Positions 1 to 64,000 of a stretch of 64,000 nucleotides of DNA are shown here, one piece after another. Made by a program: the position numbers and the translations under genes. Source of the DNA: Casuarius casuarius (taxonomy: Eukaryota > Chordata > Aves > Casuariiformes > Casuariidae). The notes under the pieces are model-generated. The model ran no database searches. It was not told the origin of the DNA and saw only the letters and a list, made by a program, of their open reading frames with translations. Position 1 is the first letter of the stretch. Each line of letters opens with the position of its first letter. The stretch lies in the NCBI GenBank assembly GCA_003342895.1, contig PTFA01000317.1, positions 867,109 through 931,108 of the forward strand. Reading direction: 5' to 3'.

Positions 1-456
1 GAACGAAGCAACGCGACAAGTGGAAGAATAGAGAAAGCAGGAAAATACACAAGCTTTTTTGGTTAGTAAAATGTATTTGCTCTGTTGGCATCGTCTATAA
101 AATAGGTTCCTATGAGGATACATGCTAACACACAACTCGTATTATTGTATGAAAAATGTGTGTTCACACACATGCCACTGCCAGGATCTCATGTGGAAAC
201 ATGTTTCCACACATTTCTTGTGCAGGAGAAGGGAAAGGGGGAGATTAAATCCATTTAAGACCAATACGTACCAGTTAAAAACATCCACACTGCCTTTTAA
301 TTTGCCTGCATTTTGACAGCCGAGAAAATATCAACCTTGTCATCAGCCTGACAAAACCAGAACCACAGGAAGTATCTGAGGAGGCCCAAAAACACGAGGA
401 TGGGCTTCGCGGGTATTAAGGCCAGGTTTTGAATTAGCAAGTTGGGGAAAACTCAC
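1..456 (-). other. EIF4G3: Intron 13 of window (partial)
   Basis: Begins GTGAGT at 456 and runs off the left edge. It contains a perfect 20-bp palindrome at 192-211. No exon was recognised. Confidence 0.85.
192..211. repeat. Perfect 20-bp palindrome
   Basis: TGTGGAAACATGTTTCCACA equals its own reverse complement, with no spacer. It is in intron 13. Function unknown. Confidence 0.9.
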
Positions 457-582
457 ACTTCCAGATACGCTTCTTCCACCGGAAGTTTGCCTCCCAAAAT
501 CGGCAAAGGCTGGCGTGAAGTCTGGTCCTCGAGGCAGTATCCGGGGGTCCAGGGTCCTCAGCGGCAATTTTGGCTGATTGAC
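457..582 (-). CDS. EIF4G3: EIF4G3 exon 13 of window (DPRILPRGPDFTPAFADFGRQ)
   Basis: A 126-nt exon, acceptor TCCTCCGCGCAG, donor AAGT|GTGAGT, phase 0 at both ends, residues 753-794. VNQPKLPLRTLDPRILPRG followed by PDFTPAFADFGRQTSGGR is nearly identical to mammalian eIF4GII and lies just after the eIF4E motif, where eIF4G wraps around eIF4E. The last residues (SVSGS) differ from human, and an internal GT (AGC|GTATCT) could end the exon 12 nt earlier; I chose GTGAGT as the far better donor. The next exon, leading into the MIF4G domain that binds eIF4A, is outside the window. Confidence 0.95.
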
Positions 583-1919
583 CTGCGCGGAGGAGCAGCA
601 ACAGATCAACAAGAGCTGTTCAGTGCGTCCTGCAGCTGTCACAAACTCATCCAAGTCTACAACCTCTGCCCGTGCTGAAACATCAGCCATAACATATAGA
701 TTTGATATCCAAATTAATGCTTTTAACAACTTCAGCATGTTATATATCCACACTCATACCAAAAATCCACATTTAATTTAAAACGTCTTACACAGGTGGC
801 TATTGTGAAAATACGTGACAGGGCTACGCAGGGTTCAGAAACATTTCAAGGCTGAACACGACTTATAGAGGATAAAACAACGGCGACGTGGGCCTGTCTT
901 CTGCAAAATAAATGTGACAGGCTTGGTTCAGGATCACAAAACTGCCATCTTCCCCTCAAACAAATGTCTTTTGTGCTAAGACAGATGGCTGACCAGGCAC
1001 AGGAAGCCCAAAAGTAGAGGGAACAGCGAGAAGCAATCACGGAAAACTAGTAGGTGGATGAAATCATTTTGGGAACATAGCTGTGTTTTCCAATTTGTCT
1101 GTGCATGAAATTCAGAGTGGAAATGTTTCTGCACATAAGAATCACCAATCTCCCGATTCCTCCTCGAATCTTACGGGTGAATATGTAGTGATTACGCCAA
1201 AAGCAATGAGGTACCTCGCTCTGACTGAGAGCAGGCTAAGGTCCTCGTGTTGGCACTTCAGAAATAACAACAATATTTCAACAAGTCCCAAAATACAGCA
1301 GAGAAAACCACATGTGTAATAACACCAGATAAAATCGCAGAACGGTTTCTGCCAGCGAGTCAAGGTCTAAAGAGCTTTTATTAGACCAGCTGATAAATCC
1401 TGACACGACGGTCTCAGGCCAACAGGAAAGCTCGCTTGCCCAAAAGCACGCCTCTGCTTCCTAATCGTACGGCAGATCTAACAAAAGATACTGCCTCTCC
1501 CTCCAGTCTTGCTTCGCCTGGGTCTCCCAGGCTAGGAGAAACCATTTTAAATTCCAATAACAACTCGGTATAACTCAATGCAGGTAAAGGCCATTTGAAG
1601 TGCTTCACTTTTTAAATGGCCCATGTGCAGTCATTAGCCTGTGATGCCTTTACTTGAACAATCCTGTGATGTTACTTTAGCCAAATATTTCCCCTCCTGG
1701 ACAAAAATCTTGGTCAAAAAGACAGTCAAGGAATGAAGCGTGCATTAACCCCCAACCCCTCCAAACTGAGTTATTCCTCATAGCACAAGCACATGGCTCT
1801 GCTGGTGGCACCGGGAAAATAAAAACTCTTCCTCCCCATTCGATTAAAAGCTTTCTAGCTTAGAGATATTTAGTTATTAAATAATTTGCACGCACCTGTT
1901 TTATGGGCTCTCCTCTCAC
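583..1919 (-). other. EIF4G3: Intron 12 of window (1.3 kb)
   Basis: GTGAGA to CTCCTCCGCGCAG. AT-moderate, with no repeat family, exon or RNA gene recognised. Confidence 0.87.
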
Positions 1920-2053
1920 CTTGTCGAGGACCACATCGCTTATGGGAGGCAGCCCCTCCGGCTTCTGGATGCAGGCGGGCATGAACTGGAAATCCAGCAA
2001 GAACTCCCGGTCGTACTGCTTCTTGCCTTCGGGATCCAGGGGCTTCCACTGCT
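1920..2053 (-). CDS. EIF4G3: EIF4G3 exon 12 of window (eIF4E-binding motif)
   Basis: A 134-nt exon, acceptor TCATTATAG, donor GACAAG|GTGAGA. It completes the split Glu and encodes residues 709-752, starting [20 protein letters not shown]. The canonical eIF4E-binding motif Y-x4-L-hydrophobic is YDREFLL, with its Tyr codon at 2015-2013 (residue 721). It docks on the dorsal face of the cap-binding protein and is the site mimicked by 4E-BPs. [19 protein letters not shown] and VVLDK follow, as in all vertebrate eIF4G. An extra AG five bases into the exon would shift frame if used. No disabling change is visible. Confidence 0.99.
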
Positions 2054-4314
2054 CTATAATGACAGGAGTTCACTGAGATTCATAGGGAACAAAACCAACT
2101 CCGCTCGCGTTTCCGTAAAATCCAAAGGAAGCATGATTCCAAGTTTCTGGACAAAACTGCAAAACCTAACATAGGGTTTTTTCCCTTTCTCTAAAGGAGC
2201 AATAAAATTAATGAAGACGCATTAATTAATGCTGACGCAAACCAACATGCAAACCCGCAGCCACGTTAGGGCAAGGAAAATTCGCATCTGGTAGCCTCGA
2301 GCCAAGATTTTCTTCACTGGCTGCACGGTTGGGAGTTGGGAAAGAAAAACTCTACTTGTTCACCGGCCAGGTTGACTTGTCCGGCCCCTAAGTGGGGAGG
2401 CACGTTTTTATCTGGAGGAAAACATCTGTAAGAGATGCCTCCTTTGGATTTTACTGATGCCAAACAACGTGGCTTTGCGCTCTAGCCGGCCCTTCAGGTT
2501 TTTTGGTTAAAGCACTCTACCGTTTCCTTATTTTAGCCCCTGATCACTGGGTTTAGGTCTCTGGGTACCAACCAACCTCATCCCAGCAGAGGCTGTGACC
2601 AGCAACTTCTTTCAAGCGATGAGTTTTAATAACTGAGAATGAAAACATCCAAAGCAATGACTATTTTTAGCTCTTTGCGCAGGTTTCTTCTACGGGGCTT
2701 CAGGAAAAAGGGGGGTGGAAAACGGTTTGGCCGGCTAGCCAGATCCCAGCAGATGAATCCCAGGCCGGGCGCCTGTCCACTGTGCCACGCCGCCCCGGCT
2801 TAGCACGCAAAAATACCGACAGCAACGAGAAATCGTTTATATGCAGTTTCCTTCTCCTGGAAAGTTCCTAACCCACAGTTACAATGTGCAAAGCAGCTGG
2901 AAAACATCACAGGCAGCATCCAAGGACGGAAGCATCCAAGGAGGGAAGAGACGGGGATCAAACAAGCAATTCTACTAAAAGGCAAAATCCACAGCTTTAG
3001 GAAGAGAAGACCTAAAACGGGGGATTACTGCCTCGAGTGGCCAGGTCCGCTTTGCGGAGCACGAGCCGGACGCGCTGGGCTTGCAAAGGGATCTGCTGAA
3101 GCCCTTCAGCCCCGTTAAAGGACTTCCAGACCAGCCTGAAATCTTTCCAACCGCGTCAAGTGCTTTAGAAAGACATCTGATGAATTATGGATTAACTTCA
3201 AGATGTGCTTAACTAATGAATAGGTAAGCTAGCTTAAGTGTGGCGTAAACTATCAAGAGGCCTCTAGGTTTTCTCCTAACGATACAATATTGCCGAATTA
3301 ATAAAAGAAAAGCAATTCAGGTCTTTGTAAGAACGAAGCCGCACAGAAGTAACGGCAGCAGTGTAATCACCTAACAGTGGTGCTTCCTCCCAGTATCGTG
3401 TCTGCCAGGCTCTCAAGGTCTTTCCTGATTTTGTTTTATGCTCTTAATTTCTGGCCTCCAAAGAAAATAACTTAATTTATTTTGAGGAAGCTTCACCTGA
3501 ATAATAAATGGCTTAAAAATTGGTAGCAACTGAAAGGTAAGACAGTCTCAAGGTCTCTCTTAATGAAGTGAATTTATAGAGGTTCAGGACTACAAATTAA
3601 ATATCTTAATGAATAACAACAAGAAAAACCCTTAGGTAGACCATATATAATGCTAACGAGCACAGAGAGCATTGTATCCTTTGAGCCTGCACTTAATTCT
3701 TTTGCCATAGGAATTGTGTATACCCACAGCTTAATAGTAGAGCCTGGACTGAAAATAAAATGCTTTATTTTTGTTTTCCTTACTCTCCTAGAAATTTGAA
3801 GATCTACAGAATTGCTTAGCCAGGTAATTAAATACACATAAACGCACACACTAATAAGCTTGCTATTTAGTACCCAATTAAAACCGTCAAATCTCTTATT
3901 TAAAAAGTACGTCTGCTTATATGGAAGCTTCTTGGATCGTTTTCAACGGGTGGTCACGGGGCAACCAATTCCCCACCACTTCCACCGCACTGCAGCCAAC
4001 ATCCACACGCAACAAACTCAGGCAAGCGGGGATTTGCTTCTCCTATTGCGCTCGGGCTCCGTAGGCTCCTCTTCCCTTCGCTGCCGGCAGCGAGAGGAAA
4101 GCAATTTCCCTCCCGCACCGCCCCAGAAGGTCTCTCTGGGGCTGGTGGTTGGCGAATCCCACCGGAGCCGGCCACGGTGAAACGTCAACCCTCCCTCGTG
4201 GCATCATTGCAAGCATCCTTTCTTCCTCCGGGAGGATGCAAACACGTTAGCCGGTCTTCAAGGAGGAGGAAAGCAGAAAAACAAGCATGCGAGAGAGTCC
4301 GCAACGGGATTTAC
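2054..4314 (-). other. EIF4G3: Intron 11 of window (2.3 kb)
   Basis: GTAAAT to TCATTATAG, an acceptor with a weak pyrimidine tract. GC-rich near its 5' end (about 4030-4170). No repeat family or exon was recognised. Confidence 0.85.
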
Positions 4315-4564
4315 CTGGTTTATACTGGTACACCGGCCCTTCGCTGGAGCTCTCTGCGAAGCCTGAGTTTGCGTCGGTCCCTTCTCCCTCGGAGACGCTC
4401 TCGGCGCCGTTACGGACAGGCTCTGCTTCCTGCTCTCCATTTTCCTCCACGGCTTTCACTTTTTTAAGTTCCGGGGGGTCTTTCTCCAGTGGGAACCCAT
4501 GGCTCATTTTATCCTGTTCAGATTCAAGTACTTTGTCACCTGAAAGCTCCTCTTCTGCTTTAGG
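4315..4564 (-). CDS. EIF4G3: EIF4G3 exon 11 of window (KVLESEQDKMS, acidic)
   Basis: A 250-nt exon, acceptor CTGTGCTTCAG, donor AACCAG|GTAAAT, residues 625-707 plus one base of a split Glu codon. It begins PKAEEELSGDKVLESEQDKM and contains LKKVKAVEENGEQEAEPVRN and GAESVSEGEGTDANSG, all strongly conserved with human eIF4GII, ending GPVYQYKP. It is highly acidic and probably disordered, lying just upstream of the eIF4E-binding motif. The split G joins AG of exon 12 to give KPEQWKP (human KPESWKP), confirming both splice sites. Confidence 0.98.
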
Positions 4565-6284
4565 CTGAAGCACAGATGGAAACACAGAGGTTACGTTAAA
4601 AACACCCTGCCAAATCCAAAACATGCAAAACAGCTCTTCATAGATACATACAGCACATTTTGCTCGTAACAACACATATGCATCTTCAACAGTGATATAC
4701 AGATCTGTAATAAAGCCCAGAGTAACGGGATGATTTATTGGAAGCCTTGTGTTTCAACCCACTGCTAATTAACAGGGCAACTGGAAAGACGGAGCTTTGC
4801 CCCTGCAACCCGCACGAGCTATCGAGAGCAAATGGAAAAAAATGCTAAGCCCTAGAGTATGACATTCATGAGCAACAGCTAGCAATCTCAGCCTGTAAAG
4901 ATAACCTCGCTTTTCCTCTCTCCTGGAGCTCGGCAGCTACTTTCAGAGGAACACGGGGCTCGGTTTGCAGGGGGCTGCTCTTTAAATGCGAGCTTCCCGC
5001 TGCTAATTGGAGTGGCTTTCCAAGGAAGGAGGCAACGTCACATAAAACTGCAATTTCAGTGCTCGATTTCAGGAAAAAACAACGCCTTTTCATAGTGTCC
5101 CTTGCTGTTAATTTTAGAGCTCTCCAAGGACACAACCTGATTCTGAATTTGAACCGCGAAAGTGGTAGGAAGTCACTTCTGCGGGGAGAAAGCGCAACGC
5201 ATCCATCCACTAAAATAAAGAAAGAATTAAGCGGGGATGCTCTGGAAGAGGTCCTTGATCCTTGCCTACCTAGAAGCACTGCATCCAAAAATGCTTTTTG
5301 CATGGTTTCAAGCAAGCACCCCGTAAAAGTGCTGTGTTCTTCTTCAGGGACATTTTCACCAACGCTAACTAGTCCAGGGGACCAGACTCCTCCAATAAAG
5401 GAGGAGAAAACGCAGAGGATGCACAAACTTGCTGGCACAGCCCCAACAACGTCCTTCACTCTCCAGCTTGAAAATGAGCGTAGAGGGATGCTTTTAATTT
5501 TCTTGGATTACCCACTCATCAGCTTTTCTGTTGCATACAGACCAGCTGCCACAGTGGGACACTTTGCACGCGAGTGTATTAAGCGCATATAAGCAGGTTA
5601 TAACACGCGAAGGACTGCAAAGCTTGGGGAGCGCATCTGGGAAAGATCTCGGCAGATCCTCCAGCCCGGCGCCCGCCGCGGCGCGGGATCCGCGGGGCCT
5701 GTGTCCTTCCCAAGCGGTGCTGCAGAGCGGCCTCTCCGAGCCCCGGCCGCAAAGATGCTACAGCCTCCTCGGGCAGATGGTTTGGGACGTTTCCTTCCTA
5801 ACGTCTTCCCTTGCTGCAATCTAAACGCATTACTGCTCAATTATTTTCTACGGTGGGTTAAAATATGCCAAAAGACGGCTAGCGGATTAAAGCATTTTTT
5901 TGGAAAGCTCGAATGAGCACTGTTAGGCGGCGCTGGCTGGAACACCAGGCGAAGGGAGAGCTCTGCGTGCCTTTAACGACCTTGCCTTCGTTAAAGTCAG
6001 GGCCTGGGATATAAGGACTTTTTTCAGACTACTGCCATAGTTGCAGAGCTCCCTTTATTCCTCTCCGAGCAGCCGCCCGCACCGGCAGCACCCTCCTCGC
6101 ACCAGGGACCCGCACCGGCACCACCGCCTTTGGCGGCTCCAACTCTACCATTGGGCCTCGGGCAGAGCTACGCCGCTTCGAAGCGCTGGGGACGCTCTCG
6201 GCTCATCTAGCTCCCGGCGAGACGCGGCTTGGCCTGCAAACGTCCGGGCTCCTCGGCTTCTCCATGGGGTGGCCAGCAGGCAAA

Positions 6285-6327
6285 TGACATCACAATGACG
6301 TCATTGTGCAGCCCAGGAACGTCATTG
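6285..6327. promoter_or_regulatory. CRE-like cluster with consensus TGACGTCA palindrome
   Basis: A perfect 18-bp palindrome CACAATGACGTCATTGTG (6291-6308) is centred on the full CREB/ATF site TGACGTCA (6296-6303). A one-mismatch site TGACATCA overlaps it (6285-6292), and a half site (CGTCA) recurs at 6320-6324. Full CREs are rare by chance, but this one is intronic and far from any demonstrated promoter. Confidence 0.5.
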
Positions 6328-6340
6328 TGCAGCCCAGGAG
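6300..6340. repeat. 21-bp tandem duplication
   Basis: GTCATTGTGCAGCCCAGGA occurs at 6300 and again at 6321. The first copy overlaps the right arm of the palindrome at 6291-6308, so the duplication also copied half of the CRE. Confidence 0.9.
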
Positions 6341-6484
6341 TGCCTACAGCTTGCTGGGCAACATCCCACCGGCCCTCCCACGAAGCCCAACTTGGGTCCT
6401 TGCAAGAGAACCGGGAAGGAAGCCAGAAGGCCCTTCTGGGAGGGCCACCAACCCAAGAAATAGCGAGCCCGCATCGCCCCTTAC

Positions 6485-6573
6485 CTCCGCTTCCGCCTCC
6501 ACGGCCTCCTCGGCGGCCTGGGTCCGGTCTTTTGGTTTCTTCCACGTCTTTGGTGCAGTTAGAGCGGTTTGGG
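6485..6573 (-). CDS. EIF4G3: EIF4G3 exon 10 of window (APKTWKKPKDRT)
   Basis: An 89-nt exon, acceptor TTACATTGCAG, donor GCGGAG|GTAAGG. It completes a split Ala codon and encodes residues 596-624, QTALTAPKTWKKPKDRTQ followed by AAEEAVEAEAE. The PKTWKKPKDRT core is diagnostic of the segment upstream of the eIF4E-binding site in eIF4GII. The acidic Glu/Ala tail continues into exon 11 (PKAEEEL). GC content is high, and the antisense strand carries a long chance open frame across this exon. Confidence 0.97.
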
Positions 6574-7067
6574 CTGCAATGTAAGCGCACATGTGTTACC
6601 CCACCGTGTCACAGCGAGCCCCTCCTGGCCGGGCGACGCGGTCCCTCCTCGCGCACCGAGGACTCGCACGGCTGTGGCCGCTCTCTGCTTAACCGCGGCA
6701 GGACCGAACGGCCAGAGCAGTGCGAAAACCGCGGCGCTGCAGCACTGCTCTGGCAACCTGGTCCTCCTGCAATGGTTTCAAAGCAGGTTAATAACACCAC
6801 TGTTCACCTACATCGGCCCATTGAGTCAACGAAAACACCGTATAGTATTTCTAAGGTCAGCACTGATTTACTCTGATCACTGTTTTTTCCCCCAAAGGGT
6901 CAAAGAAACCACACAATATATTAGGAAGAGGCAAAAGCATTAATCCAATATGTTCACAATTTGTTGGCGGTGCTATGAGCTTAAACCCCGATACTAAGCG
7001 CACACACACATCAAACGTAGGGCACGAGCAGGACGGATTTCACGACCGACGTCTCCTGCAAATGCAT

Positions 7068-7131
7068 TTCCAGCTCAAGCCTCCAGCGTCTAACTCGCTT
7101 CCAGCTCAAGCCTCCAGCGTCTAACTCGCTT
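7068..7131. repeat. 31-bp tandem duplication
   Basis: The unit starting TTCCAGCTCAAGCCTCC occurs at 7068 and again at 7099 with no difference seen, an exact 31-bp period over two copies. The identity of the copies implies a recent event. Confidence 0.92.
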
Positions 7132-8832
7132 CCTAAGCCAAGCTCTAGAGAAACAGGCCACGCACGCAGTTCATCACTGCAAAGTAGCGTTTTGAAAGGC
7201 TCCTCAGCTGCAGATCAATGAAAAGCGAGTGGCTGGAGACAAGGCGTATTAAGTATTTAACAGCAATCAGAGCCTCGGTTGGTGCCAACGGGTCCTACGG
7301 GCAAAGAGGAAACTGCGTTGAAGCTCCCCGTGCCCCAGAGACGTCTACGAGCTCCAGCGGCCGGGGAGGAGCGCTGGGCTCGAGGGCCACGAGGGGTTTT
7401 CAGAAACGCGGCAGCCTGCAGGCATCGGTACCACGAGCACGCCGGGCAGAAGGCAGAGCGGACAGGGAGCTTTGCTCTTCACGCTTAACCCTACAAAAGC
7501 GGAGGTTAATAAAAAAGAAGCGTAACTCGAATAGTTTTGCAGAACTCCTGCGATTAAGGCTAGCAGCAACGTCCTTTAGCAAAGCGTTGCTAATGCTGGG
7601 AAGGAAAACACACCCCGTTCACGTTTTACAATTAAAAAAACCACTGGGGATTTTCTACAGTGCATTTCTTTTTTTTAATCAAGGCTCTGATAAATAGAAT
7701 AAATATCAGAATAAATATCACCCTATTTTCCCGATATGGAAACCGAAGCAGAGGGAAACAAAAGCGTTTGCTTTGGGTGCCCAGGAGGCTCACGGAGGTG
7801 CTGGAGAAGTAACAGAGGTCTCTCGAGCTCTGGTCCCCCAGGCCACATCCACCCCGGCAGGCGACTGAGAAAGTTTCCACCACGTTTTAGCAAGTTTAGC
7901 AAAAAATGCGCTGCTTTTTTAAAAGCCAACCCACTGTTTTAAGGCATTTCTGCGGAAAGGAGGGTGCCACGTCAGCCTAGGTGCGTATCAGGCTGCGGCA
8001 GGAGACACGGTGGAAAACTCAACAGTGCTCAGAAATGAGTTAAATAAACACGGATCATTTCGGTCCCATCTGAAATACGGCACAGGTTGCATTTTGGGGG
8101 CAAAGGAGGAAAGGAAAAAAAAAGAGAAAGAGAGAAGAAATGTTACTTTTGACCACGTCGTCTGCAGGAACGAGTCAAATGCTGCTGCATCAAAGGAATT
8201 TCAAATAGTGATTTTCAAATAGGGGTTTTTCCCCCCTCAACTATCACGCGCTCGGTGTGAACATTATTTCCTCTCCAAGATGCGTGCTTTCACCTTTTTT
8301 GGCAGAAGAAAAGGAAGGTGTATAATATACCAAACCCAAAGCCCAAGCGAGACAACGCAACAACCCAGCACCATCTGCAAATCGAGCCTCACGCCTTAAG
8401 GCCTGGCACATGCCATAGGAAACCCAAAACATGATGTGGCCAACGTGTCTCTTGGCAAGGGAAGGCTCAAGATGCTCTCGGTCTTTCTCACAATTTTCTG
8501 GTCCCCCAAATGGAGCGTATCAAATTAAGCATCTTTGTGTGCACATCCACAAAGTCTTTCCTCAAATGCAGGGGTTTTTTTGCCAGCATTCATACATTTT
8601 CCAAGCTCCTTTGCAGGCTGCTTTGACATGTTAGGCGGTAATTTCTTTCTGTGGGAAAACTGACACCATCAGACCCCAGCACAGCGCTGTTTAACCAACA
8701 CTATTTATTGCTGCTTGCTTAAAAAAGAAAAAAAAAAAAAGAGAGTGAAAACACTGATCTATGTTAGATTATATTTCATTCTTATGTCCTTGCTAAGTAT
8801 TACCTACTTTACTACTTCTGCTTTTTTAATCC

Positions 8833-8852
8833 TTTTTTTTTTTTTTTTTTTT
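8833..8852. repeat. Homopolymer T run (20 nt)
   Basis: An uninterrupted run of 20 T in intron 9. It could be the relic of a poly(A) tail on the minus strand, but no retrotransposon body is recognisable beside it. Confidence 0.85.
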
Positions 8853-11800
8853 AAATATTCTCCTTTCATATTCATTTCAATTCAATTCATTTCGATTGCA
8901 ATTCCATCGCGACCGCAGCACCGGTACCGACCCGCGGCACCAAAGGGCGGCTGAATGAAACTCTCTCTTTGCCATAGGACTGGGAACAGCAACGAAATCA
9001 TCCTTTCCAGACTATCCCGGACATCGCTCCTGGTGATAAAATCACCATGCGTTTGGTAGGGATCACAGGCTGAAAGCCGAGCTCCTCTTTTGATAATATC
9101 CCTTTTTTTTTTCTTGCAGCAGAGATGGCTAGGGATTAAGCATTTTAAGAGCTACATGCCCTTGCCCTTTGCAGGTAACAGCGAGGCCAATCCTGAAAAT
9201 CTCGAGGTATCGCTCACGTACGGGCAGGAACGAGATCTGTTGGCTGAATACTTGCAACGGGATGAGCACGTCTCCTCCAGCCAGCCCCTCTGCCAGATGT
9301 TCAGAAGGGAAATGCAGTCACCAGCGAGAAGCCATGCGCTCAGGGACGACGTATTGCTTGCCGCAGAAAAAACGCTGCACTTCGGTCGTTGGTTTAATGC
9401 TCTGAAACCCACCGGCAAATCTTCCCCGTTTTGCAGGCAGTTGCTATCGTGCAGGCTAATACATTGTAAGGCAGGAGGAATAAATAGCTGAATACAGTGT
9501 AAAATAAATACCAAGCATATTCTGATCTTTCCAAAATACGGATGTAACATAGACGCTCCCGCGTGGATACTCTGATGTTGCAAGTCTGGTGAAAACCTAA
9601 AGCCAGCGGAAAAGAAACAGAAAGATTCCCATCGATCACAAAAGGGTCAGCTCTGGTCGACTCCAGTCTCTTCAGGTGCGCCGTAAAAATTCATTATCTT
9701 GGGCTGTGAAAAAAGAGCTGCTGGATAAAGATGTTTAAACAAAAGCCTCCACGGTCTGCACGTAACTCTTTCCATATATAAACTTGGTAGAGCAAAAAAA
9801 GTATTGTTTCTCTGACTTTTACATGGGAGAACTGTGTATCCTGCAAAGGAACAAGCAAATAATTTCATCCATCCCTCAAACGCAGTCACCTCCAACACAA
9901 AATACGGGGACACAGTCTTACCAATTCTGCTGAACAACTTCAGGGAGGAAGGGGATGGATTTACCACTAAGAATCCCCCAAAGTTTCAGGATTATACACA
10001 CGGAAGGTAGAAATTTGCTCCCGTCTCCCCTCGACGGGGCAGGAGGAGGGGTTCAATCCTCCCTCGATACAGCGTGCTGCCTCCTCCGCTCCCTGCAGCG
10101 ATTAGGTTATCCTGGGAGGTCTCTGCTCTGAATATTCCCCAAGTGAGACGAGACCAGCTCCCATTAAAGGGAATAAAGCAGTATGATTTAATGCCAGGAC
10201 GGGCGGCTAACCGAACTGCTCGGTTATAAGCACACGCTTTGGCCGACAACTCGCATGGTGCTGGAAACCCCAAGGAAACATTGCTCCTGCTTAGCAGCAC
10301 ACGCTCAAGGAGAATCCCAATTTCTATCCTATTTCCAGAGAGCATAAAAAAGCCTCTTAGCCTCTAGTCCAAGAAAAAAACCCAACAACACAGTTCTTCC
10401 TCCTTGGCTCCAAGGTTCAGCATCCGTCTTTTCTAGCGTACGGCAGGGAGACACGTAATTCCTCGTTTCGCCGGGAAGGATCCCTGCACGAGCGCTCGAC
10501 GACAGGTTACGTTGTGTGAATCTCTCTTCCTCTCTCCAAGGAAGAGCAGGGAAATTATTACTCCAAAAGGTTAGCAGGGAAACGCAATACCGCTCCACTT
10601 CATTATAGGATGGGGAAAGTACAAAAACTGCCTTGGAGAGTATTTCGCCTTCCTGGGGTACCCAGCTTCTAATAGCAGCCACAGTTTCAAGTGATATTTT
10701 ACGCGACTTGAGAAAAAGCTGTTTCTCAGTAGCTAAAACCAATTTAGTGGCTAATGTGTGCTGCCTAGTCTAATGAAGTTAGAGCATTACAATTAATCTT
10801 CTGCATAATTAAAAACCCAAAATGCTGCATGTAGAAAAAAAAAAATTAAACTACAGGACATTATAAAGCAAATGATAATGCTGCAAGCTGGAACCTGGCT
10901 GGGTAAAACTGTATTTACACACAGTCCCATCTCTCTACTTTGTAAGGAAATTAATTTGTGTTATGAAGCAGCTCAGGTTGGAAGAACTGCAAGAGCAGCA
11001 AAATAACCTGAGTCAAATAAAAGTAGAAAAATATTAACGTAAAAAAAGCCCGTAGTTGGCAGAGTGAAGGGATCTTTCTGCTCTTTTCTACATTTTGGAT
11101 CTTCTTCAAGACACCGGACTGGTAAAATGCAGCGTATTGATCTCGCGCAGCATTACACAAGTATGGAAGCAGGCCAGACCCAGCTTTTTGTTTAAATTAA
11201 TCCATAACGGAGCGTAGTAATAGATGCTACTGCCGCCATTAGATGTCTATCATTTGCCTGTGAAAGGATTACTGTACCAAGGAGATCGCGATGGACATTT
11301 TCTGCTCCGTCGGAAGTCACCGGCGTCTCTGCACAAAACTGAGGGCGAGAAGCTCGCATCTGGGGAAAACCCGTCCTCGAGAAGCCAGCGCAGGGGGAAG
11401 CCCCAAAGGACTGAATACGCTATAAACTTACCGAAAAAACACGTTAAAAAGAAAAATCAGCCTCGGATGCTTCTCCGAGTCCTCACAGGAGCTGCGTCTG
11501 ATCACTCGAGACCTGAATCTCTCCTTAAAACCGTAAGGTGGGAAATATTCAAGATAGTTAAATTATGAAAAATATTTTAAGTGCTTTGTTAAGGGAAAAA
11601 AAACCCAAAAACCATACTTTTCCCTCAGTCTTTCTTGTCCAATCTTCATCTGCTTCGTATTCAAGGGATACTTAACAATTAAAACAACCTCAACTTCGCG
11701 ATTCCAAAACGACTGCAAAACAGGCCCTAAAAGACTCAACACATTTATATGTTTAACACCACTACGTAGGCGTAATAGCCACCATTATACTCCCTCAAAC

Positions 11801-12482
11801 AGCTAAATACAAGAAATTAATTCATTTAACTTATTTCCCACAGTTTCATTTCCAGGAACTCCTGGGAGAGGAGGAAAAAAAAGAAAAAGCAGTTCTCTAT
11901 AGAAAATGCAGCAAACAAAATAAGACTGTCCGAATTAATCCATTAAATGCTTAAAACAGTGATGAGACAGGACACTGAAACCAAAGGCAGGTAACGACAC
12001 TCACAGAAATAGCATAGATTTTTCAAAGGCAGCTACAGAGCTTTTGTTTTTCGGCTACTAAGTAATTCATAAACAGCCCTTCCCTCTGCAGCGTCCTGTT
12101 TTCTGAAAACTCCAAGAACAGTGAAACAAGGTAGAGGAGCCGAAACTAGTGGGAAGAGGGTATTTTGCTCCGTGTTGCTCTTGTTGAGGAAAACGGATGC
12201 ATGGTTAATTAAGGCTGGGCAGACCTAGGTGTGTGACGCTTGGTATTTCAGGTATTTAAAATCGATTTAATGGCCCGTTCGTTCACTCGCTTCTGATAAC
12301 ACCATGATAGCTCCCTTTGCTATAAGGAAGTTTCCAGTCGCTGCGGACAACGCTTAGCATTTCAAGAGCAGAACAACAGTGACCTGGCACGGTTAGCTTT
12401 TCTCTGGCACATACACCTGATAGAAAAATGAGCCCTTTCCTTCATCCTCAAGTTAACCAAAACCACGAGGCCAAACGCTTAC

Positions 12483-13337
12483 CTGGGACAGGACTCTTCC
12501 TAGAGTTTAAACTCGGAGACTCCGTGCTCTCCTCCGCTTGCCCATCTGCTTCGGTCTCTTCCTTCTTTTCAGTATCTTTCGTGTCTTCGCTAAGAGTAGT
12601 TCTTGTGCTCTCCTCTCCTTCTAAATCTCCCTGAACACCAGGGAGGGCACTAGGAGATGGAAGAGGAGGTGGAGAAGGAGTCGTAGTGGTCACAGCAGCA
12701 GCAACAGAAAGGGGAGGAGGAGGAGGAGGAGGAGGGGTCGGCGGAGGCGTCGGCGGAGGCGAGGGAGCGGTGGGGAGAGCGACGGAAGATGGCACGCTTT
12801 CCACTTCTGCTGGAGGTGCTTCAGGGGTCTCCAGTTCAACAGTCAATGGCGCCACTTCCTCTGGGGCTACATCTGCTATACTCTCGGCAGCAGTTACGTT
12901 TTCACTAACTCCGTTCACTTCATTAATTAGATTAGTACTAGCAGTCACTGGAATATCACTAGATGCTACACTACTAGGCTCCTTGCACGTGTCGGCGTCA
13001 GCCTCGTCCGCCGGCGAAGGGTCCGACGTGTCCGCGCAGGGGGCGGCATTAGATATAGGCATTGCCTCCTCTTTGGGGGAGGCGAGTTCACAGCTCTCCT
13101 CCGAGTCAGCTGTAAACGTAGATTTGCTAGGAAGGGCCGCAACAGCAGCAGCAGGAGGAGTTACGACCGCCACGGGAGCCGCCGGGGCCGGCGAGGCAGC
13201 GAGAGGAAGGTCTGGCGGGGTCTCCACGGAGGCAGCCTCACCCGTCTGGCCAGCTTGATCTTTCTTCTCGCCGGTAGGTTCTGGTCTGAGGACTGGAGAA
13301 GGTGGTTTTAATACTGGATCTGGTTTTGGCTTCTCTT
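12483..13337 (-). CDS. EIF4G3: EIF4G3 exon 9 of window (large disordered Pro/acidic exon)
   Basis: An 855-nt exon, the largest here: acceptor TTTCCCAG after a pyrimidine tract, donor CCCAG|GTAAGC. It encodes residues 311-594 plus split codons at both ends. It opens EKPKPDPVLKPPSPVLRPEP and ends NSRKSPVP, both ends matching mammalian eIF4GII. The middle is Ala-, Pro-, Ser- and Glu-rich, with conserved islands (STNLINEVNGVSE; an EADGQAEE block near the end) between poorly conserved stretches. A proline tract (PPPTPPPTPPPPPPPP, from GGA/GGC-type repeats at about 12714-12770 on the plus strand) is expanded relative to my memory of human. It is presumably a flexible spacer between the PABP- and eIF4E-binding sites. 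Confidence 0.98.
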
Positions 13338-16300
13338 CTGGGAAAGCAGAAAAAAAAAAAGTCAGCGTTACAACAGCAGTCAATCCCACCTTCTCTAGTC
13401 ATACCTAAGCCACCTTCCCTGGGTCCTGTGTGCTATTCAAGAAGCTCCTATAAAGAAAATATCTTCTGAAGCTCATCTTTGTATCTAAAGGCAAAAACCC
13501 CCCCAAACCCCAAAACAGACCACCTGCAGCTGGCAAACCTTAAAAATCCAGTGACTGCTTCTGTTTTTCTGAACGCGAGCTCTGCAGTAAGTAGCAGGCC
13601 TTCAGAGAAAAAGCCCGCGAGCACATCGCAAAACGTGGAACTTGTACAGAAACTCGGCTGCCGAAAATAGCATTTTCCTTCACAGAAATTGCAGTAAGAT
13701 GGAAGACAAAAATATACTTCAACTGGATTCTGCCTCAGAAGAGAGTGGGGTTTTTACACGGAGACCCAGGCAAGCTAAATTCAAAAACACATTCTAGCAA
13801 AGCATTCTTTGGGTATTTTGGGTATTGCATCTTTGCAGCGTGGCTCTGCAACCCGGGTTAGACTGGCAGCATGAAGCCAACTCTATAGGTTCGATGATCC
13901 AGTTTCAAATAACCCTTAAGACAAGGTCACTTATATCTGTCCTCAGGGAGGGAGCTCTCTCCCCCTCCATGGATGGAAGTGCCCCAAGTCTTTCTGAGCA
14001 CGGAAACAACAGGGAGCTACTTTAACATGATGGCTGGCGGCGATGAATAAAAAGGTGGATTAAAGTATCCCAACTGATTTTGATCCTGAAGGCTCCATGT
14101 AGGAAAAACTGGCCAAGAAAGGGAAACACGGCACCTCTAATTTTTGGACCATCTTCTGTAGACAATGCGCGGAGCGTCCTCGAAATTAAAAGCCTGCTCC
14201 AAACAACAGCCTGGATATTCTCTCCCTTGAGTCAAATGAGATTACTCAGAAAGAAAAAAAATCATTTGAAGTGTCTAGAAAAAACATTTTTAGAGAGAAA
14301 AAACAGAGCAAAAACATACGAACTGCATTTTAAAAACAGCAGTTTAGAGACACTTTCTCCAAATACCCCTTCTTTGGGGTATTGGGGCACGTGCAAAATT
14401 TCAAGAGAAAAGTCACTTGGGAGGCAAGTGCAGAAGAACGATGGGCAACCTGAAACCTCAGAGGTGGTAAAGCGAGAGGTAAAGACAACAGAAATCCTTG
14501 AAACATCTCAGCAGGACGGATGCCTGCCATCGCCTCCCTCCAAAGGCATCAGAGCAGCAGGAGGGAGCTGGGCTGCTGGGTGGTCGCGGCGGCAAAGGCT
14601 GCCGAGGCTGGCGGATGGGAAGATTTGTCTGGATGCAGGAATTCATTTGTACTTGGTGGTGTTTATCCGAAAATAATCGCTGGGCTTGCTGCCATTTTTC
14701 CATCTTTTGTCCCGCTACAAACATTTGCGAGGCAGCACTAATGCTGGCTTTGCACACAGTTTTTGCAGCGCGTGTTGCTAAGCCATGGTGCAAGGGAAGG
14801 GCCTCGAAGGTTTAGAGCTTTGGGAGCTAATATTAATCTATTTTCCCCAAACTGCATTAGACATTCTCCATGTCTGATATATCTCAGCATTTGGAAAGAG
14901 TCTAAAAAAAACCAAAACCCACTACTACTCCAAACATCCCACCAAGCCTGCACAATCTCTCCAACTAAGTAAAAGTTGACAGCTCTGCTTTCATGCACAA
15001 TTATACCCAATTTCAACTCCTGCAACAGCCGAGGCCTAAAGCCAGGTATGCTCCGGGATCAGCTTGACCTATATTCAGCAGCAATATCCTTGCATTTGCA
15101 GCCCTCGAGGACTGGCAATACATACGCGCCAGTGGGACGCTATAGGACTGATATTAAGATATTACAGCAGGAAGGGTCTGCCTCCCCTGCGCTCCTCCAA
15201 ACCCTACCTGGACTTTGCAGCCTGGCAGATACTGCTTCAAAAGCAGCAAATGCAGATCACTGATGCTTGCCTTTTGCAGGAAAACCAGGGGGATTAAATG
15301 CAATGCAATCCCCAATTCCACTTTCTCGCTGTGCCTTAAAACAGGAAAATAACAGGGGCTGCAGATTACTAGCAGCGAAAAATAACAGCAGCTTGGTGTG
15401 CCTGTACAGCACATGTGCGACGTTCCCAATCCTGAACCGAATGAATAGGCCGAGTGCTGCACGCGGTTATTTATAACCAGAAAACGATCACTGCGTATCA
15501 CAAAATTAGAATGGTAGCTGTACACCAAATTTTGGCTGATGCAAATGAATACACACGCTGCAGGGCACAGGAACGTTTGAGCCACAAAACGAACACAGTG
15601 AAGGGGACTTAGGGGAAGCAGTAATACTGGTTTTAATATTCACTTGCTTTCTTTGCGGTGCAATTGTATGTGTGCCTATTCTTGCTTTGGGGAGGAAAAG
15701 AAAAACCACACAGGGCACAAAATGAATGAATGAAAAGCAGTTCTGATATGTGCATTTGTAGACATGCTCTTAAGTCAAAGACTCTAGCTCAGCTTAAGTA
15801 ATTTTAATGCTACCCAAACTTTCTTCACCTTTAGCTTGCTCTGTATTTTGACCATATCCCCATCACCGCGGCTCTCCCCCATCCCCAGATCACAGCCGTG
15901 TTATTTTGCACCTCATTCTTGCTCTCCAGTGTTTACAGAAAGGCTCTATTTAGCAATTTTTGGACTGGAACAAATGTTGGACTCTCTCTCTGGGATGTAA
16001 TTGAGATAAACACAGGAAAGCTTATCAGCGTTAAATCCAGGTTAAATTCCTGGTTTATTTTTAAGCCGTTTGAGTTAGAACCGTGCAGTTAAATAAACGG
16101 AGACCACTTATTTCCCGTTTACTTACAGTTGCCTGCAAAGGGATTAAGTTAAATCGCAGCGCGTGGAGGGAGCAGAGGGGGGAAGACTCCCTCGTCCTGC
16201 AAACAGAAGTTCTCACACACAAAGTTGCAATACCCTGACCGTTGCAAGGGCCAAAAGTGTCCTTTGCAGACAAGGCCCAAGATACAGACGTTAATTCACA

Positions 16301-17101
16301 TCGCTCAGAATTTATTATAGCTAAATCTGAACTTCTTTTAAGAACTAGACGGTCTCCAAAAGGTCCCTTTCGACCAACATTTCTGCAGTACACTCTTTTT
16401 AATGGCTTTTAGACAGCTATAAAATTTCAATGCAGGAAGAGACCTGGCATGCGCCTTCCTGGGACACCTTTTTTCTTTTTTTTTTTTTTTAAACAGACAT
16501 TTTAAAAACTCCATTCAAATATATATCTTTATATATGAGAATGAAATGTAATCATTTTAAGAAACCTTTTTCATCTGCACAATTTGCTAAGACAGCACAA
16601 TTTGGCAAGCCGTTTATGAGACACCGTGCACAATGATAATTTTTCTAATTGCTATCTCCCATAGACCGACTAACGCTGATGGCAGGCCAGGATAAACCAA
16701 CAGCTCTGGAGGAGAAATACGATGATCTGGTTAGGTGTCGTTGCTGACAATTTGTCCAAACGATATAAAGTTTCTCCAGCTAAGAGCGTTTTATAGTCAA
16801 CACACCCGTTTTCCAAGGCTGGGACGTGGGCGAGAGGAGGCTCACGCTCCTAGGGGCTCTGAAACAATGTTTAGGAAGTAAAAGCTTTAACAAAATTATT
16901 TTTAACCAGTTTCACGTTGGCAAATTTCAATTAATTCCCTTAGCAACGCATTGTTAAATGTTCCACGGGAAAAAAAGAGGTCCCTCCTCTGCTCTTTCTG
17001 CTGACTGCTCCCCTGCTCGTCTCCGCGCCAAAACTACTCCAACTCCAAGCAGAAAAAGGGGGCGACTAAAAATATCCGGGAGGAAACATCCATCAACGCA
17101 C
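13338..17101 (-). other. EIF4G3: Intron 8 of window (3.8 kb)
   Basis: GTGCGT to CTGCTTTCCCAG. It contains a T-rich run near 16469-16491 followed by TA-rich DNA (16515-16540). No exon or repeat family was recognised. Confidence 0.85.
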
Positions 17102-17210
17102 CTTGCTTCGGGCTGCTCGTCGCAGTGGCGGGGGCGCCGGCGGCGAGGTGGGGGCTCTCCACGGCCCCATAGGCCACCGGGCTGGGCTCTGGGACCTGGC
17201 TGGACAGCTG
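17102..17210 (-). CDS. EIF4G3: EIF4G3 exon 8 of window (QLSSQVPEPSPVAYGAVES)
   Basis: A 109-nt exon, acceptor ATCGCAG, donor AAGCAAG|GTGCGT, residues 274-309 plus one base of a split Glu codon. QLSSQVPEPSPVAYGAVESP corresponds to the human QLPSQVPEHSPVVYGTVES segment, followed by a freely diverging Ala- and Thr-rich stretch ending SSPKQ. The first CAG (Gln) lies in a tandem NAGNAG acceptor, so a form lacking that Gln is possible. Low-complexity composition suggests disorder. A long pyrimidine-rich tract on the transcript strand lies upstream in intron 7. Confidence 0.96.
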
Positions 17211-20200
17211 CTGCGATTTGAAGTACAAAAAAGGGTGATAATGAGCGTGCGAACACAAAAACTAGCAACGTGGAACGCAAGCAAGCAAGGGCGGGAGACC
17301 AGGATCGGGAGGGACAGAATAAAAAAAGCAAAAGGCAGGGGGGAGAAAAGAAAAAGAAAAGAAAAAGATATCCAGACCGATTGAATAAATTGGAAAAGTA
17401 CATGGGAGAGGGAAGAAGGAAAAGGCAGCAGGAAAGGGGGAAAAAGAGACAATTACCATTAACGACAGCAAGATAAAGACAGCACAGCACAGTTATTAAT
17501 ACACTTCATTCTCCTAATGCTTCCTCAAAAGCAGCAGAAATGCTCCTTAAAGTAGTTTAAAAAACAGCTGGGGATATACCAAAAGACTCCTGGAACTCTC
17601 CATAATTTAGGTGTCTTTTTTGGACTTAAATCCATCCTCAACTGATGGGCAATTTCCAACATCCTGGTTATTTTTTGAGCAAAACATCAGAAAAGAGCAG
17701 GTTGAAATGGCAGATACTGGTGTGACTATCATGCAGTATTGCTTTATTAACCATAAAAGTTGGACACACTGACAAACTACAGACTGGGTTGGTTCAAAAA
17801 GCCAACAACATGCATACATATATACGTATCTATGTGTATGCGTGTGTGCATACACGTGTTTGTTATCACACTCTAGGAAAATAACCTAGGTTATCACTCT
17901 GGAATATATTCCATATTTTAACTCTCTCCCCCCAACCGATTAACAGGACAAATGATCATTGACTTGTGTTCATCAAGGTTGGAGAAAGATGTAAAAAAAA
18001 CACCCCGTAGTTGTAGGACTACAAATAACTACACCAAACTCGCTCAAATTTCTAGATAAAGCACCTCTTTGTTCACATGAGCGTGAACATGGCCTGGGGG
18101 GGAAGTTCTGAAGAGAACCATCCCCATCTGTGAAATCCCTTTAAACACAAACCAGGGATCACGAAAAGAAGAAAATCCGACCAGATTTAACTCCTAAAAC
18201 CAAAAATGATCCAGCTTTTTGCAGGTGGATGGTCTAGCTAGCAACCTACCTGCACCGACTTCTCGGAAGACCTACAGGAAAAGTGCTTTTGGGGTTTTTT
18301 TTTGTTTGTTTGTTTTAAAGCAGTCAGAATAAAGCAGAGTACCCAAGACACAGATGTCTACTTCCTCCAGGCACCCTCAACTAGGCCATCAGAAATTCAT
18401 GCAAAGACTATTTTCCCTAACGTCGTTAAGAGAGAAACTCTCTGGCAACCTGCTCATTTTCCTAGGACCCTCTCTTATTCTCCTGTTTTCCAGCTTTTTC
18501 AGCTGCTACATCTGATCAGCACAGAATAAAGAGTGAATTATCTTCAATACACATTATTTTCACCATTTTGGGTATCAGAAGGGTGAAGGAGGACTGTGGA
18601 AAAGCACACCTGAAAAAAAAAAATCTAAGCAAGCAGGATGAAGGCTTGAAGTGTTATTTGGGATTGCTCCTCTTCCAGGAACGACTTTGATGAGGTTGGC
18701 TGGACTACGGATGAGGAACTGCACTTGGACCTTCAGCCAAATCCAAAGGAAGCCAAACAAAACACAGTTTTACAAATGAGCACATTTCAAGAACACTTCC
18801 CCCTCTGCTGCAGTGGATCATTACTTTCATTTTCCAAAAATTTACGGATAAAAGCAATGGGAAAACGGAGAATGTGATAAGAACCACAGGAACCAAATGA
18901 GACTAACGGATGAGAAACCTGTAAGCCCAGGAACTTTGGGTCAGTAGAGGTATTTTCTTAAGAGCTTCGGAAAGCACTCGTTTATTTTGTGGGATCCGCA
19001 TTGCAAAGCAATATAAATGGTACTTAAGTAATGACCCTGACGGGGCTCGCAGATTTAAAATAGAACATTTAGAGACTTTCTAGGAAAAAAACCCACTCCA
19101 ATTACTTCCATGATTTATGATGCTAAAAGATCTTCTCTACGCTCTTTTATCCTACCACGGCCTACGGACTGAGCAAACACAAAACGTGAAAAATTCATCA
19201 ATACATGGAAAAGGTTTGCCAGGTAAATAAAAGACCACGTTTTAAAGACTAAGCCATACTATTACGTATGTCAGTGCTGAGCAAATACTGCAGCCAGATT
19301 CTAGTAGCGGTCCTGGTTTCTATTTTCCTACTTCTTCCAAGCAATTTAATGAGAAAAATAGCATACTGCTAGAAATAAAACTGTAATAACATCTCTACTT
19401 ACTGCCAGCCTCTCTTATCCAGGAGCTTTAAAGACCCTGTCCTTGAACGCAGGTATTGCCTGCCCTGAACATGCTGCTGAATCGCAGTCCGGCGACTCCG
19501 GCCTGCCGTTATCGCTCCGCGGCGGACGCCTGCCTGGGGAGCAGGGAAAGCCTCTCCCCGTCCCTCCGCCGGGGTCCGACACGCTTCTCGGATTCAATAT
19601 GCATCAGCTACACGACACCTTCCAGAGGCGTCCCGATATGTGCAAACCCTCCGGGCCAGAGCAGAGTTATAGTTTTCTGCAGAAAGCTCGCTGGCCCACG
19701 TAGTGCCTTGCAGGGGTTTCAGGAACCGCTACGAAGGCGCCGAGAAGACGCCACCACGTTTGACTTGAAGCAGCACTAGAGCGAATGCGCTGTGCAATGC
19801 TCTTCTTGCATCTGTTTCTGGAGATGCCCTAAATTGCACGCCTTTCAACATGGAAGTATTTTATTTTTGTATTCAAGCTCATCCTGATCGTTCAGAGCTT
19901 TTACCAGCTGACAAAATGGGATACAAAAAGCCCCAACAAGTTTCAAGCAAAGTTGTCACTGAAATATTTAAAATTCACTGGTTTTAGACAGCTCAAAGTT
20001 GTAACAGCCAGAGCTACTGGAACGCAGCCACTGAGCAGATGTAGTAAGGCATAAACTGAGCACCGTCGAACTCCACCCCAGATACTACGCTTGCTCAAAA
20101 GAAGTGAATTACAGATGCTGTTGGGACAATAACTTAGAATTTCCTGGCTTTAGTACGCTTACATTCTCAGTTATGTTGCTCAAATGAACTTTTCCTGGTG

Positions 20201-21986
20201 AGCTCTATTTCAGAGCTCTGGTGATTAACAGAAGTGGTTCCAAGTACCTAATCAAAATGAAGTCTGGATATGAAACAACGAAGTATTTGCACACCACCTT
20301 GCTTAGAGAAGATGATTGGACATCACTGGTGTGCGCTGCATAAGAATTACAGCTGATAACAATTCATGCTTGTTAACCTCCTCCTGAAAAAAATTTATTT
20401 CGCCCTGTTTGACTTAATTGTAGTGTCTTAAAATAGATTCCAGAATGCAAAATTGATCTAGCAAGTGCCTGTATTAGCTGCAGCATCCATAAACACAATC
20501 TGAAACCCTGCCTGTTTTCAACTCTTCTACACCTCTAATGGAGTAAATAATTTAACACAAAGTAACTGGCAAGGTCTCACTGGCATGCAAATATTTTACA
20601 GCACTGACATCTTCTCTCATGGAAAGTGCTCAGAAAGGAGTACTATCAATTTTGTACATAATCAGATCTTTGCTCTCTCCCCTTACAGCTGTAGTCACGA
20701 ATCGCCAGGCCACTGTCTGGCAGGAAAAGGTTTATTCTGCATGAGCACTGCAGACCTGGTATCGTGCGTTGCAAAAACAGCTCGCCGAGAATTGCTCGAG
20801 CACGGTACCGCCTGCACGGCCTTGCCCTGCTTGCCCAGGTTGAAGACCAGGAGGAGAAAGCCCACGGCTAACTGCACTGCCTTCACGTGAAAAAAGGGAT
20901 AGATTGAATCAAGGGAATGGTCAAAAGCCAAACCCATCCCCTTTCGTCCCAACAGAGGGGAAATCTGCAGGCCAAGCTCTTCTTTCGTCTCGATGACGGT
21001 ACTCCAAATGCTTTCAGTGACTCCGCTGTAACCCAAGACTCCTGCTCCGGTGTAGCGGGTGTTTCGACACGAGCTGAACGGGCAGCTCAACAGCCATCTC
21101 GGGCTTTTGTCCTCAGCACGCGACACTTGGCAGACAAAACTACCCCGACATAGAGGGAAATTAAGGTGTCAGCCCAGAAAAGACTGTTTCAGCAAAAAGC
21201 TAGCAAAATCTAGTTTCAAACGTTAAACAGGGAAGAAGTTGGAGAAAGTGAACTGCACCCAGGTCTCATTGACGCTCTGATCCAAAGCCCACCCCACCAC
21301 CAAGAGACCTTTCACAAGACTGTCTTCATACCAGGTTTCTGAGCAGTGGGCAATAACCTCCAGTAAAAGACAGCCAGCTTTCAAGGCCCATGCCAAAGCA
21401 CAAGTTCGGTTTCTTCTTCTCCAACTATTCTAAACAGTTTAAGTTTAGCAGCCTGTGGCTGAGCAGCGTCTCCCCTAGCTTCCCAAACGAAAGGAAGACC
21501 ACTTCCAGTGGTTCAGGTCAAGGTGGACTCACGTTCGTGTCGGGACTGCTCTCGTCTGTTAGTCTGAGAGTGCTGTTTTGGTCCCCAAGTCAAAAAGGAC
21601 TAGACCAGGCTTGGATTTTCAATCAGGTTAATTTTCAGACGTTACACGTGGACTTATCAGATAAAGCACGATACAGAGGCTTAGAAGGGGTCAGAAACTA
21701 CAGGTGCGCAGCAGACTACTTCAAGAGATTTACAAGCTATGGAAAATGTCAGTGTGGGATATTTATGCTTTTTGCTACATTAGAAAAATGCATTTTGAGG
21801 GCTGAACACACACAGAGACCAGATCTGGAAGTCTGTGAGATAAGATTCCTGAGCTATGGTTGTCCTGCTTATTCTAAAACACCACTACTAAAGCAGAAAG
21901 ACATTAGTATGGACAGGAATCGGCTATAACAAACAGCCAAGGAAAGCACACAGTGCCGACAGAAGGTTACATTGCCGCTTTGTTAC
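17211..21986 (-). other. EIF4G3: Intron 7 of window (4.8 kb)
   Basis: GTAACA to ATCGCAG. The transcript strand is strongly pyrimidine-rich at 17325-17455, about 115-245 nt upstream of the exon 8 acceptor, a configuration compatible with PTBP binding. A 28-nt perfectly alternating purine-pyrimidine tract lies at about 17832-17859. No interspersed repeat was recognised. Confidence 0.85.
17325..17455 (-). promoter_or_regulatory. Pyrimidine-rich intronic tract upstream of exon 8
   Basis: On the transcript strand this stretch is dominated by C and T, with repeated CUUUU and UUCUU words such as TTTTTCTTTTCTTTTTC. PTBP proteins bind UCUU and CUUUCU-type words and usually repress nearby exons. It is distinct from the short tract at the acceptor itself. 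Functional assignment is inference from composition. Confidence 0.35.
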
Positions 21987-22109
21987 CTGAGGTGGAGTAG
22001 GTGTGGAAGTGGGTCTCACGATGGGAGGCGTTGGGTTCCTGCTGCCCCCTCCGGACATAATTTCTTCCGTTATATCTTTGCCCCCCTGGTTCGGATCCCG
22101 GATTCGGAT
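21987..22109 (-). CDS. EIF4G3: EIF4G3 exon 7 of window ([20 protein letters not shown])
   Basis: A 123-nt exon, acceptor ATATCATAG, donor CTCAG|GTAACA, phase 0 at both ends, residues 233-273. The first twenty residues, [20 protein letters not shown], are essentially invariant between eIF4GI and eIF4GII and across vertebrates. They are followed by [21 protein letters not shown]. The specific role of this conserved block is less well defined than the PABP and eIF4E sites. Symmetric phase and a length divisible by three allow frame-neutral skipping. Donor GTAACA is weaker than the others in the gene. Confidence 0.98.
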
Positions 22110-25077
22110 CTATGATATTGAATAAAGAAATATTTCAAACAAGTCTGCTCATGACATGCTACCCTTGGGGTTTACAGAAAGGAAAGCAAGCACAGGACAG
22201 ATTTCTATCATGCTCGGTGTGAGCGACAAAGCGGTTTACATTAACCTCTACTACACAAGCCAGACCCAAGTGCAAACCAAAAAGGCTCTGGGTTGAGCTG
22301 ATATTCTGCAGAAACGCTGGAATGCGGTTTGTTTTATCCACTTGAAATGCATGGTATGTCATCCCTTAATCTTAAGGCATTATTTAATCAAAATGCTCAT
22401 CAACCATACTAGTCAGGCCAAAGCACGTGCACCTCTTCAAATTCTCTCAGATGCAAAGGAAAGGCGGAACAATTTTAAAGAGATATATGTGCCTTACAGT
22501 GCATGACCCTTTAATGCAGAATATGGTCCCTACTTCTGGAAAATAAGTTTACTGAAGCTTAGAAAATTTACCAGACAGTTTAGAGCTAAGCTTGCCGGTT
22601 AGTAGAAAGAGCAAGAGGGGAAAAAAAGAGACAATTCAAGAATTTATTACTCTGATGTGAAATTCAGTGACCTTGCCAACCCAGCTGCTGAAAGGGGGAA
22701 AGCAAATCAGAGCTGCTTTTGTTTTTCCCTTCCACACTGAGAAAAATCACATTAACGAAACAAAAAAGAAAAAGCTGGGCAGAGGAAAGGGAAACAGAGG
22801 GAGAACCAACAGAAGTCCTATGAAATTCATTAGCGTTTACGAAACAACTATGTTACCTGAGTCTCTTCGTACCCTCAGAACAGGAAAGAAAAATATTATG
22901 CAAAATAAACCACTCGAGAAGGCACTCATCTGAATCCTCGACCAACACGTGAGCCAGTCTACGCCACCGAACGTGGGGATCAGTCAAGCTGTCTAGTTTC
23001 GTCTATCTGGAGGAGTTTTTATCTTCAATATGAAAACTGCAGATTTCCATAAAACTGAAGGCAGGGCTATCGTTTGTGCGCGTCTGTCCAACCTTCTCAA
23101 AACCTCTTGGTTGCACTAGCACTCTCTCTATGAAATGCACGCAGAAGTCCCTGATGCGCCGAGTGCAATGCACTAACCGCAAGTGAACCCAGAAACATAA
23201 CCCCTCGGAGAGCAGGAAGCAGCACTGGAAACCGGGGCGCTTTTCTCAATCAACAACATATAAAGTTACCAGCAGCAGAAGAGCTTTGTGATTTGGTCTA
23301 TGGACTTCAGTGTTGTGTGAGGTGTTCGGGATTCTTTGGGACGTACAGACAAGCGAATACACACGTGCTAGCTGGGATGTTGACAAGATGCGGTCTTCCC
23401 TTATTTTTGTCTCAGTAAAAAGAAGAGACTAGTGCTTTTCTGCTAAATCTTTCAGTTAATCACAGCAACAAGGACTTAGGAGTTGGCAGGAATTCTTATC
23501 TCCTCCTGACAAGCAGTCAAGAGCACTAAAATATATTTTCCCTGCCCGAAAGCTTGCAGTGTTCTAACACTCAGCTAACTTGTGTGTGGACGTATATACA
23601 CACATACATTTATGAATGTTATTGGTCCTTTAATTGCTCTCATTTCCTCAGCTGTGACATGCGTTAGCAGGCTCTGTTGGAAAGAGCACATCCAGAGACA
23701 AGCAGCTCAGTCATTTTAAAACAACTGTTGCCTTTCTGCTTCAAAGAACTTAGTTTTGTTGGCCTGAAACCACAACTGTCTTAACCACAGTTCTGTGTTT
23801 CTGAACATCTTTGCATTTCAAATGGCATCAATGATCAGGCCATGTCATGTTTTGGATGCTGAAAAGAAAGAATACTTATGACTGAGGAGGATGGTGAAGA
23901 GGTGGCAGAAGACTTGTGTCACCCTTTGATGACAGCAGCTACAAAAAAAGCCTTTCTTGCAAGCCCAGCTAACTCATTGTTCGGCTTTTCCTGTTTCCCG
24001 GATCAAGTGTCATTCATTATCACAGCTCATCTTCAAAAATCAAAGGATTCAAATATTCTCTGTTTTGAGACATGTGCAAATGCCATATTTCTGGCTGGTT
24101 AAGAGTTCTTAATAATGTAATTCTCTGATAGAAAACATCAACATTATTGGTTTGGTCCTAACATTTCCTTCAGTGTTCCTTCACATCTACTCACATGCCC
24201 GTTACTCAACCCATTTGATTGTTACTAGGTTAATGCTGTGAGTAGATGCTTTCAAACCACTGTAACAAACATTTTCATGTAAAAAGTTGTCATTTTCTTT
24301 TCAATCATTTAGAATGGAATTTGCGCCTGCAGGTTTAAGTCCACTCCTAAACTTTTTCTGTTCAAAAGAAAAAGTTATATCAGCTGGTATGTCTTACTGT
24401 TCCCTAACATGGGCCACCTAGAACATCAGGTGGGTCCTGCAGATGGGCTTAAATTCCATTAATCTGCCCTCCTCTCTCACAAATTCTGACCAGTGAATTG
24501 GGAAGAGGGGAAAAGGGCTCTCCAAGTCTCTACCCACTTCCATAGTGCCTTGTGTTCTGGCTCTTTCAGCCCTTGCAAATGAGACCACAACTTGCCAATG
24601 CTGCCTCTCTACCTTTTCCGAGGCAAAATATCAAACAATTTATTTTTTGTCAACCTGAATCAATTCCCAACAGTCTGCAAAGAAGGTGCCAAACTGATCC
24701 GAGTTATTTCATTTTGCTCGTCTTTTCGGCAAAACACAAAGCGGTAGCGCAAGCAATTGAGATCTGCAGGCTTGGGGAGCCAATGCTGCCTTCGTTTCTG
24801 TTTGTTACAAAACTAGCAAAAATACTTCCATTTCTGACTGGCTGAGATGTCACAAACTCACAGCAGAAAGTTCCAACAGAAAATTGAAAATAAGACACCA
24901 TTGCAGCATTGTGCCATGTTATATGAAACTGCAGAAGGGTGAAAAATAGCCTTGCTGTGAAGACAGAGCTCAATTTTAAGCTAAGATTATTAGATCAGTG
25001 ATTTTGTTCAACATCCAGGCCTTACAGCCAGAACAATTCTCAGAGAGGATGTTATCAGTCAATAAAAGATCCCTTAC
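22110..25077 (-). other. EIF4G3: Intron 6 of window (3.0 kb)
   Basis: GTAAGG to an acceptor ATATCATAG with only a modest pyrimidine tract. It is relatively AT-rich, with an alternating purine-pyrimidine stretch near 23582-23612 (TGTGTG...TATATACACACATACAT). Nothing else was recognised. Confidence 0.85.
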
Positions 25078-25178
25078 CGTTTTTTTCTCTCTCTTAGCTG
25101 GCGGCGGCTGCTGCTGCTGCGTAGGCACTATGATGGGCGCTGACTGATACACTGGCTGACTTGGGTAGAAAGGTGTTC
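25078..25178 (-). CDS. EIF4G3: EIF4G3 exon 6 of window (polyQ-PPP and KREKKT)
   Basis: A 101-nt exon, acceptor CTTTCCCAG, donor AAAACG|GTAAGG. It completes the split Gly codon and encodes residues 200-232, TPFYPSQPVYQSAPIIVPT, four glutamines, PPPAKREKKT. The glutamines come from a pure CAG run; human eIF4GII has three there, so the run is slightly expanded and may vary. The basic KREKKT leads into IRIRDPNQ of exon 7, a junction conserved in eIF4GI ([14 protein letters not shown]), which strongly supports both splice sites. Confidence 0.98.
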
Positions 25179-28100
25179 CTGGGAAAGGAAAACAACACAG
25201 AAAAATTCAGTTAACTTGCAAAGGAAACAAAAACAAGCTGCCCGCTTGCTCCTCCCTCCCTTCTTTGGAAAAAAACAACTTTTAACATCCAAGTGGTGCG
25301 CTTCGCTCTTCCCCGCTTCCCTTTAAGCGGAATTTGATATTCCATCAAGACAGGTGATCAAGTCACTACTACTTTTTTTTCCCCCCTCCCTCAAGAATGG
25401 AAAAATTTAGCACGTGCTTCAAATTTTGAGAAGCTGCTGAAATCACGAAGGCATTAAAAGACAAGCGGCCCATCCTTGGGCTCCTTTCACTGACAAATCG
25501 GTGGCCCTTGGTGCCTTCGGAGACGGATTCACTCAAACCATTACAAAGAATTTGCAAGGTCAACTGCAACTTATTTTGAAGCGTAGCCAGAAAATTTAAT
25601 TACGAGCAATGTTCTTCTCATGCAGCAACATCAAAAAGCGTGACCGTGGTTATTCTTGCAAAATTACACTGCGCTGTTGATTACATTCATAACATCCGAT
25701 ACAGTTTCATTATTTTTTTTGTTATGGAATAAGACTGGCTCAAAATGACTGAGTGCTTTAAAGACCTGCCAGACGTAAATAAAGGTGGCAAGAGCTATCT
25801 TCTGTCTGCATACCGGAGATCAGGTGAACTTGTAAGACAGTCCTGCCTTTTTTTTTTTCCCTTTTCTAAGCATAGATGTTAGATGAACTGTCTGCCTTCA
25901 CATGCATCTAAAGTAATCTGATTTATTCTTCAACCCAAGTAACATTTAAATGGGAATAAAATGACTGTATTGTAGTTCCCTGAAGAAATTCTTTATTGTG
26001 TCCGTGAACTCTACAACCAGTCGGGAGCCTGTTACTAAGGCGAATGGCGAAATCCAATAAAGCAAACGAATCCAGCCCAGCACGATCCGATCTGCAGCTT
26101 CGAAGGATGCATTCCTCGCACAGAAAACTCAAAAGCAAAAGCCTGGCGTGGCTCCCCTGTCTGCATGCTCAGGACAAGAGCTTCTGCTCTGCCAAAACAG
26201 CAGGGAAAGCACGGCCGGGCACCGACAGCCGCGCGCATCCAAAGGGTCTAATTCACGCACAGGCACCACAGTTAAGGTAGCTCGAACGCTGCAATTAAGC
26301 TAGCCTAAATCCCTCGGTGAGCTCCGAATTTGGAGCACCCCAGGAGGCAGCGTGGCTTCAGACCTGAGCTGTCCTCAGGGCACAGAAAACGTCTCTGTCG
26401 GGGTTTCCCTGCTCACCTGGTGTGGGAAGCAAGGACCCTCCTGCCTTGCTCCTTAAAAATAGCTGTGTGTCCTCAAAACTCGTCTGACTAACGCTTTGGG
26501 CAAGCTCTCACAGCTGGCCAGGTGTGCATCACGAGGAGAAGAGCTTGGGCAACACCAGGGGAGAGGAGCAAGCCTGGCAGCCCTGCAACGCGTTCACCAT
26601 CCAGATTTCGAGTTTCCAAGAAACCAGATCTAATCAAACAGCCTGTAACATGATCCGTGCCGGAGAGACCTGCAGCGCAACTTAAGGAAGGATTCTTCCT
26701 GTATGAAAAGCATTTTAAAAAGGCAAACCCCGAAAAGCAAGAGGAGCTTTTAGGAAGAAACACAGCTTCTGTGGGAACAAATGCATTTTTCAGTGAAAGA
26801 CATTGCGCCCTGCATTTTGGTTTATCAAGCATTTCCCAATTTATCATGGAAACTCGCTGAGATAAAGACGATAATAAATTGCAGAATTAAGATAGATAAA
26901 AACAATGCACTTTCCATCTTTGCAAGCGTCACGTTCTGCAGTAGTTTCCCTTATCACCTTTGAAGCCTGCCAGACCGCGAGGACCTTAATATTCAAAAGC
27001 TACACTCGCTACGAGGCTGAAGGCAAAGGCCACCGTCGGTAGCATTACCCACGCCGGGAACCACCACGGGCACAGGGCCGTTGGCATCAGCGGAGGGAAG
27101 AGCTCTGCAAAGCGGCTAACCCCGGGCGAGGGACGAGGTTTTCCCGGGGGCTGCAATCTGGCCATGGGCTGCTGGCTTCGCCCCCCGACACTCCGCAGAC
27201 ACGGCGACCTGGAAACAGGCCGGCACGGAAAGACTGCAAACCTCCGGAGCAAAAAAACGGGCTGTTTCAGGAGGAGAAAGGAGCCAGAAGGGAACCTTTT
27301 CCAAACTGCAGAAGTGCAGACGGATGGAGGGCACCCAGCAAGCAGAAAGTAAGAAACCAGACCTGGGACGGCAGAAAAACCTTGAAGGAGGAATACGTGG
27401 GCAGCTTGCTCATGTAGTGGATCTGATTTAAAGAGCCACTGCAATATTTATTCTCTTTTTTTTCTCCCTAGGATAAGAAAACAGGAACTAACTGCCTTAT
27501 AACTTATCATTCGGTTTATTCAGAAACCACATAACCAGTGTGGAAGGCTTCGTGGCTACCTTTCATCGAGCTCGGTTGTCACATTAGCTCTATAAATCCC
27601 CAAAGGGAAACAAAAAAAGAAACAAAAAAGATAAAGAGTCCAGACCTTTAAAAATGATAAGTAGGGAAGAAACTGGGGGTTTTCTCCCCCTTTAAAGTGA
27701 ATCTGTATTCGTGACGTGCAAACGTGTAATCCTGCCAATGCTGTTAGCAGGCAAGGTAATCATTCACTCCTAATGCTCAGAAATACCAACAGCTAAAGCT
27801 GCGTGGAAAGCTGATAGGATCTCTGCGCCCAGCAGATTACAGAACGTGTGTGGGAAGGGAGCAATCAGACTTAACAAAATAGCTCAAATCTGAGATCTAG
27901 AGATGAAAACCCTTTAAAAAAAAAAAGTGCAAAGGGGGGACAACTTGAACAATCTAGGTCCTGGTGGATTTTTCAGATGGTCCTGTAAATCAGCAAGGGA
28001 GGGTAAATAACAAAACAAAAAACAAATCAAACTCTCCTCTGTAAGAAAAGACTCCTTTAAGTATTTCCAATTCCCCTAAATAAAAAGCTACAAGCCTGCA

Positions 28101-28761
28101 AACAAGGCAAACCCAAATCCACCAACCTCCCACCTCCTATCATGTTTTATCAAGTGCTCATGTCAATAAAGGACTTGGGACCTTCTTCCAGCTGCGACAA
28201 GCTGCCCTTCAGAAAGTGGCTGATATCCTGCCTTGCAGCCCAGAGGGAACAGAAGATGCAGGATACCCAGGCAATCACACATGGGGCGATACGGAAATTC
28301 AACGGCCAAGAAAAGAGGTGGCATGGGACACCCAAGGACAATTGTCCACTGCCACCACGGGGTCTGCAAACTGGAAGCCTAACGAGAGGCGGTCGTGAGG
28401 TCTTGAAGGAGTCAAGGACCGGTGGCATTGCTCAATGGAAACCAGAGCTGCCAGACATATTCACAATACCTTAATAAATAATAATGATTGAGCAGGGAAC
28501 AACAAACAGCCACTATTCTTGTTCACATGGGATTACGGGTAGCTCCGTGAGCTGCAGCCTTTCCATAAGCATTCATGCAAACAACACCCTGCTACTGTGA
28601 CTCTTCCAGGAGTGAATAACAAGGGCTACAACGCAACGAAACTGAGCAGCTATTCAAAGTTCAAACAAATGCTAATCCCGTTCGGCGTTATAAATCTTCA
28701 GCTTGACAACACAAAAACACACCCAGAAAATACCTTCAGGAAGCCTCTGACGAGAACTCAC
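25179..28761 (-). other. EIF4G3: Intron 5 of window (3.6 kb)
   Basis: GTGAGT to CTTTCCCAG. It contains short A/T runs near 25372, 25708, 25850 and 27916, and a purine-rich patch near 27240-27300. No exon, RNA gene or interspersed repeat was recognised. Open frames of 60-152 codons on both strands match no family I know. Confidence 0.85.
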
Positions 28762-28876
28762 CGTAGGCGTTAGGGAATTCTCCAGGACCTGGTCCTGGAT
28801 AAAACGGGCCCGGCCCTGGCGGCTGAACAGGATACTGCTGTGGGGGCCCAACGTACGGAGGGCCGCTATGACGATA
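28762..28876 (-). CDS. EIF4G3: EIF4G3 exon 5 of window (YRHSGPPYVG block)
   Basis: A 115-nt exon, acceptor TTTCCCTCCTAG, donor TACG|GTGAGT, starting in phase 0 and ending with one base of a split Gly codon. Residues 161-198 include YRHSGPPYVGPPQQYPVQPP and a run of Gly-Pro steps around FYPGPGPGEFPNAY. It continues the Pro-, Gly- and Tyr-rich amino-terminal region found in both eIF4GI (TQQYPVQPGAPGFYPG) and eIF4GII. It is probably disordered. The split G joins GA of exon 6 to give the YGTPFY sequence expected of eIF4GII. Confidence 0.97.
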
Positions 28877-29125
28877 CTAGGAGGGAAAAAAGGACCATCA
28901 GTGGACAAAGAGTTGGGCAACAACGCACCGTCACACACAGAAACAGCAGCGGTGCAGTTGCCCCCCCAAAATCAATACAGATCACATTGCGAGACTGAAT
29001 CGTTGCCGAATGTGCAACCATCACTTTTATTCCCCTCTCCCCAACTCTGCTGCAAGGTCTTGAGGGAAACCCGGGTCTACTAAGAGCTGCTTTGCAGCTT
29101 CAGAGAGGCCTGGATGATGTCTTAC
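28877..29125 (-). other. EIF4G3: Intron 4 of window (249 bp)
   Basis: The shortest intron here, from GTAAGA to an acceptor CCTCCTAG. A C-rich run lies near 28960 on the plus strand. No other feature was seen. Confidence 0.9.
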
Positions 29126-29305
29126 CTGTGGTATACAGTACTGGGGGCCCTGAGGCATCGGATACGGCATTGGCAGATGATTAACCATCATGATGTGCTG
29201 GTTGGTTTGATACACTGCAGTTGGTGTTTGTGCACCGGGACGGATGGAAGGGCTGCTGTTCTGGATGGTGGCTCTCGGAGGCTGTATCTGAGGCCTCTGG
29301 AAAAA
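29126..29305 (-). CDS. EIF4G3: EIF4G3 exon 4 of window (PABP-binding region)
   Basis: A 180-nt exon, acceptor CTGCCCCAG, donor CCACAG|GTAAGA, phase 0 at both ends, encoding residues 101-160. It runs from FFQRPQIQPPRATIQNSSPS through IRPGAQTPTAVYQ and NQHIMMVNHLPMPY to GPQYCIPQ. The stretch around VYQTNQHIMMVNHLP aligns with the eIF4G segment that contacts RRM2 of poly(A)-binding protein, so this exon likely supplies the link that circularises mRNA. It is among the best conserved blocks of the window: only a few residues differ from my memory of the human protein. A second AG nine bases into the exon (TTTTTCCAG) could act as an alternative acceptor. Confidence 0.98.
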
Positions 29306-30182
29306 CTGGGGCAGGAAAGGGAGAGAGGAAGGAGAGGAAAGAAAACCAGGAAAAAAGAAAAAAAACTTGTCAAACTTTCTGTAAGAGAGTTTGTGGTATC
29401 ATTACAACAGCAGGCAATACCATACTGTAATTACAATACTACTTCCAAAGGGTTGCCACACATTCAGAAAACTGCAGGACAATTTCTTTTTATCTGCAAA
29501 TAGCCAGATCATGCTACAACCTTCAATTTTACAAGGTAGAGAGAGATAGCAAAAGGTAAGAGCAAACGTGAAACTTTAAACTCAAATAATTATGAGTTTG
29601 TAACTACTGAATTATACACCCCCACCTTTCAGAATGACAGTCGGAAAAATGACTTTTGTCATATATTTTTTATAAGGTGGGTTGGCTGCCAGAAGCCACC
29701 ATTAGAAATATGCTAAGGAAATAAAAGATCAAGGCAACTGTTGCAATATAACTCTGGAACAGCTGAAATCCAGACCTCATGAAGGCCACAGGTGCCTCAT
29801 ACCTATCCCGTGTTCAAATTGCGATGGGCAACTTGTCCTGCACTTCTCTTTCAAAGGGGTGGCAACCTCTTCCAGAGTGGCACCAAACTCTTCTACCGTG
29901 TTTGCATGAAGGGATGCCCCACGCAAGTGGACCAGGTCCAGGAAACCAAGCAAGCCACTGGCACCCGTTCGGTTCTCCACTCCCAGCACTGGGAAAGGCA
30001 CCGGCACCCACGGTACGGAGCATCCGTGGCACTGGACGCCCCGGCTCCAGTTACTAGAGTCTTTGCAATCTCGAAATTCGGCTGGCGAGATGGGCATCAG
30101 ACATCAACGCATTCGCTACCGCGATAACGATACAAGTGATAAAGAGACACTCAGGCCATGCAGAACCAGGAGTTAAAATTAC
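29306..30182 (-). other. EIF4G3: Intron 3, part downstream of the microexon (877 bp)
   Basis: Begins GTAATT at the microexon donor and ends with a long pyrimidine tract (29306-29370 on the transcript strand) leading to CTGCCCCAG before exon 4. It carries the UGCAUG element near its 5' end. No repeat was recognised. Confidence 0.85.
30157..30162 (-). promoter_or_regulatory. UGCAUG (Rbfox-type) splicing enhancer candidate
   Basis: TGCATG on the transcript strand at intron positions +21 to +26 after the microexon donor. Rbfox proteins bind (U)GCAUG, and sites downstream of an exon generally promote its inclusion in neurons and muscle. The position is ideal, but a six-base motif can arise by chance. 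Confidence 0.6.
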
Positions 30183-30203
30183 CTGTATAGGTCTGAATCC
30201 TCC
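30183..30203 (-). CDS. EIF4G3: EIF4G3 21-nt microexon encoding GGFRPIQ
   Basis: Seven in-frame codons, GGFRPIQ, lie between an AG at 30205-30204 and a GT at 30182-30181. Phase is 0 at both ends, so inclusion between exon 3 (TRSP) and exon 4 (FFQRPQ) simply inserts seven residues. From memory, some mammalian eIF4GII isoforms carry this heptapeptide, and eIF4GI has a paralogous GGFRSLQ microexon at the equivalent place; in mammals these eIF4G microexons are neuron-enriched and depend on SRRM4. The flanks fit: acceptor TTATTGAAG is weak (A at -3), UGC triplets begin at -16, -24 and -27, and UGCAUG lies at +21 to +26 downstream. The insertion sits immediately before the PABP-binding exon. Confidence 0.88.
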
Positions 30204-30216
30204 CTTCAATAACGAA

Positions 30217-30230
30217 GCAAGAAAGCAGCA
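30217..30230 (-). promoter_or_regulatory. UGC cluster upstream of microexon (SRRM4-type)
   Basis: Three UGC triplets on the transcript strand, within TGCTGCTTTCTTGC, begin 27, 24 and 16 nt upstream of the microexon. SRRM4 (nSR100) acts through UGC motifs close to the 3' splice site of neural microexons. Confidence 0.6.
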
Positions 30231-33200
30231 GGAAACAGAAAGAAAGCCAATGGAACAGCTTACAGATCAATAGGAAGGAATAGGATATAACATGCACCCT
30301 AATTGCACACAATTCCAGTCATCTTTCTGTCCTGCTTTGGCTAATCCGTTACAGAAATAGCAAGAAAGAGACTGAACCGGTTTCAAGGACTCTTCTATCA
30401 GAATCCCAAGTCGGGGGTCAGAAACCCTTCTACAAGTGTTTTATATGGAAGTTTAAAAAAAAAACCCCACCATAGACGTAATTAATTGTAGGAAATATGA
30501 TACTACAGAAAGATTTTACGTTTACTTTGTTTCTAAATCATAAAGACATTTTTCTCTTCCTTTCTGGTCTCTGAGTGATACAGAGATAGCGGAAAACAGC
30601 AGTAACCCATGCTTAAATCATGGATTTGGTCTCCACTTCTGCACCAAGACTGGAAGAATAAGAAATTCCATTTAATTGCTAAGCAAAAAAAAAAAGAGAG
30701 AAAAGAAAAAGAAAAAAAAGGTAATCATACATCACTTGACATTGAAGACTGCTGATTGATGAAGTGTATGCAAATAGTCTGTGGGTAACTATATCATGAG
30801 TAGCGAGAAGAAAAGAGTGTGGTAATTATTAAAGAATGAAAGAATGAGCTGGGCTTATCTGCCTCGGCACTGGGAAAAAATGAGGCGGGGCAGAAGGGGT
30901 AGGGCAGAAGGATGCATCTATACTTGACATGACAGTGAAATTAAAATGGTCATTCCGGCGTTCCTGAGGACCACATGACACCTAAGTTGTTCCCACACTA
31001 CATGATTTCTCCAGAAAAGCCAGCGATGACTCCCTGTCTCAGCACCCACATACAATTAGAAGAGGAACACAACGATTTGGCTTCCAACACGGGTAATCGG
31101 GATGAAGGATTGTCACCAGCATAGGGGACAACGCGACCTGAATCACAAGAAGGCAACTGTCTGGGGAGAAGAGGCTGGTGGGGAAAGACAACCAGAAGAG
31201 CGACCCACTCCTGCACTAACAAGAGTTGCGCGACTGTCTAGATGTAGGATACTACACCACTGTTGCGTGTAACAAGGACACGCTCTAAACCGATGGCGAT
31301 AGTAACCAGAGTTAACACCCTACCCGGCCTGCACCATAGTCAAATCTAGAGATAGCGGGGAGCAAAGACAGGAGGGTTTCATTGCTCCTAGGAAGACGGA
31401 CACAGCAAGAAGAAAATCAGATCTGTTATTCTAAGCAACAAGACAGCCAGGACTGTTTGGGACAGCTCTCTGGCAAAATTTAAATTACTTTTAGATATAC
31501 GAGTTCCCATCAGTAAAGCTAAAACTCTAAAGAAAACCAGATATCAGAGCTGCGTATGGGTTTTGCTGTTCAAAACAAGTAGGATCTGGCGGCAGGCTGT
31601 TTCCTGCTCCATCCTTGCTCCCCTCCCTCCAAAGCTAAGCTAGCAACACTCAAAGCCCTTCTTGGAAACATTTCGCTCTTCTGACTTCATTTGCTAACGG
31701 ATTCGTCTTGCAAGGTTAAGCAGATGGGCGCGCAGACAACGTTTTCAAGCAGTGCTAATGGCGTCCCACAGGAGAAAGCAAGGAGATTAAAATCTGAGCG
31801 GTTTTCTCTCTATTTCTTCCAATAACTGCAGGATTCACAGCGGAGCGCATACGGCACCCGGTCAGGGCCAGAATTAAGGTGCCTTGGCCCACAGCACAGC
31901 TTCAGTTGGAAAAGCCTTGCTATACCAACCCTTCCTTGACCACATCCTTCAGAAATCAAGGCCTGCTACGCCTAACGATGGTCCAATTAGCGTGAAACCT
32001 GCCATCGGCAGGCCAGCCAAGAACTTAGCCTTGGGCTCCAGGTCACGGTCCGGTCCCTGATCTGTCTTGTACCACCGAGCGCTGTCACATAATCCTGTTC
32101 CTAAACCGATCAGGTCCCTTCTTGAAAAGAGTTTGGCTGTTTGTCCCCGTTGCTCATATTGCAAAACCTCAAAAAAATCAGTTTACTCATGGTGAGTAAG
32201 ACTGGGCAATAGGACCTCTCAACCGAACGAAGCAACGACCTCCTCTTCCTCCGTGGGGTTGCTCCTCCAAAATACAGAGCTCCAAAAAGCTCAACTCTGA
32301 GCTCCTACAACATATAATAAAAACTCCTCCTTAGCACCGAAGTCTAAGGGCTTGCTCTTTGCAAAGCTGAACTACCCCTTGCTTCCAGTCCCCCCACGTT
32401 AACCACATTTCCTAGCTTTATATTCATTAAGTTTGCTGCAGACACCTATCTGTTATTTGTGCCGGGGTAATTAGCACAAATATTAGGGAAATCCAGGAGT
32501 AACCTCCCTCATACCCTCTCAGCACTGCCCTGCCTGGTTTTTAGTCTTTTATATATACCTTAATATCCTTCTATTAGATATTATCATCTCCAGCTTAACT
32601 TTCTCCCCACGTGACCCCATGTCAAACGTCCGCTGAAGGCCAGCCAGACGAGAGGCACCATGTTTGTCATCGAGAAAAATCAATGACCGAGGAGAGGGAC
32701 AATCTCCTGATAAACCTCCAGTGCGTTTTAATTGATTTTCCGTTTACTCCCGCATCTCTGTTTCTGAGCCCTCGCTTCCAGCGAGATGTCTCCGAAGCAC
32801 TCCCTACGGACGCTAAAAGCTTCCCCGAGAAATAAAGGGGAGGCAGCACTCTGAAAACACACCTCTGCTAATCTCAGCCTAACAGGCTACGCCTTGGGCA
32901 CGGACCCACTTATTCCCGGATCAGATTCGACCTGGCAGCTGCGATGGAGCCGTGCGGCCCCTCAAGAGGCTGCGAATAAAGGAAGCAAAGGAGAAGTTCA
33001 GCGAGTTGTCGCCAGCGCTCTCGAAGCAAATCACGCTCTCGTCTCCAGTTAAACCTCTTGGATACTGTGTTATTAGTTTTTAAACTTTCTGCTCCGGCTA
33101 AGATGGCGGGATAACCCGCTTTGTTATTTAATAAACAATAAAATTGGGGGAAAAAAACCCAAACACCCTTGTGTTGACCGCAGGCTTTAAAACTGCTACC

Positions 33201-35639
33201 TCCTTCCCACGCTTGTGGACGAAGAGAGATTGCTTACAGCAGCTGTGACCCATCGCTCTCTAACCTGAGATATTCCAGGGAGCTGCAAAACGGCCGGTTT
33301 TGCGTCGGCTCAGGGAGCGTATTTCTAACTTTGCCAAATCGCAAGGCTTTTTAACAACGGTTCGTGGCCAAACCCAGCTTGCTTTTGTGTCAGCTACAGT
33401 CAAAAGAACTCAAATAACCTCAAGCTAAAACTGGAGCTGCAACTGCAACCTCAAGCTAAGTTAGTTTGCCGTAACTAGTAAACTAATCTCAAGTACAATT
33501 ATAAGTCAGAAAGGGAAATATGACATTAGAGTTTATACTTGTTCTCATCCCTGTTTTTTAATTATACTGGCCTCTTCTGAGCATCCTTTTTAAAATAGCC
33601 CACACGCTTCTGCAGTCGCTCTTTAAATTAAAGGTTCGCCTGCGCTTCAGGCTTCAACTTAGAAGCAAACTGCTATTTTCAGTTGGGCTTTAGGAGGATC
33701 AGAAGCACCAAAGCGGCTCTGGAGCCTCGTGGAGAAAGGCAGCGGTGCTCCGCGCACCAAGGGGACAACACGGCACCGGACCTGGCAGCACGGCCGGCCA
33801 CGGCACAGCGGCCTTGATTTGCGTGACAAGTCTGGCACCCAAATAATATCAAGAGTTGGCAGGATATTTAAAGACCCTGCTGCAAAACCCTTTGTAGCCC
33901 CGATTGACCCTAGAAAGTGAGACTTTTCGGCCGTTTTGCTGATAGCTGGATTGCAGGAATCAAGGACTGGTTAGACACGGTCAACTTTTAATCAGAACCA
34001 CGGCAGCTACCTTCGTTTGACTTTGGCCACTACTTAGAAAATATCAAAGCAAGACTATATACTATATATACTATATTATACTACCATCTAGACTTTGCTT
34101 ATACTCTCTATCGCACCAAATGGCTCGAACCGCTCGGTGCAGGCGGGTTCCTCGCATGCCCAGCTGAAATAAATTCCTTACCAAGCTTCTGGTCAACTTC
34201 AGGTGCTTAAATCATGCCAGTTTGAATACTTTAAAGCTATAATAATTACAGGAAATAATTAAAGAATAACCTGCTCGTTCACGGAAAGAGACACAGAATC
34301 AATAAGAAGCATACGTTAATAAAACCAGGCTGGAGCTGACACGGGAATCGTTGCAAACCTCGTCTTCCCGCTGCCTTCTCAGAAGGACACATTACGCTGT
34401 TATAATAAACGTTAACGCTATGGTTGAGGTACTTATTTAGAACGTTTCAGCCGAAAAAATCTCGTTCTAGAAGCCGGCTGGTCGCCTGACATCACATTTA
34501 ACTATTCCAGCGCGTTAAAAAACGTGGGTACACGTTTCCCAGCTCCCGCAAGCAGAATAATTTCCATCGGCCTTGAAAACCCTCTAAGCAGCGTTAGGGC
34601 TGGGACAGGGCACGACAGACGTCACCGCGAGGAACCCCTGGATGCTCTCCCGACGGCGACAGTTCCTCCTGGATAACCACACGCAGGCTTCAAACAGAAT
34701 CAAAATCTAACTGCAATACGATTAAACACGTAGGGCTATGGGAACATGGTTTGCACCGAGTATATAATTCGTCTTAGCAACAACCTACGAAAGGACTAAT
34801 GAGTTTCTGAACCGCGATGCGTTTTCAGCATCTCCTAACATAAACACGGACCTGAAGCGAAGGTCAGGCACAAAACTATCTAAACAAGATGCTAATTCTG
34901 TCGCTCTGTGCAGCGCGCTGTAATCCCAAAAACATTCCTCTGCCGCCGCTGTCAATGCGATCCCTGGCCACGCACAAAAGGCAGCGGGGCATTTCCCTCT
35001 CCCACGTGATGTTTGTCGCTGAGCGGACGAGCGCGGCAAACGCCTCATTCTGCTTTTTAAGCCTCTTTTTGTCCTGCTCTGGAAGGGCGCCTGCTCCACG
35101 CTGCTCTCCAAAGCCAAAAGAGCAAAGATAACTAGCTTTTTGGTGCCTGTGCACACCGATGGACTCACCTGCCATCCTGAGATGGTCCTTTGCCAAAGGT
35201 GCCCCCATCTCTACAGTACTAACTGCTCGGACTAACGGGAGTGAAGTGAGAACAAAGCTGGGGTTTCCCCTGGAATAAACTTCCCAAAACCAAGCGCCCG
35301 TCCCAACGCCACTGGAGTTGGTGGGATTTTTTTCCCGTAACGTGGTGAAAACAGCCTGGTTCCTCCCGAGCGCGGAGAGGGAAGGTGCCAGGGGAACGAG
35401 CACCCCGGCAGAGCCCTCCTGCGCCCTCCGCGCCGGCCCTGCTCTGCTCCGCTCACCGCGCTCAGCCGCCTCCGGCCCCTCGGAAACACCTGAGGGAGCA
35501 AAACCAGCTCTCCTGAGCATCTCACCCCACCAAAACGCACTTTTGCCAGCTTTGAAGCAAATCCAGGCTTTCTAAAGCCAGCCTGAGTTATCCGCAGGGA
35601 TCGTAGCAGGGCTGCTCCTGATTTTCCTCCTCCTTGCTA

Positions 35640-36200
35640 AGCGGCAAGCGAGCCGGAGGGCCGCCCGGCCGATGCTGACGCCGATGCCGACGCGTGCCCG
35701 GCGCGGCAGGCAGCCCGGTAGGGGGGTTAGCGGTGCCGGCCGGCGTCCTGTGTTAGTGGGGGTGAGCGCCCGCCCGCCCGCCGCCCCCCCGGCCGTTAGC
35801 GAGGGTGAGACCGAAGGGGCAGGTACTGTACCTGGTGATGGGCAGGTCGAGGCCCCGCTGCAAACTGAGGAAAGGCGGGAGAAACAAACACAAAAGGAAA
35901 GGCACAGAGAGTCAGAAACACCACAGCGCAACCACAACGTCACACACTACGCAAAATCGCCCCGCGCGGGGAACCACGGACGTCAGAGCTGCGCTGCGGG
36001 ACAGCGACGGAGCGGTCCCGGGGCGAAGGAGGGGCTCGACCCAGCGACTCTGCACGTACGCAGGGCAATTGCGTTTTCGGATTTGTTTTTAAATAAGGAT
36101 CACAGCGCAACCCTCCAACCTCCACGGGTAGGAGCCGGGTTAGCCGCGGCGCCCCGGCGGTGGACCTTGCACGGGGCCCTGCTTCCCGCTCCCCAGCTCG
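35640..36200. promoter_or_regulatory. CpG-dense region, possible internal promoter
   Basis: Dense CpGs occur from the stretch near 35660-35720 through CCGCCCGCCCG (about 35769) to about 36200, set in an otherwise moderate-GC intron. CpG islands in vertebrates commonly mark promoters, and this one lies upstream of the microexon and PABP-binding exon, where a shorter eIF4G3 transcript could begin. On the minus strand, 35769-35790 shows five G runs (7, 2, 3, 3 and 3) of quadruplex type. There is no direct evidence of transcription start. Confidence 0.4.
35832..35857 (-). other. Candidate alternative exon (26 nt) or 3' end of an alternative first exon
   Basis: On the minus strand a pyrimidine-rich acceptor (CGCCTTTCCTCAGTTTGCAG) precedes 26 nt that end CACCAG|GTACAG, a good donor. 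As an internal exon it would shift frame (26 is not a multiple of three) and so would probably act as a poison exon or as 5' UTR. As the end of a first exon starting in the surrounding CpG-dense DNA it could splice to the microexon or exon 4. No conserved peptide was recognised, so this is a splice-signal prediction only. Confidence 0.25.
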
Positions 36201-38823
36201 GGTTATACCAAAGCACCTTCCCACCCGCTCGGATTACACGCGGGGGAAAGGATTCAGCATTCGGCATGCGCGGGAAACATTTAAGGCATTTTTCCGATAA
36301 GTAACTGATTGTTAAAATAGAAATAAAAATGAATGCAAGAAATGGAAAATATAAAGAAAGATGACAAGGTATCCTCCTGTCAGAAGCCACGTTAGGTATT
36401 TAAACCCTTCATGCTCAACATAGTCAGAGCTCCGTGATGAGAGCACATAATCTATGGATAATAGCTCCAATAATTAAGCAGCGTAAATGAAGCTAGAGCC
36501 CTTTGCCAGTTTTTAGGCACAGCAGCGAAACCCTGCACGCCTCTACGTGTTGCGCGGCACGCTTTGCTCCCTGCCCGAGGGCGAGCACGTCTGCTGGAGC
36601 AGTGCCCCGAAGAGAAGAGGAGCACGCACATCAGCCCTATAAAAACGTCAGGGACACCTAAACTGCTCCTAATTAGGGACCAAAACTGACTACTGACTGT
36701 TAAGTTTCTTAATAAGAAATTTTGTCAGTAAGGAAAAGCGGAGTGGGGTTAACTTACAGCCCTACTTCCCAGCTATTTTAATGCCATCAAACATGAAAAG
36801 CGAAGTATAAACGTTCACTGATCCACTTGATTTTCTCTTTTATAAATATCTTAATTGCCTACATCTAACATTTCCAAGAGCAGTCTACTAACACCAGAGC
36901 ATCTTACAGTGCCTACGTATTCCTTCTACCTCCACCTCCTCATGACGTTTGGATGGAAAGTCATAAAAACCTCCAGAAAAAATAAAATACTCAAATACAG
37001 ACTGTTTCTACCGTAATGGTGTAAAAAGAATAAGCTGCACTGACTCCTGGACGATCGTTTTCCCACCCTAGCAGACACCCTTGAAACATCTTTCCTAAGC
37101 CTCAGAGTTAAGGAAAGCCTCAAAGCGGGATGGACTCACGAGACTGACGTCCTAGAGCTTCTGCTTTGATGGCAACACAAGACAGAAGCCTTTCCTGCAG
37201 GGCTACGTACTCCACGCTGCCCACCAACGGAAGAGAAAAAATCATCAAGTGTCTTCTAAAAGCACTAAAAAGAGGTGCAAAAACCTTGTGCTGCTCAATT
37301 TGAGGGCCAAAGCACTTATCACTGCTCCACAGAGAAGATCAATTCTCACTGTGCTTAAAATAAGAGTTGGAAGTTTACGTCTGAAGAAGCTAAAGTGTAT
37401 CCCAAGGTAAAAAGCAGTATGTGTTACAAGAAAAAAATAAAAAAACTAAAGCCTCAAAGTCACTGAAAAATACCCTAACCTATTTTGCACTGGTCACCAT
37501 TGGCTATTGATTTTTTTTTTTTAAATAGTTCAGGTTGACAGGATTTATTCCTGCTAGTGGCTGTAAGCAACAGAACAAACTGTAGTCACTGCTGGCTCAG
37601 ATAAAACCAGACGCTTTGTTTCTCTTTCGGATGAAGGTAGTAGAGAGAAAGGCAAACTTTTGCGCGGAGCTTGGGTCCGCCGTTTCCGCGCCCCGCGCTC
37701 TTTCAGGGCCCGCTCGCTGCGGAGGCACGGCCGGGATGCTCTCTACCTGCCGATGCTCAAAAACGGCTGAAACAGCCGCATGGGTCCTCCCTCCCCAATC
37801 ACAGCTTTTGGCAGAGCTCCTACAAGCGGGCAGTTTGCGTTAAAATCAACCGGTGCTCGGGGCTGGCGTGGACAAGGGCTGGGAGCAGATCGATACCTGC
37901 AGCGGGGCTGAGCAGCTCTGATTTCTCTCTGCCTTCCCCCAGCTGGAACTGACCTTTGAAATTCGTGCTATCAAACAGAAACGGCACTCGGAAATTAGCT
38001 GGGAAAATACACGGAGGAGCCAGTTGGATTGCAAAGGCAGCCGTCCAGGAAAGAACGGAAAAGCCTGAACCGTGCAATTGCCAACGGCCTTTTAACGCAG
38101 AACCGGAGCGGAGGAGGCTCGGGCTGCTCTGCGCAGCGGTGGTGGCATCACCTCCTCGGCGCAAAAACCTCCCCATGCACAGCAGCCGAACCAGCTGCGG
38201 GAGGGCCGGGACTACGCTACGGGTCTAGGGTGGCAAAGACATTGCCCTGCTGCCTTCCTCCTCCCCTCTTCCCCCTCCCCTCGCCACCAAAAAAACGAAG
38301 GTAAAAATAAATAAATAAATGAAGTAAATCGAGCCCAGAACAAAATGCAAGAGTAGTTTGGGCCCAGCTAGTCTTGCATTCGTTTTGGGGTGGGGAGGTG
38401 GGATGAAATGTTATGTGTGCGACTTTTAGTAATGGGGGTGGAAATGGTCGCTAGCAGAGCAGATGGCAAAAACCGCATACAGGAGAGATTAAAAAAATGA
38501 AATAAAATAGTTCATGACCACAGAAAAATGGCTGACAACTGCAGACAAATTCTTCCTCGATACCTCCTCAATAACGGGGCCAGATCCCTACAATTTAACA
38601 CATTTTCAGCCAATTTTCCTGAAAACGTTCTCTGTCAGGTGGAAAACCCAAAGTCGCCCTGGTCTCTGGCCTACCAGATGGGACCGTCCCGGCTGCAGTC
38701 CAGCTTCGGGAGCTCTTCCACCACGTAGCACCGGGCAGAACCTGCCACGGCAGCTCATGCTTTTAGGCAAAGAAGCAAATCAGTGCATTTCTGTAGATCA
38801 GCCAACAAAACGATGTGGTAATC

Positions 38824-38846
38824 AAATAAATAAATAAATAAATAAA
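38824..38846. repeat. AATA tetranucleotide repeat
   Basis: More than five AATA units in intron 3. A shorter copy of the same type lies at 38306-38322. Simple microsatellite. Confidence 0.88.
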
Positions 38847-39547
38847 AAACGGTGCCATCGGCACAATCGCCTGCAAGAAGGAGTACAGTTTGTTATATTG
38901 CTTACAATGCAGTATTTTATCCAGCCTCTTCCAGCCAGGGACCTGTAAACCGGACTCTGTTCCAAAACCTTCCTCCTCTTCCAGTTGTCTGTGCAATGTA
39001 TTGGCACTGTTCTGCTGGGCTGTCAAAAAAACTGGTTTAGAGATGCAGCTCTTCAGTCAGGTTTTGCTCCAGTTCTAACCATATAAACTTATTTTCGCTT
39101 TTCAACAATTAAAGATAAAGAAGATGATTATACTTACTGAGAAAAGATTTTTTTTTTTTTTTTTTAAACCATCGGTATCCCACATTACTGATCAGAACGG
39201 GGGACTAAGGAGGTGGGGACGGGGGGGTCCAGTTACAAATTCGCAGCTGTCCACATCGCAGAAACGTCACCAAAACTGGCATTAATTGCTGGCTCAGTTC
39301 TGAGGCCTGCCGACCTCCGCGCTAACCCTGCTGCGAGTCCCCCGGAGGCGAAACCTCCGGGAGCGGGGCAAGCACAGCGGTGCCGCTGCACGCGGGGGAC
39401 AGCCTGCCCTGTCCTATACCTGGGAGCGGGGACAAACAGAGGACTTCTGTCGCGGAGGCTTTCGGTTGCCACGCTTCAGCAGCATTCATCTTACTCTAAA
39501 AAGAGAAGAGCGCTGGGAATGGTGCAGGGTTTTTGGGTTTGGGGTTG

Positions 39548-39569
39548 TTTTTTTTTTTTTTTTTTTTTT
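39548..39569. repeat. Homopolymer T run (22 nt)
   Basis: An uninterrupted run of 22 T, preceded by GGGTTTGGGGTTG. A second run of 18 T lies 400 bp to the left (39148-39165). Both are in intron 3, with no recognisable retrotransposon body. Confidence 0.88.
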
Positions 39570-40377
39570 AAGGCAACCTGAAGGGTTACGACGCAGATGC
39601 GGATTTGCAAGAGACACAGGGCTGGCTGCTCCCTGCGGCTCCGGAAGCGGGGACGAGCGCGCGATGCTGCGGGAGGCTCTGCCGGCATCGCGTGGACCTG
39701 CGCTACGAGCAGAGATTTCCCCACGAGAGCCTGGTTTAGGGAACCAAAGGCCGACGGCAGCCGAGCAGTCTTACAATATACACAAAAGATTACGAACCGA
39801 GCCTGAGGCTGGATGAAAAGGGGCTTACCACAAAAAGATTCGGATACCCAGAAGCTCTACATTAAATGCATGAGCACCTAGCGGTGACAGGTAGTGAACA
39901 GAAGTGAGCCGGTGGCACTGATTCAGAAGTCATGGCCACGGGAGACTGAGTGCTGCTGCAGAGGATTGCTTTCCTTTACTGAGCTTAGTTCTAGTACCAA
40001 AATGCTTCCTTAAAGAGGAAAAAAAAAAAAAAGGAAAAAAAAAGTGAAGCAAAGAGAAAGATTCTGGTAATGAATCTAAGTTCTAAAATGAAGTGAAACC
40101 TGAAGGCAACTGCGCTAAAAATAAATCATGTTATTTGAAAGCAGATGAGAATCCCTCCATCGCTTCTTTTCTGATAAGCCGCTCGGAAAGGAAAATTCTC
40201 CTACGAGGACAATGTCCGAAAATCCAATACAGCTTCGCCATGTGGAAGGTGCTTCCAGCGCGGTGAAACACACTTTCCTGAGCACCGGCCGAGCGCTGCA
40301 GGCACACGCACACGCACAGAGACACGCACGGACGAGACAGGCAGAGCGGAGGGTCCCGCAAACGCGTGCGCCCTTAC

Positions 40378-40473
40378 CGGCGAGCGGGTCTGCGGCTGCG
40401 TGTTCATTGTCTGAGGGGCTTGAGGGTACACCAGCGTGGTCGGAGCGGCATTCTGTCCTGAGGGGTACGGAGC
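40378..40473 (-). CDS. EIF4G3: EIF4G3 exon 3 of window, containing the internal start Met
   Basis: A 96-nt exon, acceptor CCCGGCAG, donor CGCCG|GTAAGG, phase 0 at both ends. It encodes 32 residues, APYPSGQNAAPTTLVYPQ followed by APQT and then MNTQPQTRSP. The ATG at 40407-40405 corresponds to the methionine that begins the originally described human eIF4GII (MNSQPQTRSP). It has A at -3 (GACAATGA), an adequate initiation context. The frame upstream is open and conserved, so two protein starts are plausible: a long form from outside the window and a short form from here. The YPSGQNA and TLVYP blocks resemble the corresponding part of eIF4GI. The exon can be skipped without shifting frame, but that would remove the internal start. 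Confidence 0.97.
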
Positions 40474-40595
40474 CTGCCGGGAACAAAAGCACACCAGCGT
40501 TTCAAATCATTCATCCCAACGAGGAGCACCGATGACGTTAGCAGACGCATCGCTGATTACCGTTAACGTAAAGATGCCACGTAAATGCAGCGGGT

Positions 40596-40722
40596 GGAAA
40601 AGACCTTCTCCATCATGGCCCCAAGCGGTCCATCCCCCGAGAAGACCTTCTCCATCATGGCCCCAACCGGTTCATCCCCCGAGAAGACCTTCTCCATCAC
40701 GGCCTCAACCGATTTATCCCCA
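40596..40722. repeat. 42-bp minisatellite, about three copies
   Basis: The segment beginning GACCTTCTCCATCA recurs at 40602, 40644 and 40686, an exact period of 42 bp. Copies one and two differ at few positions; the third has drifted more. It lies in intron 2, with its near edge about 120 bp upstream of the exon 3 acceptor. The period is a multiple of three and an open frame crosses it, but nothing suggests that it is translated. Confidence 0.9.
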
Positions 40723-41740
40723 GCACCCACAGTCACCTCGGCTTGAAAGCACGCCAGCAAGACCCTGCACGGGCTGAGCCCGCTGGCCCCGTGCTTCCCG
40801 AAAGCCTGCCCTGCGCCCGTTCCCGAGGGACGTGCAACGGCAAGGCTCACCACTGACGAAACACTCCAAAGCGAGATGAACGCCAAAGGATAAACTCGAA
40901 CGCGTTTCATGCGAGCCATCGGGGAGGTGTAAATTTTCATAGTTCCACTGATTTCAGTAGACTATAACAATTTATACTGCCAGATGCTCTCCCCCATCCT
41001 CTTTGCCCAAAGTGCCAATAAAGTGGTGCCGCGGAGTTATGCCAATTACACATTTTAAGGAGACATTTAGAATTACCTTTTCAAAGGATTTTTTAAGTGA
41101 GAAGTTACAACTTACCTTTTGTTTAAATAGCTTATTATGGTACAGGCAGAAAAACAGCCCCTAGCCTCCAACAGTAACAGTGTCCACTCTACCAGGAGGG
41201 ACATGGTCTCCCCGACACCGAGACCACTGCAGTCGCGTCAACCCACGCCGGCTCCCGATGTCGGCATCGCTAAAGGCAGCCACGGCCCCCACTAATCCTC
41301 TGGCTACTCCCCGTGACACCAGGTTCACCTGACTAATTAAGAGCTCATCAGTTCTTTGGACCCCACAGGGCTCTTGGGGCTCACTTTCAGGATTCTGGGA
41401 AAAAACATGCTTAAAAACACAGCAGTATTTCTCTGGGCACGGATGTACTCTATACATGGGGCGCACGTTGCAGCCGCGCTGAGGAATCCCTTCTTGTCCT
41501 AGAATTCGACGGTCCTTACACCCAAATCCAAGAGCAGGTCAAGGGAATTAAGGCAACCGTTTCGGTGTGTAATGCGGTATCTAGAAAACCAGTTTCACTG
41601 CACTAACCCGGTCCTTACAAAACCTGTTACCAGTCCCCGACAGCCGCGCACTGGCGTCCTGCAGAAGAAAGAGTTTGCTGCTGTCCCACGCGTCAGAAAG
41701 GGAGGTGCAGGTTAACTGAAACCAAAACGAAGCCGCTCGG

Positions 41741-41766
41741 CTGGGTCTGGGTCTGGGTCTGGGTCT
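41741..41766 (+). repeat. GGGTCT hexamer repeat with quadruplex pattern
   Basis: Just over four CTGGGT units place four GGG runs at 41743, 41749, 41755 and 41761, separated by identical TCT loops. This fits the intramolecular G-quadruplex pattern on the plus strand, which is the template strand of EIF4G3. It lies 1.3 kb upstream of exon 3. Confidence 0.85.
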
Positions 41767-44700
41767 ACCACTGACCGTCCCACCGCAGGCTGGTAGCTGC
41801 CCTGCGCCCCGTGGACCACGCAGCGGACACAGCTGGGGTCCCTCTGCTCGTCCTCTCTGGCTCTTCTTCATCCCTGGACATAAAAGCCCTGCTTGAGCTC
41901 CTGCCGATTCCAATTTAAGACAAAGTAAATGCAAACATATTTTTGAGAAAATCTGAACCAAGGGATTTTTCCAGGCTCAGGGGTTGGCGGCGCTGAACAT
42001 CACCCAAAAGCCGTCCCATCCCAAACACCCGTGGCCGCAATACCTGCCGATCCTGCCGCCTCTGGACCACACTCAAAAAAATCATCATTTAAGAGCAAAA
42101 CTTGCACGCAGATACACAGGCATTAAGGACAGCGTTCCAATTACGCGCCCAGGCAGGAGGTTCTGTTATTTTCTACCTGCTTTTCACATTGTTTTGTGGG
42201 TCATAGAGAAGATAAAATGTCTGTCTCCAAATACATCATTAGCCCTTTGCTGTGATTTAGGACGCCAAAGCACATTTGGTGGTATATTTAGCTGGAGACC
42301 CAAGCAATGATGTTCTGCAGTAATTCACGTCAAAACAGTAGGAAAATACTCTGGTTCTGGAGCGCTGAAATGTTTTAAGCAGCGAGCTTCCCGCAAGCGA
42401 GCAGGGCAGGTTTTCTGCTGTTCCTCCTCTCGGGTTTTGTCCCGTCCTCTCAAGCCAACGCTTCCCTCCCTTCTTACCACTGGCAAACCCTCCGGTTCAT
42501 ATTAGCAACTAATTGGCGAGAAGTCTTCTAAATTTCTGAGATGTCAGATGCAGCATCAAATATTTTCCCCCTGTATTTGACAAGTGTGATTTTGCCCGAG
42601 CTGCTTATGGCACTGCTGTACGATAAACAGTATGTCCCGCATCTCGCGGCAGCGATGACACCCCGGCAGCGAGCGGTCGCGGCGCAGGATAACCAAGTGC
42701 TCTTAAGGCGCGGGCAAATTCTACCGCCTTTTGGTCCGCAACCTAGTGAGGTTCAAGTGCACCTGCGGTATCTTGCTCCAGAGTTTCCAAAGCCGGGATA
42801 TCTGCCAAATTCCTCCCCTTGGAGTACAAGCGGCTTTCTGTGTCGGTCCGCACACCTTCCACAGGGTCCTGGTGCTACCCTCGGACGGCCACGACGGCAA
42901 GCACGCGACCGGGGACGGAGATGCTATGAAAACTCACGTGCAAATGGACTGGTTGACTGCCTGCTCCTTGCACCACCAGTACTCAAGAGAAGAGACCTTA
43001 CCCCAGACAGTTTGAACTCCCATGGTATCCTCAGCAAAAAGCAAAGAATATATCCGTTACGCTTTCCCTTCTTAAGGCTTGTGAAAACATGCTCTCTTCA
43101 GGCTGCAGGGAAAGAGCCCAATTTGCATGCAAAAGAATAAAACCCAAAGCTAAACATAACTTCTGCGCTACTCCCGAGGTCCAGACCCACGGCCAAAATA
43201 GCTAGAGTTTGCTTTTAATCAGCTAAGCAACAAGGAAATTCAAAAGAAAAAAAAAAACGCAGCTATCACTAAGATTAAAAAACTACTAGTTTTACCAAAA
43301 CGAGTGCAAACCAGACATTTTTAAACACAGGCCAAAGACGGCCACGTCACTGATAACAGATGTCATTTTTGACGCTGGTAGGGCTGAGAGGCAAATGCAA
43401 GAAGATGCAATGTAGCATTAAATTTTAGTATTTGAACCCCATCAGGATAAGTACCATGTAAGTCATATAAACAACCGCCCTAAGCGCTCGGCTCCGAACT
43501 GCAGCCTCGGAGGACGAGGGCAATACCAACGCTCACCGAAGACACCAGCTAAACAAACATGTTTCACAACTATTACACAACAACAAACGCATCTGCTTGG
43601 CATGCTTTAAACCAGAGGGAGGTGTGCCTTGGCCGGTATCTGCTAAAATGCTGTAACGGGGGGGAACACTTTATAAATTACTGCAGGTTCTTGTATAAGC
43701 ACATGGTAGCATGGTAGGTTAAAAAAAAAAACCATCAAAACAGCAACTGAATAAATCACAGCAAGCCATCGCTCTTCAGACAAGTAGGCTGATTAAAAGT
43801 ATTCCGTATATCCATCTGTCAAAAGGACTTTTTCTGTGCCAGGCATCTAAATAGGTACACGAGGTAATTATAATCACAGCCAGGCACGCGGGGAACACGT
43901 GGCTGCTCCGCACCACGGCCGAAACGCGGAGGATGGGGCGAATAGAGAGAGCGGCAACAAAACGCTCCCCAAGTTCCCTAAATAAACTGCCGGGAAAGCA
44001 GGGAAGCAAACACCGCTACGTATCCAATTTTTCAGTCGGAAGCACCCAAGCGTCGGCCCCGCAATCCCTGGCGGTCGGGAGCTGCGGACCGGAGGGCTGC
44101 CGAGCTGCTCCACTTGCCGGCAGAGTGGTTTGCCTGCCTTAAAGCTTCCGTCGGAGCAATTTTGCATTTCGGATGTGGCTCTCTGCTGGGGGGAAAGCGA
44201 TAACAGTGGTGTCTTTACGTATTCCTGCAACTTGCCGGCGGGGGGAAAGCCGCGCTCTGCGTTTTCTCTGCAGGTTTCCTGCCTCGGGCTGCACGAAGCA
44301 AAAATCACCCGCGACAAAGCAAGCAAGGAAAAAGTTATTCTTAGAGCGGTTACGGAGCTGGTTAATAAACAGCGGGCGCCTGCGGCGAAACCCGACTCCC
44401 TGGGCACTGCGTGTGCCGGGAAGGGCCGCGCCGGGCAAAGCGGAGAGCTGAGTCACGCAGCTCCCCCCTTCCCGCCGCCGGGGCAAGCGCCTGCCGGAAG
44501 AAAACAACCTGCGATCCCGGAGCAACCCCGAAGTCCGTTTTTCTGCTTATGTAGATATAAAAAAATACCCACAGACGTGCCACAGCTGCAAAGTCGGAGG
44601 ATAAAACTGGTGCAAGATACAGCTGCTCCCTCAAGACCCCCCAAAAACCCTGCGGGTGCTTCCAGCTCTGCAAGCACCCGACCTACCGCAACCGCGCGGG

Positions 44701-47700
44701 AGCCTCCAGGAAAGCGGCAATGTCTCGGCTTTTGCACGTTTTCCCGTGCAGGGCGCTGACTTACGGACACCGGCAGCTTCAAGCGAGATGTCCGGAGAGG
44801 TTACTGCTCCCCTTGCCGTCCTCCCAGAGGCCGCGGAGCCGAGCAAACTAAAACCGCGCAGCTCCTGAGCAAGTTTGATATGCTGACAGCACACAAAGTC
44901 AACCAGTTTTTAACTCTACATTACTGAGCTCTGAAGTGTGGCAGGTCTGGAGAAACACAGGAGAGCAAAGAATCAGAAGGGTCTCGGTCGTCCAGCTTTA
45001 ATAAGTCGATACCCTGAGATAAACTGCTTTTTTAGGTCTTCCCAGCGCCATCCTTCAGCCCGCACTATCACGGCTCTGCCCTCCGCTAAAGCAGCCTGTG
45101 GGCAGGGGAGCAGATCATACCAAGTTAGTTCCCATATACAAACACAAACCTGCCCTTAAATAGCTCCTGCCCTGTTCTTCTTGCGAACCTACTTCATTCT
45201 TCTTACTGGTTTGGTAACTAGATAAGCCAAGTCTACCTGATTTCTTGCCCGGCGTGCCCCGCAGTCAGCAGAGCGGGGTGACGGCACGCGGGAGCAGAGC
45301 TGCTGCCTGCAGCGACCTGCTAACGCGGGTTATTTGTGCAGAGCGTGGAAAAAAAATTGGCACTAGCTGTGGCCACTATATGTAACGTGTAAAACCGGCT
45401 CATCTGCAAATATTATAAATGACGGTGGACGGGACGGAATTATTCAGAGTATTCGCTGCTCGGGCTTTTCTGTGCGTTGGCCTCTCGGATGCAGGAAAAC
45501 ACACTCTCATGCTGCTCCTGCAGCATGAGAAACTACCCAGCGTTGCAGCTTTAAAAATAGCACGACAATGATTAAGCTAATAAACAAGGACAGTTCCTCA
45601 CTAAATGCTCGTAAGTTTGACTTTCGTTATTTACAATAACGCTTCGGTTACACATAACCAAACACGGTATCAGATTATTCCGTTTAAATATAGATCCTCA
45701 TCCTGTAACGCCGCTACATATTCAAAACATGTAACTTCTTGTATGCATCGCATCAAGAACTTCAAATTGTTTAAGCATCTCATTTGCAATTTATTTGGCA
45801 TCACCAAGATCAGCATTGTACTGATCACAGCAACTCTGTAAAATAAAAATAATACAGAGTAGCGCTACTCTGCGGACTGTCTGCAGGCCAGTGCTCCTAC
45901 CCTGCAAGGGGCATCAGCGACGCCAAACACATTTTGCAGCATATATTGAATTCAATTACATTGAATATTCAAAGTCCTGTTAAAACCAATGGTGCAAATA
46001 CCACAGCTGTGCTGTGGCACCAGACAGGTTACGCAGATTCAAGGCTTCCCATTTAAAATAGAGCTGAACACAAGATCTGTAGAGTCGGAGCTGACGGTAC
46101 AAACACCCCGTTTCGGATGAAGCGGCTGCAAGGGGCTGCAGCAGGCCCACATCGTGAAACGGGTGCAAAGTCTTTGCACGTAAAATTCATTAGGCAGCTT
46201 CAAGGTTTTGATTTGGAAGGAAGTAAACAGGAACTGTGACTCTTTAGTGGTTTATTTAAATAATTAGGCTCTTTCCAAAGCCTCCAAAAGCCACATACCT
46301 GATACTCAGTCCGGTCCGTCCCAGGTGTCTCAGTCTACGAAGGCGGGTTGACCTCTCCGGAGGGATTTCAGTGATGCACCCGCCTGCAGCTGAGGAAGCG
46401 GCAGACCAAGCCCCGGCACTTCCACCATGTCCAGCTGGGATTTGCACTTTTTGGGAGCCTGAGGCTGATGCCCAAAGCGTCGCCCAGCTCCCGGCAGGGA
46501 GGAGAGCCCGCGCTGCCCACCGGAGCGAACCTCCTCAGCCTCCTCCCTCCAAGCACGCCAGGACCTCGTCGGCCGGTCGCTCTCACTCTTCCCTTTCTCC
46601 ATGGCCTTGCCTTTAGGAGACTTCCCCGTGTCAGTAAATATTAAACTCAGTCTTTAAAAGGATAAAAATATCCTGACCCAGGAGGAATTACTTCTCTTGC
46701 AAACGTGGCGCAGCCACTGTTCTCTTTATTCCTCTGCAGCAGTTTATCTCAGGGTCTCTCATCTGTGTCATTACCTTTCCCGTTAAATTTTTAACGGCCT
46801 CTTTATGGTTTCATATGATTAAGCTCCATGTGTTCAAGCAGGCAAAAGCAGCGAGCTGACCAGGGAAACGGAGTCCTAAGCAACAACCGCAAAAATACAT
46901 AGGCATTTTTCCTACTTTACCATAAATAATCACATTCCCACTGGGGGAAGACGCGAAGGAAGCAGGGTTTCCTGCTCCCTGGACAAAGACGAGGACAACG
47001 GAGACACAAGAGCCGCACTCCCTTCCTCGCTTAAGACACGATGGTTACTTCTTCTTGTACAGATGTTACGAATGAAGAGGGTGAAAGAGAAAAGCGAGAG
47101 AGAAGCCCTGTTTGCTGGGCTGTCTTCCAGAAATTTTGGCTTACCACGTGTTTTTAACCATTGTTTCAACTAGGCAATAATTTGTTTGTGTTTTTAACTG
47201 GGCAATAAATCCAATTCTTTTATCAGCAGCTACATTCCTCAGTATAACCTTCCCTTAACCCAGAGCTTCAAGCAAAGGTAAATATAACATCCAGCTTTTG
47301 GAAGGAAAGACCAACCACCGAGCTTTCTACTTCCTAAAAAAAAGATAAGACGTTTGAGCTGATAACCCACATGCCAAACCTCAGACCGCCGCGATGTGGT
47401 CAACCAAAGATGCAGAGTGAAATATCCAGCAAAGTGCAACTTTGAGACATTTCGGTGGACGGAGGTCCTGCTGGTGGCTGTCATCCTCCCAAAGACAGTT
47501 ACTGCGCCCATTACAACCCATCGACATTGAACGTTATCTGCCTACCTTCAAAAATTGTTGTTAATGAAGACACGAGGACAAGGGTAAGTAGATTATCATT
47601 TCATAACATCTGTAAATACGAGCATAGATTTATAGCTGGCTTCCTACAGAGACTGAAACGACAGTCCCCGCCTTGGCTGCAGCGTATGGTTTGCGGCACG

Positions 47701-48164
47701 GTGGTGGTCTGGTAATGACCATTCTACAATTAAGTGAATTAGCAGTTTCCGTCATAAAGGCACTCAAAAATATTGCGTGCGCGTGTGAGTCTGTTGGAGG
47801 AGAAATTCCAACATCTCCACTGTTTGAAGCAGACCAGCGGAGAGACCCTTCTGCTTAAAAAGTGCCCTTCGTTTGTCCTATAAAGTTGTGTCCCCACTTA
47901 GTTGGGGCGGGAACTTGAAAAATTAGTACTTTTTGCTTAGGAACACCAGCCACAGTCAGTGGAGGCTGCGAGCTGATCCTGCTGTCAAAACAGAAGCAGC
48001 AGCAAGAAGGTTCAGGATTAAAACTGCTGCTGGCGCATACCGGGAGAGCAAAAACACTCGTACTAGCAAAACTTGGGTTTTTTTTTTTTAAACTCTTCCT
48101 TAAGAAGCAAGGCACAAAGTTACCTTATGAAGCTTTGCATTACAGGAACATGCAATATCCCGTA

Positions 48165-48692
48165 TCGATCCATGTGAGACCCCAACACGGTTCCCTGTTC
48201 GGCACATCCAGGGGTTGTGCCTGCTTCCTAGCCCCGCTCTCGTCATGCTGCAGCGAGTCCAGCAAAGGGGCACAAAGACGATTACGAGGTTGGAGCGTCC
48301 GACGCGCAAGGGGAGGCTCAGAGAGCTGGGACTGGTTAGGCTTGAGAAGGCTCGGGGGGGATCTCAACGTGTATAAATAATGGACGGGAGGCTGCAAAGA
48401 AGATGGATCCAGACTCTTCTCAGAGGTGTCCAGTGAAAGGACAAGAGGCAACGGGCACAAATTGAAACACAAGAAATGCCGCATAAACTTAAGGAAAAAA
48501 CATTTTTCCAGTAAGGTTGATCTTAACACTGCAAGAGGTTGCCCAGAGGGGGTGTGGAGTCTCCATCCTTGGAGATACTCAAAACCCAACCACAGTCCTG
48601 AGCAACCGGCTCTAGCTGTCCCTGCTTTCAGCAGGGCACTTGGACTACAGGATCTCCAGGTCCAACCCCAACCTTTCTGTGATCCTGTGACG
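48165..48692 (+). mobile_element. Truncated CR1 LINE retrotransposon (3' end)
   Basis: The plus strand shows, in order, hallmarks of the chicken repeat 1 (CR1) 3' region: a GTGAGACCCCA segment near 48174; GCAGCGAGTCCAGCAAAG near 48251; a GGCTCAGAGAGCTGGGA block near 48310; GGACAAGAGGCAACGGGCACAAA near 48440; a TGTGGAGTCTCCATCCTTGGAGATA block near 48556; and the terminal ATTCTGTG-like tail, here degenerate (CTGTGATCCTGTGA). CR1 elements are typically 5'-truncated non-LTR retrotransposons abundant in birds and other reptiles, so this is an inactive fragment with no intact reverse transcriptase. It lies antisense to EIF4G3. The left edge is uncertain by tens of bases. Substitutions against the remembered consensus suggest it is not recent. 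Confidence 0.88.
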
Positions 48693-51600
48693 TCAATCAG
48701 GTAAAACATTCAAGTTTTACTGCCTTATGCAGAGAAATGCCACCAAGCTGAGCACAACTTTGTGCAAATTTGGACAATTTAAAGCAACTAATTAAAATAC
48801 TGGAGCCTAACAGCACCATAAGGACAGGTCTGTGGAGACAGACAAACTCCGCTCCCCCATTTTGGTTCGTTACAGGGATATTTTATGCCCCCTATATTTA
48901 CAAACGCAGACTGTAATGCTCTGACTTTTGTGCTGACTTTGGTGTCTATTAGGACATACTGCCTTCTGCACCACATTGTGTTTGCTTAAAAACTATGTAC
49001 TTTACGAAGCATGGAGGAAAACATCCATTAAATTGCATGGAACAGAAGGTATTATTACAGAAGGAATCCTAAAACAGAAGTTATTGGACAGAAGAAAATG
49101 GCAAGTTGCCTTACATTATTTTGTCTTCCTATACTACGAACAAAAACCATTTCATCGAATGGTAAAATCTGAAAAGCATCAAAGCGCTGTAGACACAGTC
49201 CACTTGAGTGTGGTAACAAGAAACACGCACAGAAAATTCCTGCAGAAAGCGATCTGTGAAAGTTTAACTAAAGAAGGGTTTTTATTTTCTTTCTAAATGC
49301 TATTTTCCAAAATTAAAAAAAAAGGGGGGGAGAACTTCAGAACTGCTTTTGCTGATAATATCATCAGAAGCTGAAATAAAACTCTTAGCCTAGATCATGT
49401 ATCCTAGAGGCGTTCTGCGGCCAGAGCACCTACTGCGAGAGCTTTCCTATTCCAAACAACTAAGTTTGCACCAGGGTGGACCTTCACTTTCCAAGAGTAT
49501 GTGACAAAAATCATGCCACTTTTTTCCCTTTATCACTAGAAAGAAAAGAAGGCTGTGTTTCTAGCCCTTCCCAAGCATATGAATATTAAAACCTATTCAT
49601 TCATCCCACCTATGCCTTGACTCTGTGAAGTTAACTGTTTCCAAGCTAACATAATGATTAAAGAAAAGTTAATAGCTTCATATGCATACGAAGCTATCCC
49701 ATGCCTTTCCCACCACGCCAGATCTCCTTTCCCAAAGGCTTTCCTATATGAGCACATCCAGAAGCACGAGAGGCAAGGGAAACCGGTCAGGTGCCGAGAT
49801 ATAAACATGCTTGTAGTTTCCATAGCACAGATTTGCACAGATTTAATCCAAGGAGGCAAAATGCACAGCAACGAATGAGAAAATAATGAAATATATATGA
49901 GCAACTATTCCTGGCATTACTAAACCAACCAAAACTACTAATCCTACTACAAAACAGCAAGTTCAGCTGTACTTTCAACAGGTCTTTGCCACAAAAACCA
50001 AAGGAAGATGACACTTTTCCTGCATTTATCAGCTATTAAACAACTCACGTTTTCACATCTATAGCTGCACTCGTGTTCTTGCAATCTAGGATTGGAGAGT
50101 GGCATTAAAGACGTGTGCTTTGAAGAAACGTGACCCAGCCGCGCAGAAGCACACGAGGGGGCTGAGGGGTCCAGGTCTTGCACTCTCAGAACACCATATT
50201 ACAGCGCAGGTTTGGAGGGCAGGTTTTTGGCCCACAAACACCATCAGGAGTTTAGTTATTTACATTTTATCCTTACTATATCGGCCAGCCCCAACTTCTT
50301 CATTTACGTAAGGAAAGTTTCATCTTTCACCCTGCATTCACATCCTTGCGACTGCCAAGACAACTGCCAATTAATCTTTTGTGTCTTAGCAAAGCGTAGG
50401 TGCGTTCGGATAACGGGGATGAGCTGCATTTGGGGGAAGGCGAGCGTAACTCGGTCGACGGGTTACAAGATTGAGGAGGCAGCTGCACCCAGCGCGAGGA
50501 ACGAACAGCACCGTAACACTGCAACCGCATCCCAGGGCCTCTGATTTTCACAGCGCCTGAATAGGTGAGATCATGATTAAGTTACACTCGTGCCTCCATT
50601 CCCATTCATAAATAAATGTCACTTTATTGCAAGCATCCAAAATCTAAATTGGGCTGCGAATGACGGGAGGGAAGTCTTGAACAGACATCGTGGTTGTAAC
50701 AGAATTCCAGCTCCCGCAGAAAGGATCCAAGATAATAAAAAAGGGGCTTGGGGATTGCCTATAAACACGCTACAGACGGCACGCAGCCATGCTCCCTGCA
50801 CCGCATCGCAGACCTTTACAGTACTGAGGAACGTCTAACTGCGATGACAAACGCTAAATTAGCGCTGGTGACATTGCCAAGGACCAGAATGAGACCACAA
50901 AACTCTTCTCGCTTAAGGCAAAGAACCAGATGGTACCAAGTTTCAGCTAGTACAATCTGTTTGGGGTTCAAATCAGCCACCTAAGAGTCAGGGTCCCCGT
51001 ACACCCAGGTCCTGAGAATCCAGCTCCACTGCACTTTTGTTTTCTACGATGTGTCTCCACATTGCTGGAAACAGATAACAGAGTACTAGACACAGCTGTC
51101 AATAACTATGACAGCATTATAAAGCCTCAGTAGGTGCCACTGGGTCCTCTGCTAATAGGATGCTCGATCATTTTAGCCTAACATGTAGCTGCGGGTACAA
51201 AGCGCTGCTCTGTCCTACACGCAATGTTCTTGACGGGACCTAAAGCTCCCGCAGAGAAAGCCAAGAGTCTTTTCGGAGCAGCATTTCTAAACCCTGCCTC
51301 TCCCGTGTGGCTTCCTGGCGCGTGCCAGAGCCCGCTGCACTTGTTCCCCGGGACCCTCCAAAACACTCCTGGCTCTTGGGGATGTGAAATTGTCTCTCTT
51401 GCTGCTCGGGGCTTTTGCACGCTGCCTCCTACCTTCTCCTCCCTCTCGTGGCACAGCTGGAAGAGCCACTCCTGATTACCGCTGGACACAGGGAAGCATT
51501 TTCTGCCGTCTCCTTCCAAGCCCCAGCCTGGCTGCTTTGGAAGAGCTCTGCTTTCTCGTTACCCGTCTGAAGGCACGGCTACGCAATAAATTACTGCGAC

Positions 51601-52924
51601 GTAAAGCCAGCAGCGGGGCGGATTTACAGTGCCCCAGCTGCTTTGCGTTAACTGCCTGCGTGAACGCTCTTCGCCTGCACTTCTTGCATTGAACTATCTC
51701 TAGTTCCTATCACGGGATAGGAGTGGCCAAACAAGCCGTTTCCCGCAGCAGCTTGCGTACTGTAAATCCATGCCCTGCCTTATCTCACGACAGCTCGCTC
51801 AGGTCGCCACGCCAGGAGAAAATCCTCTCTGCTCCTTTCCACCGGACGCCGGGAAAATGAATGGTCTCAAAGCAGCCCCTTCTCCGCATCTTCTCTGCAT
51901 CAGCTCAAGAAAGGAGGCCGAAGAGAGATGCCAGCCCTTTCCCAGCTCGTTCCAGGGGCCCTTTAGCGCAAAGAGCAACAAAAACATGAAACTTTCTGCA
52001 TTCGGGGCCACATCTGGCCGTAGCGTTACTGCAGCAACATGTGCTGCGCATTCACAAACGCCAGCGGAGCTCGACGCATGCCAGCGAGCAGCAGGATGAT
52101 TTCAAGGCCGTGGAATTTGGGAAGGCCGCGGGAAGCAGCAGCGCCGGCTCTGGCAGCGGGGCCGGGGGGCGTGGAACCGTTTCCCATCGCTGCCGAGTTC
52201 CTCCAGAAACTAATCCGGGAAGGCAGCGCAACGCCCGAGGCTGGTCTTTAGGAAAGATTTGAGAGGAAGCTGAACAGCGAGCCTGCCTCTCGTTTGGGCT
52301 ACGTGAAATGGAAAAGGTAGAAGAACGAGTGAAAAAGACACCAAGCAACAACACCGCACAAATCAACTATTTCTGGTTGTTTAAATAAAGTCAAAGGAAA
52401 GCCGACTGCATAGGCACAACATACATTTGCCCCGATGTTTCTCCCCACAAGACATACTAAATGTCTCATGCTTTCACAATACTACCTCTGCAAGCTCCTC
52501 ACGAAGAAACTAGCAAGCACTTCTGATCCTCAAGCGGACAAATGCTGAGATACTTCGGAGATGAATCAAAACCGAAAGGCTGATCTCTTCGCTGAGCACC
52601 TGGCTGATAATTAGCACTCGGAGTAATTTGTGACTATCAAAGTCATATGCAAGTTACACATATTCTATTGCTTTGGTAAAACAGGTTTTAGATCTTAAGT
52701 GATATCTGAAGCCCAAAAATATAAGCATATATTTGCATTTACTGCTGTCCAGCCAGTGGCTCCTACCTCGAAAAGACTCAGTTTTAAGAAAATTCCTTCA
52801 GTCGTGGTTCTGGGGGAGAAAGTGTCAACTCCATATGCAGGTACTAGTTCAGATGAAGTGGTATCTCCCTAAGCTTTCCAATGACTCTGCACATCTGGAA
52901 CACACGCACCCCCCTCGCTGCGCG

Positions 52925-52947
52925 CACACACACACACACACACACAC
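52925..52947. repeat. CA dinucleotide microsatellite
   Basis: About eleven CA units in intron 2, preceded by CGCG. On the EIF4G3 transcript this reads as a UG repeat. Likely polymorphic in length. Confidence 0.9.
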
Positions 52948-55756
52948 TAGGCACCAGTGTGCACAAATGCAAAGACGACCTTTGCTCAGCGTTCGATAAC
53001 CACCGCGGCGCACGGTGTTGAGATGCCTGAAGAGCAGCTTGTGAAATGTTATATTGCTGTTGGAGAAATGGGTGGTAAACCATTTATCAGAACGGCAGCG
53101 TCAGCGCTGGTCCCTTTATCTCAAAAGGGAAACAGTGGGATTTCATGGGTCTAACAAACAGATGAAAAGAACAATTACAGCAGGGAAAAACTTTCATGTG
53201 ATGAAAGATTTAAAGAGATCTTGACTGTTTACCTAAAAGAAAGCAAGTAAACGAAGTCAGGAAAAAATGCAAGTGGTCTGGAGCTAGCAAACTTCCACTC
53301 ACCTGGTTTGGTAACACGAGCGCAAGACGACATGCAATGAAACCCCCAGGGGACAAAGGAGAGATGCAACGAAAAAGCAATACTTCCATCCACCACCCTG
53401 CCGAGCTGGAGAACTCACTATCGTAATACTGAAATTCAGCGTTCAACAGGTGTCCAGGTGAGATATAGGTAGAAATATTCAGAATTATAGTGTTTACCCA
53501 AGCCTCTAAATAACTCCAGGTTAAGTAAAAACTGTCTCTGGGGCCAGGTTACCCTTTAACTGCCTATTTCAAGAGTCCTGAACGCCTCTGAAGCCTTACT
53601 GAAGCCTCACAACAGAGCCCCGAGTCAGGCGCCAAGCGGGGGCACTTCCATTTCGAGTCTTCACCACTGGTGCCACCTGCAAAAGAGGGTCAACTGATGG
53701 GACCCGCAACAGGGAAAGCACCTGGGCAGGGGTGAGCAAGTGCTGTGCGTGACCAGAAACCACTCCTTTTGCTGCTTCACTGCATGGTCCAAGCCTTGCA
53801 GGCATCACTCAGGAAAGACTGCTCAGACCTCACACAAATCAATCAAAATGCCTCGCTCCCCTACCGTACCTAGAGAGCGACTGACGCTTCGTCCGCTCCC
53901 TGGGCCTGGATTACAACTCTGGATCGTGCTTTTTCTTCCTCTCACCAAGTGTGCAGGAGCCAGCCCCTTAGTGTTGGGGGCCAAATATCCTCCCCGGGAG
54001 CCCTCGAGGGTCCCCCGGCTGACTCAGAGGACGCAAGGTCGAGCTGCTCCTCCAGCGACGTCAGAGTGACACAATCTGACGCCCATTTCCAAGATGATAA
54101 GAGCCAGCAGAACAGGAAACCAACATTTTCCTGGCTGGCTAGAGTGGTAATTTGGCACCGATCCCGCCGTCTACGTATGCACTGACTCAACAGGAAAATA
54201 TTAAGGGAAGAAGAAAACCTTGATGAGAATTTTTTAAGAGACTGTCTAGAAAGCTCCCTTTCTTCCCCTCTTATCTGCCACATGATCAGCTTCCCTCGGC
54301 TCATCAAGCTTCCCAGGAATGAACTTCTCGATCCACAACACAAGCCAGACAATGTATTACGGTTTTCTCTGCAGCCCCGCTGCGTTCTCCTCCTTCGTTA
54401 CGTGATGCTCAGTCTTCAAAACGGAGCCTCCGTTACCAGCAACCGTGCAGCAAAAGTGCAAGAAATGGCTCAGAGACCGCTGACTAACGCCTGCGAGCTA
54501 CCTGTGATCCCGAATAGGTACCTGGGCCTCTGATTTCCCACTGCATAAAGGATGAGCGTTTGCACGTTTTCAGACATGACCACAGGTTTCCAGTTTTCCC
54601 ACTAAGTGCCGCCAGACATGCGCCGCTATGGAAGTTTTATCTATAACATATAATATTAAGATGAAGTGTTCCTTCCATGACCTTATTGGTTTTCACACAT
54701 CTCTCAGTCAGAAAGGTCAGTCGTAGTTCAATATTTCATCCAAACTGAAGAGGCTGGCAGGAAGACTAAGCAGCACGCTCTCTCCCAGCGCGACAAGACG
54801 CCTGGAGCTCTCATCACCACCTTCCTGCGGCGCGCGGCCGTTCCCAAGCAGTCCCCGGCTCGCCTTCCTGCCGACCCGCTTAACTCTCCCATCTTGTTCA
54901 GAGCATAACCGTGCTTCTTAATACCCAACCTACTCACATCTTCCCAGATTATTCCATTTACTCGAACAAGTATAAATTAAACATGAGCGAGCTAAACCGC
55001 GAGGCCTTCCTCTATCTCGAGCCTTAATACTTTACCCATCCCGCTCTCCCTGATCCCGTTTTTCTTCTTCCATCTCCTTCAGTGCCCCCATTACCTGTCT
55101 CTTTTGCCCCTTCCTTTTTTAAGATAAGCTTCTCCACTCTCACTTTAGCTCTACAGAACACTTGTCTAATAAGAACTACAAAAAACCAATTTATTCCCCA
55201 TATCTATTAAGCGCTATTTCTCCCATCCTTATTATAACTTCTATTTATCTCTTCTCTACTTTTTTCTTATCAGTCTTTTGTCTCGTTTCTTTTATTAGCA
55301 TTCATTTTTGTAATTCCTTTCGCTGCCTCACTTCTAGGAAGAATCACAGCCTCCTGCACAAAATGCTGGAGATGGAAAATCCCTAACGGAAGGGACATGA
55401 GGAAATTTTACAGGGTTTAAAATGAAAGCCGGGCAATGCCCAAAAGCAGCCTAACCCAGCAGGGAAGCCTATTTCTCCCCAGCGAGTATATGCTGCTATT
55501 ACTTTTAAAGTTGGTGCTAGTACAAGCATTTCATTAAAGAATCAACAGCGAACTAACGGCTAATAAACCTGAATGGTACCTATAAGTCATCGCAAGGTTC
55601 GAGCTGCACAAAGATGACATCCATTACTCAGGTTTTATATACTGGCCACCGAGCACGCAGGGACAGCAAATTTGAGCAGTGAAGCCAAGAATCGGCCCAG
55701 AATAAATAGAGAAAGGGGGGAGGCCGGGAAAGCTCTGCTCCAGTGCCCGCTCTTAC

Positions 55757-55885
55757 CTGTGAGAGCCCAGGGGACGCCGCATGTCCCGGTGGCGTGGCAG
55801 CAAGATTGGGGTGTCCCTTGTTTATGTCATGTGCAGAGTAAGGGGACGGGGCAGGAGGACCCGGCTGTCTTGCTACTTGTGTTAC
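55757..55885 (-). CDS. EIF4G3: EIF4G3 exon 2 of window (amino-terminal extension)
   Basis: A 129-nt exon, acceptor CTCCACACAG, donor CACAG|GTAAGA, phase 0 at both ends. It encodes 43 residues from VTQVARQPGPPAPSPYSAHD to ASPGLSQ, a Pro, Ala and Ser-rich, probably disordered segment matching the long-isoform extension of mammalian eIF4GII, including the SPYSAH-INKGHPNLAATPPGH block. Its length is a multiple of three with symmetric phase, so skipping it would keep the frame. That makes it a possible cassette exon, though nothing here shows that it is skipped. Confidence 0.96.
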
Positions 55886-58800
55886 CTGTGTGGAGATAAA
55901 CTGTTAGTAAAACACAGTATTAGTAATCCGGTCTGCAGAGCCAGGACCTTCCTTTTAACAAAGCAGCTAGCACCATCTTTCTTTTTTAAGTGCAACTCCA
56001 CAGAAGTTGGTTACTCCGACTCAGGAAACTGGGGAAGGTTCAGAGAACAGCATCAACTTGAGCCGCCGATGGAGACGTGCAGGAACCACGCGAGCTTTGC
56101 TGATGCAGCTTTGCATTGCAATAACCCTTCGCTCTCAGGCTCGGGACCTTCATCTTTCAGGTATAAGCCATATCAAACACCACGGTGATTTTGCAAAGGG
56201 ACACAGATTCCCAGCGACCCAAGACGACAAAGCAAGGGGAAAATGTGCATCCTTCCCCCCAAAAAGGACGGAAGGCTGGCACGGAGGGTTTGTCACCGGA
56301 AGGGCTTGCTGTCAGGAAAGAACGAAACACCAACGCAACTCTTGCATATATTTATCTACTTCCTCAGCTTCTAGGAAAAGTACTAATCAAAACACATTAA
56401 GCAAAATATTGTAAAACATGCCCGGGGCACATACGCGTGCTTCCACTGCAGCGTTGTTATGATGCAAGTGTTTAATATGCAGATTCCACGGTCATTATAA
56501 GAAGAAAGGGTAAACCAAAGGGGGAAAGGAAAAAAAAAAAGTCACATAACCATTGGACAACCCCGACAGCAATTCACTACAATGAAATTTTTGTGGATTT
56601 GGTTAATGTTCAGAGCACAAAAACCCAGCAGTCTCTCCTCATTGATCTCTTCTCAGACCGTTTTGCACGCTGAAAAGCACCCGTTTAGTTGCAGGCACTT
56701 AAAAGCGCGTATACAAATACCGACAACGCTTAGAAAGGGATGCTGCCACCGCGCAGATAATCGTACGTGCATCTCGCACGCATCCGCCCGCTCGCCCAGA
56801 CTCAGCGAGCAGAAGACATACTGGGAACGGAGGCAGAGGCAAGCTCCCAGCTCCTGATCTTTAAGCGAATATTAGCGCCAATCTCCAGGAGAGCAGAGTA
56901 TGGGAACGCAAGGCACAAAGTTTACGACTAAACGCTCTTCCAAGCCGTTCCGCTGCACTCCAAGCACGGACGCCTTTCGTTGCATCGCCTCGACCGCTAA
57001 AACAGCTTCACCATCAACAAGAATGATAACGTGCGATTTCCCGCGGCTTGGAAACGGCCCAGGATCGCTCTCCGCGGGAAGATTTACAGCCCCCTCGTGC
57101 TCCTCAGAGGAAAGGGAGGGTAAAATAAGAGCAAACCCTGCCTTGCCCCCACGCGCTGCTTCCCCTCCCCAGGGAGGAATCATCGCTTGCTTTTTGGCTG
57201 ATCTGGTGCGTGCACGCGGCCACAGTCAACCAAACCGAAACCAGCGTCACAGAGACCATCGCAAAGTCTCAGCGAGAGCGGAGCCACCCGAAACGCTCTG
57301 GTCACGGACGAGCCGCGCGCGCCGGCCCTCCGCGCTCCGCCGACGGCGCAGAACGAGCAGCGCGACCGGCGTTTTACAAGCGAAATGGAGGCACCAATAA
57401 ATAATACCCTCGGATAGCATCAGCAATCAACAGCCCTCCTCAGAAATTAAAACAGCTGCATGCAAATAACTATGGTCGGAGGTGAAAGGCTGCAAGGAAC
57501 GCTCTCCTGCCCTGGGCTGGAAACGTGGGAGCCAACGCAAAAGGAGAGCCGCGCAGCCGCGTGAACGACGGCCCAGGAAACGCATTGGCTGCTGCCGAGT
57601 TACACGAGGAACCGACGGGTTGCGGAGATGGGTCTAGACCTCCTAAAACCTGCTTGAAAGCTTGGTTAACGAAATGAGCATAAAAATCACGTCACCTTGA
57701 TTATCTTGACAAGTAACCTGGACACTATGCGAGTGGACCCCACCACCGCCCTGGCAGGGCTTCCTACCGTTAACCCCCAAATCTCGCTCAATGGGATCCT
57801 GCGACACGTAGAACAGGTCTGAGATTATTAAGCAAGCAAATACACCTTTTAAATCCAGGGATGAAATTATTCTCCTAAACAGCGGATATATGAAATTCAA
57901 TATTAACATGCCAGGGCACCCCTTCTCCTTCCTTGACTGAGCAGCAAGAAGCTGTAACTTTTTGTCTTCAAATGCTTCGATCCTGTTTTTTAAAGGAAAC
58001 ACTGAACGAAACGTGAAGCAAGCCTCAGGTAGGGATTCTTTCTTTTCCCCTGTGTTAGCATCTTTTGCTTTTAACGTTTTTTGCAAGCCTTGGATTACTC
58101 CCACACACACACACAGGGAAATTCAGACACACAGTCGCGTCAATGAAATATCCAGGTAGTATCAGAGCTGATGGGTCACGCCACATACAAGCAACCCCAG
58201 CTTACGGGGCCTGTTCATCCCAACAACTACTCTTTTCTTCAATAAAGCAGGAAAAAGGCTCAGACTTGGACGCAAGCCCTTTCCTTCCCCCATTCAGTTC
58301 AGGCACTTGGGCCGGTGCAAAGAGCTTCCGAGCAGCGCTCAGGGCCGCGGAGGAACCGAGCATCCTCCTCGCAGCCGTCGCAGCCTCCGCGGCGGTCGGG
58401 CAGGAGAACGCGGCGGCCTCCTGCCCCAGATCTCGAGTGTGAGCGCACAGGGGCTGGGGCGACTAATCCGCCATAATCTTTTCTACAGGATCCTCTTCAT
58501 TGCGGCAATATCCCTTTAAAGGGTGCAAAGGCAAAGCACAGCCCCTCTGCTGGGTGCAAAGTTACTGGGGGGCTGCCCACGGTCCCCTGCTGCAGAAAAG
58601 CAACAAGCCGAACGCAGAAAGAGGCCAACGACCGCTGCGCTGGAGTCCCCAGCTCCGATCCCCGCCTGAGCCCATCGCCACCTTTAGTTCCCATCGTTAG
58701 CTATCGCTGCGCTGGGCAACTGGACACGAGACACGGGAAGATCCGAATTAACCCCGACAATTTAAACCAGCCCTGTCTCTAGCAATGCTGCAGAAACTGC

Positions 58801-61800
58801 CTTCAAGGTTGCACCCAAATGACCTGCACTTGTCTGCACGCTTTTAGGTGCATCAAACTAACACATACCTCTAATCAGGTTGCATCCAGAAGTCAATGCT
58901 GTTATTATACTTAAAAAAAGAAAAAGAAAACCCACAAAAACAAAGTACTTTTGGTCCAATTTCAGCGCTTCAGATCGCAGCCTGTTATTAGGGCAGTTAT
59001 GAACCTCCGCTATAATCTGCCAAAAAAGGTTATTTGTGTGAGAACTGGATGTACGTTAACACTGGTAGTTATCTTATCGGATTCTCAAGTCACGCCTCAC
59101 GCTGAATTTGAAGCGCACATCTGCTTCTGATCATTAGTCCACATTCATTTCGTTTGCGGCAGGAATCAGCCCCATCAGTCCGGGTGCAAGCACACATGAT
59201 GGCCTGCTACGCTGAAGGTCACCTTTGCTGCGGTTCTTGCATTTGCGTTACAAATCAGCTGCCTTCCCCAAACTCCAAGTCAAAAAGCTTGTCTGGATAT
59301 GGAAATATTTTACCCTAGAAACTGGTTTCCCCTTTCCAGATTCCACAGGTTCTGGATGTTACAGCAGACATAGAAATAAATGCCTTAAATAATTTCTTGC
59401 AGTACAGAGAATTAGTAAGTGCTACACAGAAAGCTGCTTACAGAAAGAAACCCTAAATCTTTATGTCCGAAAGTAGCTCTTCTGATATGCCGTTTTCCGT
59501 TATTGACGGGGGGAATTATTACAAGATTAAGATGATTTCATTGAAACAGATTACTCCTGAGCATGATTTGCTTTACAATAATTCTACTACAGGATTTATT
59601 TCAAAAGACAACTACTATTATTATTATTACAGTATTTTCCACAGAATACTACATAAAGTAAAAGAAGATTATCTATCAACAGGTCAGGTGTTTGTTTTTA
59701 ATGCAAGTACAGTTTCACTGAGAAGTAGCTTCTACCAAAGGTCTGTTGTGACTCCTGGGGCTCTCCAAGAGCTTGGACAAATTTTGTTTCACCTGACAAA
59801 TCGCACTCGCCTGCCTATTCCTCACCTACCATCTCTGCTCTACAGGAAAACGCGTTCCTCAGGTTTTGTTTTGGGGGAGATTATAGTGAGAGCCCCAAGA
59901 TTTTCCATTCCCACTTTTTGGTGAGTTGGTTTTAGTTCTGAAAAAAGAAAGAACTCATGAACGTGTGACCAAGGTCCTCGTAATACATGTGAAAAGGCAC
60001 AGAAAGGATAACGAAAGGATTTTTCATTTTTATTTAACTAAAAAGAGCCATTTTGGCTGCGGGTTGCCTCTATCTCACATGACTCTTCCTTCCCCCCCAT
60101 GCTATAACTGACCAGGGCAACACCGCGGGAGCCCAGAGTCGCGGCGCGGTAGGAGACCACAGACCTCTCCCCGAGCCAGCAGTCCTCCACCAAAACACCC
60201 GTACCGAGAAGCTGTGATGCACCCTCTGCGTACGTGATTTTCTGAACGGCTAGATAAACTATATACGAAGCAAATCATAAATAAAAGTAAGACATATTTG
60301 TTGCAAGACTTTAAATACACGGCGCTGTTCTCGTGTACTTACTGCAGAGAGCTGTGATGGATGAGTTTGTCGTGTACCTCTGATCGTGGGCCACCTCCAT
60401 CCTAATTCATCTTCTCTAGGACTCGCTCTAAAACTGCGATTTGCCAAGGGCTTCGGAAAAAGCGGGAAGGAGCCTAGCGAGAAATCTCTCCCCCTTCCCC
60501 AAAATGCCAAGTTTCCTTTCAAACTTGTGTTTTCTTAAAGCCTCGAACAGGGACACTCCCAGTCCCGGCTTCTATTCTTGTAGCTTATCAAAGAGTGATA
60601 TTTTTCCACACTGAAAAGCTATTTTAGGTCATTCTTCACAGTTACATTTTACATTAATTTAAATTTTTACCGGCATATTTTCCCAGAGGCATCTGAATTA
60701 TGTCTTTCCAGAGGAAAGAAGATGAAAAATAAATCTTTTCCCCCCCCCAAAAAGGCATTCTAATATTCTTAAAGTGGCTTTTAAGGGCTGCATGGAGCAT
60801 ATATAGGATGATAGAAACTGAATGACTTCTTAGGACTCTTTGTAAATCCCTGTTTTTCGGCGCTTGTTTTACATGCATATATGTATGGATGCTCTGCACG
60901 CGGCGGAGCTGTAGCCGATAACCCCGCCACGCGTTATCCATGCACACAAGGGGAAGGAGAAAACCTTGTACAGCAGCTTATGTTTTTCTATAAGCAGCTT
61001 ATGTTACTGTATGAAATACAGGGAATTTCTTGCATCTACAGCTTTTCTTCCTGTTTTCCAAATAATTAAAATGCAGCTTAAAAGCGGGTTTTTTTGGCAT
61101 TAAAACTATTTGCACTATCCCACCAGAAAAGCAAAATATTACTTTCCCAGGGCTGTGCTGATTTAGCAAAGCTTATAAATAATACTGCGCTTCCAGCTAT
61201 TACTACTTGGAAAGGAAAAAAAAAAAGAAAAGCTACGAATAAAAACAAAACGGTATCATATGCTCACGAATAAACACTGCTACATTTCTAGGCTAAATTT
61301 CCTCGATAATGAAGCTTTATAAACAAACATGCAGGACCGGGAGCCAAAAGCCCCTATCCTGAGCGCTCGGCCTGCCACCAAAACATTGCTTCCACTCCGC
61401 GACTCTAAGCGGGGAGGTTTAACAAGAAAAACAAATCTCCGATTATTTTTCCGATGAGATACCGTCAGAATTGTGCAGCAACTAATATATTGCATCAAGT
61501 CAGTCTTCAGGAAGCAGGAGGCAGAAGAAGGATGGAGCGAACAGGCTGAAAATAGATGTTTTCACCCAAGTGGAGCCATGTTAGGAAAACCCACTCTCAC
61601 GTCCGCTAACGAAAACTGCAGACGCTTAACACAACAGGAACGGACCCAACGGTGCCGAGATTGCATTACGAGAGTCCCCAATTTTGTGTTTGTTGTATCC
61701 TCGTATTTGTCCACATGCAACATAAATGGCATTGCTCCAGGATCACGGACAACTGTGCATTTTAGGAGGCAAATCAAGTTAGTTGGGGTTTGTTGTTGTT

Positions 61801-61900
61801 TTTTTTTCTTTAAAGGGATGATGATTTCTTTACTCGCACAGGGAAAGCGCGCGCCTTTCCGGAGCGGAGCGGAGCCGGCAGGGCCCCGCGCGATACTCAC
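55886..61900 (-). other. EIF4G3: Intron 1 of window (6.0 kb)
   Basis: Bounded by GTGAGT at its 5' end (61900) and CTCCACACAG at its 3' end. It contains CpG-dense patches at about 57280-57380 and 58310-58440, a short CA run near 58100 and a short ATT run near 59620. A 153-codon open frame at 59463-59924 on the plus strand resembles no protein I know and is treated as chance. No interspersed repeat was recognised. Confidence 0.85.
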
Positions 61901-61976
61901 AGTGCTGTACACGGCGGAGACCGTCGGCGTGAAGATCCGCTCCTCGAGGGGCTGCTGCACGGGGCCTCGGGGCAGT
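61901..61976 (-). CDS. EIF4G3: EIF4G3 exon 1 of window (amino-terminal extension)
   Basis: A 76-nt exon with acceptor TTGTTGCAG and donor ACT|GTGAGT. It opens with the last base of a split codon, then encodes 25 residues beginning LPRGPVQQPLEERIF and ending SAVYST. The block RIFTP-V-S-VYST is, from memory, part of the amino-terminal extension of the long eIF4GII isoforms, which start upstream of the originally described methionine. It ends in phase 0, matching exon 2, and the join VYST-VTQVARQPG reads straight through. The surrounding DNA is CpG-rich (about 61840-62060). The start codon of this isoform is not in the recognised exons. Confidence 0.9.
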
Positions 61977-64000
61977 CTGCAACAAAACACGTCAAGGAAA
62001 ACAGCGTGGAAGCAGGGTGCTGCTCAGGGGGACGGGCGCCCAGGACCAGCCGCCGGCCCGGCAAGCAAATAACGGGATGCAAGTATTAAAAAATACCCCA
62101 CTTAACTAACATTCGTGGCCCTGGGTCCGGCACACATCTGCTCAATGCTGGACTCCCACTGCCAGGGGAGCCAGGCTCAACTTGCCAAAAAACTTTCCGA
62201 CTAAAGCTGCATTCAGATTTCACCCTTCCGCTGTTTACATTTTATACATCAAGCCTCCCGGAGAAATTAAAACAGCTCGATTGGTGCCATCGCTTCCGTG
62301 CAAGCCAGCAACGCGCTAATGTTACGGTGCATGCTCGAGTTTCACGCCATTTACTCCCCCTCTTTTTATTTCTTTCTTGGAAAAAAAGAGTTCATGAGAA
62401 CATTTTTTTAGATTTTGTTCAATTGAAAAAAAAAATACCTAATTTAAAATACCCAACCCGGTTTAAAATACTCAGCCACACAGGTAAGTTAAATTTCCAG
62501 TCCAGACTGCTAGGTTCAGTCTCGCAAGACCCTCCCTCTCCACGACGGGTTTAACTCCGCAGACAGGCTGTCGCGCAGAGCTTTGCGGGACCGGGAGCAG
62601 CACCGCAGCAGCAGAGCCCCTAAACCGCTCGACAGCGAGCCACGCATCCCACCTCTTCCTTAAAACGCGCAAAACGCCTCATTTTAAGGTTGAAATAACT
62701 GCGTTTCACCAACCGCTTGCAGCCGCCCGAGGCCGAATCGCTCGCTCTTGGGTATCGCTCGCTAGCGATGGCCGGGTTTTAGCGGGTATAGCCAGTGCTC
62801 GTCCCCGGGCAGGCGAGCGGCTCCCGCTGATTTATGATTTAAGGGCATCAGCCAGGTCCCACTGAGCACGGATGGCTTAAACTTTGCGACTGCAAGCTTC
62901 TCGAGCGGAGGACGAATAATACTCAAAGTGTTATTTATGCAGCATCACACAAGCGCATAACGCTCACGGACGTTAACAGCAGGACAAGTAAGATCCTGGC
63001 TCCGGTGAGACGACGGGGAGACGTGCCACAGCCTTAAACGGAGCCAAGGTTTCGCTCCTAGCCCTCGCCCCGAGGATTTCACATCCGTTTCTTGTTTTGG
63101 GAAAGCACCAACAGAGAGGCAAGCCTGGGGTTAGCATCGCACTGCCAGGCACGACACACAGGAGGCACGACGGAGAGCGAAGGTCAGAGCCTGGTCTGCA
63201 GCTCAGGACGGCTCCGTTCCCTGCTCCCCGAGCGAGCCGGAGCAACCCCATCGCCCGCTTCATGGAGGACAACGATGCAGCCCAAGACAGCAGGAAAAAG
63301 ACAACATGAAAATGTTAAAAGTGAATACTGGCAGGAGATACTAGAGATACTCTGCGCTTGCTTATCCCCCCGCATTTTCTGCGTGCCACCCCACGACACC
63401 CCCAGCCTCGTACCCCGTGCAGCCAACAACCACCTGTGATGGAGGCGGCTAGGAGGGAGGTGCAGTTCTGAACCACCACCCTTTCGCCGCATCCGAGACG
63501 TCTCACCTCGAGGCAGGTCTGACACCCAACCCGAGCAAGCCGTACTCCAAAAGCCATCGTTCCCGAGTCTGGAAAAAGGGGTTCATCCTCAAGGAGGTTG
63601 GGATTTATTTTCTTATTTTAGAACTTGTATAAGCTGGGAGAAAATACTCTCCTTTGAGCAGCGTAACCCCCCTTTTTCCACCAGGAAGAGCTGCCGAGAG
63701 GAACCAGCAGCTCAGACAAGTTTTCAGAGTTTGGATTGCCATTTAAGATCCCTTCTGGAAAGTGATAATTCTCATCAGATTAGAAAGAAACCCTGCAAGT
63801 CCTTTGGGCTAAAAGACCTGACCTGGACGCGAGACCAACAGGGACAAAAACGCTTTAAATTCCAGTAAGCCTTAAGGAGATAGGATGGGTGGAGAAAGAG
63901 ATGACATCCAACCTCTAACTTTCGGCATCTACAAACACGCGCTCTGCAAAGAGCTGGACAATTCCGGCACCTCTCTCACGTTGCTGTTCCGGCACGGTTG
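61977..64000. other. Upstream intron or 5' flank, no exon recognised
   Basis: Two kilobases upstream of exon 1 in transcription direction. Exon 1 opens with one base of a split codon, so at least one more coding exon must precede it. I could not find a convincing ATG-bearing exon with a donor leaving two bases over in this stretch, so it probably lies beyond the window. Composition is mixed, with CpG-containing patches near 62570-62660 and 62720-62830. No repeat family was recognised. Confidence 0.6.

What the first reader, a model, noticed from the sequence alone, without database searches (positions are those of the whole stretch)
30157..30230. Neuronal-type 21-nt microexon in EIF4G3 with SRRM4 and Rbfox signals in place
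Seven codons (GGFRPIQ) sit between valid splice sites, in phase 0, at the position where eIF4GI has a paralogous GGFRSLQ microexon. A weak acceptor (GAAG), UGC triplets beginning at -16, -24 and -27, and UGCAUG at +21 form a complete regulatory layout. Automatic annotation often drops exons this short. Inclusion places a basic/aromatic heptapeptide directly before the PABP-binding exon, so it could tune translation in neurons. Its presence in a sauropsid as well as mammals would date the switch to before the amniote split.
Basis: partly seen in the sequence, partly recalled or inferred. Interest (0 to 1): 0.88.

Follow-up and report, generated by a model that had tools for sequence, protein, structure and literature searches.

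The report
Known neuronal microexon of EIF4G3

Summary
Of 4470 minus-strand AGs examined, only this one has that 21-nt/UGC/UGCAUG layout. It is not new: the 21-nt EIF4G3 microexon is a published, SRRM4-linked brain exon, with mouse and zebrafish deletions in print. The identical heptapeptide stands in 51 of the 319 proteins retrieved, from birds, mammals, turtles, a snake and teleosts; eIF4G1's GGFRSLQ stands in 33. So it predates the amniote split. Corrections: the PABP-contacting segment lies about 125 residues downstream (exons E-F), not in the next exon; two more in-frame cassettes (39019-38906, 35864-35832) lie in the same intron, so 40378->30203 is one of several upstream junctions; a second UGCAUG lies at -93, where Rbfox tends to repress. 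Extra: two turtle eIF4G1 records show a similar second cassette just before GGFRSLQ, so the pair may predate the eIF4G1/eIF4G3 duplication. Neural inclusion in this species is inferred.

The parts
30183..30203 (-). 21-nt microexon GGFRPIQ of EIF4G3, phase 0
   Evidence: identical heptapeptide in 51 retrieved public proteins
30204..30245 (-). acceptor region: pyrimidine-rich tract with UGC at -16, -24, -27 and weak acceptor gaag
   Evidence: 42 of the 60 bases upstream are pyrimidines
30157..30162 (-). UGCAUG (Rbfox-type motif) at +21
30291..30296 (-). second UGCAUG at -93..-88, upstream of the microexon
40378..40473 (-). EIF4G3 exon A (APYPSG...TRSP), ends phase 0
38906..39019 (-). in-frame cassette X1, 114 nt (PSRTVPIHCTDN...WIKYCI)
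   Evidence: present in some public isoforms
35832..35864 (-). in-frame cassette X2, 33 nt (FAAGPRPAHHQ)
   Evidence: its HHQ ending precedes the microexon in 19 of 51 public records
29126..29305 (-). EIF4G3 exon C (FFQRPQIQ...CIPQ), begins phase 0
28762..28876 (-). EIF4G3 exon D
25078..25178 (-). EIF4G3 exon E, ends KREKKT: start of the segment matching the solved eIF4G peptides
21987..22109 (-). EIF4G3 exon [21 protein letters not shown]: rest of that segment
1920..2053 (-). EIF4G3 exon K with the eIF4E-binding site ([12 protein letters not shown])
   Evidence: Pfam PF21140 (27.2 bits, cut-off 27)

Best explanation
This is the orthologue, in a bird that is probably a palaeognath, of the known SRRM3/4-linked neuronal microexon of EIF4G3. 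In non-neural cells the pyrimidine-rich tract and weak acceptor leave it skipped (PTBP1 probably contributing); in neurons SRRM4/SRRM3 at the UGC triplets, helped by Rbfox at +21, drive inclusion. The inserted GGFRPIQ lies in the N-terminal part of eIF4G3, which a review describes as prion-like. By analogy with the eIF4G1 counterpart it most likely changes assembly with mRNP granules and slows translation of synaptic mRNAs, rather than touching the PABP site. Shown here: sequence, phase, splice sites, motifs, conservation of the heptapeptide. Inferred: neural inclusion in this species and the molecular effect.
For: Exact exon and layout. 51 of 319 retrieved proteins carry the same heptapeptide at the same EIF4G3 junction; the pattern used (GG[FY][RK]..Q next to exon C) found no near variant, though a more divergent one would have escaped it. 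The eIF4G1 counterpart GGFRSLQ stands at the matching junction in 33. Literature: a 21-nt microexon 'exon 6a' of human EIF4G3 in healthy-brain circRNA (17 reads, against 16 without it), and a circRNA construct with it that needed SRRM4 (PMC7697094, passages); microexon knockouts of both genes in mice and the granule / ribosome-stalling model for eIF4G1 (PMC10551640, PMC8670310, PMC8911335, passages); zebrafish eif4g3b microexon deletion and the canonical UGC-plus-UC layout (PMC12626420, passages and part 1 of Results); mouse Eif4g3 cassette microexon with high inclusion in cerebellum (PMC4801060, one passage).
Against: No RNA data for this species. A second UGCAUG at -93 could act the other way, since upstream Rbfox sites tend to cause skipping (PMC10551640). 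The mouse Eif4g3 microexon deletion was described as having no behavioural phenotype (PMC12626420), so the effect in EIF4G3 itself may be small. Conservation of the intronic motifs could not be tested: no vertebrate genomic DNA other than the window was reached.
Confidence: 0.95

Rival explanations
1. The microexon is one unit of a larger in-frame cassette array (X1, X2, microexon) whose combined splicing tunes the eIF4G3 N-terminus in several tissues, not a stand-alone neuronal switch.
For: All three cassettes are phase 0 with AG/GT in the window. Among the EIF4G3-type proteins retrieved, each of the eight combinations of X1, X2 and microexon occurs at least once after exon A. A muscle-specific Eif4g3 exon is reported in mouse besides the microexon (PMC4801060, one passage); whether it is X1 or X2 was not determined.
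Against: X1 and X2 lack the UGC/UGCAUG layout: one UGC each in -40..-3, no UGCAUG within 200 nt. The isoform records are largely gene models and need not be abundant. This reading is compatible with the best explanation rather than opposed to it.
Confidence: 0.5
2. A decayed or never-used pseudo-exon that keeps its sequence by chance.
For: None beyond the lack of RNA data for this species.
Against: Identical residues in teleosts, mammals, turtles, a snake and birds, valid sites and open frame.
Confidence: 0.02
3. The microexon arose by tandem duplication of the start of exon C (FRPIQ resembles FQRPQIQ).
For: Nucleotide alignment of the microexon with the first 60 nt of exon C scores 18.5; 14 of 5000 shuffles reach it, and none of the 10 other exon starts does (best 15.0).
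Against: Post hoc comparison. In the teleost records the microexon is unchanged while exon C begins FFQRAQMQ or FFQRTQMQ, and the chimaera record has FFPRPQMQ, so the resemblance is weaker outside tetrapods; eIF4G1 GGFRSLQ beside HFYQSRAQ shows little.
Confidence: 0.06

Closest known systems
EIF4G3 21-nt neuronal microexon ('exon 6a') of human, with mouse and zebrafish orthologues (Gonatopoulos-Pournatzis et al. 2020, Mol Cell, seen only as cited in papers read here)
   Same: Same gene, 21 nt; the same seven residues occur at the same junction in primate EIF4G3 records (P0018, P0105-P0109). That human exon 6a encodes GGFRPIQ was not read in a paper.
   Different: Only the species; neural inclusion not shown here.
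EIF4G1 neuronal microexon GGFRSLQ
   Same: Matching position between ...QPRQ and HFY..., same length, 5 of 7 residues identical; an SRRM4-linked eIF4G1 microexon is in print.
   Different: Paralogous gene; residues SL in place of PI.

Membership tests
EIF4G3 neuronal microexon (orthologue) | 21-nt phase-0 exon encoding GGFRPIQ between the TRSP and FFQRP exons | tested here: met
EIF4G3 neuronal microexon (orthologue) | gene is EIF4G3 rather than EIF4G1 | tested here: met
   733-residue spliced product: the ten best hits are all named EIF4G3/IF4G3, 70-89% identical; 9 of the 10 cover at least 94% of the query, P0008 covers 83%. eIF4G1 records come far lower (from P0073 down, 155 bits or less against 1335).
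EIF4G3 neuronal microexon (orthologue) | alternative (included and skipped isoforms) | tested here: inconclusive
   both forms are annotated in other birds; nothing for this species
SRRM3/4-dependent microexon | UGC plus pyrimidine tract directly upstream, weak 3' splice site | tested here: met
   layout as described in PMC12626420 and PMC10551640
SRRM3/4-dependent microexon | loss of inclusion when SRRM3/4 is lost | not testable with these tools
   needs RNA data
Rbfox-activated exon | (U)GCAUG downstream and conserved | tested here: inconclusive
   UGCAUG at +21 present but a second one upstream at -93; frequency in the window is at chance; conservation not tested

The most novel reading that the evidence does not exclude
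X2 and the microexon form a two-cassette splicing module that was already present in the single eIF4G gene before the vertebrate duplication into eIF4G1 and eIF4G3: turtle eIF4G1 records carry FPAGPRALHQQ-GGFRSLQ where EIF4G3 carries FAAGPRPAHHQ-GGFRPIQ.
Probability: 0.65. Interest if true: 0.35.

Novelty: already known. Interest (0 to 1): 0.15.

Why it matters
It shows that a brain microexon reported as misregulated in autism (PMC7697094, passage) is kept unchanged in a bird probably of the palaeognath lineage, and the protein survey dates the heptapeptide at least to the common ancestor of teleosts and tetrapods. The paired-cassette observation in eIF4G1 and eIF4G3 would, if confirmed, date this splicing module before the vertebrate gene duplication.

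Tried and rejected
DNA scans for other copies of the exon: viral contigs gave 0; genome contigs gave 16 stretches matching a loose pattern, all titled as bacteria or bacterial MAGs, taken as chance and not used. Rfam: 0 matches in the window. Exact peptide searches in papers: GGFRPIQ 0 papers; GGFRSLQ, GPRALHQQ, GPRPAHHQ, GPRPPHHQ 0 papers; this says only that these strings are not in the held full texts. Tandem-duplication origin: tested and not favoured. No structure was predicted: a seven-residue insert in a probably disordered region was not expected to give an informative model.

The protein searches were seeded with sequences bearing the microexon or with an eIF4G1 N-terminus. One search scored only the 7987 candidates sharing most words and listed 91; two searches listed the best 120 of 1391 and of 2630. 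So 51 of 167 EIF4G3-type records and 33 eIF4G1 records are presence data, not inclusion rates, and several records are isoforms of one species. In one search, 29 of 319 retrieved proteins showed no junction that my patterns recognised and were left out of the isoform counts; one of them (P0285) does carry GGFRSLQ and is in the 33. Of the 167, 2 begin at exon C and 7 show some other sequence before it.

Full report
What is there. On the minus strand, GGAGGATTCAGACCTATACAG occupies 30203-30183 and reads GGFRPIQ in phase 0. It follows ...ttattgaag and is followed by gtaatt. Exon A (40473-40378...QTRSP) and exon C (29305-29126, FFQRPQIQ...) flank it in the same phase.

Is it more than chance. I examined 4470 AG dinucleotides on the minus strand. 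GT follows 21 nt later in 283, three or more TGC precede in 238, both hold in 19, and one (this exon) also has TGCATG within about 100 nt downstream. The single motif UGCAUG is at chance level in the window (37 against 35.5 expected).

The gene. Twelve exons including the microexon, from 40473 down to 457, splice into an open 733-residue product; without the microexon the frame also stays open (726 residues, no stop). I chose the exon ends from splice sites and from memory of vertebrate EIF4G3. The best hits of the product are annotated EIF4G3 of birds, alligator, turtles and mammals. In the variable exon H the nearest of the retrieved records are ostrich (91.3-91.6%) and kiwi (89.0%); the other records among the best 25 by score are at or below 86.3%. 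The window is therefore probably from a palaeognath bird; this is inference.

Conservation. Among 319 proteins retrieved in three searches, 51 carry GGFRPIQ, all at an EIF4G3-type junction; the pattern GG[FY][RK]..Q found no near variant there, but a more divergent one would have escaped it. By the names in the listings these are 27 bird, 18 mammal, 2 turtle, 1 snake and 3 teleost records; several are isoforms of one species, and the three teleost records are named hypothetical or uncharacterized and are assigned to EIF4G3 by their junction. The eIF4G1 counterpart GGFRSLQ stands at the matching junction in 33 records. The searches were seeded with the microexon or with an eIF4G1 N-terminus and listed only the top of long hit lists, so these are presence data, not rates; 29 of the 319 showed no junction that I could read. 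The teleost records, with the zebrafish eif4g3b microexon in print, place the exon before the split of teleosts and tetrapods, which supersedes the amniote dating. The chimaera EIF4G3 record (P0063) and the shark record of eIF4G1 type (P0074) show no microexon in their models, which does not show that the genes lack it.

More cassettes. Public isoforms led to two further in-frame exons in the 10-kb intron upstream: X1 (39019-38906, 114 nt) and X2 (35864-35832, 33 nt, FAAGPRPAHHQ), both bounded by AG and GT. In the 51 microexon-bearing records the residues just before the microexon are TRSP of exon A in 30, HHQ of X2 in 19 and KYCI of X1 in 2. Two eIF4G1 records, both turtles (P0211, the head of a cluster of 178 whose other members I did not read, and P0285), show FPAGPRALHQQ directly before GGFRSLQ. 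Beside FAAGPRPAHHQ-GGFRPIQ this suggests that the X2-microexon pair is older than the eIF4G1/eIF4G3 duplication; the evidence is protein records only, and no lamprey, hagfish or invertebrate record that I retrieved shows the region.

PABP. The stretch that matches the solved eIF4G peptides 1lj2_C and 4f02_C is residues 165-192 of a query in which the microexon is 33-39; it is encoded by exons E and F. That 4f02 is a complex with PABP is recalled; the call names only eIF4G1. The microexon is thus about 125 residues away from that site, not directly before it.

How it works. In print, SRRM4/SRRM3 bind UGC upstream of microexons with weak, PTBP1-prone 3' splice sites and promote their inclusion, while Rbfox promotes inclusion from downstream and tends to cause skipping from upstream (PMC10551640, passages). 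The 21-nt EIF4G3 microexon was detected in human brain circRNA, and a circRNA construct with it required SRRM4 (PMC7697094, passages). High inclusion in mouse cerebellum is reported (PMC4801060, one passage). Deletion in zebrafish eif4g3b altered the dark-flash response and brain activity, and a mouse deletion is described as having no behavioural phenotype (PMC12626420, passages and part 1 of Results). For eIF4G1, inclusion enhances phase separation, granule association and ribosome stalling (PMC10551640, PMC8670310 and PMC8911335, passages). The likeliest effect here is the same kind of brake on translation, probably weaker for EIF4G3; this is inference. The primary paper (Gonatopoulos-Pournatzis et al. 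2020) was not read, only its citations; PMC12626424 was opened and only its reference list names eIF4G.

Verdict. A correct observation of a known exon. Ordinary in kind; the modest additions are the deeper dating, the extra cassettes, the corrected PABP distance, and the possible ancient pairing with X2.

Noticed in passing
39019-38906 and 35864-35832 (minus): Two in-frame alternative cassettes of EIF4G3 (114 and 33 nt) inside the intron upstream of the microexon.
   Followed up: yes
P0211 and P0285 (turtle eIF4G1 proteins): An X2-like cassette FPAGPRALHQQ directly before the eIF4G1 microexon GGFRSLQ, resembling EIF4G3's X2-microexon pair.
   Followed up: partly
40600-40721: Tandem repeat of a 42-base unit, 2.9 copies, 92% matches, about 130 bases upstream of exon A on the minus strand.
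   Followed up: no
30291-30296 (minus): Second UGCAUG, upstream of the microexon, which would favour skipping if bound by Rbfox.
   Followed up: partly
1896-1919 (minus): The kea EIF4G3 record P0001 reads on past exon K as VRGEPIKQ before VNQPKLP; the window holds the same codons after 1920, followed by gtgcg, so exon K seems to have a longer alternative end.
   Followed up: no
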